From contig CP036163.1 of assembly GCA_019056595.1 (NCBI GenBank), positions 496,001 through 560,000 on the forward strand: 64,000 nucleotides of DNA, read 5' to 3'. The translations under genes and the position numbers were made by a program. Every line of letters begins with the position of its first letter. Within the stretch, counting starts at the first letter, position 1. Below, piece after piece: positions 1-64,000 of the stretch. Under the pieces are notes generated by a model. It was not told the origin of the DNA, did not search any database, and worked only from the letters and a program-made list of their open reading frames with translations. Source of the DNA: Pectobacterium atrosepticum (GTDB lineage: Bacteria; Pseudomonadota; Gammaproteobacteria; Enterobacterales; Enterobacteriaceae).

Positions 1-1702
1 AAGGATTTTCTAACTCTTGGAATAAGGTAGCACCTGAAGCTAACACACAGCTTGCTAAGTTTATAATATGCTCCGATGAGCGGAAAACAGCATTTAAACC
101 ATGCTCATGTGCTAGAGTTGCATCAAGCTCTTTTGCAACATCTTCTTTAGTTATAGTCGTGTCCCCAGAAGCTTGGCTTCGATCCATTGTGAATACAATA
201 TGGTTTGAATTTGGTTTAAGAAGGTTGTGGAATAAACTCAACTCATTAATATTAAAAAGATGAGTTTCATCGATATACATGATATCAAAACCGCCATTTA
301 TTCTTCTGCGCTTCCAAATTGGAGTCGAGGTTTCTTTAAGAGCGGATAGGGTTATATCATCACTATCAAACAAACCTAAAGTGATAAGTTTATCTTGATA
401 TTTATTATAAATTGAGAAGATAGTTTTAAAGTCATCCTCATTTTCTAATGGTATGACATTTTTACTACGAGGAAGAGCGGCGTAAGTTTTAAGATCATCA
501 CCAGCACGCCCTTTAATGTATGTAGAGATCTCCTCTTGAAGCAAAATAGAAATCCCCCATGGATCATTGTTTCCGAAAAAATCTTTAAGTGCGGGGGAAA
601 TAAAGTTGACAGATCCTGCGTAATCATTTATCAAAAAATCTTCAAGAGCTTCGTTTATATATAAGAGCTGTAACTGCTTAGATTCAAAAGCATCGCTATC
701 AAGATACTCTGTTGCTTCTATTCTGTTACCTAAATTTTTGATACACCATTCCTGTAAAGTTGTCACTTCAACAGACTGCTGATGTTCTGAGTCAATAAAT
801 TCAGAGCCACCATTAGATGCTATAAGGTTTTCTATATTAGTCTTAGTTGCTATGCTGTGGGTTATAAAAATAGCTCGTAGCAGATTGTCTGTTTTTTTTG
901 AATTTTGAAGCTGAACTACACATCTCAATATTAAACTTAAAGTTTTTCCTGTTCCTGCTGCCCCTTTAAGAATATCCGGCCCATAGCTTTCGCTATAAAC
1001 AAATCTTTTTTGACTTTCAGTAAGATTTTTTTCCCAATAATCTAACCCCATATGTGGGTTTGATTGAGTATTGGTATTATCAGTTTCATTTATGTTCAGA
1101 TATGTAGTGACATTCTCCTCTTCTATGTCGGGTATTTTAAACAGAGAAAGCGTATCAATATCATGTATCCCTTCTTTAGCTTTGCGGAAATTAGCTAATT
1201 TTGGCACCGCATCGGTAGTGTCATACCCGTCATGAAATATTAAAAAACTACTTTCGTTCCTTTTTTCTTGTCGCTCCTTATCAGGAGATTTATCAAGTAT
1301 GACTTTATAGGATTTTCCAGTAGTAAATGAAAGAGGTAATAAAGCAATTAAAGAAGAACCACTAATTATTTTCTCACATGGACTATGCCCAATCTTATCC
1401 CACAATTTTATCGCCAGCCTGCAAGATTTCTGAATTATCGTGATAATTTCATTACTGTTTTTTTTAAAACCATCAAAGGTCGTTGTGTCGAATATTAACA
1501 TATTCTTTTTATTTGGGTTTTTGCTTAATATATATATACCAGTATTGATAGAGACAGCTTTAACTTCGAGGCTGAAATCAAGTATTTTTCTGTCTTTCAA
1601 TAAATCAGCAAGTATCTGACCTTTATCATAATCTGCTGACTGAAGCATTCTTTCAGAAACGATTTTTCGTGCTGCATTACTTTCAATGGCTATGAAACTC
1701 AT
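1..1702 (-). CDS. superfamily 1 (UvrD/Rep-like) helicase, 3' end beyond window
   Basis: Reading leftward from the ATG at 1702, the frame is open for about 567 codons and runs off the window, so it is a partial gene. The first 240 residues match nothing I recognise. A Walker A motif GAAGTGKT lies near residues 246-253, a Walker B-like MYIDETHLF is encoded near 265-290, and FTMDRSQAS and VFRSSEHI follow, in the order of SF1 helicase motifs Ia-IV. It starts 2 nt after the stop of the upstream gene, so the two are probably translated together. The AT-rich composition and neighbouring integrase remnant point to horizontal acquisition. A nuclease domain could follow off-window. A defence role is inference. 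Confidence 0.75.
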   Translation of the reverse strand, partial: MSFIAIESNAARKIVSERMLQSADYDKGQILADLLKDRKILDFSLEVKAVSINTGIYILSKNPNKKNMLIFDTTTFDGFKKNSNEIITIIQKSCRLAIKLWDKIGHSPCEKIISGSSLIALLPLSFTTGKSYKVILDKSPDKERQEKRNESSFLIFHDGYDTTDAVPKLANFRKAKEGIHDIDTLSLFKIPDIEEENVTTYLNINETDNTNTQSNPHMGLDYWEKNLTESQKRFVYSESYGPDILKGAAGTGKTLSLILRCVVQLQNSKKTDNLLRAIFITHSIATKTNIENLIASNGGSEFIDSEHQQSVEVTTLQEWCIKNLGNRIEATEYLDSDAFESKQLQLLYINEALEDFLINDYAGSVNFISPALKDFFGNNDPWGISILLQEEISTYIKGRAGDDLKTYAALPRSKNVIPLENEDDFKTIFSIYNKYQDKLITLGLFDSDDITLSALKETSTPIWKRRRINGGFDIMYIDETHLFNINELSLFHNLLKPNSNHIVFTMDRSQASGDTTITKEDVAKELDATLAHEHGLNAVFRSSEHIINLASCVLASGATLFQELENP

Positions 1703-1704
1703 AT

Positions 1705-2541
1705 TTATACGCTCATGATATTGGTTAATAATGCCGAGCGGTGATTAGCTACACCTACTCTAACAAAGTTATTTGTGAAACGTTGCATTAATAATTCTAT
1801 AAACGGTGATTTCAATTGACCTACAATACTACAAAATTTATTGGAGATATTTAAATTTAGACCAGGATGTAATTCGCCATTATCAAGCTCTATTCCATTA
1901 GGGATTTTTTTTGCTGTAAGAAGATTAAATTCATAAATTTCTCTTAAGTTCACTAATACTGAATTATAGCCAAGAACGTCATCAATGAAAAAATAGTCGG
2001 GGTTTTTATTTTCAATAATGTCACAAATTATTTTTCTTGCTTCATCATGAAAATAACTTAATAACTGTGAATAAGAAGAGTTTTGCTCTAGGCAATTTAT
2101 TTTTTCTTTTACACTATTTAGGCGGGTTATCTGTTTCTGGTTAAGCAATTTTTTTCAACGATAATATCATAAATCCTATCAAAGCCATAGGTTTCAATAT
2201 TAGCTGATGAAAAACTTGCTGTAGTTAGCAACACTGAATATTGCTGTTCTAAATTTTTAAAAACTTGTTTTTTTATAAGAGGTAACAGCCCTTTCTCTTT
2301 CCAAATTTCAAATTTCAAATTTCAAATTTCAAATTTCAAATTTCAAATTTCAAATTTCAAATGGAATTGCCGGTATGAAATTATAAAAATCAACCTTATC
2401 TTTATTAACTATGTCACATCTTGCGGTTATAACTAAACCTAACGTTTCATTGTTGGGGTACGAAGCGCAATAGGCACAATTGAAAATTGTGCCTTGTGTT
2501 AGATTTTTATCATCCGTAACATCGACCATGTCACGCAGCAT
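1705..2541 (-). pseudogene. partner gene of the helicase, interrupted by a tandem repeat and a frameshift
   Basis: Three reading-frame pieces form one apparent protein of roughly 265 residues. Piece 1 starts at ATG 2541 behind a good Shine-Dalgarno (AGGAG) and reads MLRDMVDVTDD to IPAIPFEI, where the first repeat unit boundary gives TGA. Piece 2 (to 2127) resumes as EIWKEKGLLPLIKK after the repeat. With a single copy of the heptamer, pieces 1 and 2 join in frame. Piece 3 (2148-1705) needs one extra A in the A7 tract at 2149-2155, which would give IVEKKLLNQKQ. I do not recognise the family; piece 1 has a motif VITARCDIV. The gene lies directly upstream of the helicase (2-nt gap). Pieces 2 and 3 could start at in-frame TTG codons (2318 and 2148). 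Confidence 0.55.
2303..2362. repeat. 8.6 copies of the heptamer AAATTTC
   Basis: Eight perfect head-to-tail copies of AAATTTC (2303-2358) and a partial ninth. On the coding (minus) strand the unit reads GAAATTT. Because 7 is not a multiple of 3, the array passes through all three phases, and a TGA occurs once per 21 nt in every frame. Any array of more than one unit therefore stops the upstream reading frame. Copy number is likely to vary by slippage. Confidence 0.95.
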
Positions 2542-2550
2542 TTGATCTCC

Positions 2551-2811
2551 TTATATAGAGTTCTTAGTCACAAAATTTCCCCACCAGTCCATCATCACTG
2601 TTCTGATATCGGGATAGATGGAGCGGTTGTAAGCTCTTCTTACTTCATTTTTATCGGCATGTGCTAAAGAAACTTCAATAGCATCGCTATTGAATTCAGC
2701 CTCATTTAATGCAGTACTGGCAACGATCCTTAGACCATGCGCAACTAACTTACCACCGTAGCCAATTCTTTTTAAAGCGGCATTAGCCGTCTGGCTATTC
2801 ATGTTGGTCTG
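2551..2811 (-). pseudogene. tyrosine integrase, C-terminal remnant
   Basis: The last ~85 residues of a P4-type phage integrase remain. MNSQTANAALKRIGY is followed by the catalytic box HGLR (Arg), then LAHADKNEVRRAYNR, which supplies the His and the Tyr nucleophile, and a WW near the C-terminus. The catalytic N-terminal half and DNA-binding domains are absent. Residues upstream of about 2811 in this frame are only the antisense of the adjoining IS110 fragment. It marks the accessory segment containing the helicase genes as a former integrative element. Confidence 0.8.
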
Positions 2812-2960
2812 GGCTGGGCGGATAAAAAGCACGATGTCTGCGTTCACTTTAAAAACAGTGAGCGCATATTCCAAGTGATTAAACATACGCCGGAAGCGCT
2901 TGATATCTGGCTTACCAAGTTACACCCGAAGGTGAAAGGCAAGATCGCTATTGCCGTTAA
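2812..2960 (+). pseudogene. IS110-family transposase, N-terminal fragment
   Basis: The plus strand encodes GLGWADKKHDVCVHF from about 2812, followed by TPEALDIWLTKLHPKVKGKI and AIAVKLAG near 2950. This is the N-terminal part of a DEDD (IS110-type) transposase, including the first acidic residue in the GxDWADKxH context. There is no start, no catalytic remainder and no IS end. It interrupts the integrase remnant on one side and abuts the IS66 remnant on the other. Confidence 0.6.
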
Positions 2961-3421
2961 GCTGGCAGGTGCCAATAAGGGAGTAAAGCACCGCGGCCCG
3001 CTCACCGCCGCTGTCTGAACTGGCAAACAGCCAGTTTTTACGGCCCTGGGCAACGCCCCGCAGGGCGTTCTCCGAGATGTTGTTATCTATTTCGGCCCAG
3101 CCGTTGCCGCAGTACAGGTTGAGTGCATCCCACTGCTTCAGCAGGTACGAGAACGCCTTCGCTGTATCCGAGCGTCATCTGCACCTGTATCCAGTCGTAC
3201 AGTGACTGCATCAGCTGGATAGTTTTCTCTTTCCGGATCGCCAGTCGTTCATCTGCCGGGCTGCCACGTATTTCCGCCTCGATGGCGTACCGCTCACCGA
3301 TGCGCTTCAGCGCTTCGGTGGTAATGTCGGTCGGGGTACGAACGTGAACGTCGTGGATTTTTCTCCGGGCGTGCGCCATGCAGGCCGCCTCCGTGATGTG
3401 GCCGTCTTCGTACAGCGCGTT
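2953..3421 (-). pseudogene. IS66-family transposase (TnpC), C-terminal fragment with frameshift
   Basis: Minus-strand translation gives [35 protein letters not shown] and YDWIQVQM, then after a frameshift near 3165-3170 [38 protein letters not shown] and YSLIGTCQLNG. These are hallmarks of the IS66 TnpC DDE domain, including the final catalytic Glu in NNISENALRG. Both ends are truncated and no terminal inverted repeat is apparent. It shares GCCGTTAA with the adjoining IS110 fragment at the junction near 2953-2960. Confidence 0.85.
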
Positions 3422-3794
3422 TGCAGGCAAAAGAGGTGAACAGGCTAACCAGTTTGTTATCCATAATCGCAACAGTGCTGGCACCATCAGTCATCAGCAG
3501 CAGATACGGCTTTTTAAGCTGATCTATCCAGATTATATTCAGAGAGCCCGTAACAACTATGACCAGTGGACTGGGAAATATGCTGAGCGTACTCAATGGG
3601 ATAGTTTAAAATCGGCGATTAGCGATCTTCTGGTCGACTTTGTCTACCAGGGATTCACCAAAGGTGAAGTACCGATGAAAGCTGGCATGACAAATGATGT
3701 GGATACACTCATTTATTATATCGAACACAGTACTACTATGATGAGTTATGAAAAAGGACGTAACCGGGTTGGTTACTTGAAGAAAAACCGTTAA
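3422..3794 (+). pseudogene. 3' end of a probable lysozyme/pesticin-like muramidase toxin
   Basis: About 124 in-frame codons end at 3794; the upstream part is replaced by the IS66 remnant at about 3421. The piece reads [49 protein letters not shown] and SYEKGRNRVGYLKKN, resembling the C-terminal half of T4-lysozyme-like pesticin domains found in bacteriocins and type VI effectors. The call rests mainly on that resemblance and on the next gene, an LprI-type lysozyme-inhibitor-like protein 10 nt downstream. It lacks its own start and translocation domain and is probably inactive. Confidence 0.5.
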
Positions 3795-3804
3795 AGGGCG
3801 TGTT

Positions 3805-4203
3805 ATGAAGAAAATTTTAATCGCTGCCGCAATGCTTGCTGGCATGAGTGTCAGCACTTCGCTTTGGGCCGCTGATTGTGCAAATCCTAGTGCAAGTGCA
3901 GAAGTTGACAGTTGTGCCAAACAGGGCAAAGAGGCCACTGAACAGGCATTAAATAAAGCTTGGAGCGAAGCCAAGGGTCGTATCACAACGACTTACAAAG
4001 CGGATGATAAGCTGCAAAAAGAGTATCAGCAGAACCTGGTGGATTCGCAGCGTGGCTGGCTAAAATACCGTGATAGTCAGTGCAAAATGCAGGCTTTCCT
4101 CGCTGAAGAGGGGACCACAGCTCATGACACACTGACCAATAACTGTATTAGCGATATCGATAAGCAGCGTATTGAGCAGTTAAAACTGATCCCTTATCAG
4201 TAA
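3805..4203 (+). CDS. LprI/DUF1311-like secreted protein, candidate immunity protein
   Basis: 132 residues with a clear signal peptide (MKKILIAAAMLAGMSVSTSL, cleavage after LWA), then a cysteine-containing helical domain: ADCANPSASAEVDSCAKQ, a Y-x-x-D-D-K-L-Q segment, VDSQRGWLKYRDSQCKMQAF and NNCISDIDKQRIEQLK. The four-cysteine pattern and the QRxWLxYRDxxC motif are those of LprI/DUF1311 proteins, some of which inhibit lysozymes. It follows the muramidase fragment by 10 nt, so it is probably the periplasmic immunity partner of that toxin. It is full length with ATG at 3805. Confidence 0.75.
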   Translation: MKKILIAAAMLAGMSVSTSLWAADCANPSASAEVDSCAKQGKEATEQALNKAWSEAKGRITTTYKADDKLQKEYQQNLVDSQRGWLKYRDSQCKMQAFLAEEGTTAHDTLTNNCISDIDKQRIEQLKLIPYQ

Positions 4204-4289
4204 TAACAGGCCGGAATGAATGACGGCAGCAAGTGATTTTGCTGCCGTCAGCTGCCCCTGAATCAATAAATTTTGGCACAGGATTTTTT

Positions 4290-4718
4290 ATGAAGTTGGC
4301 TGATGGATTGGTAGTAACGATATTGGCACTAGGTGGAATTACTTCGGCTTTTGCTGACGATATTTGCTCCAAACAGCCTTCAGATGGTGCACTTTATCAG
4401 TGTATGGTGCAGCAGAAAAAATTGGCGGAAGATGATCTAAATAAAGAGTACGCGGCTGCCAAAAAACGGATTGTGCAGATGTATGGATCGCAGAAGCAGT
4501 TAGGCGATCAGTATGTTGCCATTGTCGTTGATACGCAGCGCGGCTGGCTGCCTGTCGATACGATAAGGGGCGATCTGGGTAACGGTTTACTGGTCCCCCT
4601 CAAACTTGCCGTCGGCGACAGTCGTATCATTCATCTGAACCTCTATCGGGGGACCACCGATGCGGCAGCGACAAACGCGGCAATGTCTTTGGAGAGTTTG
4701 CTGCGCGCTCTCGACTGA
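4290..4718 (+). pseudogene. second LprI-like gene fused to a LysR-like C-terminal remnant
   Basis: Starting at ATG 4290 (AGGA 10 nt upstream), the first ~85 residues are a paralogue of the preceding protein: signal peptide to AFA, DDICSKQPSDGALYQCMVQQ, then VVDTQRGWL. At RGWL (about 4549) the similarity stops just before the YRDxxC motif. The frame continues as PVDTIRGDLGNGLLVPLKL, ending SLESLLRALD, which resembles the extreme C-terminus of LysR-type regulators. The two cysteines expected at the C-terminal half are lost. It looks like a deletion joining two genes, and probably a dead immunity copy. Confidence 0.55.
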
Positions 4719-4976
4719 ACTACGTCCAGATCTCTGATTTATCCTGGCCCCAATGTCGATACCATATCGCTCCCGTTCATACCGGATAATGAGCAGGTAT
4801 TGCGGATTCAGGACTCAAACGTCGTCAGTTGGGATCTTTCCGCCGCGACCTGTCCCCCAAACTTCGGGCATTCATTAACTGCCTGAGTGAGAAAACATTT
4901 AGTTGATGGCGAATACCCTATCCATTCGCCACGCGGCAAAAATGTTGATAAATGCGTTTAACTCTCGTTCAACTCA
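4719..4976 (+). other. degenerate intergenic segment with a LysR-like tail
   Basis: No intact gene. One plus-strand frame ending at the TGA at 4904-4906 reads DLSPKLRAFINCLSEKTFS, resembling the final helix of LysR regulators (xSPKxRAFIDxL). The same stretch in another frame contains a WD-like NVVSWDLS, so the assignment is weak. It appears to be part of the decayed boundary of the accessory region. Confidence 0.3.
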
Positions 4977-6041
4977 TTACCACCACTGACTAAAAATCTG
5001 CTGCGGATTATCGACCTGTACACGTTCACCAATACGGGGCGTCATTAATCGCCAGCCCTGATTTTCGCTGGCTTGAGAAATGCGCTCCAATGGATCGTTC
5101 CAGCGGTGGTGCGCCAGCTTAAATTTGCTGTTGTGGCTCGGTAACACCGCTTTGGCGTGCAAGTCACTCGCCGCCTGTGCGCTCTCTTCCGGCGTCATGT
5201 GAACGTAGGGCCAGTCACTGTCGTATTGGCCGCATTCCAGTATCGCGATATCGAATCCACCCAAACGCTCGGCGATCTCTTTGTAGTGCGCACCATAGCC
5301 GCTGTCACCACCGAGATACAGGCGATGCTGCGCCGTTATCAGCGCAAATGAGCCCCACAGCGTTTGGTTATGCTTGAGGAGTCGACCGGAAAAATGCTGC
5401 GTCGGCAGCACGTGAATTTCCACCCCGTTCTCTTTCAAGCTGCTGAACCAGTCACCTTCCGTAATATCTTTCCGAGGGAAGCCCCATTTTACAAAATAGG
5501 AACCCACACCGGTCGGCGTGACAATACGACGGATTTTTCCACGTAGCGCGTTCAACGTAGGGTAATCCAGATGATCCCAGTGATCGTGAGTGATCAACAG
5601 ATAGTCGATTTCTGGAATGTCTTCCGGTGAATACACATTGCTGCCTTTGAAGGCGATATTAGTACGCGGCACCGGCGAGGCGTTGTCACTAAATACCGGA
5701 TCCAGCAGGAAGGTTTTCCCATCCAATTGAATAAAGTAGCTGGAATGCCCCATCCAGATGATGACGTTATCCGTTTTACTTAACTGATGCAGATCGGTCT
5801 TTTCCGACAGCAGGTGGGTATCGGGTAACGCGCCAGCGTCTTTCTCGAAAAGAAAGCGGTACAGCAACCCGAACCGGTTCTGGCTATCTACCGTCGGGCG
5901 GGCTACCGGGTTATGAAACGCGCCATCGCGAAAGAGTGGGTTTTCCGGTTGAGGTTTTACCTCTGGTGAAACGTATTGCGGCTGTTTTAACCAGCCGTAA
6001 ACGGCGACTGCAATCACAGCCAAAACGAGTAACAAAAGCAT
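4977..6041 (-). CDS. membrane-anchored MBL-fold metallo-hydrolase (RomA/NAPE-PLD-like)
   Basis: 354 residues with an N-terminal hydrophobic segment (about 1-17), so it is probably inner-membrane anchored and faces the periplasm. The metallo-beta-lactamase motif THDHWDHLD is at 151-159, preceded by WMGHSSYFIQLDG (97-109) and LLDPVFSDNASP. Later come LYLGGDSGYGAHY with the bridging Asp and a C-terminal PSHNSKFKLAHH with the last metal His. This arrangement is that of the YtnP/RomA/NAPE-PLD branch of hydrolases. The substrate is unknown. It is a single gene, with no operon partner in the same direction within 200 bp. Confidence 0.8.
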   Translation of the reverse strand: MLLLLVLAVIAVAVYGWLKQPQYVSPEVKPQPENPLFRDGAFHNPVARPTVDSQNRFGLLYRFLFEKDAGALPDTHLLSEKTDLHQLSKTDNVIIWMGHSSYFIQLDGKTFLLDPVFSDNASPVPRTNIAFKGSNVYSPEDIPEIDYLLITHDHWDHLDYPTLNALRGKIRRIVTPTGVGSYFVKWGFPRKDITEGDWFSSLKENGVEIHVLPTQHFSGRLLKHNQTLWGSFALITAQHRLYLGGDSGYGAHYKEIAERLGGFDIAILECGQYDSDWPYVHMTPEESAQAASDLHAKAVLPSHNSKFKLAHHRWNDPLERISQASENQGWRLMTPRIGERVQVDNPQQIFSQWW

Positions 6042-6189
6042 AGAGTTTATCCAGTGTCGTTTCGTGATGAATATTGTTTTGTAGCGAGTACGAGTTCGTA
6101 ATAATGATTTCAGGCATCGTATCTCCAGCTTCGGCAGTTATGCACGAACGCTGAGAACCTGGCAAGGGAGAACCGGGGGGTTTTTGGTG

Positions 6190-6218
6190 CAAAAAAAGCG
6201 AAGGCGCTCACCTTCGCT
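6190..6218 (-). terminator. Rho-independent terminator of the 6286-6879 gene
   Basis: Perfect 8-bp stem AGCGAAGG/CCTTCGCT (6197-6204 with 6211-6218), loop of 6 nt, and a T7 run on the minus strand (plus-strand A at 6191-6197). Confidence 0.75.
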
Positions 6219-6285
6219 CTGGTTTCTGATGAAAAACTATATGCCCTTTCACCGATAATACTAGTCTTGCTGTGTCACCCACATA

Positions 6286-6879
6286 CTATTTTTTAAGCGT
6301 CAGCAGCGTTTTTCCCATCGCGATAACAAATTCGTTCTGTTGTTCGATGGTTTTATTAAGCCCTGCTTCATCCTGAATATTATCGACCGTATTGATCGCC
6401 TGAACTTCCAGTACGCGCCCTTTAATCAGCGTCGAGCACAGCGAATGCAGAACCTTGTTATTCAAAATCGTTTGTAAGCAGCGAAAAGGCGTCGCGTCGT
6501 CAACCTTTCCCGCACGCTGGTCAGGCTTGATGCGCTGGCGTAGCATCTCTTTTTCCGTACTGGCGATCACTGCATCCAGATCGCTAGGCTTGGAAGCAAT
6601 CGGGACGTTACCCTCTCTATCTGGCGGCAACATGAACAGTGAAACCAACGCCTTATTGCCTGTCGTCGGATCAACATACTCGGTTTGCACCATGTGGTTT
6701 GCCGCATCGACCACTTTTTCTCGCTGAACCATGCTCAACAACCGAGCAGGCAATGCATCGGTGAGATCCTGCGTGGTATAGCCGACGAACAAATCTGGAT
6801 CCTTTGTCTCGGCAAACCCATGCAGCGGCAGCACCAATAACAGACCCGCAATCCCTTTCTTTATCACACTGATTTTCAT
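6286..6879 (-). CDS. secreted protein of unknown function
   Basis: 197 residues beginning with a signal peptide (MKISVIKKGIAGLLLVLPLH, cleavage after GFA), so it should reach the periplasm or beyond. The mature part has no membrane segment. It contains DLFVGYTTQDLTDALPARL, a charged region TEKEMLRQRIKPDQRAGK, two cysteines (RCLQ and SLCS) about 15 residues apart that could form a disulfide, and a C-terminal amphipathic helix. I do not recognise the family. It is monocistronic, with its own terminator just downstream. Confidence 0.7.
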   Translation of the reverse strand: MKISVIKKGIAGLLLVLPLHGFAETKDPDLFVGYTTQDLTDALPARLLSMVQREKVVDAANHMVQTEYVDPTTGNKALVSLFMLPPDREGNVPIASKPSDLDAVIASTEKEMLRQRIKPDQRAGKVDDATPFRCLQTILNNKVLHSLCSTLIKGRVLEVQAINTVDNIQDEAGLNKTIEQQNEFVIAMGKTLLTLKK

Positions 6880-7380
6880 TATATTCCTCTACTCTTCATT
6901 GTGTGCATCATCCCGTCATACTCAGCACGTTTATGTCGATAGACTTCGACTTTTTTATCGCCTTTACCACCGCATTTAAACACTACAACGCATTCTACAA
7001 CTACAGGAAAGAATAGCATTTTTTATACAAAAACTTGTTGTCGGAGGATTCCTTCGCTAGAATCGCGCCATTTACTCACCCCCAATGTGTCATTTGGAGC
7101 CCTAAAGTGCCCTGTACGTCAGCCCCCCACTAACCGCCGACGACTGCATTAAGCAGCCTCGATTCGGCGCAGTCTGCGCCAGCGTTGGCTGCGGTACTGG
7201 TTCCCTTCTCTTTCTCGCCATCACGCGGAACAGAGAATGAATCTCCCGCTTCCTCCCCCGCGACTCTGACCTCTGGAATGCCAGTGGCCAGCCTATTGAC
7301 TCGCGCTCGAACACGTTCGTCGGCCCTCTTTTTTACCGTAGATGGGCCTGGCTGCGCCAATAACGCAGCAGGCGAAAAAC
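6880..7380 (+). promoter_or_regulatory. long upstream region and leader of the RNA ligase gene
   Basis: 500 bp without a convincing gene. A sigma70-like promoter is visible: TTGTTG (7035-7040), 17-bp spacer, TAGAAT (7058-7063). If used, it leaves a leader of about 310 nt before the ATG at 7381. The leader is GC-rich compared with the AT-rich 6960-7060 stretch, and contains short inverted repeats such as GGCGCAGTCTGCGCC near 7157-7171. Frames on both strands here have no recognisable product. I saw no convincing sigma54 site. Confidence 0.4.
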
Positions 7381-8265
7381 ATGTATTTACATTCAATACC
7401 GTTATTAAAGTATCCGCGTACACCTCATTTGGAAGGCTCACGCTTACAGCCCGGCGATGATGCATCTGACCAAATTGCACTGAAAGCGCTGGCAGGCCGT
7501 TACGTCGTGATCGAAGAAAAAATCGACGGCGCGAACAGCGGTGTGTCCTTCAATGAAACGGCAGAGCTTTTGCTCCAATCACGCGGCCACTATCTGGCTG
7601 GCGGTTCGCGGGAACGACAGTTCAACCAGTTCAAACTTTGGGCTACTGCGCACGAAATGCGTTTTCTTGAACTGTTGGAAGACCGTTTTGTGATGTACGG
7701 CGAATGGGCCTACAGCAAGCATTCCGTGTTTTATGACCGTTTACCGCACTACTTTCACGAATTTGATCTTTACGATCGTCGTGACGGCATTTTTTTATCG
7801 ACGGCGCGCCGACATGCCATGCTGGCTGGCTCGCCCGTGTTGTCCGTTCCGGTGCTGTATGCCGGAGAGATGCCAACGAATCCGGCGTTGCTGTGGAAGT
7901 TGGTATACCGTTCGCTGGCGAAGAGCCAGAACTGGAAAACCGCGTTTGAATCCACCGTTCAGCGTGAAAGTTTGCCGCTCGCGCTATGCTGGCAACAAAC
8001 TGACAAATCGGATCGTTCGGAAGGACTTTATCTAAAGGTTGAAGATGATGAACAGGTGCTAGCGCGTTACAAACTGGTACGCCATGACTTCATTCAGACC
8101 ATTTTGGACAGCGGCTCGCATCATTCTCGACGCCCTATTTTGCCGAACCAACTGGCAGAAGGCGTTGACCTGTATGCGCCTTGTCCACCGGTATCTTGGG
8201 AAATGCTGGGGCTGAATACGCTGCGTTCGTTGGACGCACTCGCCACCGCAATGCCCGATAAATAA
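7381..8265 (+). CDS. ATP-dependent RNA ligase (nucleotidyltransferase superfamily)
   Basis: 294 residues from ATG 7381 (MYLHSIPLLKYPRTPHLEGS); an earlier in-frame ATG at 7342 lacks a ribosome site. All ligase motifs are visible: motif I EEKIDGANSG with nucleophile Lys47, GEWAYSKHSVFY (107-118), EFDLYDRRDG (127-136, motif IIIa), EGLYLKVE (214-221, motif IV) and RYKLVRHDF with Lys231 (motif V). It should self-adenylylate and seal RNA nicks with 3'-OH and 5'-phosphate ends. The gene just downstream supplies HD phosphohydrolase and kinase domains, so the pair probably heals and seals cleaved RNA, for example tRNA cut by toxins. Confidence 0.85.
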   Translation: MYLHSIPLLKYPRTPHLEGSRLQPGDDASDQIALKALAGRYVVIEEKIDGANSGVSFNETAELLLQSRGHYLAGGSRERQFNQFKLWATAHEMRFLELLEDRFVMYGEWAYSKHSVFYDRLPHYFHEFDLYDRRDGIFLSTARRHAMLAGSPVLSVPVLYAGEMPTNPALLWKLVYRSLAKSQNWKTAFESTVQRESLPLALCWQQTDKSDRSEGLYLKVEDDEQVLARYKLVRHDFIQTILDSGSHHSRRPILPNQLAEGVDLYAPCPPVSWEMLGLNTLRSLDALATAMPDK

Positions 8266-8279
8266 GGAGTATGACTATC

Positions 8280-9416
8280 ATGGATTGGAATACCATTAAG
8301 GGGCTGGTCCCCGTCTCTGGCGTACAGCCAGATTTTGTGAATTGTCTGGATGCGTTCCCTGTACTTAAGCGGGCCAAAGAAACGCCGCAAGAGCCACGCT
8401 ATCACGGTGAAGGCGATGTCTGGACGCACACCATGATGGTGATCGAGTCGCTATTACAGCTTCCCGATTACCAGACAGCCACGCGAGAACAACAGGAAAT
8501 CTTGTTTTTTGCCGCGCTGCTGCATGACGTTGCGAAATACCGAACAACGGTCATTGATCCAGTGACGGGCCAGATTGGTCAACCGGGACATTCGCGCAAA
8601 GGTGCCATCGACGCTCGGGTGCTGCTGTGGGATGCAGATGTCCCGTTTGCGATTCGAGAAGCGATTTGCCGGTTAATTGCGGTGCATCAGGTGCCGTTTT
8701 ACTGCCTTGAAGATGAACGCCGTCGGGTGTCGCCGATCTTTACGATTCGCGAACTCTCTTGGCAGTTGAGCATTCCGCTGCTGGCCACGCTGGCGGAAGC
8801 TGATATACGTGGGCGAATCTGTCAGGATCAAACGCGCGTACTCGACAGCATTGAGTTGTTCCGCGAACTGGCGCGGGAAGAAGGCTGTTACGGCCAGCCG
8901 AGAGCGTTTGTCGATGCTCACACGCGCCTGAGTTATTTTCGCGGTGCCGATGTCCATCCAGACTATCCGCTGTTTCAGGAACCAGGCTCGAAAGTCACTG
9001 TTATGTGCGGTTTGCCTGCTTCAGGAAAAGACACCTGGGTACGGACGCATCGGCATGATTTACCGGTGGTCTCTTTTGACGATGCGCGCACAGAGTTGGG
9101 GCTGAAACACGGAGAAAATGAAGGAAAAGCGGTGCATTGGGCGACCGATAAAGCACGTTCACTGCTGCGAACCCATGAACCATTCGTGTGGAACGCCACG
9201 CATCTGAGTCAGCAAATGCGCACCCGCACGTTGGATTTGTGCTATGCCTACGGCGCAGAAGTGGAGATCGTTTATCTGGAGCGTCCGCGTCAAGAACTAC
9301 TTCGCCGCAACGGTAAACGAGACACGACGCTGAGCAATAAAACGCTGCAAGGAATGCTGACAAAATGGGAGCTTCCCTCACCAACGGAAGCGCATGTTGT
9401 TCGCTATGAAAGCTAA
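8280..9416 (+). CDS. HD phosphohydrolase-polynucleotide kinase fusion, RNA end healing
   Basis: Two domains. The N-terminal HD-type domain has WTHTMMVIESLL, LFFAALLHDVAKY (HD at residues 82-83) and PGHSRKGA. The C-terminal P-loop kinase has MCGLPASGKDTW (P-loop 244-251), VVSFDDARTELG and VWNATHLS, then an arginine-rich lid ELLRRNGKRD, as in T4 Pnk-type kinases. It should remove 3'/2',3'-cyclic phosphates and phosphorylate 5'-OH ends before ligation. It starts just after the ligase stop with GGAG at 8266-8269. I prefer ATG 8280 (10-nt spacing), although ATG 8271 is possible. Its 3' end overlaps the convergent gene by 4 nt. Confidence 0.8.
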   Translation: MDWNTIKGLVPVSGVQPDFVNCLDAFPVLKRAKETPQEPRYHGEGDVWTHTMMVIESLLQLPDYQTATREQQEILFFAALLHDVAKYRTTVIDPVTGQIGQPGHSRKGAIDARVLLWDADVPFAIREAICRLIAVHQVPFYCLEDERRRVSPIFTIRELSWQLSIPLLATLAEADIRGRICQDQTRVLDSIELFRELAREEGCYGQPRAFVDAHTRLSYFRGADVHPDYPLFQEPGSKVTVMCGLPASGKDTWVRTHRHDLPVVSFDDARTELGLKHGENEGKAVHWATDKARSLLRTHEPFVWNATHLSQQMRTRTLDLCYAYGAEVEIVYLERPRQELLRRNGKRDTTLSNKTLQGMLTKWELPSPTEAHVVRYES

Positions 9417-9829
9417 CGCAGCTGTAGCGAAGTCCAGCGTGGAAGCGCGGTAAACGGGATCTCGTATTCCGTGCTACCGTGTTTTTCTGCACCAAAATAC
9501 TGTTTTTCATAGATCAGATTATCGTCCTCGAAGCGTACGGGGACGATAAATCCACCCGCAGCCTGAGAAACCTGGCATTGCCTCTCTTCGAGCACATCAA
9601 TACACAGCAAAGCCGTTTGCGGGCCGTCGCGTTCCGCCGTAGAGAGCCACTCTTGTGCCACAAGGTAACGAGAATCCGGCGACCACAGCATCTCGTTGCC
9701 GAAAACGCGCTCTTCTAATGCGTTGCCGTCGATCGATAGCGAAAAATAAGGCGGGCCAAATCGAATTTCACCAGCGAAAATCAGCATCGCGCTATGTTGT
9801 CGATCGAATGATGGCAGTTTGTGCAGCAT
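9413..9829 (-). CDS. hypothetical protein with a propeller-like motif
   Basis: 138 residues, no signal peptide or membrane segment. It contains LWSPDSRYLVAQEWLS, a SPDSRYL pattern typical of beta-propeller blades, and otherwise beta-strand-rich sequence (TALLCIDVLEERQCQ, FEDDNLIYEKQYFG). The family is not recognised beyond that. It lies 16 nt downstream of the VOC gene on the same strand, so the two are probably cotranscribed, and it overlaps the end of the RNA kinase gene by 4 nt tail to tail. Confidence 0.65.
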   Translation of the reverse strand: MLHKLPSFDRQHSAMLIFAGEIRFGPPYFSLSIDGNALEERVFGNEMLWSPDSRYLVAQEWLSTAERDGPQTALLCIDVLEERQCQVSQAAGGFIVPVRFEDDNLIYEKQYFGAEKHGSTEYEIPFTALPRWTSLQLR

Positions 9830-9845
9830 ACAAAGGGTTCCCGAA

Positions 9846-10235
9846 TCAGTCTGATGTTATCTCAATCAGATTACCATCAGGGTCGCTGACGATCGCTTCA
9901 TAAAAACCGTCCCCCGTCATGCGAGGTGGGGCAACCAAAATGCCGCGTTCAGCCGCTTTGCTAGCTAACGCTTCCACATCCGCTTTACTGCCAACCGAAA
10001 TCGCCACATGCGCCCAACCGCAACCTTCTTTGTTGGTTAAGGCGTCCGCCAGCACCGGCAGCGTCATCAGCTCAATGGATGCCCCTTCACTCAGTTGAAC
10101 GAAATGCGATTCAAACCCGGGGCGATTCTGGCTCACATATTTTTCCCCCACCTGAGCAGAGAAGAACTCTTGCCAAAATGCAGCCTGTTCGGCCAGATCG
10201 GCTGTCCATAATGCAACGTGTGCCACTTTCATCAT
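9846..10235 (-). CDS. VOC-superfamily protein (glyoxalase/bleomycin-resistance fold)
   Basis: 129 residues made of the paired beta-alpha-beta-beta-beta modules of the vicinal oxygen chelate fold. VAHVALWTADLAEQAAFWQE opens the first module, with His6 as a likely metal ligand. SIELMTLP carries the second-strand Glu, GWAHVAISV opens the second module, and EAIVSDPDGNLIEIT ends the protein with the SDPDGNxIE signature. Likely a small-molecule lyase, dioxygenase or binding protein; the substrate cannot be told. It lies 60 bp downstream of the hisN-like gene on the same strand. Confidence 0.8.
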   Translation of the reverse strand: MMKVAHVALWTADLAEQAAFWQEFFSAQVGEKYVSQNRPGFESHFVQLSEGASIELMTLPVLADALTNKEGCGWAHVAISVGSKADVEALASKAAERGILVAPPRMTGDGFYEAIVSDPDGNLIEITSD

Positions 10236-10295
10236 GATTCCTTCTTAACCGTTGTTTTTCACATCACCATGGTCTGTTATACAAACCAAAGACGA

Positions 10296-11093
10296 TTACC
10301 GCGATCCGTTGAGAATCGCTAAAACCTGCGGGTGCAAGTCTGGATTACCGGTCGCGACCACGGTGCCACCCGCTTCTGCTCGCTGCCCGTTGAGATCGGT
10401 AATGATGCCGCCCGCCTGCTCAATAATCGGAATCAGCGCGACAATGTCGTAGGGCTGCAATGCAAATTCCACGCAGATATCAATCTGGCCTGCCGCCAGC
10501 ATCGCCAGCGCGTAGCACTCACCGCCGTAGCGCGTCATCAGTGTGCTTTCGGTGAGCTCTGCGAAGCGAACGGTCGGATGCATGCTCAGCGCTTCCGGCG
10601 CAGTGGTGTGAAGAATCGCCTGTTCGAGTGACACGCCTTTACGCGTACTTAAGCGTGTTTCTCCCTGCCGATCGCTACGCCAGGCCTGTGAGCCATCGGC
10701 CCAGAAACACTCTCCGGTAAACGGCTGGCTCATCATTCCCATCACCGCACGTTCATGATGCAACAAACCGATGAGTGTTCCCCACACGGGTAACCCGCAT
10801 AAGAAAGGCCGGGTTCCATCGACCGGATCCAAAACCCAGCGCACTGGCCCTTCACCGCTCAAGCCAAATTCCTCTCCCATAATCGCGTGCTCGGGATAAT
10901 GGCGCGTTATGTGTTCACGTATCACACGCTCGGCTTCCCGATCGGCTTCCGTCACTGGATCAAAGCGAAAACCTTCTTTTGGCTTCGTTTCAATTTGGCT
11001 GGCTTTGAGAGAACGAAAACGCGGCAACGTTTCTTGACTGGCTAACGTGGCAAGTTCATGAAAAAAAGCAATATCGGGAAGCGACTGACTCAT
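10296..11093 (-). CDS. inositol-monophosphatase family phosphatase, HisN-like
   Basis: 265 residues with the Mg-dependent phosphatase signatures: FDPVTEADREAE, IMGEEFG (metal-binding Glu), WVLDPVDGTRPF (DPVDGT metal site) and the C-terminal QPYDIVALIPIIEQAGG that completes the site. The Arg-Pro after DPVDGT, instead of the Lys/Asn common in SuhB, fits the histidinol-phosphatase (HisN-type) subfamily. Enterobacteria usually rely on HisB for histidinol phosphate, so its real substrate may be another sugar or alcohol phosphate. It stands upstream of the VOC gene on the same strand. Confidence 0.75.
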   Translation of the reverse strand: MSQSLPDIAFFHELATLASQETLPRFRSLKASQIETKPKEGFRFDPVTEADREAERVIREHITRHYPEHAIMGEEFGLSGEGPVRWVLDPVDGTRPFLCGLPVWGTLIGLLHHERAVMGMMSQPFTGECFWADGSQAWRSDRQGETRLSTRKGVSLEQAILHTTAPEALSMHPTVRFAELTESTLMTRYGGECYALAMLAAGQIDICVEFALQPYDIVALIPIIEQAGGIITDLNGQRAEAGGTVVATGNPDLHPQVLAILNGSR

Positions 11094-11262
11094 CGTGTTT
11101 TACCTTCCTATCGCGTTTGCGCGATCGTATCACTGAGAATTAGGCTGATAGATAGCAATGCTCACTTTAGCTCGATCGCACATCAATGAGCATAACCAAT
11201 ACGCTCGATTATGAGTGAAAAAACAAACACCGACAACCTCACTTTCCTCTACGGATAAAAAA

Positions 11263-11294
11263 ATAGCCCCCAGACGCTACCGTCAGGGGGCTAT
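11263..11294 (-). terminator. terminator of the ascFB operon
   Basis: 9-bp perfect stem ATAGCCCCC (11263-11271)/GGGGGCTAT (11286-11294); on the minus strand it is followed by a T-rich run (plus-strand A at 11257-11263). It lies 30 bp after the ascB stop. Confidence 0.85.
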
Positions 11295-11324
11295 AACAAG
11301 AATAGCTAAACTGAATTATTCCAT

Positions 11325-12758
<1,434 letters not shown>

Positions 12759-12786
12759 CTATTTCTCCTTCGTATTAGTGCTTCAT

Positions 12787-14247
12787 TTAATTCGTGTTCG
12801 CTGCGCGCTGCGGCGCGGAAATCTCATCGCCCTCTACGCGTTTTTCTTCCGGTTTTTCTTCTACTGGGATGTCTTCAAAGCCCAGCAGCAAGGTCACGAA
12901 GAAGGAAATCACGACGGACAGAATCATGACGCCGAATACCCAGGCAATGCTCATCGGATTGGTAGGATCGAAGAACTGTACGCTGGTGAATAGCCCCGGC
13001 GACGCCATTGAATGGCTTGCTAATCCACCGATACCCGCGACGGCACCACAGATAAATCCGGTGATTAAACAAGCGATCAGCGGACGTTTCAGACGTAAAG
13101 CCACACCATAAAGCGCAGGTTCAGAGATCCCAGCAACAATCGCTGATGCCGCTGCTGCCAGCGCCGTCTGGCGCAGTTCCGGGTTTTTGGTACGCCAAGC
13201 GACGGCCAGTGATGAGCCACCCAGCGACAGGTTCGCGCCAATTTCAGACGGCATGACCATGCCTTCTTTGCCGGTTTCAGCGATGGTTTGAATAATGGTC
13301 GGCGTAAACACACGGTGCATACCGGTCATGACCAGAAGTGGCCAGATAGCGCCCATGATGGCAACGGACAGCCAGCCCAGATAGTCATGCACGGTGTACA
13401 CTACCGCAGAAATACCGCTACCAATCCAAATCCCAATCGGCCCGATAAGCATGATGGCAATCGGGGACGCAATCAGCACGATTAACATCGGCTTGAGGAA
13501 GTTTTTGGTCACTGCTGGCGTAATGCGGTCTACCCATTTTTCAATGTAAGACAGAATCCAGGTCATACACAGCGCCGGAATTACGGTATAGGTATACTTC
13601 ACCGCCGTGACCGACAACCCCATAAACACCACCTGCTGACCCTGTGCTGCTTTTGCCATCAGATCGATAAACGTCGGATGCACCAGTACCCCAGCGATAG
13701 CAATCGCCAGCGACATATTGGTTTTGAATTTTACCGCCGCAGACGCCGCCACCATGATCGGCAGGAAGAAGAACGCGCCGTCGCCAATCACGTTCAGAAT
13801 AGTGATCGTCGATGCGCCCTTCTCAAACAGCCCGGTCATATCCAGAATCATGGCGAGCAATTTCACCATCGACCCACCGATAATTGCCGGGATAAGCGGT
13901 GACATCGTGCCAATCAGCGCATCCAGAATGCCTGCACCGATGCGTCGCAGCGTAATTTTATTGTTCACTGGCACCGCTTTTTCAGCAGCCGCACCTTCCG
14001 GTAATAGCTTCACCACCTCGGCGTAAGCCTGAGAAACAGTATTACCGATGATGACCTGACACTGGTTATCGTTTTTCACCACACCTAGCACGCCGCCGAT
14101 CGCCTTCAATTCGGCGACATTCGCCGCATCATTATCTTTAAGCACAAAACGCAGGCGGGTCATACAGTGCGTCACGGCAGTGATGTTATCAGCACCACCG
14201 ATGGCATCGACTATCGAACGGGATACAGCCGCATAATTCTTTGACAT
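12787..14247 (-). CDS. ascF: PTS beta-glucoside (arbutin/cellobiose/salicin) transporter EIIBC
   Basis: 486 residues. The EIIB domain is first (about 1-85), with the phosphorylated Cys in VTHCMTRLRFVLKD. A ten-helix EIIC domain follows, with GTMSPLIPAIIGGSMVK, GMHRVFTPTIIQTIAETG and the conserved GISEPALYGVALRLKRPL loop that binds sugar. There is no EIIA domain, so it depends on a Crr-type EIIA, as AscF does. The C-terminal tail after residue ~460 is charged and non-conserved. First gene of the operon, followed by ascB. Confidence 0.92.
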   Translation of the reverse strand: MSKNYAAVSRSIVDAIGGADNITAVTHCMTRLRFVLKDNDAANVAELKAIGGVLGVVKNDNQCQVIIGNTVSQAYAEVVKLLPEGAAAEKAVPVNNKITLRRIGAGILDALIGTMSPLIPAIIGGSMVKLLAMILDMTGLFEKGASTITILNVIGDGAFFFLPIMVAASAAVKFKTNMSLAIAIAGVLVHPTFIDLMAKAAQGQQVVFMGLSVTAVKYTYTVIPALCMTWILSYIEKWVDRITPAVTKNFLKPMLIVLIASPIAIMLIGPIGIWIGSGISAVVYTVHDYLGWLSVAIMGAIWPLLVMTGMHRVFTPTIIQTIAETGKEGMVMPSEIGANLSLGGSSLAVAWRTKNPELRQTALAAAASAIVAGISEPALYGVALRLKRPLIACLITGFICGAVAGIGGLASHSMASPGLFTSVQFFDPTNPMSIAWVFGVMILSVVISFFVTLLLGFEDIPVEEKPEEKRVEGDEISAPQRAANTN

Positions 14248-14610
14248 GGATAGACAATCTCTCGTAATCGCGCACGTTACACCTGTTTCAACAAACCGCT
14301 TAACGCGAGTTTATTGTTTAGTGAACATGCATTTATTATTAAATTTCATACAGTTATGAAAGAATTCATGCCGGTATCCCTGCTCCATGCAACGTGATGA
14401 AACGCCGATGGGTAACCGGTTCCACATAATAGTGTTTATATATGAGTGCGATTTCAATAGATGGATTGTTAATATTTTACTTATGTGACCACGATCGCCA
14501 TGAAAAGCACAATTCTTCTCCCGAGACCATTGGCTCTGCATTTATCACCCTGCTGCTGCCAGCCTAAAGTGTGTAAAATGATGGAAGTACTCAACGTCTC
14601 AGGATGTCCC
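14248..14610. promoter_or_regulatory. ascF-ascG divergent control region
   Basis: 363 bp between the divergent asc genes, AT-rich in the middle (14310-14350). It contains a near-palindrome TGGGTAACCGGTTCCA at 14409-14424 around an AACCGGTT core, the type of site bound by LacI-family AscG, and the likely operator for both directions. No reading frame of note. Confidence 0.55.
14409..14424. promoter_or_regulatory. candidate AscG operator
   Basis: TGGGTAACCGGTTCCA: an imperfect palindrome with central CpG, as is typical of LacI-family sites, close to the GAAACCGGTTTC form. It is 160 bp from ascF and 190 bp from ascG. Placement between the regulator and its operon supports the call; binding is inferred. 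Confidence 0.5.
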
Positions 14611-15624
14611 ATGTCAACAATGCAGGAAGTGGCGAAGAAAGCAGGCGTATCAAAAGCGACGGTGTCGCGCGTGCTTTCAGGTAAAGGCTATACCAGTGAA
14701 GAAACCAAAACGCTGGTCTATCAGGCCATTGAAGAGACGGGATATCAGCCAAATTTACTGGCGCGTAATCTGGCGACCAGCAAGTCAGCCTGCATTGGTT
14801 TGGTGGTGACGAATACGCTCTATCACGGCAGCTATTTTAATGAATTACTGTCACAGGCCGCCAAGAAGCTCGAAGACAATGGGCGTCAGTTAATTCTGGT
14901 CGACGGTAAACACAGTGCCGCTGAAGAACGCGATGCGATTCAATTCCTGCTCGGTTTACGCTGCGATGCGATTATCATCTACCCCCGTTTTCTTAACGTG
15001 GATGAGATGGATGACATCATCGAGAAGCACAAGCAGCCAATCATGGTGGTCAACCGTAAACTGCGTAAACACCAAAGCCACTGCATCTGCTGCGATCACA
15101 AAGGTTCCAGCTACAACGCCACGCAGCATCTGATCGCACGCGGTCATAAAGACATCGCGTTTATCACCGGTTCACTGGATTCACCGACCGCTATCGAACG
15201 CCTTTCTGGCTACAAAGACGCCCTGAAAGCAGCTAACATCGCAGTACGGGATGAACTGATCGTGAGAGGGAAATGGACGCCGCGCTGTGGATCACTCGCC
15301 ATTACCACCCTGCGCGATAGCCAGGTATCGTTCAGCGCCGTGCTTGCCAGTAATGACGATATGGCGATTGGCGCAATAAAAGCGCTGGATGAAGCTGGCG
15401 TTGCCGTACCGAACGACGTCTCTGTGGTCGGGTTCGACGATATTCCCACCGCGCCGTTTTTGAAGCCGTCGCTCTCCAGCGTAAAAGATCCGGTGAGCGA
15501 TATGATTAACGAGGTGATTAACCGCCTGATCGCGATGCTGGACGGCGGGTATTTTTCGAAAGAGAACCTGTTTTTGTCTGAACTGCGGGTCAGAGATTCC
15601 ATTCAGGACGGGCCGTACGGGTAA
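14611..15624 (+). CDS. ascG: LacI-family repressor of the asc operon
   Basis: From ATG 14611 (AGGA at 14601) the protein is 337 residues. MSTMQEVAKKAGVSKATVSR is the LacI helix-turn-helix, followed by the hinge helix YQPNLLARNLATSKS and a periplasmic-binding-protein-like core with SNDDMAIGAIKALDEAG and SVVGFDDIPTAPF. Longer in-frame starts back to 14485 add sequence with no family match. It represses ascFB in the absence of aryl-beta-glucosides; the effector is inferred from the operon. Confidence 0.9.
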   Translation: MSTMQEVAKKAGVSKATVSRVLSGKGYTSEETKTLVYQAIEETGYQPNLLARNLATSKSACIGLVVTNTLYHGSYFNELLSQAAKKLEDNGRQLILVDGKHSAAEERDAIQFLLGLRCDAIIIYPRFLNVDEMDDIIEKHKQPIMVVNRKLRKHQSHCICCDHKGSSYNATQHLIARGHKDIAFITGSLDSPTAIERLSGYKDALKAANIAVRDELIVRGKWTPRCGSLAITTLRDSQVSFSAVLASNDDMAIGAIKALDEAGVAVPNDVSVVGFDDIPTAPFLKPSLSSVKDPVSDMINEVINRLIAMLDGGYFSKENLFLSELRVRDSIQDGPYG

Positions 15625-15646
15625 TCATTCCGCGCTGATCTCAATG

Positions 15647-15670
15647 CGGGGTCGTTTCAGACCCCGTTTT
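15647..15670 (+). terminator. terminator of ascG
   Basis: 7-bp GC stem CGGGGTC/GACCCCG with a 6-nt loop followed directly by TTTT, 22 bp after the ascG stop. Confidence 0.8.
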
Positions 15671-15719
15671 AACGCCTTATGTCAGCACCAAGAGTGAGTC
15701 CTGTTCTTCATCAACAGAT

Positions 15720-17672
15720 TCAGAATTGCCACTGTACGCCCACGCTGTAGCGCGTTTGATCGCCATCCTGATGACCAAAACGACTGCCGATTTCGGAATA
15801 TAGATTCAGATTCTCTGCCGCAAGCCACTGCACACCGACCGTCGCCTTGCCGAAATTCTTATCCTGCTCTCCCACCGCAACGCGGCGGTTTGCACCATCG
15901 ACATGATCTTTCACAGTAAAGCTGGAATCGAGCCCATCGGCCAGTTCACGCACCCACGCCACTGTTGCGTAAGGTTGTAGCGACATCGTATTGCTGAATT
16001 CCACCTTGCCACGCACTCGCCAGCCCAGACTGGCCTCCAGCGAATCGACATCCTGCTTTTCATACCGCACGCCAGTCCGCAAATTGCCCTTGTCATCAAA
16101 CGCATTGATGCGATAACGCGCGTAATCCAGACCAACAACCGGGCCAGTGCGCAGGCCGCTTATTGGGAAGTCATAACCGCCGCTAACGCGGGCACCGATA
16201 AACTGCGCTTCGGTGTTACCATCCAGCGCGTTGTCCAACAAAACCGGACCGCCTGCAGATTGCAGATAAACCGAGCGGCGTGATTCAATCGCTGCGCGAC
16301 CTGCCGTCACTTCGCTGCCCAGCCAGGCGGGTCCGCCCTGATTCAGCAAACCATAGACACCCGCTTGCCAGGTATCGCTTTCAATGTGTCCATTGCGCTC
16401 CAGCTTATCCTTACTACGCAGCAGACTCAGGCTTCCGCCAATCGTGACAATGTCACTTAATTGATAATCCACCAGTGCATAAGCCATCGCCTGCCGAGAG
16501 CGCTGCTGCGGTGCGCGGTCAAAGCCATTTGACGGAATAACATCGCCCTCAACCCCGATCGCCGTATCCAGCGTGCCCACGCTCCGAGTGGTATTTTGCA
16601 ACAGCAGCCAGCGCTGGTTATGCAAATCACTCAATGACTGACGCTGACGCTTCAGACTCTCTTCCATCGCCTGCTGCATCGCGGCGGCGGAATATGCCGA
16701 ATGCAGTAAATCGGTATTGGAGATTTCCAGCAACAGTCGCGTCACCAGACGTGAAACGTCACGCAGGTGCTGGTCGATACGCTCCTGCCCGAACACGCTG
16801 GTCAGAAAGGCTTCGTTATCAACGGTGGGATCATGCCATGTCGCGCCACCCGGCACCGCGGGGTTTGTGGTTTGCTCATAGCCATCTTGATCGCCAATAT
16901 CCCAGTTGGTGGCCTCCATATAGAGCACGGGAATATCAAACGCCGCATTGAAGCTATCGCCGTCGCTGCAACAGCCGGTTCCAGCGGGATAACTCGCATT
17001 CAACCCCGGATTAGTGAACAGATCGATGCCCAATTCATTCGCAATACGCAGCGTCTGTTCACGCAGGCTTGCCAGAGCAGGGTTAGCCACGCTGTTATCG
17101 CCGGCGTGAGCGTAGAGTTTGTCACCGGTGATCATGCTATCCATGTTAATCATGGCCTTAAGATCGCCCGCGTTTCCTTGCGCAATCAGATCGTTAACCA
17201 TCGCACGCGAACCGCGTAGCCCCTCTTCTTCTGCACCGAAGGCAGCAAAGACCAGCGTTTTTTCCGTCTGGATACCGCTAAAATTACGCGCCACTTCCGT
17301 CAGAATGGCGGCACCCGATGCGTTGTCATCCAGCCCTTGTAGCGTTGGCCGCCCGAAGAAGGTATCAAAGTGCGCCCCGGTAATGATGTATTCGCTGCTC
17401 AACCCGACATTAGAGGCCAGCACGTTCTGTGACGAACGTGTCGTGCCACCTGCCGTCCAGGAAAAATCCTGCCTGACTGTGCTATAGCCGGGTGCCATAC
17501 GCTGCGTCATCCAGTCCGCCGCACCAACAAAATTTGCCGTATCGCGATAGCGCCCCGGATAATCATTAATGAGCGTATCCACGGTCTCTCGCGCATAGTC
17601 ACCATAATCATAAGCCCAGGCCGGTACACATAAACACGCCATCCCTACCGCAACAGCTACTTGCTTCAACAT
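15720..17672 (-). CDS. autotransporter with M28 zinc aminopeptidase passenger
   Basis: 650 residues from ATG 17672 (GGGAG 8 nt upstream); a GTG nine bases earlier is less likely. A signal peptide ends at AWA. The passenger (about 20-330) is an M28 peptidase with metal ligands in ITGAHFDT, QGLDDNASGA, FAAFGAEEEGLRGS (catalytic and ligand Glu), MINMDS and ATWHDP. A helical linker (about 335-385) leads to a ~270-residue beta-barrel with alternating strands, ending in SVGVQWQF with the terminal aromatic of autotransporters. It should expose or release an aminopeptidase at the cell surface. It is transcribed alone, with no secretion helper nearby. Confidence 0.85.
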   Translation of the reverse strand: MLKQVAVAVGMACLCVPAWAYDYGDYARETVDTLINDYPGRYRDTANFVGAADWMTQRMAPGYSTVRQDFSWTAGGTTRSSQNVLASNVGLSSEYIITGAHFDTFFGRPTLQGLDDNASGAAILTEVARNFSGIQTEKTLVFAAFGAEEEGLRGSRAMVNDLIAQGNAGDLKAMINMDSMITGDKLYAHAGDNSVANPALASLREQTLRIANELGIDLFTNPGLNASYPAGTGCCSDGDSFNAAFDIPVLYMEATNWDIGDQDGYEQTTNPAVPGGATWHDPTVDNEAFLTSVFGQERIDQHLRDVSRLVTRLLLEISNTDLLHSAYSAAAMQQAMEESLKRQRQSLSDLHNQRWLLLQNTTRSVGTLDTAIGVEGDVIPSNGFDRAPQQRSRQAMAYALVDYQLSDIVTIGGSLSLLRSKDKLERNGHIESDTWQAGVYGLLNQGGPAWLGSEVTAGRAAIESRRSVYLQSAGGPVLLDNALDGNTEAQFIGARVSGGYDFPISGLRTGPVVGLDYARYRINAFDDKGNLRTGVRYEKQDVDSLEASLGWRVRGKVEFSNTMSLQPYATVAWVRELADGLDSSFTVKDHVDGANRRVAVGEQDKNFGKATVGVQWLAAENLNLYSEIGSRFGHQDGDQTRYSVGVQWQF

Positions 17673-17681
17673 ACACCCCAC

Positions 17682-18169
17682 TCCCTTTTCTCGTTATATA
17701 CACGTAATACTTCAAGCTGCATGTGCGTTGGCTGCGTTCAAATCTGCTCCAGGCAAATTTGTCACCCGAATCACTTACCTGAGATGATCAAGAACAGCAC
17801 CAGAGGAACCTTATTTAGGTCATGTGTTTGTTAAAGAAAGAAAAATAGCAGCAATATTCATTCCAAGACTATGGAATAGAAGAAAATATGATGAAATGTG
17901 TCAAAAAGCAGCAAATAGAAAGGAAGTTATCAGAATTGTGTAATGCTGATTAATCATAGGGTTAATCATGAATTAGCCTGACTTCATCAGGAGACGGGTA
18001 AATGACGAGCAGGGAAGAAAAAAGGTGATGGTGGCTCGACAGGTTTGATGAAGGTGCAATGAGGATGTGATGAAGATACTTTTATGAGGATACAACACGA
18101 TCAAAAAGGGCAAAACACGCACCGAAAACGATCGTTTACAGCGCGCGATTGCCCATTTCTGTAGGAAAT
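17682..18169. other. intergenic region with a dispersed-repeat-like segment
   Basis: About 490 bp with no credible gene. 17703-17790 reads CACGTAATACTTCAAGCTGC, then GTGCGTTGGCTGCGTTC, CACCCGAATCACTTACCTGA. I recognise this as a dispersed intergenic sequence common in Pectobacterium and related genera (from memory, not searched). The remainder to 18169 is AT-rich and shows nothing. Confidence 0.4.
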
Positions 18170-18397
18170 TTAAACATAAACGTTAAGCTGGTTAGTTGCC
18201 GTTGGGCGATTCACCCCATCTGCTATGGGTGCTTTAAAGACCGAGCCGCTATTTTCATACGCTGTCCGCGTTCGAGTAGAAGCGTCCTGATTAGGGTAAC
18301 CAGACAGCTGCGACGAACGGGAAATACCTTGGACATAATCCAGTTTGTCAGGCGTGGCGTAATATGACACTGGAGAAACTAAGTTGAGACCAATCAT
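18170..18397 (-). CDS. small hypothetical protein
   Basis: 75 residues from ATG 18397, preceded by a strong ribosome site AAGGGGGAAG at 5-8 nt, which is the main reason to believe it. The sequence is polar, Ser/Thr/Asn-rich and without hydrophobic segments (MIGLNLVSPVSYYATPDKLD, NQDASTRTRTAYENS). No family recognised. No partner gene is adjacent. Confidence 0.45.
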   Translation of the reverse strand: MIGLNLVSPVSYYATPDKLDYVQGISRSSQLSGYPNQDASTRTRTAYENSGSVFKAPIADGVNRPTATNQLNVYV

Positions 18398-18570
18398 TTT
18401 TCTTCCCCCTTATTCATCTCATCTGCCAGTAAAACTTACCTTGCTTATTACTGAGTATAGAACAGTCAAACAGGGGGAATATGTAAGGTTTTGTCTGAAA
18501 AAACGCCGCTAACGAGCCCTTATAAGGGGAAAGATAAGGCCAACAATCATTTTTATTTACTATCAAACAC

Positions 18571-19077
18571 TTATTTGTTTTTCTCCCACGTACGCAGGCG
18601 TCCGGCCGCATTTTTATAAGGCGCGGCGGTATTGAACTGAATCATTCGACCACGCGTCCACTTGCCGTACCAGCCTTCGCCATAGAGCTGTTCATCGGTA
18701 TAGCGTTCAACCAATGCGATGAGTGCTAATTTATTCGCGGCAAGCAGCGCGATCAGTTCCGCCCAATCGGTAATAGGGGCATAATCCTGATAGAATTTTT
18801 GTGCCAGCAGGCCAAGCTGATTCCATTTATAACCGGCCTCAGGGAAATCAATGGTTTTACCCTGCTCTTCGTCCTCATGCCATTTCAACACCACATTGCC
18901 CCAGCCCAGCAAATACGCCACCAGATTTGCCGGGCTCATCTGCGTCCCCTGCGCATGTCCTGCCATTTCTGGCGAGAACGCTCGCTCTGCAGGCACTGCG
19001 TCAATTTTCTTCATTAATAGCGTGAACTGACTGTTGATCGCCTTAATCAAGGCCTCCTTGCTCTCCGGCACCGCCAT
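18571..19077 (-). CDS. ClbS/DfsB-type (DUF1706) four-helix protein
   Basis: 168 residues, cytoplasmic. MAVPESKEALIKAINSQFTL opens helix 1; LVAYLLGWGNVVLKWHEDE, FPEAGYKWNQLGLLAQKFY and YGKWTRGRMIQFNTAAPYKNA match the conserved WG, P-x-x-GxxWNxLxxLN and YxNAxxRLRxWK patterns of the ClbS/DfsB family. ClbS hydrolyses the colibactin warhead and DfsB-like proteins have other detoxifying roles; no specific substrate can be inferred here. Monocistronic. Confidence 0.8.
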   Translation of the reverse strand: MAVPESKEALIKAINSQFTLLMKKIDAVPAERAFSPEMAGHAQGTQMSPANLVAYLLGWGNVVLKWHEDEEQGKTIDFPEAGYKWNQLGLLAQKFYQDYAPITDWAELIALLAANKLALIALVERYTDEQLYGEGWYGKWTRGRMIQFNTAAPYKNAAGRLRTWEKNK

Positions 19078-19185
19078 CGCATAACCTCACTTTTCTACCA
19101 GACAGCATCAGGTTACTGTCCACATGGCGGCCCGGCGGTGTCATTGCTCACATTTCTAATCATTACTCACGCTGCTAGCCGTTGT

Positions 19186-20166
19186 TCAGCGTTGCGCCAA
19201 CAGCCGGATAGACGCCTCACGCTCACGGGGTGATGTCACGGGCGTATGGATAATGAACTCATCTACGCCAAAGCGCTGATGATAGTTCTCCAGACGCTGA
19301 TGAATATCTTCCGGCGTACCGTAAAGCACATGGCGTGGCTCCTGCTCAATACGGAAATCCGTCACGCCTGCCTGTCGAACGAAATTTTCTGCCTGTTCCT
19401 GACTTCCAACCGTTAGCGGCGGCTTGTTTTCAATATAAACCTTATAGTTATGCTGCGTGCTGGCCAGCGCTTCCGCATCCTCATGACGTTCGGCGGCAAT
19501 CACCGACAGCGATAGCAACGTATGTGCACTGGCTGGCTTCAATTCCCGATAGCTCAAGAGTGATTCTGCCAGCAGCGTTTCGCTGGCGTTAATGAACCCA
19601 GCGAACACGAAATTCCAGCCAAGCGATGCCGCTAATCTCGCACTATCCTGACTGGCCCCTAGCAGAAAGCGCTGTGGCGCATGTTCCGGCAGCGGTGTCG
19701 CATTCAGACGATCGACCGTATCGTCATTGCTACCGAGAAAACGATTGAGCTGATGTAATTTCTCCGTGAAGGCGACCCGCTGCGCTTCACCGATTTCCTG
19801 CTGTAACGCCCGTGTCGCAAGTGGCAACCCGCCCGGCGCTTTACCGATACCCAAATCTACACGTCCGCCTGCCAACGCGCTGATGACATGGAAATTCTCC
19901 GCGACTTTATACGGGCTGTAATGCTGTAACATCACGCCGCCGGAGCCAATGCGCAGCGTTGTCGTATGCGCCAACAGCCAGGTGATCAAGACCTCGGGAG
20001 ACGACCCCGCCAGCTCATCGGAATTATGATGTTCGGAAACCCAAAAGCGGTAATAGCCAAGCGCTTCCGCCACTTTCGCCAACGACACGGTTTGTGCCAA
20101 CGCCTGCGCCGCGCTCATTCCTTCGGCGATAGGGCTTTGATCTAATAAACTGAGCTTATATCCCAC
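19186..20166 (-). CDS. LLM-class flavin-dependent oxidoreductase (luciferase-like, YhbW type)
   Basis: 326 residues with a bacterial-luciferase barrel: LSLLDQSPIAEGMSAAQALA, YRFWVSEHHNSDELAGSSPE, LRIGSGGVMLQHYSPYKVAE and GRVDLGIGKAPGG. This is the group-1 LLM signature, with the flavin-phosphate loop around GIGKAPGG. It would use reduced FMN or F420-like flavin to oxidise a small substrate. It is divergently arranged 285 bp from the M20 deacylase, and a second LLM enzyme and an FMN reductase lie 2-4 kb further on, so it may belong to the same sulfur-compound pathway. Confidence 0.8.
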   Translation of the reverse strand: MGYKLSLLDQSPIAEGMSAAQALAQTVSLAKVAEALGYYRFWVSEHHNSDELAGSSPEVLITWLLAHTTTLRIGSGGVMLQHYSPYKVAENFHVISALAGGRVDLGIGKAPGGLPLATRALQQEIGEAQRVAFTEKLHQLNRFLGSNDDTVDRLNATPLPEHAPQRFLLGASQDSARLAASLGWNFVFAGFINASETLLAESLLSYRELKPASAHTLLSLSVIAAERHEDAEALASTQHNYKVYIENKPPLTVGSQEQAENFVRQAGVTDFRIEQEPRHVLYGTPEDIHQRLENYHQRFGVDEFIIHTPVTSPREREASIRLLAQR

Positions 20167-20450
20167 GATGTTTCCTTATTTTCAGCGGCTATCCGTTAGC
20201 ACTATTCATAGTAATAAATAGTCATAACCAAAAAACAGAAATAGCAAAAAAACCGAATAAGAAGAATGTTGCATAACGGTGTTAAAAATAAATATCAATA
20301 ATGAGTTTTGTTAGCAGAAATATTCATAATACATGAATACAAAAAACGCCATCATAAAAAGACATGAAATATAACCAGACGGTATTTATCCATTTAGTTG
20401 CTATCGGCTACCTTTATCATGTTTACATTTTGTTAAGGAGGTGTATTGAT

Positions 20451-21647
20451 ATGGCTGAATCTATCCCCTGTTGTGATACGTCATTTGATCAACAGTTAAT
20501 TAACTGGCGACGGCACTTGCATCAGTACCCAGAATTGTCCAATCAGGAACACCAAACCACCGCGCACATTACCCGCTGGCTACAAGAAAAAGACATCCGC
20601 CTGCTGCCCCTTGCGTTAACCACCGGCGTCGTTGCCGAAATTGGTCACGGCAGCGGTCCGACGATTGCGCTACGCGCTGATATTGATGCGCTGCCGATTG
20701 AAGAACTGGTCGATGTCGGCTTTCGCTCTCAAAATGCAGGCGTCATGCATGCCTGCGGACATGACTTCCACACCGCAGTGATGCTCGGCGCTGCCTGTTT
20801 GCTGAAAAAACGTGAACATGCCTTACCGGGTAAAATCAGGCTGTTTTTCCAACCGGCAGAAGAGGTATCTACCGGAGCTAAACAGATCATTCGTGCGGGG
20901 GCACTCGCCGATGTGGCCGCCATTTTCGGCCTGCACAATGCGCCCGAACTCCCCGCAGGCACCTTCGCCACACGCAGCGGGCAGTTCTATGCCAACGTGG
21001 ATCGCTTCGCCATTCACATTACAGGCAAAGGCGCGCACGCCGCCAAGCCGGAACAGGGTATCGACAGCATCGTCACCGCCTGTAATATCGTCAATGCACT
21101 GCAAACGTTGCCCAGCCGCAGCTTCAGTTCGCTGGAGTCGCTGGTCATCAGCGTCACGCGAATTCAGGGCGGCAACACCTGGAACGTACTACCGCAAACG
21201 GTAGAATTGGAAGGAACGGTTCGTACTTACAATGCCGCGATTCGTGCAGAAATACCGGAGCGTATTGAACAACTGATCGGCGGAATTGCCCTTGCTTTGG
21301 GCGCAAAAGCGGAACTCAAATGGTATCCCGGCCCGCCAGCGGTCGTGAATACCAGCGAATGGGCCGATTTCAGCAAACAAATTGCCCGAGACGCAGGTTA
21401 TCAGGTAGAAAATGCCGAACTGCAAATGAGCGGCGAGGACTTTGCCCTTTACCTTCAGGAAGTGCCGGGCACGTTCGTCAGCATTGGCTCAAACAGCGAA
21501 TTTGGCCTGCATCACCCTCAGTTCAACCCAGATGAAAGCGCGATTGCGCCTGCATCACGCTACTTTGCACAGCTAGCGGAAGCCGCACTGCATCGCTTGC
21601 GCACCACGAAAGTTACACCACCACAGGCAGTCCTGTCCTCATCGTGA
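20451..21647 (+). CDS. M20 amidohydrolase, N-acyl-amino-acid deacylase
   Basis: 398 residues from ATG 20451, chosen for its AAGGAGG at 20436-20442. LHQYPELSNQEHQTT, IALRADIDALPI, VMHACGHDFHTAVMLGAA (metal ligands), FFQPAEEVSTGAK with the catalytic Glu pair, GKGAHAAKPEQGIDSI and LQMSGEDFALYLQEVPG are the HipO/AmaA/SndB signatures. It hydrolyses N-acylated amino acids in the cytoplasm. Near a GNAT acetyltransferase and an LLM monooxygenase it is the natural deacetylation step of an S-substituted N-acetylcysteine route, as with YxeP/SndB of B. subtilis (inference). Confidence 0.85.
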   Translation: MAESIPCCDTSFDQQLINWRRHLHQYPELSNQEHQTTAHITRWLQEKDIRLLPLALTTGVVAEIGHGSGPTIALRADIDALPIEELVDVGFRSQNAGVMHACGHDFHTAVMLGAACLLKKREHALPGKIRLFFQPAEEVSTGAKQIIRAGALADVAAIFGLHNAPELPAGTFATRSGQFYANVDRFAIHITGKGAHAAKPEQGIDSIVTACNIVNALQTLPSRSFSSLESLVISVTRIQGGNTWNVLPQTVELEGTVRTYNAAIRAEIPERIEQLIGGIALALGAKAELKWYPGPPAVVNTSEWADFSKQIARDAGYQVENAELQMSGEDFALYLQEVPGTFVSIGSNSEFGLHHPQFNPDESAIAPASRYFAQLAEAALHRLRTTKVTPPQAVLSSS

Positions 21648-21660
21648 TCGTTGACTTATA

Positions 21661-21694
21661 AAAATCCCTCCGTCCGGTCAATCCGGCGGAGGGG
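21661..21694 (-). terminator. terminator facing the flavin reductase gene
   Basis: Stem CCCTCCG (21667-21673)/CGGAGGG (21688-21694) with additional internal pairing; on the minus strand it is followed by TTTTT. Between convergent genes, so it may also stop the deacylase transcript. Confidence 0.7.
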
Positions 21695-21921
21695 ACTCCC
21701 TCAATAATTCGCGTTAGAAAGAGAGCAAAAACCCTATTTTCAGAACGAAAACGGGGGTAATGGAATAGAAGAGTAAAGCGTCCGCGCCAAGGATGGCGCG
21801 GCTCGAGCTTACAAGGACGTACTTGCAGCGTCTTTACGATCTATCCATTACCACCGCTCGACGCACTTTGTCTGCAACATCAACTCATATAGATGGCTTA
21901 ACATATAGTCGATGAATTTCA

Positions 21922-22467
21922 TTACCCGCGAACAGCGTGATAACCACGGGAAAAATACACCAGACCATCGGTACTTTCGCCCTGCTTAATCGCTAACACT
22001 CTGCAAATAAAGATATCGTGCGTCGCCGCGCTCACCACTTCCTCAACCCGGCAGTCAAATGCAACCAGCGCATCTTGCAACACCGGTGAACCCGTGTGTA
22101 ACACGCCCCACTTCGCCGCAGCAAACCGTTCTTCCGTAGACGACCGACTCCCAAACAGCGACGACAGCGCTTCATGATGTGCCGCCAACGTATTAACGCA
22201 TAAATGTTCATTCACCTGAAACGTGGGATACACCGATGAACCACGATTCAGACACACCAGCAGCGTGCCGGGCGTGTCGCTAACGCTTGATACAGCCGAC
22301 GCGGTAAACCCAGCCTTACCTGCCGGACCATCGGTGGTAACGATATTAACCGCCGCGCTCAACTTTGCCATTGCATCGCGAAACGCCTGCCGGTCAACGG
22401 CGCTAACCGCCGCAGAGGGAACGGCGTCATTCACGGTTACGCGTCGTTCAGCTGTCAAATCAGACAT
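21922..22467 (-). CDS. FMN-dependent flavin reductase (RutF/HpaC-like)
   Basis: 181 residues. Residues 1-25 are a loose N-terminal extension; the flavin-reductase split barrel then runs through [48 protein letters not shown] and [17 protein letters not shown], ending [12 protein letters not shown]. It supplies reduced FMN to the two-component monooxygenases. Its divergent position 300 bp from the NtaA-type monooxygenase gene strongly suggests it serves that enzyme. Confidence 0.85.
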
Positions 22468-22768
22468 TACATTCTTCCTTTAGATACGGCGAGAGACATG
22501 GCTATTAACATCATACTAACAAAATAAGCCGCGCCATCATCTGAAATTTTTGAATTTCATTATCCATTTTTGTTGTTTTACATCACACCTCGCCTCATCA
22601 ATAGTGAAAACACGCTATTAACGTCCCATTAACCTTTCATTGAATGCGTGAATGCCTATTAATGGCTTATTTATTGACAGCCGATTTTATTGATGGACTG
22701 TGTTCACTTTCATGGAAGTTAGCTCAATTAATAACAAGCACATTCAATTAATAACAAGGTTTATAATA
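22468..22768. promoter_or_regulatory. divergent promoter region, flavin reductase / monooxygenase
   Basis: About 300 bp, AT-rich, between two start codons facing away from each other. Repeated ATTAA-type segments (CTATTAACGTCCCATTAACC, CTATTAATGGC) occur at 22613-22668. These could be regulator sites, for example for a CysB/Cbl-like activator, but no consensus is clear enough to name. Confidence 0.35.
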
Positions 22769-24097
22769 ATGAGTAAAAAACAAACATCCTCAAATCGACA
22801 ATTAAGACTAGGTTTAATATTACAAGGTGCGGCGGGAAATATGTCCGCGTGGCGACATAAAAACGTCGTACCGGATGCCAGCATTAATTTTGGTTTTGTG
22901 CTAGATGCGGTGAAGAAAGCCGAACTGGGCAAGTTTGATTTTGTCTTCGTGGCAGATGGTCTGTATATCAATGAAAAATCTATCCCACATTTTCTCAACC
23001 GTTTTGAGCCGTTGACGCTACTGTCCGCACTGGCTACCGTCACCAGCCATATTGGCCTGGTCGGCACACTCTCGACGTCGTATTCCGAACCCTTTACCAC
23101 CGCCCGACAGTTCGCCAGCCTCGACCATCTCAGCAACGGTCGCGCGGGCTGGAACGTGGTGACATCGCCATTAGAAGGATCGGCGAAAAATTTTTCCCGT
23201 GAGCAGCACCCAGAACACGCGCTGCGCTACCGTATTGCCGATGAATTCCTTCAGGTAACAAAAGGCCTGTGGGATTCCTGGGAAGACGACGCCTTTATTC
23301 GTGACAAATCAAGCGGGCAGTTCTTCGACCCTGAGAAGCTGCACACGCCGAATCATCAAGGGGAATTCTTCTCGGTACAGGGCCCGCTGAATATTGGCCG
23401 CTCTGCGCAGGGTCGCCCAATTGTGTTTCAGGCTGGCGCGTCTGAGGACGGGCAAAAGCTTGCCGCCAAACACGCCGATGCCATCTTCACCCATCAACAC
23501 ACGCTGGAAGACTCGCAGCGTTATTACCGCGAGGTGAAGCAGAAGCTGGAAGAAAACGGTCGCCACGCCGATCAGCTGCACGTCTTCCAAGGCGTCAGCG
23601 TGATTGTCGGCAACGATGCAGAAGACGTCGAGCGCCAGTATCAGGAAACTGCACAGCTGGTCACGATTAAGGACGCGCTAAATTATCTGGGCCGCTACTT
23701 TGAGCACTATGACTTCTCACAGCATCCGCTGGATGAGCCCTTCCCCGATATCGGCGAACTGGGGAAAAACAGCTTCCGCAGCACCACCGATGAAATCAAA
23801 CGCAACGCGCAGGAAAAAGGCTTAACGCTGCGACAAGTCGCGCTGGAAGCGGCGTCACCCCGCCCGGTATTCAGCGGCACGCCCGAGCAGGTGGCGGATG
23901 GCTTACAGCTCTGGTTTGAGAATGGTGCGGCAGACGGCTTCATTATTCAGGGCGGCACGCCAGATACGCTCAACCACTTTGTCGATCGCGTCGTCCCACT
24001 GCTGCAACAGCGCGGATTATTCCGTCAGGAATATCCCGGCTACACGCTGCGGGAAAATCTGGCGCTGGACTATCCGGTGAATCAATTCACGCGCTAA
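22769..24097 (+). CDS. LLM monooxygenase, NtaA/SnaA/DszA family
   Basis: 442 residues from ATG 22769 (AAGG 10 nt upstream); 69 earlier bases in frame lack a ribosome site. [54 protein letters not shown] and [23 protein letters not shown]-type elements define the NtaA/SnaA/DszA branch, which oxidises amines and sulfur compounds with FMNH2. [20 protein letters not shown] is the conserved flavin loop. It heads the plus-strand operon with the ABC importer and GNAT gene. By analogy with B. subtilis YxeK/YtnJ it may cleave the C-S bond of an S-substituted N-acetylcysteine. Confidence 0.85.
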
Positions 24098-24119
24098 TTC
24101 GCGCAACAGGAGATTCACC

Positions 24120-25055
24120 GTGAAGCATCCCAATTTTATCACTGTAACCGGTCTGGCTACGCTACTGAGCGCCACGCTGGCAGCAAACGTGCAGGCACAA
24201 GACGCGGGATTCGTCAGCCGTATCGATCTCAAGGCCAATCAGGTTCCCATTCGTACTGATAAAAACGCCGAGGCTATCGCGCAAATCCCGGCTAATTTCA
24301 AATTCGTTACGCCGGGTAAACTGACGATTGCCGTTTCGGCGCTCAGTTCACCACCGCTGTCTCTGCTGGCTGACGACAACAAAACAATTGTCGGCAGCGA
24401 TGCCGACATCGCACGGCTAGTGGCGGACAGTCTCGGGCTGGATCTGAAACTGGTGCCTGCCTCTTGGGAAGATTGGCCGCTGGGCATTACGGCGGGGAAA
24501 TACGATGCCGCTATTTTTAATATCGCCGTAACGAAGCTGCGCAAAGAGAAGTTCGATTTCGCCACCTACCGCATTGATACGCTGGGTTTCTACGTGAAAT
24601 CGACCAGCAAAATTACCGCAATCAACAAACCGGAAGACGTGGCGGGCCTGAAAGTGATTGTCGGCTCCGGCACCAATCAGGAAAACATTCTGCTGGGCTG
24701 GGATCGGCAAAACCACGCTAACGGCCTCGCCCCCGAACAGCCTGTCTACGTTACCGACGATGCCGCCGCCAATTTGAGCATCCAGTCCGGGCGTGTCGAT
24801 GCGTTTTTCGGTCCGCACTCCATCGGCGCTTATAAAGCGGCGTTAACAGGCAAAACGCGCATGGTAGGCAAAGGCCCGACTGTCGCTTATGTCGCGGTCA
24901 CCACGCAAAAAGGTAACGGTTTGGCGCAGCCAATCAGCACCGCCATCAATGGCGCGATCCACAACGGTAGCTATGCGCAGGTGCTGGATCGCTGGGGTGA
25001 AGACGATGAAAAGATCACACAGTCCGTGGTGAATCCGCCGGGTATCGGCGATTAA
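24120..25055 (+). CDS. amino-acid-type ABC transporter substrate-binding protein 1
   Basis: 311 residues with a GTG start at 24120 (AGGAGA upstream) and a signal peptide ending at VQA. The SBP family 3 fold shows in GKLTIAVSALSSPPLSLLAD, GSDADIARLVADSLGLDLKL, WPLGITAGKYDAAIFNIAVT, RKEKFDFATYRIDTLGFYV and GLKVIVGSGTNQENILLGWD. It captures a polar amino-acid-like ligand in the periplasm. It is about two-thirds identical to the next gene. It follows the monooxygenase by 22 bp. Confidence 0.88.
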   Translation: MKHPNFITVTGLATLLSATLAANVQAQDAGFVSRIDLKANQVPIRTDKNAEAIAQIPANFKFVTPGKLTIAVSALSSPPLSLLADDNKTIVGSDADIARLVADSLGLDLKLVPASWEDWPLGITAGKYDAAIFNIAVTKLRKEKFDFATYRIDTLGFYVKSTSKITAINKPEDVAGLKVIVGSGTNQENILLGWDRQNHANGLAPEQPVYVTDDAAANLSIQSGRVDAFFGPHSIGAYKAALTGKTRMVGKGPTVAYVAVTTQKGNGLAQPISTAINGAIHNGSYAQVLDRWGEDDEKITQSVVNPPGIGD

Positions 25056-25060
25056 TAAAA

Positions 25061-25110
25061 GTGACACGTTCTTTAAAGTGACACGTTCTTTAAAGTGACA
25101 TGTTCTTAAA
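25061..25110 (+). repeat. three 16-17 bp direct repeats between the paralogous binding-protein genes
   Basis: GTGACACGTTCTTTAAA occurs twice (25061-25077, 25078-25094), then GTGACATGTTCTTAAA (25095-25110), followed by a further GTGAC. It lies just after the first binding-protein stop and 40 bp before the second start. Possibly slippage products or a regulatory/processing element. Confidence 0.85.
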
Positions 25111-25150
25111 AGTGACGGCGTCACCATAACAACCTGCAAGGGAAAGACAA

Positions 25151-26134
25151 ATGCAAAAACAGATCGCCTACATCATCGCACATTCGGCCGCGACACCTCG
25201 CGTGCTTCCCTCGCTTCTGACAAGGCTACTGACGGGATCGCTGCTGCTCGGCACGCTGTCCGTAACGACTATCGCGCAGGCGGCTATCGACCTGAAAACC
25301 AATCAGCAACCGATCCATGCGCCGAAGAATGTGGACGCTATCGCACAGATTCCGGCTGATTTTAAATTTGTCACGCCGGGTAAATTCACCGTCGCGATTG
25401 CCACATTGGGATCGTCACCCCCGCTGGCCTTTCTGGCTGACGACAACAAAACTGTAGTGGGCAGCGAACCGGATATTGCCCGACTGGTAGCAGACAGCCT
25501 TGGTCTGGAACTAAACATCGTTCCCACCTCATGGGAAGACTGGCCACTCGGCGTAGCCTCCGGCAAATATGATGCCGCCATTATCAATATTACCGTCACC
25601 AAAGAACGTAAAGAAAAGTTCGATTTCGCCACTTATCGCATCGACTCACTCGGCTTCTATGTGAAATCCACCAGTAAAATTCAGTCCATCAAGGAAGCGA
25701 AAGACATTGCTGGATTGAAAATTATCGTCGGCTCCGGCACCAATCAGGAAGCCGTGCTGCTGGCGTGGGATAAACAGAATCGCGCTAACGGCCTACCCGC
25801 CTTTCAGCCCATTTATGTCACGGACGATGCTGCGGCCAACCTGAGCCTGCAATCCGGTCGTTCTGATGCCTATTTCGGTCCAAACGTGATCGGCGCCTAC
25901 AAGGCAGAGCTAACTGGAAAGGTTAAGCATGTCGGCACGGTAAACGGCGGTTACCCCAACGTTGCACATATCGCGGTCACCACGCGCAAAAGCAGCGGAT
26001 TGGTACAGCCGATTAATACGGCGTTGAACGGTGTGATTAAAAGCGGTGAATACGACAAAGTGCTGAGCCGCTGGGGAGAAAGCATTGGGCGTATCGAGCG
26101 TTCAGAAATCAATCCGCCGGGACTGGGCGATTAA
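25151..26134 (+). CDS. amino-acid-type ABC transporter substrate-binding protein 2
   Basis: 327 residues with a longer N-terminal region and signal peptide (LLTGSLLLGTLSVTTIAQAA). The mature part parallels binding protein 1 block by block: FVTPGKFTVAIATLGSSPPL, GSEPDIARLVADSLGLELNI, WPLGVASGKYDAAIINITVT, GLKIIVGSGTNQEAVLLAWD. It differs near residue 260 by an extra VNGGYPN, so ligand range may differ. The pair probably shares the one permease and ATPase encoded downstream, like TcyJ/TcyK of the B. subtilis ytm operon. Confidence 0.88.
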   Translation: MQKQIAYIIAHSAATPRVLPSLLTRLLTGSLLLGTLSVTTIAQAAIDLKTNQQPIHAPKNVDAIAQIPADFKFVTPGKFTVAIATLGSSPPLAFLADDNKTVVGSEPDIARLVADSLGLELNIVPTSWEDWPLGVASGKYDAAIINITVTKERKEKFDFATYRIDSLGFYVKSTSKIQSIKEAKDIAGLKIIVGSGTNQEAVLLAWDKQNRANGLPAFQPIYVTDDAAANLSLQSGRSDAYFGPNVIGAYKAELTGKVKHVGTVNGGYPNVAHIAVTTRKSSGLVQPINTALNGVIKSGEYDKVLSRWGESIGRIERSEINPPGLGD

Positions 26135-26221
26135 TCCCGCTTTATGGCTATCGCGACGCTATAAGCGAAACGCAATAGTTACCGATAGCCCGCGTATCCC
26201 CTAATGAATCAGGAGCATGCA

Positions 26222-26776
26222 ATGTCCGACGATATCTTCATTGTTACCCAGCCCGAGGATCCTATCGTGGCCCCTATTATCGACGGCCTGTTCGCGGAAT
26301 ATGAGCAGCGTTATGGTGATTTTTTCGGTGAGCGGGAAAGCGACCCACCGGGAATCTACCAGCAGCCGCACGGCATTTTTATTGCGCTGCTGCGTCAAGG
26401 TATCCCCATCGCCACGGGGGCGTTTAAACGCTACGACAGCACTACCGCCGAGATTAAACGGGTATGGACGGATAATTCACTGCGCCGTCAGGGGCTCGCG
26501 GGGAAAGTGATGCATGAGCTGGAGCAACACGCTCGACGATCAGGCTATCTGCATTTTTTCCTGACCACCGGTTTCCGTCAACCTGAAGCGGTGCGCTTAT
26601 ACCTGAGCCACGGTTATACCCCTCAGTTCGATACCACCATCGATCCGGTGACCTATAGCCTCCCACCTTACGACGGGCGTTTACCGTTTAAGAAAGCGCT
26701 GTTCGAAACGGCGACACCACGGGTTACGCGGCAAACGGAAGTCGATCTTATCACCCGCCATTTGAAAGTGTGTTGA
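26222..26776 (+). CDS. GNAT-family N-acetyltransferase
   Basis: 184 residues from ATG 26222; an ATG at 26204 is in frame but less well spaced from AGGAG at 26210-26214. The GNAT core is clear: ATGAFKRYDSTTAEIKRVWT (strand 4), DNSLRRQGLAGKVMHELEQH with the Q/RxxGxG/A acetyl-CoA loop, and TTGFRQPEAVRLYLSHGY (motif B). The C-terminal ~45 residues are an extension. In an operon with a monooxygenase and importer it probably N-acetylates the imported S-substituted cysteine, the role of YxeL/SnaB (inference). Confidence 0.85.
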   Translation: MSDDIFIVTQPEDPIVAPIIDGLFAEYEQRYGDFFGERESDPPGIYQQPHGIFIALLRQGIPIATGAFKRYDSTTAEIKRVWTDNSLRRQGLAGKVMHELEQHARRSGYLHFFLTTGFRQPEAVRLYLSHGYTPQFDTTIDPVTYSLPPYDGRLPFKKALFETATPRVTRQTEVDLITRHLKVC

Positions 26777-26842
26777 CCCTTACGCACCAGTAACAACCCT
26801 ATGCGCTAACCACAAAACGACATTTTTCAGCATCACATTCAA

Positions 26843-27799
26843 ATGGTATCGATCATGACGCAATCTCTCCAAACATCGTCTCAGCAGCCACCGCTGAGTC
26901 AGGCGCAGGAACCACCGTTGAACATTGTTCCGGCGCGTTATCCTTTTCGTTTTGCCGGTGCACTGTTTTCGCTGTTTATTTTTGCTGGGATTATTCAGTC
27001 AATCGCGCTGAACCCGCGCTGGGAATGGTCAGTCTTTGCCGAGTGGTTTTTTAATCCGGTCATCCTAGCCGGGCTGGGGCAGACGCTGTTGTTGACCGCG
27101 CTGGGTACATTACTCAGCATTTTTCTCGGCACCGCGCTGGCGCTGGCACGGCTTTCACCGTCTTATCTGCTCTCCACCCTGTCGTGGCTGTATATCTGGC
27201 TGTTTCGATCGCTGCCGCTGATTCTGGTGCTGATTATTCTCTACAACTTCTCGTATCTCTATGACGAACTGGCGCTGGGGATTCCGTTCACTTCTATCAT
27301 CTTCCTGCGCTATCCGACGATTGATCTACTGGATCAATTTTCCGTCGCCGTACTTGGCCTGACGCTGGTGCAATCCGCGTATACAGCGGAGATTATTCGC
27401 GGCGGTATTCTTGGCGTGGACGCGGGTCAGTTTGAAGCCTCCGCTGCGCTCGGCCTGCCCGGCGGTCGCCGCACGGTACGCATCATTCTGCCGCAGGCGC
27501 TGCGTTCGATTCTCCCTACCGGTTTTAACGAGATAATTAGCCTCGCTAAAGGTACCTCGATCGTCTACGTGCTGGCGCTGCCAGAGCTGTTTTACACCGT
27601 TCAGGTCATCTACAACCGTACGCAGCAGGTTATTCCGCTGCTGATGGTCGCCACCATCTGGTATCTGTTGATTACCACAGTGCTATCCATCGTCCAATAC
27701 TACGTGGAACGCTATGTGTCCCGCGGGGCGGTGCGTGAAATGCCGCTAACGCCGCGCCAGAGACTCGTCCGTATCCTGACGCGCAAGCGCGCACGTTAA
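26843..27799 (+). CDS. amino-acid ABC transporter permease (HisM/GlnP family)
   Basis: 318 residues. The first ~40 are a hydrophilic extension (SSQQPPLSQAQEPPLN), longer than usual. Then come hydrophobic segments from about 32, the HAAT permease core GLGQTLLLTALGTLLSIFLG, LFRSLPLILVLIILYN, and the EAA loop GQFEASAALGLPGGRRTVRI with LPQALRSILP. ATG 26855 (MTQSLQ) is an alternative start; neither has a strong ribosome site. Only one permease gene is present, so it would act as a homodimer with the ATPase encoded 21 bp downstream. Confidence 0.88.
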   Translation: MVSIMTQSLQTSSQQPPLSQAQEPPLNIVPARYPFRFAGALFSLFIFAGIIQSIALNPRWEWSVFAEWFFNPVILAGLGQTLLLTALGTLLSIFLGTALALARLSPSYLLSTLSWLYIWLFRSLPLILVLIILYNFSYLYDELALGIPFTSIIFLRYPTIDLLDQFSVAVLGLTLVQSAYTAEIIRGGILGVDAGQFEASAALGLPGGRRTVRIILPQALRSILPTGFNEIISLAKGTSIVYVLALPELFYTVQVIYNRTQQVIPLLMVATIWYLLITTVLSIVQYYVERYVSRGAVREMPLTPRQRLVRILTRKRAR

Positions 27800-27820
27800 C
27801 CCCGATTCTGGAGATTCACC

Positions 27821-28645
27821 ATGTCTGAAGCTATCGATTATTTTGCTCATGCCCGAACGACCACGCAGCCACAGGCAGAAAACGCTCGCGGGCTGATCGA
27901 AATCCGCAATGTGGCGAAACATTTTGGTCAGCATAAAGCGCTGGATGATATCAATCTGACGCTGGCACCCGGCTCCGTCACGGTGATCCTGGGTCCATCC
28001 GGCTCAGGGAAATCCACGCTGTTGCGCACGATTAATCATCTTGAACGCGTAGATGAAGGGTTTATCCGCATCGACGGCGACTACATCGGCTATCGGCGCA
28101 AAGGGAATACGCTCTATGAATTGAAAGAAAAGGACGTGTTACGCCAACGCATCAACGTCGGCTATGTGTTCCAGAATTTCAATCTGTTCCCCCACCTTTC
28201 CGTATTGGAAAACATCATTGAAGCGCCGCTGGCACATAAGCTGCATTCCCGTCAGGAAGCGGAAGATCTCGCCTTTACATTGCTGGAAAGCGTCGGGCTA
28301 CGCCATAAAGCGCAATCTTATCCCCGCCACCTGTCAGGTGGCCAACAGCAGCGCGTCGCGATTGCCCGCGCGCTGGCACTCAAACCGAAAGTGATGCTGT
28401 TTGATGAACCGACGTCCGCGCTCGATCCCGAGCTGGTCGGCGAGGTGCTGGATGTGATCAAATCGCTCGCCCGCTCCGGAGTGACGCTGGTTGTCGTCAC
28501 ACATGAAATCGGCTTCGCCCGCGAAGTCGCCGACCGCGTCGTGTTTATGGTGGAGGGGAAAATTGTCGAAAGCGGCGAATCCTGGCAAGTGCTAAACCAT
28601 CCCCGCCATCCGCGGACGATCAACTTTTTGAATAAGGTACTGTGA
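27821..28645 (+). CDS. amino-acid ABC transporter ATPase (GlnQ/HisP type)
   Basis: 274 residues. Walker A is [12 protein letters not shown], the Q-loop [13 protein letters not shown], the signature [16 protein letters not shown], Walker [15 protein letters not shown] and the H-loop [10 protein letters not shown]. An insert after the first strand pair ([20 protein letters not shown]) matches the HisP/OccP subgroup. Last gene of the importer operon, followed by a terminator at 28702. The last ~150 bp are duplicated at 29882-30024. Confidence 0.92.
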
Positions 28646-28701
28646 GACTCCTACCTGACTCTCATCACACCATTCTCAATGGTAAAGGCTAAAAGCTCAG
28701 C

Positions 28702-28729
28702 GAGCCAGATGACTCCCTTCTGGCTCTAT
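28702..28729 (+). terminator. terminator of the importer operon
   Basis: 8-bp stem GAGCCAGA (28702-28709)/TCTGGCTC (28719-28726) then TATTT; 57 bp after the ATPase stop. Confidence 0.7.
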
Positions 28730-28990
28730 TTCGCATGTTGACCCAATTCATCAGTGACTTTTCCCTACCTTCTTTTGTGAATGCGCCTTGCTGCGTGCGG
28801 GAGAAAAAATGGTGGTTTCTGCCCAGCCGTACTCAGGCCGAAGGCATACTGCTATTCACTCTTTGCTAGTATCGGTATGATAGCCAGAGATGAATGGGCA
28901 ACTACGTGTTGAAGGATAACTATCTGACCGTCAAGATAGTTACTCAACGTATTGACCGCCAAAGCCCGAATCATACTCTGGAGAAATGGG
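28730..28990. other. region upstream of the methyltransferase
   Basis: 260 bp without a gene. 28905-28945 contains an inverted arrangement GGATAACTATCTGACCGTC / AAGATAGTTACTC, a possible hairpin (AACTATCT with AGATAGTT) before the methyltransferase. Nothing else is evident. Confidence 0.35.
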
Positions 28991-29785
28991 ATGACTGCTC
29001 AAACACATAATGACGTCGCTGTTTGCTGGAATCAAAATGCCAATCAATGGACTAGTGATGTACGCAATGGCTACGATGTCTATCGCGACTTTTTCACGCT
29101 CCCAGCTTTCCTACAATTTTTGCCAACTATGGCAGATCTAAACGTTATCGACTTTGGATGTGGCGAAGGTTCGAATACCCGACACTTCGCTCAGATGGGC
29201 GCAAAGGTGGTAGGCATAGATATCTCGAATGGTTTAATCGAGCATGCCAGGCAAGCAGAGCGCGTGGACCCCGTTGGCATAACATATAAGATTGTGTCGT
29301 ACAGTTCTGACACGGGATTTCCAGCCTCTTCTTTTGATGCAGTCGTTTCGACGATGGCGTTAATGGATGGGCCTGACCTTCAGGGCGCAATGCATGAAGC
29401 TTACCGTTTGCTCCGTCCGGGTGGCTTCGTCGCGTTCAGTGTTCTACACCCCTGTTTTATTACGCCCGGCTGGCAATGGCAGAAGGATGAGAACGGTCAG
29501 ACAACGGGTCTTTGCACCTCACGTTATTTCGATAAATCCGGTTTCACAGAAAACTGGAAATTTGGAAATCGGCCGAAAGACGAGAACGTCGCGCCATTTG
29601 CCGTGCCGCGTTTTCCCAGAACGATCGGAGACTATATCAACGCAGTGGCATCAGTTGGATTTCGCATAAGTAAAATTGAAGAACCGCAGCCTACGGAAGA
29701 GGCTTGTAAGGCGATTCCACAGCTCCGCAGATGGCGTGATCTCGGCGCGTTTCTTTTGTTGGTAATAGCAGAACGGCCCAAATAG
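28991..29785 (+). CDS. class I SAM-dependent methyltransferase
   Basis: 264 residues from ATG 28991 (GGAGAA 7 nt upstream). The Rossmann motifs are LNVIDFGCGEGSNTRHFAQM (motif I), VVGIDISNGLIEHARQAE (acidic end of strand 2), FDAVVSTMALMDGPDL and LLRPGGFVAFSVLHPCF. A C-terminal cap follows. It probably methylates a small molecule, with no clue to the substrate. Base composition is more AT-rich and codon choice rougher than in the ABC genes, and partial copies of the ATPase gene lie on both sides, pointing to insertion. Confidence 0.85.
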   Translation: MTAQTHNDVAVCWNQNANQWTSDVRNGYDVYRDFFTLPAFLQFLPTMADLNVIDFGCGEGSNTRHFAQMGAKVVGIDISNGLIEHARQAERVDPVGITYKIVSYSSDTGFPASSFDAVVSTMALMDGPDLQGAMHEAYRLLRPGGFVAFSVLHPCFITPGWQWQKDENGQTTGLCTSRYFDKSGFTENWKFGNRPKDENVAPFAVPRFPRTIGDYINAVASVGFRISKIEEPQPTEEACKAIPQLRRWRDLGAFLLLVIAERPK

Positions 29786-29881
29786 TCATTCTCTGAATTG
29801 CCTATAGTGTAATTGGAAAAATCCAATTTATTCCATGGTGAAGAATTGCAATCACTTTTTCCTCAATCTCTATTAAAAAGT

Positions 29882-30024
29882 TGGTTGTCGTCACACATGA
29901 AATCGGCTTCGACCGCGTAGTGTTTGTGGTGGAGGGGAAAATTGTCGAAAGCGGCGAATCTTGGCAGGTGCTAAACCATCCCCGTCATCCGCGGACGATC
30001 AACTTTTTGAATAAGGTGCTGTGA
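29882..30024 (+). pseudogene. duplicated 3' fragment of the ABC ATPase gene
   Basis: This segment repeats the last ~155 bp of the ATPase gene (28488-28645) almost base for base, starting at TGGTTGTCGTCACACATGAA and ending ATAAGGTGCTGTGAG. It lacks 15 nt, an in-frame loss between GGCTTCG and ACCGCG, and has a few substitutions. It has no start. The two copies bracket the methyltransferase gene as direct repeats 1.4 kb apart. Confidence 0.9.
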
Positions 30025-30056
30025 GGAAAGTAAAAAACAGTTTATTGATCAAAAAT

Positions 30057-30086
30057 AAATCAGGCCCACCGTGGTGAGCCTGATTT
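30057..30086 (-). terminator. terminator of the TM2 protein gene
   Basis: 9-bp perfect stem AAATCAGGC (30057-30065)/GCCTGATTT (30078-30086), with inner CACC/GGTG pairing and a T-rich tail on the minus strand, 11 bp after the stop at 30097. Confidence 0.8.
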
Positions 30087-30096
30087 AATTACGCTG

Positions 30097-30396
30097 TTAG
30101 CCATATTTTCTGGCGAAATCTTCATCTGAATCGCACAGGTAAATAATAAACTCCACAAACGCAATAATGCTTGGAATAAATGTCCAGCAAAACAGTAAAT
30201 ATAAAATTCCTTGTCCGACTTTTCCTAAGTAAAATTTATGAGCACCAAAGCCCCCAAGGAAAGCAGCGAACAATGCCGCAGATACTCTACTTTTTTCGCC
30301 CTTACCACTAGCTTGCGTAGCCCCACACTGTGGACATGCTTTTGCTGTGCTATGAATTTCCTTGCCGCATCCTCGGCAAAACACCATGGCAGACAT
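30097..30396 (-). CDS. zinc-ribbon TM2-domain membrane protein
   Basis: 99 residues. The N-terminal zinc ribbon CRGCGKEIHSTAKACPQCGA carries two CxxC pairs. The TM2 domain follows: ALFAAFLGGFGAHKFYLGK with the FGxHKFYLG turn, GQGILYLLFCWTFIP and a second membrane helix IAFVEFIIYLCDSDEDFARK. Found widely as a small inner-membrane protein of unknown role; no partner here. Confidence 0.85.
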   Translation of the reverse strand: MSAMVFCRGCGKEIHSTAKACPQCGATQASGKGEKSRVSAALFAAFLGGFGAHKFYLGKVGQGILYLLFCWTFIPSIIAFVEFIIYLCDSDEDFARKYG

Positions 30397-30700
30397 AATA
30401 ATTAGACTCCTAATAATATATTATACTAATTTTACCTTAAGTTTACTTACTGCTATTAACACCACCCAAAATGATCAGCAGCGTACTGCGTCGTGTTTTA
30501 TACACCACTGATTTTCAGTGTTCAATTTAAAACTATCGTGCTAGCGACAGAAGTGGAATAGTGCGTTCATAGTACTATTTTTTATCCGTTCCGTTCTTAT
30601 CTATCTCTTTCGACTATTTTCGCTACGCTTGTATACCTTCATGACTAAATACAGGAAATAACTCGCCAGCTAATAACATCAATGAAGGACAATGAATGAT
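30397..30700. other. AT-rich intergenic region, nothing seen
   Basis: About 300 bp between two minus-strand genes. No convincing frame, RNA or repeat is visible; it presumably contains the promoter of the TM2 gene. Confidence 0.4.
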
Positions 30701-30735
30701 AAAAATCACAGTTTTACTTCATTATTGTGATTTTT
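30701..30735 (-). terminator. terminator of the 30752-31201 gene
   Basis: Perfect 10-bp stem AAAAATCACA (30701-30710)/TGTGATTTTT (30726-30735), symmetrical and so possibly active in both directions; 16 bp beyond the stop. Confidence 0.8.
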
Positions 30736-30751
30736 ACGTTAGTTGAAATAA

Positions 30752-31201
30752 TTATTTAGGTAGTAATGGCTCAGTGTATGGACTGCTATAAACTTGAACC
30801 ACCACGCTCTTATCGGTATCAAACGTGGCAACCGTAACAACGTCATTAGTACCAGCCGCTCGCCAACATTCAGCCTCAACATCGCAACGATCTTGCTTCT
30901 CATACCCCACCGAAGTCAGATAGGTGTGAACGTTGCGGGTATCGCCAGTGCCATAGAAATTCACCGTCCATACTTTAGCTTCTGGACCTGTTACGTTCGA
31001 AAAACTGAAGTCATAACGATCTGTAATACGCGGCATTTTCTTTAGAATATCGGGGGTATAGAACGCATACTCCCTTTTATCCTGTTTGGTATAATGCGCG
31101 CTACTGGCAAAATCCATTTTGATATACGGCCATATCGCACCAACCACAACAGCAATAACGATAATGCCGATCGCAGCAAAAACTTTCAGCGGTTTACTCA
31201 T
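30752..31201 (-). CDS. membrane-anchored protein of unknown function
   Basis: 149 residues. One N-terminal membrane helix (KVFAAIGIIVIAVVVGAIWP) anchors a periplasmic domain of about 115 residues with FSFSNVTGPEAKVWTVNFYG, a Cys pair in DRCDVEAECW, and beta-rich DVVTVATFDTDKSVVVQVYS. I do not recognise the family. It is monocistronic with its own terminator. Confidence 0.7.
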   Translation of the reverse strand: MSKPLKVFAAIGIIVIAVVVGAIWPYIKMDFASSAHYTKQDKREYAFYTPDILKKMPRITDRYDFSFSNVTGPEAKVWTVNFYGTGDTRNVHTYLTSVGYEKQDRCDVEAECWRAAGTNDVVTVATFDTDKSVVVQVYSSPYTEPLLPK

Positions 31202-31331
31202 CCTTAAGTCTCCTTCCCTTTTTAAAACTGAAGCTAAACAATGAATTATCTTCTTAAGGTTGTATTTTACACCGCTTGCCCGACCAGTATGAAAATTTTG
31301 TACTAACGAAATGAAACCAAGGTCACTGCAC

Positions 31332-32030
31332 TCAAATCGCGACCAGTCCCCGTACGCCGTCCTGCTCCATCGTTTCGCCTCGCCCGCGCTGTATGATTTC
31401 CCCGCGAGACATCACCAGATAGCTGTCGGCCAGTTCAGCGGCGAAGTCATAAAACTGTTCGACCAGTAAAATCGCCATGTCACCACGCTGCGCCAGTTGG
31501 CGAATCACCGCGCCGATCTCTTTAATCACCGATGGCTGTATGCCTTCTGTCGGTTCATCCAGAATCAACAACTGTGGCTTGCAGGCCAACGCACGACCAA
31601 TCGCCAACTGCTGCTGTTGTCCGCCGGACAAATCGCCGCCGCGTCGCTGTTTCATTTCATCCAATACGGGAAAAAGCTGGTAGATCTCATCCGGCACCTG
31701 TCGAGCTTGTTTGCCCGGAAAACGCGATAGCCCCATCAGCAGATTTTCTTCCACCGTCAGACGAGGGAAAATTTCCCGTCCCTGCGGTACGTAGGCAATG
31801 CCAGACTGCACGCGCTGGTGAGGTTTACGTGTATTAATTGCCTCGCCCTGCCAGCGAATCGTGCCGGACTTCGCCGGAATCAGCCCCATTAGACATTTCA
31901 GCAGCGTGGTTTTCCCTACGCCGTTGCGCCCTAACAGGCAGGTAATCTCACCGGGTTTTACCTCAAACGACAGGCCGCGCAGGATGTGGCTGCCGCCGTA
32001 ATATTGATTCAGTTCTGAAATTTCTAACAT
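31332..32030 (-). CDS. urtE: urea ABC transporter ATPase UrtE
   Basis: 232 residues from ATG 32030, the normal UrtE start (MLEISELNQYYGGSHILRGL), 1 bp after the urtD stop. Walker A LLGRNGVGKTTLLK, signature DLSGGQQQQLAIGRAL, Walker B LLILDEPTEGIQPS; GxAYVPQGREIFPRLTVEE is typical of LivF/UrtE. Last gene of the urea operon, forming the ATPase pair with UrtD. Confidence 0.92.
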   Translation of the reverse strand: MLEISELNQYYGGSHILRGLSFEVKPGEITCLLGRNGVGKTTLLKCLMGLIPAKSGTIRWQGEAINTRKPHQRVQSGIAYVPQGREIFPRLTVEENLLMGLSRFPGKQARQVPDEIYQLFPVLDEMKQRRGGDLSGGQQQQLAIGRALACKPQLLILDEPTEGIQPSVIKEIGAVIRQLAQRGDMAILLVEQFYDFAAELADSYLVMSRGEIIQRGRGETMEQDGVRGLVAI

Positions 32031-32031
32031 G

Positions 32032-32868
32032 TTAGCGCCCCAGATAAACGTCAATCACCTGCTCATTAGCCTGCACCTCGCGCAGCGATCCTTCCGCCAG
32101 CACCTGCCCCTGATGCAATACCGTAACGCGATCGGCAATACTCTCGACAAACCCCATATCGTGCTCCACCACCATCAATGAATGCTTGCCAGCCAGACTG
32201 CGGAACAACTCGGCGGTATAGGCAGTTTCTGCATCCGTCATCCCAGCAGCCGGTTCATCAAGTAACAGTAGATGTGGTTCCTGAACCAACAGCATGCCAA
32301 TTTCCAGAAACTGCTTTTGCCCGTGCGACAACAGCCCTGCTGGTCGCTGTCGTTCCTGACCGAGTCGCAGCAGCGCCAGCGTATCGTCAATCCGGTCACG
32401 TTGCTCGCCGTTCAACCTGGCATGCAGGCTTGCCCACACCGACTTGTCGGTTTTCAGCGCAATTTCAAGGTTTTCAAACACCGTCAACGCTTCAAACACG
32501 GTCGGTTTTTGGAATTTCCGCCCAATTCCCGCGCGGGCAATGTCCACGGGAGATAGCGTCGTCAGGTCAGTAAATTGATCGTAAAACACCTTACCGTTAT
32601 CCGGCCGCGTTTTGCCGGTAATGACATCCATCAGCGTGGTTTTCCCCGCGCCGTTAGGTCCGATGATGCATCGCAGTTCCCCCACGCCAATCTGCAACGA
32701 GAGATCGGTGAGTGCCCGAAAACCGTCAAAACTCACGTTAATCTTGTCGAGTTGCAGCACCGGATCGGTCTGGTGTCGATGGCGATCCGACGGATGTTGC
32801 TGGGCAAACTGGGTCGGTGAGGAAACCGTCTGTGCAGACACTGAGGATACAGATGCAGGTTCAGTCAT
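32032..32868 (-). CDS. urtD: urea ABC transporter ATPase UrtD
   Basis: 278 residues, with a non-conserved N-terminal stretch of about 40 residues before LQLDKINVSFDGFRALTDLS. Walker A IIGPNGAGKTTLMDVITGKT, GIGRKFQKPTVFEALTVFEN, signature LLSHGQKQFLEIG and Walker B LLLLDEPAAGMTDAE. The LSHGQKQ signature and GMTDAE are UrtD traits. It overlaps urtC by 8 bp. Confidence 0.92.
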   Translation of the reverse strand: MTEPASVSSVSAQTVSSPTQFAQQHPSDRHRHQTDPVLQLDKINVSFDGFRALTDLSLQIGVGELRCIIGPNGAGKTTLMDVITGKTRPDNGKVFYDQFTDLTTLSPVDIARAGIGRKFQKPTVFEALTVFENLEIALKTDKSVWASLHARLNGEQRDRIDDTLALLRLGQERQRPAGLLSHGQKQFLEIGMLLVQEPHLLLLDEPAAGMTDAETAYTAELFRSLAGKHSLMVVEHDMGFVESIADRVTVLHQGQVLAEGSLREVQANEQVIDVYLGR

Positions 32869-33961
32869 GTTTCTTCCTCGTTAGCAATCCAATCACACCA
32901 CGCGGCAAAAACAGCGTGACGAGAATAAACATCAGCCCCAAAAAGAACAGCCAGTATTCGGGAAAGGCTACGGTAAACCAGCTTTTCGCACCGTTGACGA
33001 TCCCCGCGCCGAGCAACGGCCCGATTAGCGTTCCGCGTCCGCCCAGTGCGACCCAAATAGCGGCTTCGATGGAGTTGGTCGGCGACATTTCGCTGGGATT
33101 GATAATGCCGACCTGCGGCACATACAACGCCCCCGCCAGCCCGCACAGCACGGCGGACAGCGTCCAGACAAACAGCTTAAATCCTTTCGGATCGTAGCCA
33201 CAGAACATCAACCGGTTTTCCGCATCGCGCACCGCCGTCAACACACGACCAAATTTACTGCGCGCCAGCGCAAACCCGACCAGCAGGCTGGCGGTCAGCA
33301 ACAGCACGGTGGCGATAAACAACCCGATGCGCGTACCGGTGGCCGTAATAGGAAAACCCAGCAGCGTAGTAAAACCGGTAAATCCGTTATTCCCACCAAA
33401 GCCGGTTTCGTTACGGAAGAACAGCAGCATCCCGGCGTAGGTCAGTGCTTGCGTCATGATCGAGAAATAGACGCCTTTGATTTTGGAACGGAACGCGAAC
33501 CAGCCGAATACAAACGCCAGTACGCCCGGCACCAGCACGATCAGGCACAGCGCCCAGACGAAATACTGGGTGCCCGCCCAGAACCACGGCAGCTCCGTCC
33601 ACGACAGGAATGACATAAACGCGGGCATTCCCTCGCCAGCGGCCTGCCGCATCAGATACATGCCCATGGCATAGCCGCCCAGCGCAAAAAACAGGCCGTG
33701 ACCGAGCGATAGCAGCCCGGCGTAGCCCCACACTAGATCCAACGCCACGGCAACAATGGCATAGCACAGAATTTTGCCGATCAGCGTCAGCGTATAGGTA
33801 GAGATCGCCAGCGGGTTCTCTGCGGGCAACAACGCGAGAAACGGGAGTATCAGCAAGGCCAATAGCATACTCGAACCGAGGCCAACCATGAGCCGCGGTG
33901 CGCGCTGCGTCAGGGTTATCGTCATCGGTTGTTTAATAGATTGCGTAATAGGTTGCGTCAT
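32861..33961 (-). CDS. urtC: urea ABC transporter permease UrtC
   Basis: 366 residues, a LivM-type permease with about ten hydrophobic segments. LDLVWGYAGLLSLGHGLFFA and GNNGFTGFTTLLGFPI are hallmark UrtC segments, and AENRLMFCGYDPKGFKLFVW precedes the cytoplasmic coupling region. It overlaps urtB by 1 bp and urtD by 8 bp, consistent with translational coupling. Confidence 0.93.
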   Translation of the reverse strand: MTQPITQSIKQPMTITLTQRAPRLMVGLGSSMLLALLILPFLALLPAENPLAISTYTLTLIGKILCYAIVAVALDLVWGYAGLLSLGHGLFFALGGYAMGMYLMRQAAGEGMPAFMSFLSWTELPWFWAGTQYFVWALCLIVLVPGVLAFVFGWFAFRSKIKGVYFSIMTQALTYAGMLLFFRNETGFGGNNGFTGFTTLLGFPITATGTRIGLFIATVLLLTASLLVGFALARSKFGRVLTAVRDAENRLMFCGYDPKGFKLFVWTLSAVLCGLAGALYVPQVGIINPSEMSPTNSIEAAIWVALGGRGTLIGPLLGAGIVNGAKSWFTVAFPEYWLFFLGLMFILVTLFLPRGVIGLLTRKKHD

Positions 33962-35535
33962 CAGTCAATCACCCGTCCTTTGAATGCAAACAGCCCCTGT
34001 GGCCGTTTCTGAATAAACAGCACTATCAGTACCAGAATGACGATTTTTCCCAGCACCGCACCGATCTGCGGTTCCAGCACTTTATTGAGAATACCGAGAC
34101 TAAATGCAGCTACCACCGTCCCCGCAAGCTGCCCAACGCCGCCCAACACGACGACGAGGAAGGAATCGATGATGTAACCCTGTCCCAGTTCCGGCCCGAC
34201 GTTGCCCAGTTGTGATAGCGCTACGCCGCCCAGCCCCGCGATGCCGGAACCCAGCCCGAAAGCCAGCATATCGACGCGTCCGGTCGGCACGCCGCAGCAG
34301 TCTGCCATCGCCCGGTTTTGCGTCACCGCCCGCACATTCATGCCGAGTCGGGTTTTATTGAGTAATAGCCAGGTGAGCAGCAGCACGCCGAGGACGAACA
34401 ATATCACCGCAATACGGTTATACGGCAGCACCAGATTTGGCAACAAACGCAGCCCACCGGACAACCACGCGGGGTTCGCGACTTCCAGATTCTGCGTACC
34501 AAACAGCATCCGCACCAGTTGGATCAGCATCAGGCTGATACCCCACGTTGCCAGCAGTGTTTCCAGCGGGCGACCATAGAGATGGCGAATCACCGTGCGC
34601 TCCAGCGCCATGCCGACTCCCGCAGTGATAAAGAAAGCGACAGGCAACGCCAACAGCGGATAATACGGCAGCCAAGCGGGCGCAAACTGCTGGCACAGCG
34701 ACTGCACCAGCCATGTCGCGTACGCGCCCAGCATCAACATTTCACCGTGCGCCATGTTAATGACGCCCAATAACCCGTAGGTGATCGCCAGCCCGAGCGC
34801 CGCCAGCAGCAAAATAGAGCCAAGCGATAGCCCGGTAAAGGCCTGCCCTAGCAGATCGCCGACGATCAAACTTTGCTTAATCTGATCCAGACTCTCCTGC
34901 GCCGCCGCACGCACGCCGGTATCTGATTCATTCGGTGCCTGCGTCAACGGCTGTAACAGTGCCTGCATTTGCGGATCGCCGGTCTGTCCTAAGCGTTTGA
35001 CCGCATCAAGACGCACCAGCGGATCGGCAGCACTTAACTGGCGGGTGGCAATAGCGATAGTCAGCGCATCGTGCACCTGTGCATCTTTTTCTACCTCAAG
35101 CCGTTGCACCAATAGCGGCAGTTGTTCCGCACTGCTGTCGCCTTGCAATTGCCGCACCGCATTCAGTCGTGTTGCGACGTCATCACTGACTAACTGGTGT
35201 GAGGCCAGCGCGGTGGCAATCAGTACACGCAGGCGGTTATTCATAAATAGTTTTTTGGTCGCGCCAGTCGGTTGTGCTTGCCCTTCCAGCGGCGTTAACG
35301 TGCCTTGCACATCCATAAACGGCTGTTGATTCTGATCGAGTACCACCGATTCGGCGCGCAGTGCCTGTAGCAGCGGCAAGCGCGCGGGCTCTGGTGCAGC
35401 AGCCCACTGTTGCAGTAACTCTGCCTGCTGCGTGCGGCTAGCGGCGGCGAAATCGGCTGCAGGCCCGGCCTGTACCAGGAAAGGAAGCATCAGACACAGC
35501 GACAGCACAAACGTAGATAATTGACGACTAATCAT
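33961..35535 (-). CDS. urtB: urea ABC transporter permease UrtB
   Basis: 524 residues from ATG 35535 (MISRQLSTFVLSLCLMLPFL), where the signal-like segment begins. As in other UrtB proteins an N-terminal extracytoplasmic region of about 200 residues with HEAT-like repeats (VATRLNAVRQLQGD, PLVRLDAVKRLGQTGDPQM) precedes the LivH-type membrane domain: GLLGVINMAHGEMLMLGAYA, GTQNLEVANPAWLSGG, GSGIAGLGGVALSQLGNVGP. Confidence 0.92.
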   Translation of the reverse strand: MISRQLSTFVLSLCLMLPFLVQAGPAADFAAASRTQQAELLQQWAAAPEPARLPLLQALRAESVVLDQNQQPFMDVQGTLTPLEGQAQPTGATKKLFMNNRLRVLIATALASHQLVSDDVATRLNAVRQLQGDSSAEQLPLLVQRLEVEKDAQVHDALTIAIATRQLSAADPLVRLDAVKRLGQTGDPQMQALLQPLTQAPNESDTGVRAAAQESLDQIKQSLIVGDLLGQAFTGLSLGSILLLAALGLAITYGLLGVINMAHGEMLMLGAYATWLVQSLCQQFAPAWLPYYPLLALPVAFFITAGVGMALERTVIRHLYGRPLETLLATWGISLMLIQLVRMLFGTQNLEVANPAWLSGGLRLLPNLVLPYNRIAVILFVLGVLLLTWLLLNKTRLGMNVRAVTQNRAMADCCGVPTGRVDMLAFGLGSGIAGLGGVALSQLGNVGPELGQGYIIDSFLVVVLGGVGQLAGTVVAAFSLGILNKVLEPQIGAVLGKIVILVLIVLFIQKRPQGLFAFKGRVID

Positions 35536-35605
35536 CGCAATGTCCGCCATATAAGAGAGGGAAGATCCCCGTCCAGCCGTTGGACGGGGCGTATAGGGGC
35601 GACGT

Positions 35606-36874
35606 TTACTGTGCGGCTTTTATTGGATGATCGGGCTTCTTATCATTACCGGCGATGTACGGGCTCCACGGCTGGGCGCGAACCGGTTTATCGGTTTGCC
35701 AGACCACGTTGAACTGACCGTTTTCCTCAATTTCGCCAATCATCACCGGTTTGTGCAGATGGTGGTTGGTGCTGTCCATCGTCAGCGTAAAACCATCCGG
35801 TGCAGCAAAGGTTTGACCCGCCATTGCGGCGCGCACTTTATCCACGTCAGTGGTGCCCGCTTTCTCTGCCGCCTGCGCCCACATGTGAATGCCGACATAG
35901 GTAGCTTCCATCGGATCGTTAGTCACCACCGTGCCCGCGTTCGGCAGGTTTTTCGCTTTGGCATAGGCTTTATAGGCTTCTACGAATTTGGTGTTGGTTG
36001 GATTATCTACCGACTCAAAGTAGTTCCACGCCGCCAAATGGCCGACCAGCGGTTTGGTATCGATGCCGCGCAGTTCCTCTTCGCCCACCGAGAATGCGAC
36101 AACGGGAACATCGGTCGCTTTGATGCCCTGATTCGCCAGTTCTTTATAGAACGGAACGTTAGAATCACCGTTGATGGTAGAAACTACCGCCGTCTTACCG
36201 CCCGTCGAGAATTTCTTGATGTTGGAAACGATGGTCTGATAATCGCTGTGGCCGAACGGCGTATAGACTTCCTCGATATCCTTGTCCTGCACGCCTTTCG
36301 AATGCAGGAATGCACGCAGGATTTTGTTGGTGGTACGCGGATAGACATAATCGGTACCCAGCAGGAAGAAACGCTTCGCCGCCCCGCCGTCTTCACTCAT
36401 CAGATATTCCACTGCGGGGAGCGCCTGCTGATTCGGTGCCGCACCGGTATAGAATACGTTCGGCGACATCTCTTCGCCCTCATACTGCACCGGATAGAAC
36501 AGCAGTCCGTTTAGCTCTTCAAACACCGGCAGCACCGATTTACGCGACACCGATGTCCAGCAGCCGAATACCACCGCCGCTTTATCCTGCGTTAGCAACT
36601 GACGCGCCTTTTCAGCAAACAGCGGCCAGTTCGACGCGGGATCGACGACCACCGGCTCCAGTTTTTTGCCCAACACCCCGCCTTTAGCATTGATCTCATC
36701 AATGGCCATCAGCGCCACGTCTTTCAGCGGCGTTTCCGAAATCGCCATCGTGCCAGACAGCGAATGCATCACCCCGACTTTGATGGTTTCCGCCGCCCGC
36801 ACGCTCCAGGTCAACCCCATACCAACCACCGTCGCAGAAAGCGCAAAAACTTTTATCAATGAACGTCTTTTCAT
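35606..36874 (-). CDS. urtA: urea ABC transporter substrate-binding protein UrtA
   Basis: 422 residues with a signal peptide ending at VRA. ETIKVGVMHSLSGTMAISET, GGVLGKKLEPVVVDPASNWP, FGCWTSVSRKSVLPVFEELN, NGLLFYPVQYEGEEMSPNVF and the C-terminal NHHLHKPVMIGEI are all diagnostic of UrtA/FmdD periplasmic receptors, which bind urea or short amides. ATG overlaps the GntR stop by 4 bp. The assignment to urea rather than formamide rests on the urea carboxylase upstream. Confidence 0.92.
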   Translation of the reverse strand: MKRRSLIKVFALSATVVGMGLTWSVRAAETIKVGVMHSLSGTMAISETPLKDVALMAIDEINAKGGVLGKKLEPVVVDPASNWPLFAEKARQLLTQDKAAVVFGCWTSVSRKSVLPVFEELNGLLFYPVQYEGEEMSPNVFYTGAAPNQQALPAVEYLMSEDGGAAKRFFLLGTDYVYPRTTNKILRAFLHSKGVQDKDIEEVYTPFGHSDYQTIVSNIKKFSTGGKTAVVSTINGDSNVPFYKELANQGIKATDVPVVAFSVGEEELRGIDTKPLVGHLAAWNYFESVDNPTNTKFVEAYKAYAKAKNLPNAGTVVTNDPMEATYVGIHMWAQAAEKAGTTDVDKVRAAMAGQTFAAPDGFTLTMDSTNHHLHKPVMIGEIEENGQFNVVWQTDKPVRAQPWSPYIAGNDKKPDHPIKAAQ

Positions 36875-37674
36875 TTATTAGCCCTTAAGTCGTGTTGAGT
36901 GAGAACGGAATCGTGTGATGCGTCAGGTGAAACGAGTTCAGCAGAAACAGATTGCGGTGAAGTGGATTCAACAGAAGCAGATTGAGGCCGCGCCTGCTGT
37001 AGCATGTGCAAGGTTATTTTTCTGACTTCGGCCTTACTGACCGCAATGTGGTCGGTCAGAATGCGCTGCGCCTCCTCGGTGTGTTGTTGCAAGATCGCCA
37101 GCAAAATCTGGGCGTGTTCTTTATAGGTCGCATCGATGCGATCCTCACGGGTGAAGTCGAGGCGGCGAATAATGCGAATTTTCTCCGTCAGTTCGCCGTG
37201 AATCCGCGCCATTTCGCTGTTGCCTGCCGCCATAACCAACCCACGGTGAAACCCTTCGTCATAGCGGGACACGGTCTTCCCATCATCCAGACGCGGTTCC
37301 TCAATCCAGAAACGTTTCAGATCGGCCAATAACTCGGCGCAGCGCCCCGGCGGCATCCCGCACAGTCGCCGAATGGCTTCGCGCTCCAACACAATGCGGA
37401 AATCATAAAGTTCTTCGAAATACTCAAAATCAAAGGGGCGCACCTGCCAGCCGCTGCGGAAATAGACTTCGACATACCCTTCCCGCTCCAGCCAGAACAG
37501 CGCCTGACGCACCGGCGTGCGGCTAACCGACATCCGCTCGGCAATCTCACTTTCACTGAAGCGATCGCCCGGCATCAGTCGAAAGTCGAAAATGTCGTTT
37601 TTCAGCGTCTGATACACCCGTTCCGCCAACGCTTCCGGGCGATCTTTGTTATTTTTTTGTGTGCCTGTTCGCAT
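36871..37674 (-). CDS. GntR-family (FCD-type) regulator inside the urea operon
   Basis: 267 residues. The N-terminal winged helix is AERVYQTLKNDIFDFRLMPG, SESEIAERMSVSRTPVRQAL, LEREGYVEVYFRSGWQVRPF. The FCD ligand domain follows with LYDFRIVLEREAIRRL, DEGFHRGLVMAAGN and LLAILQQHTEEAQRILTDHI, with metal-type His/Asp. The C-terminus after residue 235 is a low-complexity tail of SVESTSPQS-like repeats. It lies between the urea carboxylase and urtA, so it is a likely autoregulated controller of the whole operon. Confidence 0.88.
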   Translation of the reverse strand: MRTGTQKNNKDRPEALAERVYQTLKNDIFDFRLMPGDRFSESEIAERMSVSRTPVRQALFWLEREGYVEVYFRSGWQVRPFDFEYFEELYDFRIVLEREAIRRLCGMPPGRCAELLADLKRFWIEEPRLDDGKTVSRYDEGFHRGLVMAAGNSEMARIHGELTEKIRIIRRLDFTREDRIDATYKEHAQILLAILQQHTEEAQRILTDHIAVSKAEVRKITLHMLQQARPQSASVESTSPQSVSAELVSPDASHDSVLTQHDLRANK

Positions 37675-37730
37675 CGTTTTCTCCGTCTCGCCGTTTATTA
37701 CCTGTCGTCCGTTTTATGCAGACGCATACT

Positions 37731-40700
37731 TTATTCCAGCCATAGCAAGGCATCGCCAGGACTGACCGGACGTCCCGGCTGGCAACCGATGCGCTTCACT
37801 CGGCCAGACTGCGGCGCGTTAATCGTCAGTTCCATTTTCATCGCTTCGACAATGATCAGCGGCTGTCCGGCCTCAACCTCATCCCCCACATTCACCAGTA
37901 CTTTCCAGATATTGCCGTTCATATCTGCACTGACCTGAAAAGCGTCGTCGTCGTTTTCTACGGGGGCGATTAAAACGTCCTCCTGCGGCGTGCTGTCATC
38001 CTCTTGCTGCCACAGCGCCACCTCGGTTTCAAATGCAGAGGCCTGACGCTGGCGAAACGCGGTGATATCGTCGGCCTGTTCGGTCAGAAAACGCGTGTGT
38101 TCAGCGAAATCAAATTCGGTTTCTTCGATGTGGATCCCAGCGCGTCCTTCGCGAAAATCCTCACGCAGCGCCGTTAGTTCGGCTTCGCTGACCGGATAAA
38201 ACCGTACCTGATCGAAGAAGCGCAGCAGCCACGGTTCACCCGCGATGAATTGATCGTTTTTGAGGAACTTGTTCCAGATCGGCAGCGTGCGCCCCACCAG
38301 TTGATAGCCGCCGGGCGAATCCATGCCGTAAATGCACATGTACATGCCGCCGATACCGACCGTGCCTTCCGCAGTGAAGGTGCGCGCCGGATTGTATTTG
38401 GAGCTAAGCAGACGGTGGCGTGGATCGACTGGCACCGCACAGGGCGCACCGAGATAAACGTCGCCTAGCCCCAAAATCAGGTAGCTGGCATCGAAAATGG
38501 TGTCGCGCACGTCATCACGGCTCGGTAAACCGTTAATGCGCTGAATAAAATCGACATTATTCGGCAGCCAGGGCGCACTGGCGCGTACGGTTTCACGGTA
38601 GCGTTCAACCGCGCCGAGCGTAGCGCTGTCTTCAAACGCCATTGGCAAATGGACAATGCGCGACGGCACGGTCATCTGGCTGACGTCGCCGAGCTGGCTT
38701 TCCAGGTGCAGCAGCACATCCAGCAGCGCGCGCTGGCGGAGAACTCGGCTGTCGTAGCGTACCTGTAGCGAACGTACGCCAGGCGATAGCTCTTCTATTC
38801 CCGCCGTCTCTGAAGCACGGATCGCGATCATCAGCAGATGAATACGTAGCCGCAGCGCCAGATCGAGCACGTTCTCGCCGTACTCGATCAAAACGTAGTT
38901 ATCGCCTGCCTGACGATAGACGGCGGCTGGCGTGGTCGCCGTGGCTTGCACGGCAGCCAGCACCGTTGCTGAGCCATATTCCGTCGTTGCCAACGAGGGG
39001 ACGTCAAATGCAGGTACGTGGGCTGCACCCAACGAGGAAACACAGTCAGCCTGCGCCTGTTCCAGCGCAACGGCTTCGTCCGCGCTGATGGGATGGAAAC
39101 GAATGCGATCGCCCGGCTTAACCTGACCGACTTTCCACAGTTCCGCTTTGGCAATGGTGACCGGACAGACAAATCCGCCTAGACTTGGCCCATCTCGCGT
39201 GAGGATCACCGGGAAATCGCCGGTAAAATTCACCGCGCCGATGGCATATTCACAGTCGTGAACGTTGGAAGGATGTAAACCGGCCTCGCCGCCGTTAGCC
39301 CTTGTCCAGCTTGGCTTCGGCCCTACCAGACGCACGCCCAGTCGGTTCGAGTTGTAGTGCACCTGCCACTCCGCCGCGAAAAATTCGTCGATTGCCGCAT
39401 GGGTAAAGAAATCCGGCGCACCATGCGGGCCATAGAGCACGCCAATACGCCATTCGTTGCCATACTGCGGAATCAGCGCGGCGTCCACGGCCTGCGGTTC
39501 ACTCACTGGTGCCGGCGTAGAACAGGCAGGTAATTCGGGTTGAGAAATCGCTAGCATATCCGCCACGCGCAGCGTTCGTCCGGCGTGGCCGCCAAATTCT
39601 CCGAGCGCGAAAGTCGAGCGGCTGCCGAGATACTGCGGCACATCGATACCGTTACGCACCGCAAGATAGGTGCGACAGCCGGACTGCGCCCGCCCCAGCG
39701 TCAGCGTTTGCCCAGCGGTTACCGTAACGGGCTGCCAATAGGGCACAGCATCTCCATCCAGCGTCGCTGGGCAGTCAGCCCCCGTCAGCGCAATCACTGC
39801 CGTACTGTGGAAACGCAGCGTCGGCCCTTGCAGCGTAAATTCCAGCCCTGCCGCAGCGTCATCATTACCGACAATGCGGTTCGCCAGACGGAACGCGAAA
39901 TCGTCCATCGGACCGGACGGAGGCACGCCGATGTCCCAATAGCCGAGGCGTCCGGGGTAGTCCTGCACGCTGCTCCAGGTGCCGGGTTGGATGACTTCAA
40001 TAACTGACGCCGACGGCGTAAAGCTATCGAGCATCCGCGTCCACACCGTTCCGCTACGGAACGCGTCGGTGGTAATAACCTGACGCAGGTAATCCAGATT
40101 GGTGGCAATACCGTGCAAACGCGTGGCATTCAGTGCCTGTTGCATCTTCTGCAGCGCCAGTTCGCGGGTTTCTGCGTGGACGATCAGCTTGGCGATCATC
40201 GGATCGTAATACGCCGACACCTCAGTACCCGTGCTCACCCAACCATCGACCCGCACGCCGTCGGGAAACGTCACTTCGGTCAGCACGCCGGGGCTGGGCT
40301 GGAAATTTTTCAGCGGATCTTCAGCATAAATGCGCACTTCAATCGCCGCGCCACGCGGTCGTTTTGCGAGCTGCGCCCAGTCAAGCGGTTCATCCGCCGC
40401 AACGCGCAGCATGCATTCGACCAAATCCAGCCCGGTGACACACTCCGTCACCGGATGCTCAACCTGCAAACGGGTATTCACTTCGAGGAAAAAGAACGCG
40501 TCGCGCTCGGCGTCGTAGATAAATTCCACCGTTCCCGCGCTGCGGTAGCTGACCAGCTCACCGAGTTTTACTGCCGCAGCCAGCAGCGCCGCACGCGTGG
40601 TTTCTGGCAAATGCGGCGCAGGTGTTTCTTCCACCACTTTCTGGTTGCGCCGCTGCAATGAGCAATCACGTTCGCCCAGCGCCACCACACGGCCTTTACC

Positions 40701-41345
40701 ATCGCCAAAAATCTGTACTTCTACGTGACGCGCCCGATCGATACAGCGTTCGAGAAACACGCCTGCATCGCTGAAAAACTGCTCGCCCAAGCGGCGCACG
40801 CTCTCCCACGCTGCGTGAAGTGCGGCGGCATCCGCACAGCGCGTCAGGCCAATACCACCGCCACCGGCGGTACTTTTCAGCATCACCGGATAGCCGATCT
40901 CGTCTGCTGCAACTAGCGCGTCCTCCAACGAGGCCAGCAGCGGCGTTCCCGGCGTCATCGGCACACCCGCAGCCGCGGCCAGTTCACGGGCGCGGTGCTT
41001 CAGGCCAAATTCACCAATTTGCTGCGCGGTTGGCCCGACAAATGCGATACCCGCCTTTTCACACGCGGCGGCAAACGGCAGGCTTTCGGATAGAAAACCG
41101 TAGCCCGGCCAGATCGCTTCTGCTCCCGTCTGCTGCGCAGCCGCCAATACCTTATCGATGCACAGATAGCTGTCGCTGGCCTTTTCCCCGCCAATCGATA
41201 CGGCGATATCGGCATCTTTCACATGCTGTGCGTTTTTATCCGCGTCGGAATAAATCGCCACGCTGGTAATCCCCAAGCGCTTTAGCGTGCGCATCGCACG
41301 GCAGGCGATCTCACCTCGGTTAGCAATCAATACGGTCTTAAACAT
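37731..41345 (-). CDS. uca: urea carboxylase (biotin-dependent)
   Basis: 1,204 residues from ATG 41345, the conserved MFKTVLIANRGEIACRAMRT. Domains in order: biotin carboxylase (1-450, GGGGIGLTRC ATP loop, EVNTRLQVEHPVTE), KipA-like carboxyltransferase (about 455-770, VIEVIQPGTWSSVQDYPGRL), KipI-like domain (about 800-1010, YGENVLDLALRLRIH), a linker, and a biotinyl domain with VEAMKMELTINAP near 1170. It carboxylates urea to allophanate with ATP and bicarbonate. Some relatives prefer guanidine, which cannot be decided here. It overlaps the allophanate hydrolase gene by 8 bp. Confidence 0.93.
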   Translation of the reverse strand: MFKTVLIANRGEIACRAMRTLKRLGITSVAIYSDADKNAQHVKDADIAVSIGGEKASDSYLCIDKVLAAAQQTGAEAIWPGYGFLSESLPFAAACEKAGIAFVGPTAQQIGEFGLKHRARELAAAAGVPMTPGTPLLASLEDALVAADEIGYPVMLKSTAGGGGIGLTRCADAAALHAAWESVRRLGEQFFSDAGVFLERCIDRARHVEVQIFGDGKGRVVALGERDCSLQRRNQKVVEETPAPHLPETTRAALLAAAVKLGELVSYRSAGTVEFIYDAERDAFFFLEVNTRLQVEHPVTECVTGLDLVECMLRVAADEPLDWAQLAKRPRGAAIEVRIYAEDPLKNFQPSPGVLTEVTFPDGVRVDGWVSTGTEVSAYYDPMIAKLIVHAETRELALQKMQQALNATRLHGIATNLDYLRQVITTDAFRSGTVWTRMLDSFTPSASVIEVIQPGTWSSVQDYPGRLGYWDIGVPPSGPMDDFAFRLANRIVGNDDAAAGLEFTLQGPTLRFHSTAVIALTGADCPATLDGDAVPYWQPVTVTAGQTLTLGRAQSGCRTYLAVRNGIDVPQYLGSRSTFALGEFGGHAGRTLRVADMLAISQPELPACSTPAPVSEPQAVDAALIPQYGNEWRIGVLYGPHGAPDFFTHAAIDEFFAAEWQVHYNSNRLGVRLVGPKPSWTRANGGEAGLHPSNVHDCEYAIGAVNFTGDFPVILTRDGPSLGGFVCPVTIAKAELWKVGQVKPGDRIRFHPISADEAVALEQAQADCVSSLGAAHVPAFDVPSLATTEYGSATVLAAVQATATTPAAVYRQAGDNYVLIEYGENVLDLALRLRIHLLMIAIRASETAGIEELSPGVRSLQVRYDSRVLRQRALLDVLLHLESQLGDVSQMTVPSRIVHLPMAFEDSATLGAVERYRETVRASAPWLPNNVDFIQRINGLPSRDDVRDTIFDASYLILGLGDVYLGAPCAVPVDPRHRLLSSKYNPARTFTAEGTVGIGGMYMCIYGMDSPGGYQLVGRTLPIWNKFLKNDQFIAGEPWLLRFFDQVRFYPVSEAELTALREDFREGRAGIHIEETEFDFAEHTRFLTEQADDITAFRQRQASAFETEVALWQQEDDSTPQEDVLIAPVENDDDAFQVSADMNGNIWKVLVNVGDEVEAGQPLIIVEAMKMELTINAPQSGRVKRIGCQPGRPVSPGDALLWLE

Positions 41346-43140
41346 GGGACGCCTCCTGACGAGCGAGCCAATGACGCCAGCCGCCGAACGCGGTGATATC
41401 CGTGGCATCGTTCAGCGCGGCCGGTTCGCAAATAAAGCCTTTAACCTGTCGCCCGTCGGCTAACGTCAACGTACCAATCCCCAGCGGTGCCGGAATCTCT
41501 GCGACAAACTCACCAAAACGCGCCAGCGGGATGTCCCACAGTTCGACGATGATCGCCACGCCGTCGGTGCTTTTCGCTAATCCGGGCTTGGCAGGTTGCG
41601 TATTCGCCAGCGCATAAAGACGATAGTTTTCCGCGGTGCGCGTCTCTTCTATCCGTACCGCATCACGGTTGGTCAATTGATGATTGAGCGGCATGCCCGT
41701 CAGATGCGCGCCGACGACGGCGAGACGGACGTGTAATGCGGAAGGCGGTAAGGTGGCAGATCTGGCAGGTAGCGCTTTTCCCGTTGCGCCCAGCGTAAGC
41801 GCCAACTGCGCCTGCCAGCGCAGGCCAAAGCTCGCTAATGCACGGTCGTGCCACGCGGGCGCAATCAACGTGATGCCCGCAGGCAAACCGTCAGCACGGA
41901 AAGGCGCAGGCAACGCCAGCGCCGAAAGATCGGCCAGATTAGTAAAGTTGGTGTAGGTTCCCAATTGGGAGTTGTTACGCACAGGCTCCTGTTTCATCGC
42001 CTCACGCGTGTGGATGGTCGGCGAGGTCGGCACCACTAACGCATCGAACGAGGCCAGCGTCTGTTGAATCTGGCGCGACAGTTCGGCTCGCAGATATTCG
42101 GCTTTGAAAGTATCCACCGCGCTAAAGCGCTCACCGCTCGCCACAATACCGTGCACCACTGGGTCCATCAGTTCGGGCTGGCGCAGCATATTGCCAACCG
42201 CCACCGTGCGTTCCGCCACCCAAGGGCCTTGGTAAAGCTGTTCTGCCAACTGTGTGAATACACTAAAATCGATTGGATGCAGCGTCGCGCCCGTCGCTTC
42301 TAATTCGACCAGCGCGAGCTGCCATGCTGCCTGTGCGACGCTATCATCAAAAAAGGTCGGATCGCTGGGAATAGCAACGCGCGGTTTTTCCGGTAGCAAG
42401 GCTGGCGCACTGCCCGGATGGATGCGCGAATAAGCATCTGCGGCATCGTATCCGCCGGCCAGCTCTGCGACGGTAAACGCATCTTCGACGGTTAACGCAA
42501 ACACGGAGATCGTGTCATTCAGGCGACAGGCTGGCACCACGCCGCTTGCCGATAGCCACCCTTTTGTCGGCTTCAGACCCACGATATTGTTAAAGCCAGC
42601 GGGAACGCGCCCTGAGCCAGCGGTGTCGGTGCCTAATGAAAATGCGGCCAGTCCTCGCGCCAGCACCGAAGCCGATCCTGAACTGGAACCGCCGCTGATA
42701 TAGTCCGCATTGAAGGTATTCGGTACTTCACCAAACGGGGAACGCGTGCCCACCAAGCCAGTGGCAAACTGATCGAGGTTGGTTTTACCGACAACCACCG
42801 CGCCCGCCGCCTTTAATTTGGCGACGGCAGTCGCATCCTTGTCGGCCAGATAGGTGAACGCCGGACACGCTGCGCTCGTCGGCCAGCCTGCAACATCAAT
42901 ATTGTCTTTGACAGCAAAGGGAACGCCGAACAGCGGTAGCGCGTCTGGATTTTCACGATACAGAGGCAACAGCGCCGCGATCTGTACCTGAAGTTGTTCA
43001 GGTGTCGCCAGCACGATCCACGCTGGATCGTCCGCAGAGAAACTGGCGAGCAGCGCACTTAGCGTCTCGCCAACGCTATCGGTCTGCTGTTGATAATGCT
43101 GTTTCCATTCCTGAAGCGTGAGTCCCGTCATTCTTGGCAT
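41338..43140 (-). CDS. atzF: allophanate hydrolase
   Basis: 600 residues, the usual full length. The N-terminal amidase-signature domain has the catalytic Lys in PLFGVPFAVKDNIDVAGWPT, Ser in YISGGSSSGSASVLARGLAA and the nucleophile in GTDTAGSGRVPAGFNNIVGL. The C-terminal ~150 residues (LRLAVVGAHLTGMPLNHQLT and later) form the AtzF/DUR1 decarboxylating domain. It converts allophanate to ammonia and CO2, completing urea amidolyase. First gene of the operon. Confidence 0.93.
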   Translation of the reverse strand: MPRMTGLTLQEWKQHYQQQTDSVGETLSALLASFSADDPAWIVLATPEQLQVQIAALLPLYRENPDALPLFGVPFAVKDNIDVAGWPTSAACPAFTYLADKDATAVAKLKAAGAVVVGKTNLDQFATGLVGTRSPFGEVPNTFNADYISGGSSSGSASVLARGLAAFSLGTDTAGSGRVPAGFNNIVGLKPTKGWLSASGVVPACRLNDTISVFALTVEDAFTVAELAGGYDAADAYSRIHPGSAPALLPEKPRVAIPSDPTFFDDSVAQAAWQLALVELEATGATLHPIDFSVFTQLAEQLYQGPWVAERTVAVGNMLRQPELMDPVVHGIVASGERFSAVDTFKAEYLRAELSRQIQQTLASFDALVVPTSPTIHTREAMKQEPVRNNSQLGTYTNFTNLADLSALALPAPFRADGLPAGITLIAPAWHDRALASFGLRWQAQLALTLGATGKALPARSATLPPSALHVRLAVVGAHLTGMPLNHQLTNRDAVRIEETRTAENYRLYALANTQPAKPGLAKSTDGVAIIVELWDIPLARFGEFVAEIPAPLGIGTLTLADGRQVKGFICEPAALNDATDITAFGGWRHWLARQEASHV

Positions 43141-43152
43141 AGTGTGAATCCC

Positions 43153-43168
43153 ATCTGGTATACAAGAT
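43153..43168. promoter_or_regulatory. candidate GntR operator upstream of atzF
   Basis: ATCTGGTATACAAGAT, 13 bp before the atzF start codon, is a 16-bp palindrome with one mismatched pair and a GTATAC core, the form of FCD/GntR operators. The embedded GntR gene is the obvious candidate ligand. Binding is inferred. Confidence 0.5.
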
Positions 43169-43260
43169 TGAATTCACTAAAGCGAAAACTATGCCACTTT
43201 TCACTGCATTGATTTATATGAAATTAAATGATTTCGTTTCATTATCATGCACAGAAAAGG

Positions 43261-43293
43261 AACAACCGTGCGCCATCGCGGAGCACGGTTGTT
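43261..43293 (-). terminator. terminator of the Gfo/Idh/MocA oxidoreductase gene
   Basis: Perfect 11-bp stem AACAACCGTGC (43261-43271)/GCACGGTTGTT (43283-43293); the minus strand continues CCTTTT. 28 bp beyond the stop. Confidence 0.8.
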
Positions 43294-43320
43294 ATAGGTT
43301 AATTCGCGGAAAATGCTACG

Positions 43321-44328
43321 TCAGGCGATCTTATTCGCGGCCTGCTGCGCCAGAATCGACAGTTCTGTTGCCTTGAAGATATGCGACTGCGACATCGCAT
43401 TTTCGGTGCGCTCACGACAGTCACGTAGAAAATCGGGGAAAAAGGCGCGTTCAACGCTACCTGCGGGGGTGAAACGTTGTTCACCCTTGCCATTCACCAG
43501 ATAAACGACGTTGCTTTCACCGCGCGTGAGATCGACATATTTCCTGATTTCGATATAGCCTTCCGTCCCCAGTATTGTCAGACGACCGTCGCCCCAGACG
43601 CTCAGCCCATCTGGCGTAAACCAGTCACAGCGGAAATAGCCCGTTGCCCCATTGTCGCCGAGTAGCATCGCATCGCCAAAATCCTCAAATTCGGGATGGT
43701 GCGGGTGGTGATAATTCGCCGTCTGGCTGGTCACCACGCGCGCATTGGTATTGCCAGTAAAATAGAGAAACTGCTCAATTTGATGGATGCCGATATCACA
43801 GAGAATCCCGCCGTACTGACGTTTTTGATAAAACCAGTCAGGCCGCGCGCCGCGTTCACGATGTGGGCCAACACCCATCGTCTGAATCACTCGCCCGATC
43901 TCACCCCGCTGCACCAGTTCACCGGCAAACAACGCGCTATCCACATTGATGCGTTCATTAAAGTACACGGCAAACTTGCGACCCGTCTCCGCCACCCGAC
44001 GTTGGACGGCATCCAGCTGTTCCAACGTGGTCAACGGCGGTTTGGCCGTGAAAAAATCCTTGCCCGCATCAAGCGTGCGCAGCGCCAGTTCGGCTCTGTC
44101 ACAGGGAATCACCGCACAGGCGATGAGATCGATAGAAGCATCGGTAATCAGCTGTTCCGCAGAAGCAGCAAAAGGGACGGACGGGAAAAGCGAGGTAAAT
44201 TTTGCCCGATTATCCGAGTCAGATTCGAATACGCCAGCCAACTCAGCACCTGCATCAATGAGTTGCTGACACATGTCATAAATGTGGTTGTGTGCTAATC
44301 CAATCGCTGCAAACCGAATCTTTTTCAT
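43321..44328 (-). CDS. Gfo/Idh/MocA-family NAD(P)-dependent oxidoreductase
   Basis: 335 residues from ATG 44328 (AGAGGTG upstream; a GTG two codons earlier is less likely). The N-terminal Rossmann fold KIRFAAIGLAHNHIYDMCQQ has a divergent dinucleotide loop (GLAHNH instead of GxGxxG). DFFTAKPPLTTLEQLDAVQR holds the conserved EKP-like motif as AKP, with the catalytic Lys present. GGILCDIGIHQIEQFLYFTG has the family's D-x-G-x-H motif. Probably acts on a sugar or inositol derivative. It is separate from the urea operon, which starts in the opposite intergenic space. Confidence 0.82.
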   Translation of the reverse strand: MKKIRFAAIGLAHNHIYDMCQQLIDAGAELAGVFESDSDNRAKFTSLFPSVPFAASAEQLITDASIDLIACAVIPCDRAELALRTLDAGKDFFTAKPPLTTLEQLDAVQRRVAETGRKFAVYFNERINVDSALFAGELVQRGEIGRVIQTMGVGPHRERGARPDWFYQKRQYGGILCDIGIHQIEQFLYFTGNTNARVVTSQTANYHHPHHPEFEDFGDAMLLGDNGATGYFRCDWFTPDGLSVWGDGRLTILGTEGYIEIRKYVDLTRGESNVVYLVNGKGEQRFTPAGSVERAFFPDFLRDCRERTENAMSQSHIFKATELSILAQQAANKIA

Positions 44329-44475
44329 CTTCACCTCTGCCGATCTCGCTATACCGAATCACTACAATAGAGTGGGAATGGGACTAGCTAAAGACAAAAG
44401 CCACGCAACGCGTTAGAATTTTCCCTGTTTTTTGACATACCTACATTTTCTGCAACGCAACCAAAAAAGATAACC

Positions 44476-44652
44476 ATGAAAAGAAAACGTATTCTGATCC
44501 CCCTCCTCATTCTGATCCTGTTTGTGCTCTATCTGAATCGCGATGCATTGAATCCTTTTGCCCCAGACTGCAAAAACCTGCCAGCGAATCAACCGAAGCC
44601 AGAAGCGTGCAAAAAACCGGTGAAAGAAGTTGCACCCGGTTTTGAGATTTAA
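44476..44652 (+). CDS. 58-residue single-pass membrane protein
   Basis: ATG 44476 to TAA 44650-44652. MKRKRILIPLLILILFVLYL is a positively charged start followed by one membrane helix, then a proline-rich tail with two cysteines (APDCKNLP, PEACKKP) that would lie in the periplasm. A weak purine stretch (AAAAAAGATAA) precedes the start. No family recognised. Divergent from the oxidoreductase gene. Confidence 0.5.
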   Translation: MKRKRILIPLLILILFVLYLNRDALNPFAPDCKNLPANQPKPEACKKPVKEVAPGFEI

Positions 44653-45351
44653 GCTGACGAAATTTAAGCTGACGCCTTAGCGTGGGTTGGGGATATTAAT
44701 CTGTTCCAGCGCGGGATTAACCGCCTTGGCAAATCTTCAGGGATATTTGATGGCTGTCGATTACCTATTCATTTTATAGGAACGTCACTTCCATAAGCAT
44801 ATTTTCAGGCTTGTGGCGGAAGTAATACAGACCATAGGTAAATTGTTGTTCGATTACATATCATTATCATCATTAACGTTCAAGAGATACATCCCTCAAC
44901 CTGACAGCAACGATCCCCGTAACACCTACCCCCCTCTCTTACAATAATCAAACTAAATTATTACAAATAATTTCAAATAGTAACTAAATATGTGATCCAC
45001 ATAAATGAAACAATGCTTCCTTTTCACCATAATGCCACACAGGCTAATTATCAAATTTACTGATTAATTAGAGTGTCCCGTAAAAGGTAGGAATTATCGA
45101 CACTCACTCATCAGCATAAACCATTTCGCTGATTGAAATACTCATAAGCTAAGCCGTATATAAGGGGTAACCGATGAATTGATAGATCTTGATTTACCAG
45201 GGAGAATGCCCTGTCTGACATTATTAATGGCGTTATCATCATTCCTGGTGATTCTATTTATACGCCAAAAAAATGACATCAACTGTCTGGTTTTAAAGAT
45301 AGAGATTGCACTCGCCAAAAATATTATTTATTCAAAAAAGAGAAAGACAGA
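44653..45351 (+). promoter_or_regulatory. long regulatory region upstream of the KdgM-like porin gene
   Basis: About 700 bp without a gene, AT-rich from 44870 on. It contains a KdgR-like box at 45003-45023 and, just before it, TGTGATCCACATAA (44991-45004), a partial CRP-like half site. A hairpin ACTTCCATAAGC/GCTTGTGGCGGAAGT is near 44787-44822. Confidence 0.5.
45003..45023. promoter_or_regulatory. candidate KdgR box
   Basis: AAATGAAACAATGCTTCCTT matches the KdgR consensus (AATGAAACAnTGTTTCATT) closely in the left half and partly in the right. It lies 330 bp upstream of the porin gene, in a region preceding a pectin module, where KdgR repression is expected. Confidence 0.6.
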
Positions 45352-46170
45352 ATGAAAATAGACACACGTAACCTACTTATTGTTTGCGCTGGACTCGCCC
45401 CTTTTCTTGCCCAGGCAGAAACTGACGGCAAAACGACTTTCCAATATGAACATAACTGGAAGACGGAAGACCGCCGCCACTCAGATTCCATCAAGCTCAT
45501 TCACAAGAAAACAAACGGCTGGTCGTACGAAGTCAAATTCAGTACATCTGCGGGCGGGAACAGCAACTACGACGTCGCCTATGACGATATGCAAGGCGGC
45601 TCAGGTGGCATGGTGATTGGTAAGGACTTCAAACTAAGCAAAGCCGCAACCTTAACCCCTAGCTTCGAGTTCTCGATTGGGAATGCCTCCATGATGTATC
45701 AGCCGGGGCTAAAATATAGCTACCGGATCAACAGCGACTGGTCCACTTATGGTCGCTATCGCTACGAATATAAAAAACCGACTCGTAGTTCACGTTATTC
45801 GACCATTTCCACGTCGGATAAATATGGTTACGCAGGGGAATCTTATCTATCAAAATCTGACACCGGACGCCACCGATTGGATGCCGGGGTAACCTATTCT
45901 GGGCTTGACAATATTAATCTGACTTACGTCTTTAACTACTATATCGGTGATAACACCACCAAATCGTATAAATATAGCAAGGGTGAATTCACAGAAAGAG
46001 AATACGCCGTCTATGACAATGGTAAAACAGACTATGAGCATCAGTTCAAAGTTCAATATAAGTTAAACAAACAGCTAACTCCTTACATTGAGTATGATGA
46101 TATTAGCCAATCCAGCACATCATCAAGCCGTCAGGGGAAAATCAAAGTTGGTTTCAACTACGTTTTCTAA
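45352..46170 (+). CDS. KdgM-family oligogalacturonate porin
   Basis: 272 residues: signal peptide ending at LAQA, then a 12-stranded-type small beta-barrel with alternating polar and aromatic strands. TFQYEHNWKTEDRRHSDSIK, WSYEVKFSTSAGGN, YQPGLKYSYRINSDWSTYGR, RYRYEYKKPTR, RHRLDAGVTYSGLDNINLTY and terminal IKVGFNYVF match KdgM/NanC porins, with the Arg-rich pore lining that carries acidic oligosaccharides. It is longer than usual, with Ser/Tyr-rich loops (SSRYSTISTSDKYG). The next gene is a second porin. Confidence 0.85.
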   Translation: MKIDTRNLLIVCAGLAPFLAQAETDGKTTFQYEHNWKTEDRRHSDSIKLIHKKTNGWSYEVKFSTSAGGNSNYDVAYDDMQGGSGGMVIGKDFKLSKAATLTPSFEFSIGNASMMYQPGLKYSYRINSDWSTYGRYRYEYKKPTRSSRYSTISTSDKYGYAGESYLSKSDTGRHRLDAGVTYSGLDNINLTYVFNYYIGDNTTKSYKYSKGEFTEREYAVYDNGKTDYEHQFKVQYKLNKQLTPYIEYDDISQSSTSSSRQGKIKVGFNYVF

Positions 46171-46300
46171 GAAATGCAGAACTTTATAAAGTAAATATGC
46201 CGTATTTCGTATCGCGTTGCTGAAAAATAAACTCATGAATAAATTTTGTCTATCAGCGCACAGTTTTCATAATTAACGACCAATATTAATGGTGCCCATA

Positions 46301-47053
46301 ATGAAAAAACGCTACCTTGTGGCCGGGATTCTCTTTGCCCAAATTTATGCTATTTCCGCGTCTGCCTCTGATACTAAACTCAGCTATGAACATAGTTGGG
46401 GAACGATGAATCGCTATCACGGTGATGAAATCGGCATGCGACATTTTATGGATAATGGCCTGTACGTTGGCGTTAAGCTGAATTTCTATAATAAGAATAA
46501 AGATCTGACGATCGATGATGTCGTCTCGAACTCTTATGCTTTTTATACCGGTTATGCCTACAGCTTAACGCCTGAATTAACGCTGACACCCAATCTGGAA
46601 GCACGCTTCTACTCCGGCGGCACCAGCGGTGAAGGCACCGTAGGTGATATCGCCGATAGTCAAACGTCCGGTGCACGCTATACGCCGGGGTTAAAACTGA
46701 CCTGGGCGGTGACGGATAAGACGGATCTTCATGCGCAATATCGCTATGACCTCAGAAAAATCACTCGCAGCAAGCGTACCAGCACGGATGATGACACCCA
46801 CCGTCAACGTTATGAAGCAGGGGTTGCCTACAAAGGCTTCGATAACTTCACGCTGGCGTACACCGCTTACTACTATCACGCGGATTACGTGCTGCAAAAC
46901 AACAAAAAACATGACTATCAACAGGATTTCGACGTGTCTTACACCATCAACGACAACTGGACGGCACACGTTGGCGTTGAAGACGTCGCTAGTGGGCGCG
47001 ATGTGAAATCACGTGAAGGAAAAGGCAAAGTCGGCTTCACCTATACATTCTAA
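46301..47053 (+). CDS. second KdgM-family porin
   Basis: 250 residues from ATG 46301 (MKKRYLVAGILFAQIYAISA, cleavage after SAS region). TKLSYEHSWGTMNRYHGDEI, GLYVGVKLNFYNKN, YTPGLKLTWAVTDKTDLHAQ, YRYDLRKITRSKR, RYEAGVAYKGFDNFTLAYTA and terminal GKVGFTYTF follow the KdgM template. It is more divergent from the upstream porin than a recent duplicate would be. Together with the pectate lyase downstream it forms an uptake-and-cleavage set for pectic oligomers. Confidence 0.85.
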   Translation: MKKRYLVAGILFAQIYAISASASDTKLSYEHSWGTMNRYHGDEIGMRHFMDNGLYVGVKLNFYNKNKDLTIDDVVSNSYAFYTGYAYSLTPELTLTPNLEARFYSGGTSGEGTVGDIADSQTSGARYTPGLKLTWAVTDKTDLHAQYRYDLRKITRSKRTSTDDDTHRQRYEAGVAYKGFDNFTLAYTAYYYHADYVLQNNKKHDYQQDFDVSYTINDNWTAHVGVEDVASGRDVKSREGKGKVGFTYTF

Positions 47054-47083
47054 CGCCGACTTACTGCTGCGCAATGTTTCTCG

Positions 47084-47112
47084 GGGATCCTGTTAATCAA
47101 GCGGGATCCCTT
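47084..47112 (+). terminator. weak terminator or attenuator hairpin before the pectate lyase gene
   Basis: GGGATCC (47084-47090) pairs with GGATCCC (47104-47110), followed by TT only. It lies between the second porin and the lyase gene and could reduce read-through. Confidence 0.45.
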
Positions 47113-47152
47113 CATTACAGTTACAGATGAACACTCGTTACAGGGAAATAAC

Positions 47153-48859
47153 ATGAAAAGATTTGCGCTGTCGCTCCTTGCGGGTCTGGTCGCTTTACAG
47201 GCCAGCGCGACTACACCGGACCGTCTCACCATCGTCAATCAGTATGTTGACAACGTGCTGGCGAAAGCCGGTGACCATTATCACGGTCAATCACCTACAC
47301 CACTGCTTGCTGATGGCGTCGATCCGCGTACTGGCAAACAGATGGAGTGGATCTTCCCTGATGGTCGTCAGGCCGTATTATCCAACTTCTCCGCTCAGCA
47401 GAACCTGATGCGCGTGCTGGTTGGGCTAAGCAACCTGAGCGGCAATGCCAGCTATAAGCAGCGTGCCGAAGCGATTGTGAAGTACCACTTTCAGCATTAT
47501 CAAGATGAAAGCGGCCTACTGATTTGGGGCGGTCACCGTTTCGTTGATTTAAAAACGCTGCAACCGGAAGGCCCGAGCGAAAAAGAGATGGTGCATGAGC
47601 TGAAAAATGCCTATCCCTACTACGATTTGATGTTCAGCGTTGATAAAGACGCAACCGCACGCTTTATTCGCGGTTTCTGGAATGCGCACGTTTATGACTG
47701 GAAGATTATGGAAACCAGTCGCCACGGTAAATACGGGCAAAAAATGGGCGCACTCTGGCAAAGCCCGTTCGAACAACAGCCGCCCTTCTTCGCCACCAAA
47801 GGCCTCAGCTTCCTCAATGCGGGTAACGACCTGATCTATTCCGCATCGCTGCTCTATAAATACAATAAGGAAGATGGCGCGCTGGTCTGGGCAAAACGTT
47901 TAGCGCAGCAGTATGTACTGCCACGGGATAAGGCTACCGGTCTTGGCGTGTACCAATTTACGCAAGCGCTGAAACGCGATGAAACTACCGACGATGCGGA
48001 TACACATTCCAAATACGGCGATCGCGCCCAGCGTCAATTTGGCCCAGAGTTCGGCCCGACCGCGTTGGAAGGCAATATGATGCTGAAAGGACGCACCAGC
48101 ACGATCTATTCTGAAAACGCGCTCATGCAGATCCAACTGGGCAAAGATTTAGGTGCGGAAGGTAAAGAGTTGCTGACGTGGACAACCGACGGCCTGAAAG
48201 CCTTTGCCAAATATGCCTACAACGCGCCTGACAACACGTTCCGTCCGATGCTGGCTAACGGCAAAGATCTTTCCAACTACGTTCTGCCACGTGACGGCTA
48301 TTACGGTAAAAAAGGCACTGTGCTTAAGCCTTATGCTGCGGATAATTCGTTCCTGCTTTCGTATGCTCGCGCCTATACCGTTTCACCGGACGCCGAACTG
48401 TGGCGTGTTGCACGTGGTATCGCTGGCGCACAGGGGCTGGGTGAATTAGGTTCAGCGCCGGGTAAAGACGTCAAAGTCGATCTCGCCACCAAGAACAACG
48501 ATCCTTATGCCCTGTTCGCGCTGCTGGATCTGTATCAGGCTAGCAAAGTGAAAGACTATTTGTCGCTGGCGGAAAAAGTGGGCGATAACATGATCAGCAC
48601 ACGTTATAAAAATGGCTTCTTCATGGCCGAGACCAACAGACAGTATGCCGATGTCGATACCATCGAGCCTTATGCCCTGTTAGCGTTGGAAGCGGCGGTA
48701 CGCAATCAGCCACAGTCTGTTGCTCCGTTCCTGAATGGCGCGGGTTTCACTGAAGGCGGCTACCGCCTGGAAGATGGTTCAACGCGCGTGTCGACTCGCG
48801 ATAATGAACTTTTTCTGCTGAACGTTGGTGAAACACTCAAACCCAACAACAAGAAATAA
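47153..48859 (+). CDS. periplasmic pectate lyase, polysaccharide lyase family 2
   Basis: 568 residues. Signal peptide MKRFALSLLAGLVALQASA directs it to the periplasm, unlike the cytoplasmic PL2 enzyme PelW. The body is the (alpha/alpha)7 type with QMEWIFPDGRQAVLSNFSAQ, LLIWGGHRFVDLKTL, MVHELKNAYPYYDLMFSVDK, WNAHVYDWKIMETSRHGKYG and YALLALEAAVRN. These are family 2 hallmarks. It cleaves polygalacturonate or oligomers by beta-elimination after entry through the KdgM porins. Starts 99 bp after the second porin and ends with its own terminator. Confidence 0.88.
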   Translation: MKRFALSLLAGLVALQASATTPDRLTIVNQYVDNVLAKAGDHYHGQSPTPLLADGVDPRTGKQMEWIFPDGRQAVLSNFSAQQNLMRVLVGLSNLSGNASYKQRAEAIVKYHFQHYQDESGLLIWGGHRFVDLKTLQPEGPSEKEMVHELKNAYPYYDLMFSVDKDATARFIRGFWNAHVYDWKIMETSRHGKYGQKMGALWQSPFEQQPPFFATKGLSFLNAGNDLIYSASLLYKYNKEDGALVWAKRLAQQYVLPRDKATGLGVYQFTQALKRDETTDDADTHSKYGDRAQRQFGPEFGPTALEGNMMLKGRTSTIYSENALMQIQLGKDLGAEGKELLTWTTDGLKAFAKYAYNAPDNTFRPMLANGKDLSNYVLPRDGYYGKKGTVLKPYAADNSFLLSYARAYTVSPDAELWRVARGIAGAQGLGELGSAPGKDVKVDLATKNNDPYALFALLDLYQASKVKDYLSLAEKVGDNMISTRYKNGFFMAETNRQYADVDTIEPYALLALEAAVRNQPQSVAPFLNGAGFTEGGYRLEDGSTRVSTRDNELFLLNVGETLKPNNKK

Positions 48860-48876
48860 GCGTTAATCGTCAACAA

Positions 48877-48912
48877 GCCAATGGTGGTTCGCTGCCATTG
48901 GCAATCCCTTTT
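48877..48912 (+). terminator. terminator of the pectate lyase gene
   Basis: Perfect 8-bp stem GCCAATGG (48877-48884)/CCATTGGC (48895-48902) followed by AATCCCTTTT. A further stem, ATGCTGGCCAC/GTGACCAGCAT at 48975-49003, may serve the convergent gene. Confidence 0.7.
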
Positions 48913-49027
48913 GCTTATCCTGCTCAACCATTCACAGAACGATCCAGCCATTACACGATGCGCTATATAGTGTAATGCTGGCCACTATTGATGTGACCAG
49001 CATAAGTTGACGCAATAATCTCAGGCG

Positions 49028-50149
49028 TTAGTTAACCAGAGGGACTTCTGGGTGCACGCCAAGCCAGCCCGGCGTTGGTTCTCCTTTGGCTTCACCCACA
49101 TACAGGCTCAACTGCGCGCGAAAACGCTCTACCGCACCACGGTCGTACATGAAATCAGCAAAAGCCTGAGGACGCGTGTTGCGGTATTCCCAGATATGCT
49201 TGTAACCCACTGGCGGCTCAACATCGGTACGTACTGACCACATACGTGAGACCTGAGTCTGCGTTTGCGGATCCAGCACCCAGCTCAGATACAGCTTGGC
49301 GCTTTCTGGGTGTTTAGCCTGTTTAAAGATGGCTGCGCGTTGTGCCCAGGAGACAAACGGATCGGATTTCGGCAGAATAAAACGGGTTACAGCATCGGCT
49401 GCCGGAACGAGCGCACCGGAACTGCTAAAGGTCGCGCTGTATTTCCCTGTCGCGATCTCAGCACCGGGTACGTTGGTGCCGCGTACGTAGACGGGATCCT
49501 GCTCCTGCAATTTTTTAACAAAATCCCAGCCGTATTTATCTACAGCCAGTTTGTACCAGAACAACACCGCATCATCGTCGTTAGGATAGGCCAGAATCAA
49601 ATTGCCCCTCAGATTGGGACGAAGATAGTCATTGACTTCGCGCGGCCAGGATTTTTCATCCAGAAGCTGGGTGTTGACCAAATTGCTGAATGCGATGACA
49701 TAGGCACCAGTCCAGGCACCATCCGCATCACGAAACTCTGGGTAGATTTTGTCCCAGCCCCGTGCCTTGTAATTCAGCAGCACGCCTTCCTTTTTCCAGC
49801 GCGGAAAATTTTGCACCGTTTGCAGCTGCACCACATCAGGAATCAGGGTGTCGGTCGCCAGTTGGTTATCGATACGGGCATCATGATATTTGCTGTAATC
49901 GACAATCACATTCAGTTTCATGCCAGGAAAACGTGTCTCAAATGCATTCTTAAAGCCAGTCTGCTGTGATTGCACGTCACCACCGGCATAGACCGTGACC
50001 GTACCACCTTCTCTCAACGCACTCTGATAGATTTGATCCAGCGAACGCGTCTCAATTTCGACGCTCGCCTGACTTTGTCCGACGCTGAGACCGGCCATCA
50101 TGGCCAACATCAGCACTGTTTTCTTCAGATACTTCCCAGTGTATTGCAT
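49028..50149 (-). CDS. ABC transporter substrate-binding protein, Fe3+/FbpA-like (type 2)
   Basis: 373 residues from ATG 50149 (AAGGAA upstream). The signal peptide ends at SQA. REGGTVTVYAGGDVQSQQTG, FETRFPGMKLNVIVDYSKYH, DTLIPDVVQLQTVQNFPRWK and GAYVIAFSNLVNTQLLDEKS fit the extracellular-solute-binding family 1/AfuA group, and FSSSGALVPAADAVTRFILP the hinge region. No permease or ATPase gene lies beside it, so it is an orphan receptor or its partners are elsewhere. The ligand is uncertain (iron, phosphonate or thiamine-like compounds are all possible). Confidence 0.75.
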   Translation of the reverse strand: MQYTGKYLKKTVLMLAMMAGLSVGQSQASVEIETRSLDQIYQSALREGGTVTVYAGGDVQSQQTGFKNAFETRFPGMKLNVIVDYSKYHDARIDNQLATDTLIPDVVQLQTVQNFPRWKKEGVLLNYKARGWDKIYPEFRDADGAWTGAYVIAFSNLVNTQLLDEKSWPREVNDYLRPNLRGNLILAYPNDDDAVLFWYKLAVDKYGWDFVKKLQEQDPVYVRGTNVPGAEIATGKYSATFSSSGALVPAADAVTRFILPKSDPFVSWAQRAAIFKQAKHPESAKLYLSWVLDPQTQTQVSRMWSVRTDVEPPVGYKHIWEYRNTRPQAFADFMYDRGAVERFRAQLSLYVGEAKGEPTPGWLGVHPEVPLVN

Positions 50150-50714
50150 TGTGATTTCCTTCACTTAATGAATAAAACCCGTGCCGACAAACAACAGATA
50201 TCAGCCGCTGAAACGGCAACGGTGTGACCAGCGAATCGTGAGTACGCGACGCGCAGGATTGGATCGACGATCAAATCGTCAAAAACAAAGTCAGAATAGA
50301 AAACGGATGAGCCTTCGTTATTATATCTTCCATCCAAAGGCCAATATCCATGCTTCTATTATGCAATTTAGCCGTGAGTTTACAGGATTAAATAAAAATA
50401 CATACGAAGAAAAAACGAACGATATAGTTAAAAATATTGAATGGAATAAGAGAGTCGATATTCTATTCAGTGTGAACTAAACAGAGAGAGGGGGAAATTC
50501 ATAGGGAAAAGAATGGAACAATTTATCTTTATAATGATTCCAGTTTAAATAATGTCATTTTGAAATCATGTAGGTATGATAACATTAGGATTGAAATCAC
50601 TTACCATTTCGGCCACTAAAAAAAGACTGAAAATAATTACCACTCGATTAACGCTAAGAATCTATATACTAAGCAAAAAATAATACATAGTCGTGATTAT
50701 CTATATAATGATTA
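50150..50714. other. AT-rich intergenic region, no gene supported
   Basis: About 565 bp, becoming very AT-rich from 50330 on. A 99-codon plus-strand frame (50181-50480) has no ribosome site or family resemblance and is not called. ATAATGATTATC near 50705 resembles half a Fur site but overlaps the end of a gene fragment. Confidence 0.4.
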
Positions 50715-51182
50715 TCAGGATTGGAATAAAAGATCCTTCTCAATTATCGTTACCTTATCGGTTTCAGTATCCAGAATAAGCAGAGCTTCGTGTGTCGCAT
50801 CAGCTTGTATAAGAAGTTTTCCCTCACGATCCCAAATCGCCGACTGCCCTGCACAGATAAAATTATCAGCATGACCAACCGCGTTCGCCATCAGAATAAA
50901 CATATCATACTCCCTGGCAATCTCAGGATAATGCGCATAAGCCCGCACCACGCCATTAGATGACTTTGCCACGCTCGTAACATAAAGATCGGCACCCAAG
51001 TTTGCAGCCTCAAGAGCATGAATTGGCTGCAAAGATTCATAACATATTGCAGGTACAATCAACTTCCCTTCAACGCTAACCGTCGTTTGTTGCATACCTT
51101 GTTTAAAAAAAGGCATTTCATCAGGATGAAGTAACCGCTTTGAATAAAATAACGTCTCTTTTTCAGGTTGAAAAATAATCAT
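50715..51182 (-). pseudogene. carbon-nitrogen hydrolase (nitrilase family), N-terminally truncated
   Basis: 155 codons covering the C-terminal ~60% of a nitrilase-superfamily enzyme. YSKRLLHPDEMPFFKQG carries the catalytic Lys, IVPAICYESLQP the nucleophilic Cys, then ANLGADLYVTSVAKS, AREYDMFILMANAVGHADNF and SAIWDREGKLL. The N-terminal ~100 residues with the catalytic Glu are absent. The apparent ATG at 51182 has no ribosome site. Immediately upstream is the end of a small gene belonging to the CDI segment. It is evidently cut by recombination. Confidence 0.8.
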
Positions 51183-51195
51183 CGTTATCTTTATT

Positions 51196-51486
51196 TCATC
51201 GCTGAATTTTACGGGATAACCAACCGAAATAGAAAGTTGCTATCGCAGTTGATAAATCAGCATTGTCTGAAAGCATTCCAGTTTCGATATGCTGGAAAAG
51301 CTCTAACTTATCTGATTCTCTTAAACAATCCAATTGGTTTACTAATGCCTTGCCCACCAATGAGAACAATAAAATAGTCGGGGGGTTATCTGGAAGCCAA
51401 TACTTGACACTCTTATTTACTTCATTTTTTATGTACTCCGATTTCTGAGTGAAAATACTAAGGTATTCATTAATATATTTTCCCAT
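51196..51486 (-). CDS. small acidic/helical protein, candidate orphan immunity protein
   Basis: 96 residues from ATG 51486 with a good AAGGTGAG ribosome site. Cytoplasmic and helical: NEYLSIFTQKSEYIKNEVNK, KYWLPDNPPTILLFSLVGKA, LELFQHIETGMLSDNADL, IATFYFGWLSRK. I do not recognise the family with certainty. Its place downstream of cdiA-cdiI, in the same direction, with AT-rich composition and no toxin gene of its own, fits an orphan immunity gene kept from an earlier toxin module. Confidence 0.55.
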   Translation of the reverse strand: MGKYINEYLSIFTQKSEYIKNEVNKSVKYWLPDNPPTILLFSLVGKALVNQLDCLRESDKLELFQHIETGMLSDNADLSTAIATFYFGWLSRKIQR

Positions 51487-51604
51487 TACTACTCACCTTT
51501 AAGGTAACTGGCTGGAAGCCGCCGAGTTTGACACAGATATCTCAGTCGTCATCACCGTTGAGCACTGCCAACTGCTGATACACATTGTGGCTGAGTGACA
51601 GATG

Positions 51605-51641
51605 CAAAAATCCCAGCTTTTTTAGGAGCCGGGATTTTTAA
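51605..51641 (-). terminator. terminator of the cdiA-cdiI transcript
   Basis: AAAAATCCC-A-GC (51607-51618) pairs with GC-C-GGGATTTTT (about 51629-51640), giving a symmetrical hairpin with T-run in both directions, just after the cdiI stop at 51645. Confidence 0.75.
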
Positions 51642-51644
51642 TGG

Positions 51645-51956
51645 CTAATAGAATTCGGGATCTATTCGACCTTCCGCTTTCAGGATTTCAAGGAAGCGTT
51701 TATATGCAGTTTCATCATACTCAAGAAGATCATCAAGGAGTTTTTCTTCTATCAAAGGTTTATAAAAAACACCTTGGTTAAAATAAATAAAATCACCTGA
51801 TAAATCAGAGTCAACTATATCTATGCCATCTCCTAGTTTATAAGCAGACAACCCACCATTCCCCTTAGATAGACCATAGAAGTAAGTGTTGCCTCCAACC
51901 CAATAGACTGCATAAACATCAACGAGATATCCCCCTCGTTGAGTTATTATTTTCAT
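51645..51956 (-). CDS. cdiI: CDI immunity protein
   Basis: 103 residues. ATG 51956 overlaps the cdiA stop (ATGA), so the pair is translationally coupled, the usual cdiA-cdiI arrangement. The protein is small, acidic and cytoplasmic: RGGYLVDVYAVYWVGGNTYF, LSKGNGGLSAYKLGDGIDIV, DLSGDFIYFNQGVFYKP, LEYDETAYKRFLEILKAEGR. No family is named with confidence. It should neutralise the cognate CdiA C-terminal toxin specifically. Confidence 0.8.
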   Translation of the reverse strand: MKIITQRGGYLVDVYAVYWVGGNTYFYGLSKGNGGLSAYKLGDGIDIVDSDLSGDFIYFNQGVFYKPLIEEKLLDDLLEYDETAYKRFLEILKAEGRIDPEFY

Positions 51957-54900
51957 TGTTTTTCCTTAAATGAAGCACCTTGACGTTGTGGTGTGATAAC
52001 TTTCATATCATAAGCCTTATTAGTCAATGAGTTATATTGATAATGAACTTCAATATTCCTACCATCCGGGAGTGTATGATTGACTGACATTTTCTGGAAC
52101 CCTGCCGATGAAGGAAATTTAGGATCATTATTCAATCCCGTCAGTGGATATCCAGCCGATGGATTAGCCTTAACTCCATTCCATAATACTTGCTCATTCA
52201 GATCCCTCGGGAACGGATTCTGTATCCCCTTTGCTGTTGATACAGACTCAGCCTTTCTGATTAATTCCTGTTGCTCTCTTGTCAGCGGCGATGCATTAGA
52301 GCTTCCACCGATAGGTCTTTCGAGCGTTAGACCAGATATAACTGCAGCCAATATTCCTTTGTTAATATTATCCTGATGTAATTGAGGGTTGTTAACCACT
52401 GGTTCGAGCTGGGAAATCGAGTAACTTACTAACTCCTGACATTGACCGACACAATCCGGTGAAACAGCAAGCAACTTCAGTTTTTCCAGTTCTGCTTTTT
52501 GTTCCTTCAACGGGATACCGGTCGATAAGGCTTGATGCTGTTTATCTTTATCTAACTGGCTAAGTTCAGCTTTAAGTTGATCTCTTTCCTCATCGGTCTT
52601 CGCATTCGCATATTTCTCAGTGAAGATCGTGATGTCCTTATCACTCAGATAGTTATTCTCCACCGCATTACGCCCAGACTGTGCTCCGCTGGCGGCGGAG
52701 GCGGTGCTGTTGCCTGCCAGGCCGGATACCAGCCCCGCAGCCAGTGTCGAAAGCGCGCTCACTGACTGTTTTTCCGCTTCCGTCAGGTCGTTCGCCGTCT
52801 TGCCGGGATATTGATCGGCCATGATGGCTCGGGCGATCAGTTCACCGCTGGAGGCACCTATCGCCCCCGCTGCCGCATTCTGACCCGACAACTGTGCAAC
52901 CACCGCACCCACCACTGCATGCGCCATCGCGTTGGCTGCGATATCGGAGGCCGTGACTTTGCTCTCATCCTTCGGCATCGTGACATCTTTCACCAGCTGT
53001 GCCAGATACGGTGACGCACCACTGGCAATCGCTTTCTGGATATCCCCGCCCGCCAATGCCTGAATCGCCGCCGTCGCCGCCTGTGCCGCCCGCTGGAAAT
53101 CGCTACCCGTGCCGTATTTCTGCATCTCGGCCTTGTAGGTCGGCGATTCCGTCAGCGCCTTTTTATAGTCCTCCCACAGCGCGACCGAATCACCGTCTTT
53201 CGGACGTTCGACTTTGGAATCACCTTTCGCTTCCGCGGCCTTCTGCGCTTTCAGCTCGCCTTCCGTGCGCACGATATCCATCACCTGCGCGCCGATTTCA
53301 CCAATCAGCTGCGCCTGTTTCAGGCGTTTTTGCTCTTTCTCTTTGTTAAAGATCGGGCTGAGCGCATTGTTCGCGTGCTCAACATCACGGCTCAGCGTGG
53401 CGATATCCTGCACCTGCTTCGCCGTATCCCGCAACAGCAGGCTGCCGTCACTCACCGCCGCATAGGTGGTGCTGGATGCATTGCCACTGTTACCCAATGC
53501 CATCAGCGCCGACGGCACATTCATCGCCAGCGTCGACAGCATGCTACCGCCCATCGATGGGCTGGCGCTGAAACCTGCGCCGCTGTGCTCCACCTTGAAT
53601 TCGGCTTTATTGTTAAGCCCGCTCCAGCCGAGCGTCCCCGTTTCCAGCCGGTTTTTCTCGGCGCTGGCGGTAGAACCAATAACGGCAGCGTCAAGCTGGG
53701 TATGTTCACCGGTTTTTATACCAAATCCGTCTTTACCAGCAAAGAACCCCGTCTGCTGCTGCACACTATCATAATTGCTGTGCATCTTGTCCTGGCTGAG
53801 GCTGATGTAGCCGCTGCCGCCACCGCCGCCCCAGGTAAAGCTGCCCCCAGCCGCCACGCTGGTCTGTTTAGAATCATAGCGGTCGCTATCCTGCTGGCTT
53901 TGCAACAGCAGATTGCGTCCTGCGTCGACATCAATGCGCTCACCGTTAACCTGCGCGCCAATCAGTCGCGTGTCGCGATCGCTTTTCAGCGTGACATGGT
54001 TACCTGCATCCACCGTGGTTTCTGACCATGTATTGCCCGTGCCGGTTTCCCGCCCTTTCGCCGCATTAACGTTAGCAAAAATGCTAAGCCCCGCGCTGCC
54101 GTTACTCAGTCCCAGACTGATGCCGATATTGCCGCCGCTACTGCTGTTTTTGCCACTTAGTGCTTCACTATTACGGGCGGAGATCAGGTGGATATCCTGC
54201 GCCGCGTTCATCATGACATCGCCGCCCGCCTTAAGCTGGCTACCCGCAACCGTGATATCTCCCGTGCGCGCTTCAATGCCGATATCCCGCGTTGCATTCA
54301 GCGTCGAACCAAAGCTCTGCTTCTGTTCACTGGTCTGGCTGGAGCGTGAGTTCTGCGCCCCGAGAGAAATACTGACGCCGACAAAAGAAGCCTCCCCTTT
54401 GTTGTTCAACTCAGACTGACTGCCCTGGTAAGCCTGATACCCAGCCAGCCCCGCCTTCATCCCCTGAAGTAGCGCCAGTCGGCCATCACTTTCGCTTTTT
54501 GCCGCCTGAATGCTCTGCACCGCGCTATTGAGCGCCGACCCCACCACGCCGGAGAGCGCCACGGTCAGACCTGCGCTTTTCTGCTCAAACTCCTGTTGCT
54601 GCTTGCGCGTGTCATAACCCGGATCGATCGTGACGTTGTTACCTTGCAGGAGGATGTCTTTCCCCGCCACCATGTCGGTGCCGCTGATGGTGACATCGTT
54701 CCCGGCCTTCACCGTCACCGAGTCTGTCGTACTGCCGAGCGTGCTGATACTCTGGCTCTGTGTTGCGGCCTGATCGCGCAGTTTTTGGCTGGTCGACGTC
54801 GATCCGATGGTGAAGCCAATGCCGCCGCCGCTGAACAAGCCGCTTTTTTTCTTGCTGTGCTCTTCATAGTTCTGGTAGTTCTCTACGCTGGCAGCGGTGT

Positions 54901-57900
54901 TGATATCATTATTTGCCAGAAGCGTGACCTGCTTGTCGCCGACCACCGAAGAGCCTTGCAGATTAATATTCTGATTAGCCGCCATAGTGACACTGTCACC
55001 AGAAAGCAGACTGCCTTTCTCATCGGTTTGCAACGTTTCCCGCAACGTATGCGTCACCGTCTTCGAAAAGGCCTTTTTCTTGACTTTCGTTTCTTCAAAG
55101 AAGGTGTGCTGCGTTTCGGTCGCCGACAGCAGATTGATGTCGTTGCCCGCCTGTGCCGTCACCGCGCCGCTGGCTACACCCTGTGCCGCTTGCAGATTGA
55201 TGTCTCTGCCCGCCTGCAGGTTCAGGCCCTTGCCCGTCGTTAACTCGGTACTTTGCTGAGTGATGTTTTGCTGCCAGTCGGCATGACGGTTCCACCAGTT
55301 GCCGCTGTAGGTTTCTTCCTCTTCAGACAGCAAATTGAGATCGCGCCCAGCCGCCAGTGTCGCCGTGCCCTTGGCATTCAAGCTGGCCGCTTCAGACAAG
55401 ACATCTCGCCCCGCCACCAGAGTCAGATCGCCGCCGCTCAGTAACTGGCTGTTTGCCACCTCCTGCGTGCGACGCTGCGCCGTGCTGCTGCCCTGATACA
55501 GCGTCTCTTTCAGCGTGTCCTGCGCGGTGAGGTGAATATCATTACCCGCCGCCAGCGACAGCGCCGAGCCGCCGGAAAGCTGGCTGGCATCGATCTGAAT
55601 ATCCTGACCCGCTACCGCTTTCAGCGCGCCGCCCGCATTGACGGTGCTGCCTTGCACAGCCGTGTTCAGCGCAGTATTGCTGCTGCCCCACCCGATATCC
55701 ACGCGATTATTGGTCAGCGTCAGCGCCTCAATCGCCACATTGCCTTTGGCGTTCAGCGCCATATCCTGCCCGGCGTTCAGCGTAGCCGCCACGTTGCGGA
55801 TATCCTTGCCCGCGCTGAGGGTCAGGCTGTTACCTGCCACGATTTCGGCGGTTTTACCCAATTCGGTGAACGTAAGCGAGCCCGTGCCGCTGCGTGAAGC
55901 ATTCGGCTGCGCGGTCTGAAAATCGCGCGACGCAGTCTGGTTGATAATGTCGCCGTTAATGCTGGCGAGCTGCAGCGTATTGCCTTCAATCCGGCTGCCG
56001 CTGTTTGTGATGTTGCTGAGCGCTACCAGATTCAGGCCGCCGTCTGACTTGATCAGTCCGCCTTCATGGTTATCAATCTTGTCGCCACTGGCAATCGCCA
56101 GCACCTCAACTGCCTTGAGCGTGCCGCTGTTGGTGACGCTGCCGCCAGCGTTCAGCTCAACCTTGTTCGCGACAATCGCGCTGCCCTGCAGGTTATTTTT
56201 ATCCGCCTGCGCCAGATACAGCTTCGGCGCCAGCACGGTCTGGCCATTGACTTCAATATTTTCCCACCAGATCATACTCTGGCTGAGGTTGGCAACCTGA
56301 TCCGGCGTCAAACTCACACCAAGTTGCAGGTTCATGCCTTTCTGCGCAGCAGCGGCGTTATCGAGCAGCATTTGCATCTGTGCCAGATCGGAGCCAGTGC
56401 CATTCAGGTGACGCTGCCCGCTCTGTTTCAGCACCGCCTGACTGATGTAGCGAGTATCAAACTCCGCATCCCCCAGAAAACGGTAGTCGTGATCCGCATC
56501 CAGATTGAGTTTATCTAGCAGATAGGACGACCCCAGCACCTTGTCGACCTGCGTCCACTGTGAACGCGTTTCGACAGGCACCACCGTTGACGGTTGTTGT
56601 CCCAGCAGCGTTTGCAGATCGCTGAACAGCGCATTGTCGACCTGCCCAAGCTGTTCCAGTTTCGGGTTGGTGTGGATCAGATAGCGGCTGTCCGCATTAG
56701 GATCGACAACCAGCAGCCCGTTATTGCCAGTGGGCAGTGGGTACTCGGCGAGCGGATTGGTGCTCAGGTTTTGCAGTCCATTGCCAATGGCGTTTAGCAG
56801 TTCTGTGGCAGAAAGAGGCTTCGGCACGGCGGGGGTAACCCCACCCGGAAGGTTGTCTGCGCTCACCGTTTGTTTCGGTATTTCTACCTCCACCGTGCCC
56901 GGCTTCGTCAATACGGCAGGCGAACCTACCGTGCCCGCTATCGTGACGCCCGCGACGGTATTGTCCACGGTAACGGGCGTCAGCCCCTGTCCCGCATCAG
57001 GACGTTGACCTGTCGACGTGAGCGCAACAGCATCAGGGTGGGCGACAGAGCTGGCGTTGGGATCGGTTAACACTAACGCATCATCGGTTTTCAACGTCAG
57101 CGGCCCTGCGGACTGCTGCCCCTGCGTCAACGGCGTAATGTTCTCTGCCTGCACCGCCGTTTGCAGCACAGTGCCTGCTTGCTGCGTCAGCGCGACCGTA
57201 TCAGGATTGCTGACGTGACCGGAAGTAGAAGGCTGTAACGCCACCGCATCGCTGGTGTTCAGCGTCAGCGGCTCTGCAACCTGCTGCCCCGGCATCATTG
57301 CCGTAATGTTCTCCGCCTGCACAGCCGTTTGCAGCGCGGTGCCAGACTGCTGCGTCAGTATCACGGCTTTACCCGTCGCAGCTACGCCTGTGGCATTGCC
57401 CGCCAGCGTCGCCTGTCCGCTACCTGTTTTCGTAACGTCTATCGCACCCGTATTAAACGACGAATCCTGACTGACCAACTGACGTGTGGTCTGTTTCTGC
57501 AATGGCGACAGCGTGGTGATAGCATCCAGCACCGGTTTGGTGGACGCCGGCATAAATCCGCCGCTGCCCGGTTGCAGCGTGGTGTTGCTGATATCCTGTT
57601 TAAAGTCGGCGGTAATGGTGCCGCCTGCCTGAATTAACGCATTATAGCTTTCACCCTCAGTTTTTTCGTAGGTTGGAGTGCCGTCAAGTTGATAACTAAT
57701 ATATCTGAATAGAGCTCTCTGATGATGATAATCGCTAATCGTTGTACTTGTTGCTCTTGGTCCTATATATGCATAAGTCAAATACTCAGTAAATCCACCC
57801 TCATGATATGAGCTATTTTCAAATTTATTACCTAAAATAAAAATATTATCGGCTGCATATAATGAAGATGCTCTGTTTATCAAATCATCGGATAATATTG

Positions 57901-60900
57901 ACAGCATATGACCAGAATTAATGACAGCATTATTTCCTTGGGCTACAACGTTTATTTTTTTATCTTTTAAAGTAAAACGCTGAACAATAAAATCTCCGAG
58001 AGGAGCATATATGGTTCTATCAGGGGCCCCCAAATGCCCTTTGTTAACATAAACTCCATAACTACCTTCTTTAAACCACTCAATCGGAATTTTTATCACC
58101 ATTTCACCCACCCAATCCGGCACAGATTCCGCCGTAGATTCACTCTCCGTCACCACAAACCCTTCACGCTGATTAGTCAACGTGCCGGTATTAATCGTGA
58201 TATCGCCGGACTGGGTTTCGATGGTGCCGGAGCTGTTGAGCAGCGAGGTGCTGGCCGTGCCCTGATCGTCACGCTGAATGAGCAGGTTATTGCCCGCTAG
58301 AATGGTGCCAAAGACGTTGGTGAGGGAATCGGACAGCAGACGCATATTGCCGCCCGCATAGAGCATGCTGCTGTTATGGAGCGCGCCACCCGCCTGAATA
58401 AGCAGATCGCTCGTAGTGCCAATCAGCCCTTTATTATTCAGCGTGTTATCACTGACCAGCGTCAGATTCCCGCCAGCCTGAACGCTGCCTGCTTCTACCT
58501 GCACAATGTCTTTCGCGCTGATACGCGACTCACCGCCGCCCGCCAAAATGTTGCCCTGATTGGTCAGCGTGCCGGTGCTGGTCAACTGGACGGATTTACC
58601 CTGTAACGTCCCGCGCTGATCGAGGTCACCCGCTACGTTTAGCGCCAGTTGTTGCCCCGCCGCCATGCTCTGAGTGAAGGTCAGCGGCCCGGTGATATCG
58701 GCAGTCAGGTTACCCAGCGCAACCAGTTGCCCTTCCTGTTGTAGTTGATTAGTTTTCAGGCGCAGATCCTGCGCGCTGTAGAGCTTCGCGCCCTGACGGT
58801 TAATCAGCCGCTGCGTTTGCAGCGCAAGCTGTGTTAAGCCCAGCAGTGTGCCGTGGTTGTCTAGTTCGTCGGCGATAATCTCCAGTTCGCCCGCCTGCAC
58901 CAGCCCGTTGTTCACCCACTGCGGAATTTTCAGCGTCAGTTTATCCTGCGCCATCAGGCTGCCCTGCTGGGTAAACTGTGCGGTATTCACGTCCAGCCCG
59001 CGCCCCTGCAGCCAGCCGTGATTTTCTACCGCCGCAGATTTCAGTGTCGTGATACCGTCGGATAACAGTTGTCCGGCCTGCTGGTTGACAATGCGGTCTG
59101 TCGTGTCCAATTGCAGCGCGGCGGTGCCCTGCACCGTGCCGCTGTTGGTGACGGTATTGGCCGTCAGCGTGGTGTTGGCAGCTTTTATCTCGCCCTGATT
59201 ATTCAGCGCCGCCGCCTGCACGCTCAGCGTACCATCGCTACTCAAACGCGCCTGTGGCGCATTGCTGAACTGATTGGAGGCTGTCGCGTTAAGCGCACTA
59301 TCGCCACGCAGAGTGCCGTGATTAGTGAGCTCATCAGCACCCAGCGTCAGCGTGCGGCCCTGCATCTGTCCACGGTTAGTGATGTAATGCGCAGTCAGGC
59401 TGAGATCGCCGCCACTGACCAGTTGGCTGCCCTGCGCGCTCTGATACGATCCGGTCAGTTGCAACGTACCACGTTGCACGCCCAGCAGATTGCCCTGCTG
59501 ATCGAGGTCACGAGCAGTCAGACGCAAATCATCCGCTTGCCACAGTCCCTGATTGCTCAACACGCCAGTCGTGAGTTCGCCCACGCCGCCGCTGAGTAAA
59601 CGTCCCGCCGCCAAATTATCGACGCGATCGGCCAATTGCAGCGTAAAGCCGCCGACACCCGTCAGCGTGCCGCTGTTTTCCAGCGTCTTGCCCGTTAACG
59701 TCGCCGTTCCCTGCGAGAACAGTTCGCCTTTATTCTTTAGCTCGTCGCCGTTGAGCGACAGGCTGTTCAGCCCCGCCACGGTGCCACGGTTGTCGAGCGA
59801 TTCGCCGTTCAGCGTCAGCATGCCCGCCTGCCATAAACCGGCGTTTTCTGCCTGTTTAGCATTAAGGGTAGCGGCGCCTTTGCTGAGCAGTTGACTGTTT
59901 TTATCGCCGACATAGCGCAGCACGTCGAGCAGGCGCAGCGCGTTGGTGCCCTGAATGCGCCCCTGATTATCGATTTCACCAGCACGCAGTTGCAGGTCGT
60001 TAGCCTGTAGCGTGCCCGCGTTGGTCACCGATCCGCTGTCAACACGGCCTGCGCCGTTAGTCAGCAGTTCTCCACCGGCATGGTTAAGTAGCGCATCGCG
60101 GTTGGCCACCGTCAGGCCATTGCTGCCCAGCACCCGCCCGCCGTTCTCCAGCGTCCCAGTGGTCAGGCTCAGCGTTCCCGCTGCAATTTCACCGGTCTGT
60201 GTCAGGCGATCGGCTGTGATAGTGGCCTCACCGTCACTCAATAGGTGGGATAAATCGGTTCCCTGATAGGTGCGCTGTAAATCGAGGTGAAGGCCATCCT
60301 GACCGAGCAGCGAACCACCATTAATCAGGTCATTCGCGGACAGTTCCAGTGTTTTCCCCTGCCAGAATCCGTCGTTAATAACCTCTCCTGCCTGCGCCAG
60401 CAAGGCACCACTGGTCAGCAGTTGACCATCGCGACCTACCGTCAGGCCTTCACGCAATTCCAGCGTGATGCCGCGCTCACCGACTAGCGTGCCGTGATTG
60501 TTCAGCGTCCCACCATTCAGCGCCAGCGCCCGGCTTTCCCAGCGTCCGCTGTTGTTCAGTTGATTACCGCGTAGCGTCAGCGTGTCGGCCGTGTGTAGCA
60601 GGCCGGCCCCCTGATAGTCGCCACGGAGCGACAGTGCGCCGTCGGCAATCAGATTGCCCGCGTTGCGAATATCCGCACTCTGCACGTCCATCTTGCCCAT
60701 GCTGGAGACCGTGCCCTGATTGTCGAACCGGTTGGCTTGCAATTGGCTGTCGCCACCGGACATCAAGCTGCCCAGATTGGTTAAACGGCTGGCGGGATTA
60801 TTGCTATCCAGCATGATCGATAACTCGCGATCCCCCTGAATATGCCCGCTATTGGTCAGCTGTTGTGCCTCAAACGTCAGGCGATCTGCCTGCATGTCAC

Positions 60901-63900
60901 CGTCGTTTATCACACTTGCGGCACGTAAGGCGGCAATACCCTGCGACAGGAGCGTACCGTTTTGTTGGTTAGTCAGGTCGCGGTTTGTCGTCAGCGACAA
61001 AGCATCGAGACCGAATATCTGTCCGGTATTGATCAGATCATTGGCCTGAAGCGTGATATCACCCGCCTGCCACTGGCCGTTATTTTCAACCTGAACCGCC
61101 GTCAGCGTGCTGCGGCCCTGACTCAGCAATTTCCCCTGATTGCGCGCCGTATCCGCAATCGCCAGCGTCAGTGCATCCACACCCAGCATTTTTCCGTGGT
61201 TATCCAGCGTCTGGGCGTCCACGGTCAACGCGCGGGCTTCCAGCGTGCCCTGCTGATCGAGGCTTTTCGCGATTACACCCAATGTATTGCTACCGCTAAT
61301 GACACCGCGATTATCCAGCTTATTGCGCAAGTCCAGTTGTAGATCGTCCGAACCCTGCATTTGCCCGTGGTTGAGCACGTCCTCCGCGGTTATATCGATG
61401 CGCTGGCTGGTGAGGTCACCAGTGTTGGTCAAGCCACCACCCAGCGTTAACTGCAGGCCGCGCGTGCCGTTAAGCTGTCCGCCGTTGGTCACGTCGCGGG
61501 CGGCAATGGCAAGCACATGGCTGTTCAACGTACCCTGATTATCAAGATGATTGCTGAGTTCCAGCGTCTGCCCGTTAACGCCCGTCAGGGTGCCGTGGTT
61601 GAATACGTCATTAGCCTTGAGCGTCAGCGCATTGCTGCTGACGTCACGCGCGTTGTTCAGTGTCCCCGTCAGATCCAGGGTCAGGCTGTCCACGCCCGTA
61701 ATCGTGCCGCTGTTCGTCAGATCGCTGGCGTTCAACGCCAGCACCGACCCGTAGAGCGTGCCGCGGTTCGTGAGGCTGTCACCGACTGTCAGTTCAAGAT
61801 GGTCGATGCCGTTGATTTTCCCGCTATTGTCCAGTCTGTCTGCCTGCGCGGTCAGTTGATAGCTGTTCAGCGTGCCCTGATTGGTTAACGCATTATCCAG
61901 CGTCAACTGCAGCCCGGCCGCGCCAGTGATGTTGCCCTCGTTGGTCAGCGTCTGGGCGGCAATATCGGCGTTATCGCTCCACAGCGTGCCCTTATTGTCC
62001 ACATCACCGTTCACCAGCGTCGCCTTAAGCGATTTATCGCCCTGAATGTGCCCGCGGTTGATCAAGTTCTGCGCGTCCAGCGTCAGGCTATCCGCCTGCC
62101 ATTCACCGTCATTTTCCACGTCGGCCGCGTGCAATACCGCGAGTCCCTGTGTGAGCAGCTTGCCATTTTGCGTATTGTCCAAACGGTTTTTCGCCGTCAG
62201 CGACAGCGCAGACAGCCCCAGCAATTGCCCGGCATTTTCGACGTCATCTGCCGTCAGCGTCAGCGTGTTGCCCTGCCAGAACCCGTCGTTCACGACCATC
62301 CCCGCCTGCGCCTGCAGGGCACCGTTGGTCAGCAGTTTGCCGGTGTCGCCGACCGTCAGGCCTTCACGCAATTCCAGCGTGATGCCGCGTTCACCGACTA
62401 GTGTGCCCTGATTGTTCAGTGACCCGCCGTTCAGCGCCAGCGCCCGACTTTCCCAGCGTCCGCTGTTGTTCAGTTGATTACCGCGTAGCGTCAGTGTGTC
62501 GGCCGTGTGCAGCAGGCCTGCACCCTGATAGTCGCCACTGAGCGACAGTGCGCCGTCGGCAATCAGATTGCCCGCATTGCGAATATCCGCACTCTGCACG
62601 TCCATCTTGCCCACGCTGGAGACCGTGCCCTGATTGTCGAACCGTCTGGCTTGCAGTTGGCTGTCGCCACCGGACATCAGGGTACCCAGATTGGTTAAAC
62701 GGCTGGCGGGATTATTGCTATCCAGCGTGACCGCTAACTCGCGATCCCCCTGAATACGCCAACGGTTGGTCAGCTGCTGTGCCTCAAACGTCAGGCGATC
62801 GGCCTGTACATCACCGTCGTTTATCACACTTGCGGCGCGTAAGGCGGCAATACCCTGCGACAGGAGCGTACCGTTTTGTTGGTTAGTCAGACCGTGGGTT
62901 GTCGTCAGCGACAAGGCATTGATGCCGAAAATCTGCCCACTGTTGGTCAGATCATTGGCTTGAAGCGTGATATCACCCGCCTGCCACTGGCCGTTATTTT
63001 CAACCTGATCCGCCGTCAGCGTGCTGCTACCCTGACTCAGCCATTTGCCCTGATTGCGTGCCATCCCCGCAATCGCCAGCGTCAGCGCATCCACGCCCAG
63101 CATTTTTCCGCGGTTATCCAGCGTCTGGACGTCCACGGTCAACGCGCGGGCTTCCAGCGTGCCCTGCTGGTCGAGGCTTTTCGCGATCACACCCAACGTA
63201 TTGCTACTGCTGATGACACCGCGATTATCCAGCTTATTGCGTAGGTTCAGTTGCAGATCGTCCGAACCCTGCATTTGCCCATGATTGAGCACATCATTGG
63301 CCGTTATCGCCATTTGCTGGCTGATAAGATCGCCGCGATTGGTCAACGCCTCGTTGAGAGACAGTTGCAGGCTGCGCGTGCCGTTGATCTGACCATCGTT
63401 AGTGAGATCGTTGGCGGTGATGGACAGTGCATGGCTGTTCAGCGCGCCCTGATTGTCGAGGTGATTGCCGAGCAGGAACGTTAACCCGTTAACGCCCGTC
63501 AGGGTGCCGTGGTTGAATACGTCATTGGCCTTGAGCGTCAGCGCATTGCTGCTGATATCACGTGCATTCTCCAGCGTCCCCTTTAGGCTCAGGGTCAGGC
63601 TGTCCACGCCCGTAATATCACCGCTGTTGGTCAGGTCGTTCGCGTTCAGCGTCAACGCCGTACCGTACAACGTCCCTTGATTATCCAGGCTATCGACGGC
63701 GGTCAATTCAAGGCGGTCAAGGCCGTTGATTTTCCCGCTATTGACTAGTCTGTCGGCCTGCGCGCTGAGCTGGTGGCTGTTCAGCGTGCCCTGATTGGTT
63801 AAGGTATTATCCAGCGTCAGTTGAAGACCGTTAACGCCGGTGATGTTGCCTTCGTTGGTCAGTGTTCGGGCAGCAATATCGGCGCTATCGCTCCACAGTG

Positions 63901-64000
63901 TGCCCTTATTGTCTACATCACCGTTTACCAGCGTCGCCTTAAGCGATTTATCGCCCTGAATGTGCCCACGGTTGATCAGGTTTTTCGCGTCTAGCGTCAG
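51953..64000 (-). CDS. cdiA: CdiA, giant contact-dependent inhibition adhesin/toxin (N-terminus outside window)
   Basis: The frame is open from the right edge to TGA 51953, 4,015 codons, so the signal peptide and two-partner-secretion domain lie beyond 64000. Order: FHA-1 repeats of the form NxGxLxGxxxLxLxA (64000 to about 58170), a distinct receptor-binding-like segment (58140-57600), a linker with two 56-residue repeats, a conserved globular segment (YPLPTGNNGLLVVDPNADSR, then FLGDAEFDTRYISQAV), FHA-2 repeats (about 56200-53600, LQAGRDINLQAAQ), a pretoxin domain with MAHAVVGAVVAQLSGQN, VENN at 52652-52663, then the toxin. It should be exported by a CdiB encoded further right. Confidence 0.93.
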   Translation of the reverse strand: MTLDAKNLINRGHIQGDKSLKATLVNGDVDNKGTLWSDSADIAARTLTNEGNITGVNGLQLTLDNTLTNQGTLNSHQLSAQADRLVNSGKINGLDRLELTAVDSLDNQGTLYGTALTLNANDLTNSGDITGVDSLTLSLKGTLENARDISSNALTLKANDVFNHGTLTGVNGLTFLLGNHLDNQGALNSHALSITANDLTNDGQINGTRSLQLSLNEALTNRGDLISQQMAITANDVLNHGQMQGSDDLQLNLRNKLDNRGVISSSNTLGVIAKSLDQQGTLEARALTVDVQTLDNRGKMLGVDALTLAIAGMARNQGKWLSQGSSTLTADQVENNGQWQAGDITLQANDLTNSGQIFGINALSLTTTHGLTNQQNGTLLSQGIAALRAASVINDGDVQADRLTFEAQQLTNRWRIQGDRELAVTLDSNNPASRLTNLGTLMSGGDSQLQARRFDNQGTVSSVGKMDVQSADIRNAGNLIADGALSLSGDYQGAGLLHTADTLTLRGNQLNNSGRWESRALALNGGSLNNQGTLVGERGITLELREGLTVGDTGKLLTNGALQAQAGMVVNDGFWQGNTLTLTADDVENAGQLLGLSALSLTAKNRLDNTQNGKLLTQGLAVLHAADVENDGEWQADSLTLDAQNLINRGHIQGDKSLKATLVNGDVDNKGTLWSDNADIAAQTLTNEGNITGAAGLQLTLDNALTNQGTLNSYQLTAQADRLDNSGKINGIDHLELTVGDSLTNRGTLYGSVLALNASDLTNSGTITGVDSLTLDLTGTLNNARDVSSNALTLKANDVFNHGTLTGVNGQTLELSNHLDNQGTLNSHVLAIAARDVTNGGQLNGTRGLQLTLGGGLTNTGDLTSQRIDITAEDVLNHGQMQGSDDLQLDLRNKLDNRGVISGSNTLGVIAKSLDQQGTLEARALTVDAQTLDNHGKMLGVDALTLAIADTARNQGKLLSQGRSTLTAVQVENNGQWQAGDITLQANDLINTGQIFGLDALSLTTNRDLTNQQNGTLLSQGIAALRAASVINDGDMQADRLTFEAQQLTNSGHIQGDRELSIMLDSNNPASRLTNLGSLMSGGDSQLQANRFDNQGTVSSMGKMDVQSADIRNAGNLIADGALSLRGDYQGAGLLHTADTLTLRGNQLNNSGRWESRALALNGGTLNNHGTLVGERGITLELREGLTVGRDGQLLTSGALLAQAGEVINDGFWQGKTLELSANDLINGGSLLGQDGLHLDLQRTYQGTDLSHLLSDGEATITADRLTQTGEIAAGTLSLTTGTLENGGRVLGSNGLTVANRDALLNHAGGELLTNGAGRVDSGSVTNAGTLQANDLQLRAGEIDNQGRIQGTNALRLLDVLRYVGDKNSQLLSKGAATLNAKQAENAGLWQAGMLTLNGESLDNRGTVAGLNSLSLNGDELKNKGELFSQGTATLTGKTLENSGTLTGVGGFTLQLADRVDNLAAGRLLSGGVGELTTGVLSNQGLWQADDLRLTARDLDQQGNLLGVQRGTLQLTGSYQSAQGSQLVSGGDLSLTAHYITNRGQMQGRTLTLGADELTNHGTLRGDSALNATASNQFSNAPQARLSSDGTLSVQAAALNNQGEIKAANTTLTANTVTNSGTVQGTAALQLDTTDRIVNQQAGQLLSDGITTLKSAAVENHGWLQGRGLDVNTAQFTQQGSLMAQDKLTLKIPQWVNNGLVQAGELEIIADELDNHGTLLGLTQLALQTQRLINRQGAKLYSAQDLRLKTNQLQQEGQLVALGNLTADITGPLTFTQSMAAGQQLALNVAGDLDQRGTLQGKSVQLTSTGTLTNQGNILAGGGESRISAKDIVQVEAGSVQAGGNLTLVSDNTLNNKGLIGTTSDLLIQAGGALHNSSMLYAGGNMRLLSDSLTNVFGTILAGNNLLIQRDDQGTASTSLLNSSGTIETQSGDITINTGTLTNQREGFVVTESESTAESVPDWVGEMVIKIPIEWFKEGSYGVYVNKGHLGAPDRTIYAPLGDFIVQRFTLKDKKINVVAQGNNAVINSGHMLSILSDDLINRASSLYAADNIFILGNKFENSSYHEGGFTEYLTYAYIGPRATSTTISDYHHQRALFRYISYQLDGTPTYEKTEGESYNALIQAGGTITADFKQDISNTTLQPGSGGFMPASTKPVLDAITTLSPLQKQTTRQLVSQDSSFNTGAIDVTKTGSGQATLAGNATGVAATGKAVILTQQSGTALQTAVQAENITAMMPGQQVAEPLTLNTSDAVALQPSTSGHVSNPDTVALTQQAGTVLQTAVQAENITPLTQGQQSAGPLTLKTDDALVLTDPNASSVAHPDAVALTSTGQRPDAGQGLTPVTVDNTVAGVTIAGTVGSPAVLTKPGTVEVEIPKQTVSADNLPGGVTPAVPKPLSATELLNAIGNGLQNLSTNPLAEYPLPTGNNGLLVVDPNADSRYLIHTNPKLEQLGQVDNALFSDLQTLLGQQPSTVVPVETRSQWTQVDKVLGSSYLLDKLNLDADHDYRFLGDAEFDTRYISQAVLKQSGQRHLNGTGSDLAQMQMLLDNAAAAQKGMNLQLGVSLTPDQVANLSQSMIWWENIEVNGQTVLAPKLYLAQADKNNLQGSAIVANKVELNAGGSVTNSGTLKAVEVLAIASGDKIDNHEGGLIKSDGGLNLVALSNITNSGSRIEGNTLQLASINGDIINQTASRDFQTAQPNASRSGTGSLTFTELGKTAEIVAGNSLTLSAGKDIRNVAATLNAGQDMALNAKGNVAIEALTLTNNRVDIGWGSSNTALNTAVQGSTVNAGGALKAVAGQDIQIDASQLSGGSALSLAAGNDIHLTAQDTLKETLYQGSSTAQRRTQEVANSQLLSGGDLTLVAGRDVLSEAASLNAKGTATLAAGRDLNLLSEEEETYSGNWWNRHADWQQNITQQSTELTTGKGLNLQAGRDINLQAAQGVASGAVTAQAGNDINLLSATETQHTFFEETKVKKKAFSKTVTHTLRETLQTDEKGSLLSGDSVTMAANQNINLQGSSVVGDKQVTLLANNDINTAASVENYQNYEEHSKKKSGLFSGGGIGFTIGSTSTSQKLRDQAATQSQSISTLGSTTDSVTVKAGNDVTISGTDMVAGKDILLQGNNVTIDPGYDTRKQQQEFEQKSAGLTVALSGVVGSALNSAVQSIQAAKSESDGRLALLQGMKAGLAGYQAYQGSQSELNNKGEASFVGVSISLGAQNSRSSQTSEQKQSFGSTLNATRDIGIEARTGDITVAGSQLKAGGDVMMNAAQDIHLISARNSEALSGKNSSSGGNIGISLGLSNGSAGLSIFANVNAAKGRETGTGNTWSETTVDAGNHVTLKSDRDTRLIGAQVNGERIDVDAGRNLLLQSQQDSDRYDSKQTSVAAGGSFTWGGGGGSGYISLSQDKMHSNYDSVQQQTGFFAGKDGFGIKTGEHTQLDAAVIGSTASAEKNRLETGTLGWSGLNNKAEFKVEHSGAGFSASPSMGGSMLSTLAMNVPSALMALGNSGNASSTTYAAVSDGSLLLRDTAKQVQDIATLSRDVEHANNALSPIFNKEKEQKRLKQAQLIGEIGAQVMDIVRTEGELKAQKAAEAKGDSKVERPKDGDSVALWEDYKKALTESPTYKAEMQKYGTGSDFQRAAQAATAAIQALAGGDIQKAIASGASPYLAQLVKDVTMPKDESKVTASDIAANAMAHAVVGAVVAQLSGQNAAAGAIGASSGELIARAIMADQYPGKTANDLTEAEKQSVSALSTLAAGLVSGLAGNSTASAASGAQSGRNAVENNYLSDKDITIFTEKYANAKTDEERDQLKAELSQLDKDKQHQALSTGIPLKEQKAELEKLKLLAVSPDCVGQCQELVSYSISQLEPVVNNPQLHQDNINKGILAAVISGLTLERPIGGSSNASPLTREQQELIRKAESVSTAKGIQNPFPRDLNEQVLWNGVKANPSAGYPLTGLNNDPKFPSSAGFQKMSVNHTLPDGRNIEVHYQYNSLTNKAYDMKVITPQRQGASFKEKQ
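51956..52663 (-). other. CdiA-CT toxin region after the VENN motif
   Basis: From VENNYLSDKDITIFTEKY the variable C-terminus runs about 235 residues. First comes a helical entry/translocation part (EERDQLKAELSQLDKDKQ, VSPDCVGQCQELVSYSISQL with two cysteines), then the toxin domain proper: NPFPRDLNEQVLWNGVKANP, LTGLNNDPKFPSSAGFQKMS, NHTLPDGRNIEVHYQYNSLT, AYDMKVITPQRQ. I do not assign a known nuclease family; the lysine- and histidine-containing compact domain would fit a small RNase, which is only inference. Confidence 0.7.
57115..57365 (-). repeat. two 56-residue repeats in the CdiA linker
   Basis: Copies 168 bp apart encode LTQQ(S/A)GT(A/V)LQTAVQAENIT, then a GQQ(V/S)A(E/G)PLTL(N/K)T(S/D)DA segment. 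At DNA level GCCTGCACCGCCGTTTGCAG (about 57147) recurs as GCCTGCACAGCCGTTTGCAG (about 57315). Confidence 0.8.
57600..58140 (-). other. AT-rich receptor-binding-like segment inside cdiA
   Basis: Between VTESESTAESVPDWVGEMVI and SYNALIQAGG the coding sequence becomes conspicuously AT-rich and non-repetitive compared with the GC-rich FHA repeats either side. It encodes aromatic-rich text such as YGVYVNKGHLGAPDRTIYAP and TEYLTYAYIGPRATSTTISD. Position between FHA-1 and the following conserved segment matches the receptor-binding domain of known CdiA proteins. Confidence 0.6.
60340..64000 (-). repeat. 1,914-bp tandem duplication in the FHA-1 region of cdiA
   Basis: Blocks recur exactly 1,914 bp apart (638 codons, in frame): for example GAATATCCGCACTCTGCACG at 60668 and 62582, TTTATCACACTTGCGG at 60906 and 62820, and GCGGTTGATCA at 62052 versus CACGGTTGATCA at 63966. 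The second unit continues past the window edge. Identity is high but not complete, with scattered substitutions. Confidence 0.9.

What the first reader, a model, noticed from the sequence alone, without database searches (positions are those of the whole stretch)
1..2541. Helicase plus unidentified partner gene: candidate two-gene defence module
A superfamily 1 helicase with a long unrecognised N-terminal region is coupled (2-nt gap) to an unfamiliar ~265-residue protein. Both are AT-rich and sit next to an integrase remnant. Helicase-plus-partner operons in such islands are often anti-phage systems. I cannot match this pair to a named system from memory.
Basis: partly seen in the sequence, partly recalled or inferred. 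Interest (0 to 1): 0.7.

Follow-up and report, generated by a model that had tools for sequence, protein, structure and literature searches.

The report
Unnamed helicase plus barrel-protein defence pair
Two neighbouring genes, a DNA helicase and a protein of a family without a name, travel together through distant bacteria on phages, phage satellites and plasmids and look like an undescribed anti-phage defence pair, although the second gene is broken in this genome.

Summary
In detail: an intact 756-aa UvrD-like (SF1) helicase lies 2 nt after a partner gene that is broken here but intact in relatives. The partner family is unnamed (no Pfam match at E<=1e-3 in 30 of 30 members). The pair is tightly linked: of 30 genome loci found through the partner alone, 28 have the full helicase directly downstream; the other 2 end at contig ends. 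It occurs in Proteobacteria, Corallococcus, Seleniivibrio and Clostridia. The window copy lies between a Psu remnant (E 4e-24 to P4 Psu) and an integrase remnant, which is the published P4-satellite defence hotspot. A Klebsiella P2-like phage carries the pair in the matching P2 hotspot. Gabija, type IIG restriction, LmuA, AbiU and OLD-like genes flank relatives. It is neither Gabija nor helicase+DUF2290. The partner's confident AlphaFold model resembles MazF best (TM 0.76 over the MazF chain; E-value not significant), with a ~110-residue helical insert and its own invariant ITARCD...K site. Most likely reading: a helicase-controlled MazF/CcdB-fold effector acting against phages. The defence role is likely, the mechanism is inferred, and nothing was tested at the bench. 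Here the module is probably dead.

The parts
2..1702 (-). SF1 (UvrD-like) helicase, residues 1-567 of 756; the rest lies before the window (whole gene L003:1432-3702(-), G000:C2:495432-497702)
   Evidence: motor residues including GxAGTGKT and DExH (D478 E479 H481) invariant in 31 of 31 aligned helicases
1705..2148 (-). partner gene, C-terminal piece (profile positions 114-274)
2127..2318 (-). partner gene, middle piece (profile positions 58-116), in another frame
2302..2362 (.). tandem heptamer array, 8.7 perfect copies, inside the partner gene; absent from 8 of 8 relatives examined and, as three exact copies, found nowhere else in this genome
2350..2541 (-). partner gene, N-terminal piece with the family motifs TQGTIFxCA and GLVITARCD (profile positions 1-61)
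2551..2886 (-). C-terminal remnant of a tyrosine integrase, ending 9 nt before the partner start; 80.2% identical over 81 codons to the integrase that lies 16 nt before the partner in L011

Best explanation
A two-gene anti-phage (or anti-mobile-element) module carried as cargo in the psu-int hotspot of a P4-type satellite. Gene 1 makes a ~260-290-residue protein built on a MazF/CcdB-type beta barrel with a ~110-residue helical insert and its own cluster of invariant polar residues; I take it to be the effector, acting on nucleic acid or on a nucleic-acid enzyme. Gene 2 makes a UvrD-like SF1 helicase with a conserved ~220-residue N-terminal domain; I take it to be the sensor and motor that recognises phage DNA intermediates and releases or feeds the effector. 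SHOWN here: conserved gene pair and order, near-universal linkage, purifying selection, hotspot position, defence neighbours, barrel fold (predicted). INFERRED: anti-phage activity, effector and sensor roles, target. In this genome the effector gene is broken, so the module is probably inactive here. Separate odds: defence module 0.8; effector is the barrel protein 0.5; inactive in this strain 0.85.
For: Linkage: 28 of 30 loci, gap -4 to +15 nt with the start codons chosen by my script, a 4-nt overlap in 15 of 28. Hotspot: psu remnant L003:863-1210 (E 4e-24 to Psu 3rx6) on one side, integrase remnant on the other; Klebsiella P2-like phage with the pair between the portal gene and the replication gene; both positions are the published P4 and P2 hotspots (PMC9122126, passages). 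Neighbours: GajA+GajB in L051, AbiU-like in L025, OLD-like in L044, type IIG enzyme about 320 nt upstream in L023, LmuA directly downstream in L028, ubiquitin-like/E1 genes in L020; 110 near genes gave 138 PADLOC families at 1e-10, 105 control genes of the same genomes gave 6. Fold: pLDDT 89.9, pTM 0.81; top Foldseek match MazF-mt3, TM 0.76 over the MazF chain, probability 0.87; 13 of the first 14 rows and 28 of the 50 rows shown are MazF-type. Invariants in 30 of 30: Q16 G17 G35 I38 T39 A40 R41 C42 D43 K49 W64 S229 P230 E233 Q237 R245 G247.
Against: No bench test. No Foldseek match at E<=0.001 (best 0.75); profile-profile comparison with 7 PemK/MazF proteins is not significant (probability 0.2%); by the short strand match the positions where MazF has its catalytic Arg and Thr (recalled) carry no conserved Arg or Thr here, so RNase activity cannot be assumed. 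Of the 138 PADLOC families, up to 69 and 42 come from the two Gabija proteins of one locus, so the neighbour contrast is weaker than 138 to 6 suggests; five of ten large neighbours looked at singly matched nothing. Some relatives sit beside ordinary genes, for example L016 and L018. The helicase was never folded.
Confidence: 0.5

Rival explanations
1. Defence module, but the helicase (motor plus N-terminal domain) is the effector, degrading or remodelling phage DNA, and the barrel protein is an adaptor, loader or inhibitor without enzyme activity.
For: SH3-like barrels often bind rather than cut (general knowledge); canonical MazF catalytic positions are not conserved; the helicase N-terminal domain has its own invariant residues Q21 G55 D72 Q91 R95 W101 E110 P123 P140 R148 L154 in 31 of 31.
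Against: The N-terminal domain matches no nuclease family, and the densest cluster of invariant polar residues (ITARCD...K) is in the barrel protein.
Confidence: 0.28
2. Not defence: a DNA-repair, replication or transfer helper of mobile elements.
For: All 121 E. coli places are on plasmids, none on chromosomes; 84 of 92 plasmid records with the helicase are typed conjugative; DNA-repair genes flank L017 and L018.
Against: It sits at two dedicated defence hotspots of unrelated elements and in chromosomes beside Gabija, type IIG and LmuA genes; most E. coli plasmids in the collection lack it.
Confidence: 0.12
3. A toxin-antitoxin-like addiction pair in which the helicase keeps a MazF-fold toxin in check.
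For: MazF-like fold; plasmid residence; coupled genes.
Against: Here and in L008, L009 and L021 the partner is broken while the helicase is intact, which fits, but the helicase is also broken with the partner kept on other plasmids (H110/L064: helicase hit by an IS with partner annotated whole), which a strict toxin with this antitoxin would not allow.
Confidence: 0.07
4. The heptamer array is an on/off switch that makes the partner phase-variable in this strain.
For: Perfect 8.7-copy array inside a coding region.
Against: The unit contains TGA and 7 is not a multiple of 3, so arrays of three or more copies have a stop in every frame; 8 of 8 relatives have no array; a second frame break lies downstream.
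Confidence: 0.03

Closest known systems
Helicase + DUF2290 system (Rousset et al. 2022, PMC9122126, passages read)
   Same: Two genes, helicase plus small partner of unknown function, in P4-type hotspots; reported there to stop T7
   Different: Partner not related: profile comparison probability 0.3%, no DUF2290 match in Pfam scans; gene order opposite (helicase first in L052-L054; partner first here)
Gabija (GajA + GajB)
   Same: Two genes with a UvrD-like helicase second; helicase matches GajB models weakly (E 1.1e-12, part of the model)
   Different: First gene is not an OLD/AAA nuclease (no Gabija match); about 130 more helicase residues, including an N-terminal domain of ~220
MazF/PemK toxins (and CcdB, same fold, recalled)
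   Same: Predicted barrel fold; best structural matches
   Different: ~110-residue helical insert, no sequence similarity, no conserved Arg/Thr at the MazF positions, paired with a helicase instead of MazE
AbiO, NERD+UvrD (C3a187), RTasHel in PADLOC
   Same: UvrD-type motor, weak partial matches
   Different: Different N-terminal domains and no such partner
AbpAB (listing only; details recalled)
   Same: Upstream protein plus downstream helicase
   Different: Recalled as unrelated protein families; not compared here

Membership tests
Gabija | GajA-type ATPase-TOPRIM nuclease beside the helicase | tested here: not met
   Partner matches no PADLOC model at E<=10; partner model is a barrel
Gabija | GajB-type UvrD helicase | tested here: not met
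   Only partial, weak GajB matches, best E 1.1e-12, against 8e-250 for the true GajB of L051
Helicase + DUF2290 | DUF2290 partner (PF10053) | tested here: not met
   No PF10053 match (own genome none); hhalign probability 0.3%
P4-hotspot cargo | Position between psu and int | tested here: met
   psu remnant L003:863-1210, pair, int remnant window 2551-2886
P2-hotspot cargo | Position between gene Q (portal) and gene A | tested here: met
   NC_049450, as annotated; hotspot definition in PMC9122126
MazF/PemK | Barrel fold | tested here: inconclusive
   TM 0.76 over MazF, probability 0.87, but E 0.75
MazF/PemK | Catalytic Arg and Thr (recalled) | tested here: not met
   No conserved Arg at 30-34 or Thr at 57-61; register rests on a 6-residue, non-significant match
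MazF/PemK | RNA cleavage | not testable with these tools
   needs an assay
Anti-phage defence system | Protects against phage | not testable with these tools
   needs an assay
SF1 (UvrD-like) helicase | Walker A, Walker B and UvrD N/C domains | tested here: met
   motif II is DExH (D478 E479 H481), where UvrD has DExQ (recalled)

The most novel reading that the evidence does not exclude
A new class of immune module: a superfamily-1 helicase coupled to a MazF/CcdB-fold effector with a large helical insert and a new catalytic site (ITARCD...K plus E233/Q237/R245), spread by P2 phages, P4 satellites and conjugative plasmids, and found in at least four phyla as named in the records.
Probability: 0.4. 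Interest if true: 0.8.

Novelty: new variant of a known kind. Interest (0 to 1): 0.6.

Why it matters
It turns two 'hypothetical/UvrD-domain' annotations, found on plasmids of 120 of 5,426 complete E. coli genomes and in distant bacteria, into one testable immune module. If right, it adds a MazF/CcdB-type barrel to the effectors known to be driven by UvrD-like helicases and gives a sequence signature (TQGTIFxCA - GLVITARCD - LRE - SPxIEHLMQ - RIG) with which the module can be added to defence databases.

Tried and rejected
Tried without result: family scans of the partner pieces and of intact relatives in Pfam, NCBIfam, PADLOC and PHROGs; sequence search of solved structures with the partner profile (best E 0.18, unrelated); genome-contig scan with the helicase alone (none); search of 198 genomes of the family with the helicase and 25 of the genus (own genome only) and of 369 genomes of the class with the partner (own only), so the pair is sparse. 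Literature: searches found no description of the pair; this covers open-licence PMC only. The supplementary tables of PMC9122126, which list the systems of the P4 and P2 hotspots, could not be read (no supplement look-ups), so the pair may be listed there unnamed.

Rejected: housekeeping UvrD/Rep (NCBIfam scores 17-20 against cut-offs of 951-1144); Gabija; helicase+DUF2290; heptamer phase switch (see rivals). A first thought that the partner alone is selectively lost was dropped: both genes are broken in some plasmid copies, and no rates were computed.

Weak points: gaps and starts depend on the start codons chosen by script; the neighbour genes were called by a longest-ORF script, and 110 of 162 listed near genes were scanned; the control took 105 genes of 13 stretches from 13 of the 28 genomes. 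PADLOC output counts families, not genes. 'P4-like' for L011 rests on its integrase and on its primase-like ORF read by eye (recalled); psu was not tested there.

Full report
WHAT IS THERE. The window begins inside a helicase gene on the minus strand. In the genome the gene is intact: 756 aa, L003:1432-3702(-), that is G000:C2:495432-497702. Residues 228-504 match UvrD-helicase and 674-725 UvrD_C above the Pfam cut-offs; nothing matches the first ~220 residues. Two nt upstream of it ends the partner gene, which in the window is split over three ORFs that match consecutive parts of one family profile. The breaks are a perfect 8.7-copy heptamer array at 2302-2362 and a second frame break near 2127-2148. 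The array is absent from 8 of 8 relatives examined, contains a stop in every frame when three or more copies are present, and three exact copies occur nowhere else in the genome. It is therefore a lesion, not a reading-frame counter. Whether the lesions are real or errors of sequencing cannot be told without reads.

THE SITE. Before the helicase's end lies a 115-aa ORF, L003:863-1210(+), that matches the polarity suppression protein Psu of satellite P4 (E 4e-24, residues 87-187 of 190). After the partner's start, 9 nt away, lies the C-terminal end of a tyrosine integrase (window 2551-2886). So the pair sits between psu and int. Rousset et al. (PMC9122126; passages read) describe the stretch between psu and int of P4-like satellites as a hotspot of antiviral systems, and the stretch between genes Q and A of P2-like phages as a second one. 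A viral contig, L011, has the same order integrase - partner - helicase with 16 nt between integrase and partner and an integrase 80.2% identical over 81 codons to the remnant. The Klebsiella P2-like phage ST16-OXA48phi5.4 carries the intact pair between the portal gene and the replication gene. A further, 5'-shortened integrase follows ychF at L002:17634-18683, so the island in this genome is a decayed composite.

HOW WIDELY THE PAIR OCCURS. tblastn finds helicase relatives on 92 plasmid records and partner relatives on 88 (E limits 1e-5 and 1e-2); I did not compare the two lists record by record. In complete E. coli genomes DNA of the pair is found in 120 of 5,426 genomes, 121 places, all on plasmids; 109 genomes have at least 80% of the query. 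Divergent pairs (partner 24-29% identical) lie on plasmids of Azoarcus, Paraburkholderia, Leisingera and Rhizobium. A scan of genome contigs with the partner alignment alone returned 30 loci. In 28 of them a full-length helicase, including the N-terminal domain, follows directly; in 15 of 28 the genes overlap by 4 nt with the start codons I chose. The two others, L026 and L049, end within 50 nt of the partner's end. Titles name Proteobacteria, Corallococcus, Seleniivibrio and two Clostridia. By contrast whole-genome samples near the window found only the window's own copy (1 of 198, 1 of 25 and 1 of 369): the module is sparse and mobile.

SELECTION. Between the window, phage, satellite and plasmid helicases pS is 0.78-0.87 and pN 0.11-0.16; intact partners show pS 0.81-0.86 and pN 0.23-0.25. 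Synonymous sites are saturated, so no dN/dS ratio is given; amino-acid change is clearly held back. The window's partner pieces are as similar to the intact relatives (47-86% identity by piece) as the intact ones are to each other (60-62%), so the lesions look recent.

NEIGHBOURS. In L051 a complete Gabija (GajA E 3e-270, GajB E 8e-250) follows about 1.4 kb downstream; L025 has an AbiU-like gene and L044 an OLD-like ATPase next to the pair. L023 has a type IIG restriction-modification enzyme about 320 nt upstream; L028 has LmuA directly downstream. On the Agrobacterium plasmid, multiubiquitin, ThiF and DUF6527 genes precede a distant pair. Over 110 near genes (of 162 listed) PADLOC gave 138 families at 1e-10; 105 control genes from 13 stretches of the same genomes gave 6. 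The contrast is inflated by redundant models: the GajA and GajB of L051 alone match 69 and 42. Five of the ten large neighbours scanned singly matched nothing (L034, L030, L048, L037, L022 and L045 among them make six).

THE PARTNER. No Pfam family matches any of 30 members at E<=1e-3 (best 0.0054); NCBIfam likewise has nothing better than 0.0024, PADLOC nothing at E<=10 for the two intact proteins scanned. Seventeen residues other than the start Met are invariant in 30 of 30, most of them polar: Q16 G17 G35 I38 T39 A40 R41 C42 D43 K49 W64 S229 P230 E233 Q237 R245 G247. AlphaFold2 on 30 sequences gives mean pLDDT 89.9 and pTM 0.81: strands at 18-21, 34-37, 52-60, 167-170, 179-182, 187-190 and 223-227 and a C-terminal helix, with a long helical insert (99-114 residues) between the third and fourth strand. 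Before searching I suspected a MazF/PemK barrel from the strand pattern. Foldseek against the PDB agrees: MazF-mt3 is first (TM 0.76 over the MazF chain, 0.34 over the model, probability 0.87), 13 of the first 14 rows and 28 of the 50 rows shown are MazF-type, but no match reaches E<=0.001 (best 0.75). A profile comparison with seven PemK-family proteins is not significant, and the MazF catalytic Arg and Thr (recalled) have no conserved counterpart in that register. So: MazF/CcdB-like fold probable, MazF chemistry not shown.

THE HELICASE. The motor residues are invariant in 31 of 31, among them GxAGTGKT and a motif II of DExH. The N-terminal domain is conserved through the family (eleven residues invariant in 31 of 31). 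Its structure could not be predicted because the machine stayed busy.

MECHANISM. Shown: fixed pair, order and coupling; hotspot residence; constraint; fold of the partner by prediction. Inferred: the helicase recognises DNA structures made during phage replication and, through its motor, releases or activates the barrel effector. This is how the Gabija helicase-nuclease pair is broadly pictured, with another effector; the parallel is general knowledge, not a test. In this strain the broken partner leaves an intact helicase gene that may have no function.

COMPARISON AND NOVELTY. Not Gabija (no GajA; GajB match partial and weak), not helicase+DUF2290 (probability 0.3%; opposite gene order), not MazEF. 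I found no description of the pair, of which I saw listings, plus passages of PMC9122126 and PMC9519451. The supplementary system lists of PMC9122126 were not readable, so the pair may be listed there without a name.

Noticed in passing
L006, L007, L008, L009, L021, L061-L067, just upstream of the partner start: In the plasmid copies a poly-G tract lies directly before the partner's GTG start; its length was G6 (1), G7 (3), G8 (2) or G9 (6) in 12 of 12 sampled copies, a pattern seen in slippage-prone expression control. The phage, satellite and window copies have an ordinary AAGGAG site instead.
   Followed up: partly
E. coli collection: The pair is on plasmids in all 121 E. coli places and on no chromosome in 5,426 genomes, although the relatives sit in P2 and P4 elements of other enterobacteria.
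   Followed up: no
L002:17634-18683(+): A 349-aa tyrosine integrase lacking the start of its arm-binding domain follows ychF, 0.2 kb away; with the integrase remnant at window 2551-2886 this makes two integrase relics on either side of the pair.
   Followed up: partly
window 2890-3500: Fragments that look like an IS66-type transposase follow the integrase remnant (label recalled from the translations, not searched).
   Followed up: no
L008, L009, L021, L064, L065: Several plasmid copies have a broken partner (L008, L009, L021, L065) or a broken or interrupted helicase (L064, L065) (tracts); homopolymer runs are the weak spots in at least one.
   Followed up: partly
L020:1-5470: On an Agrobacterium plasmid a distant version of the pair stands beside multiubiquitin, ThiF-type E1 and DUF6527 genes, perhaps a joint island.
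   Followed up: no
window 25058-25116: A 17-bp tandem repeat, 3.5 copies, AAAGTGACACGTTCTTT.
   Followed up: no
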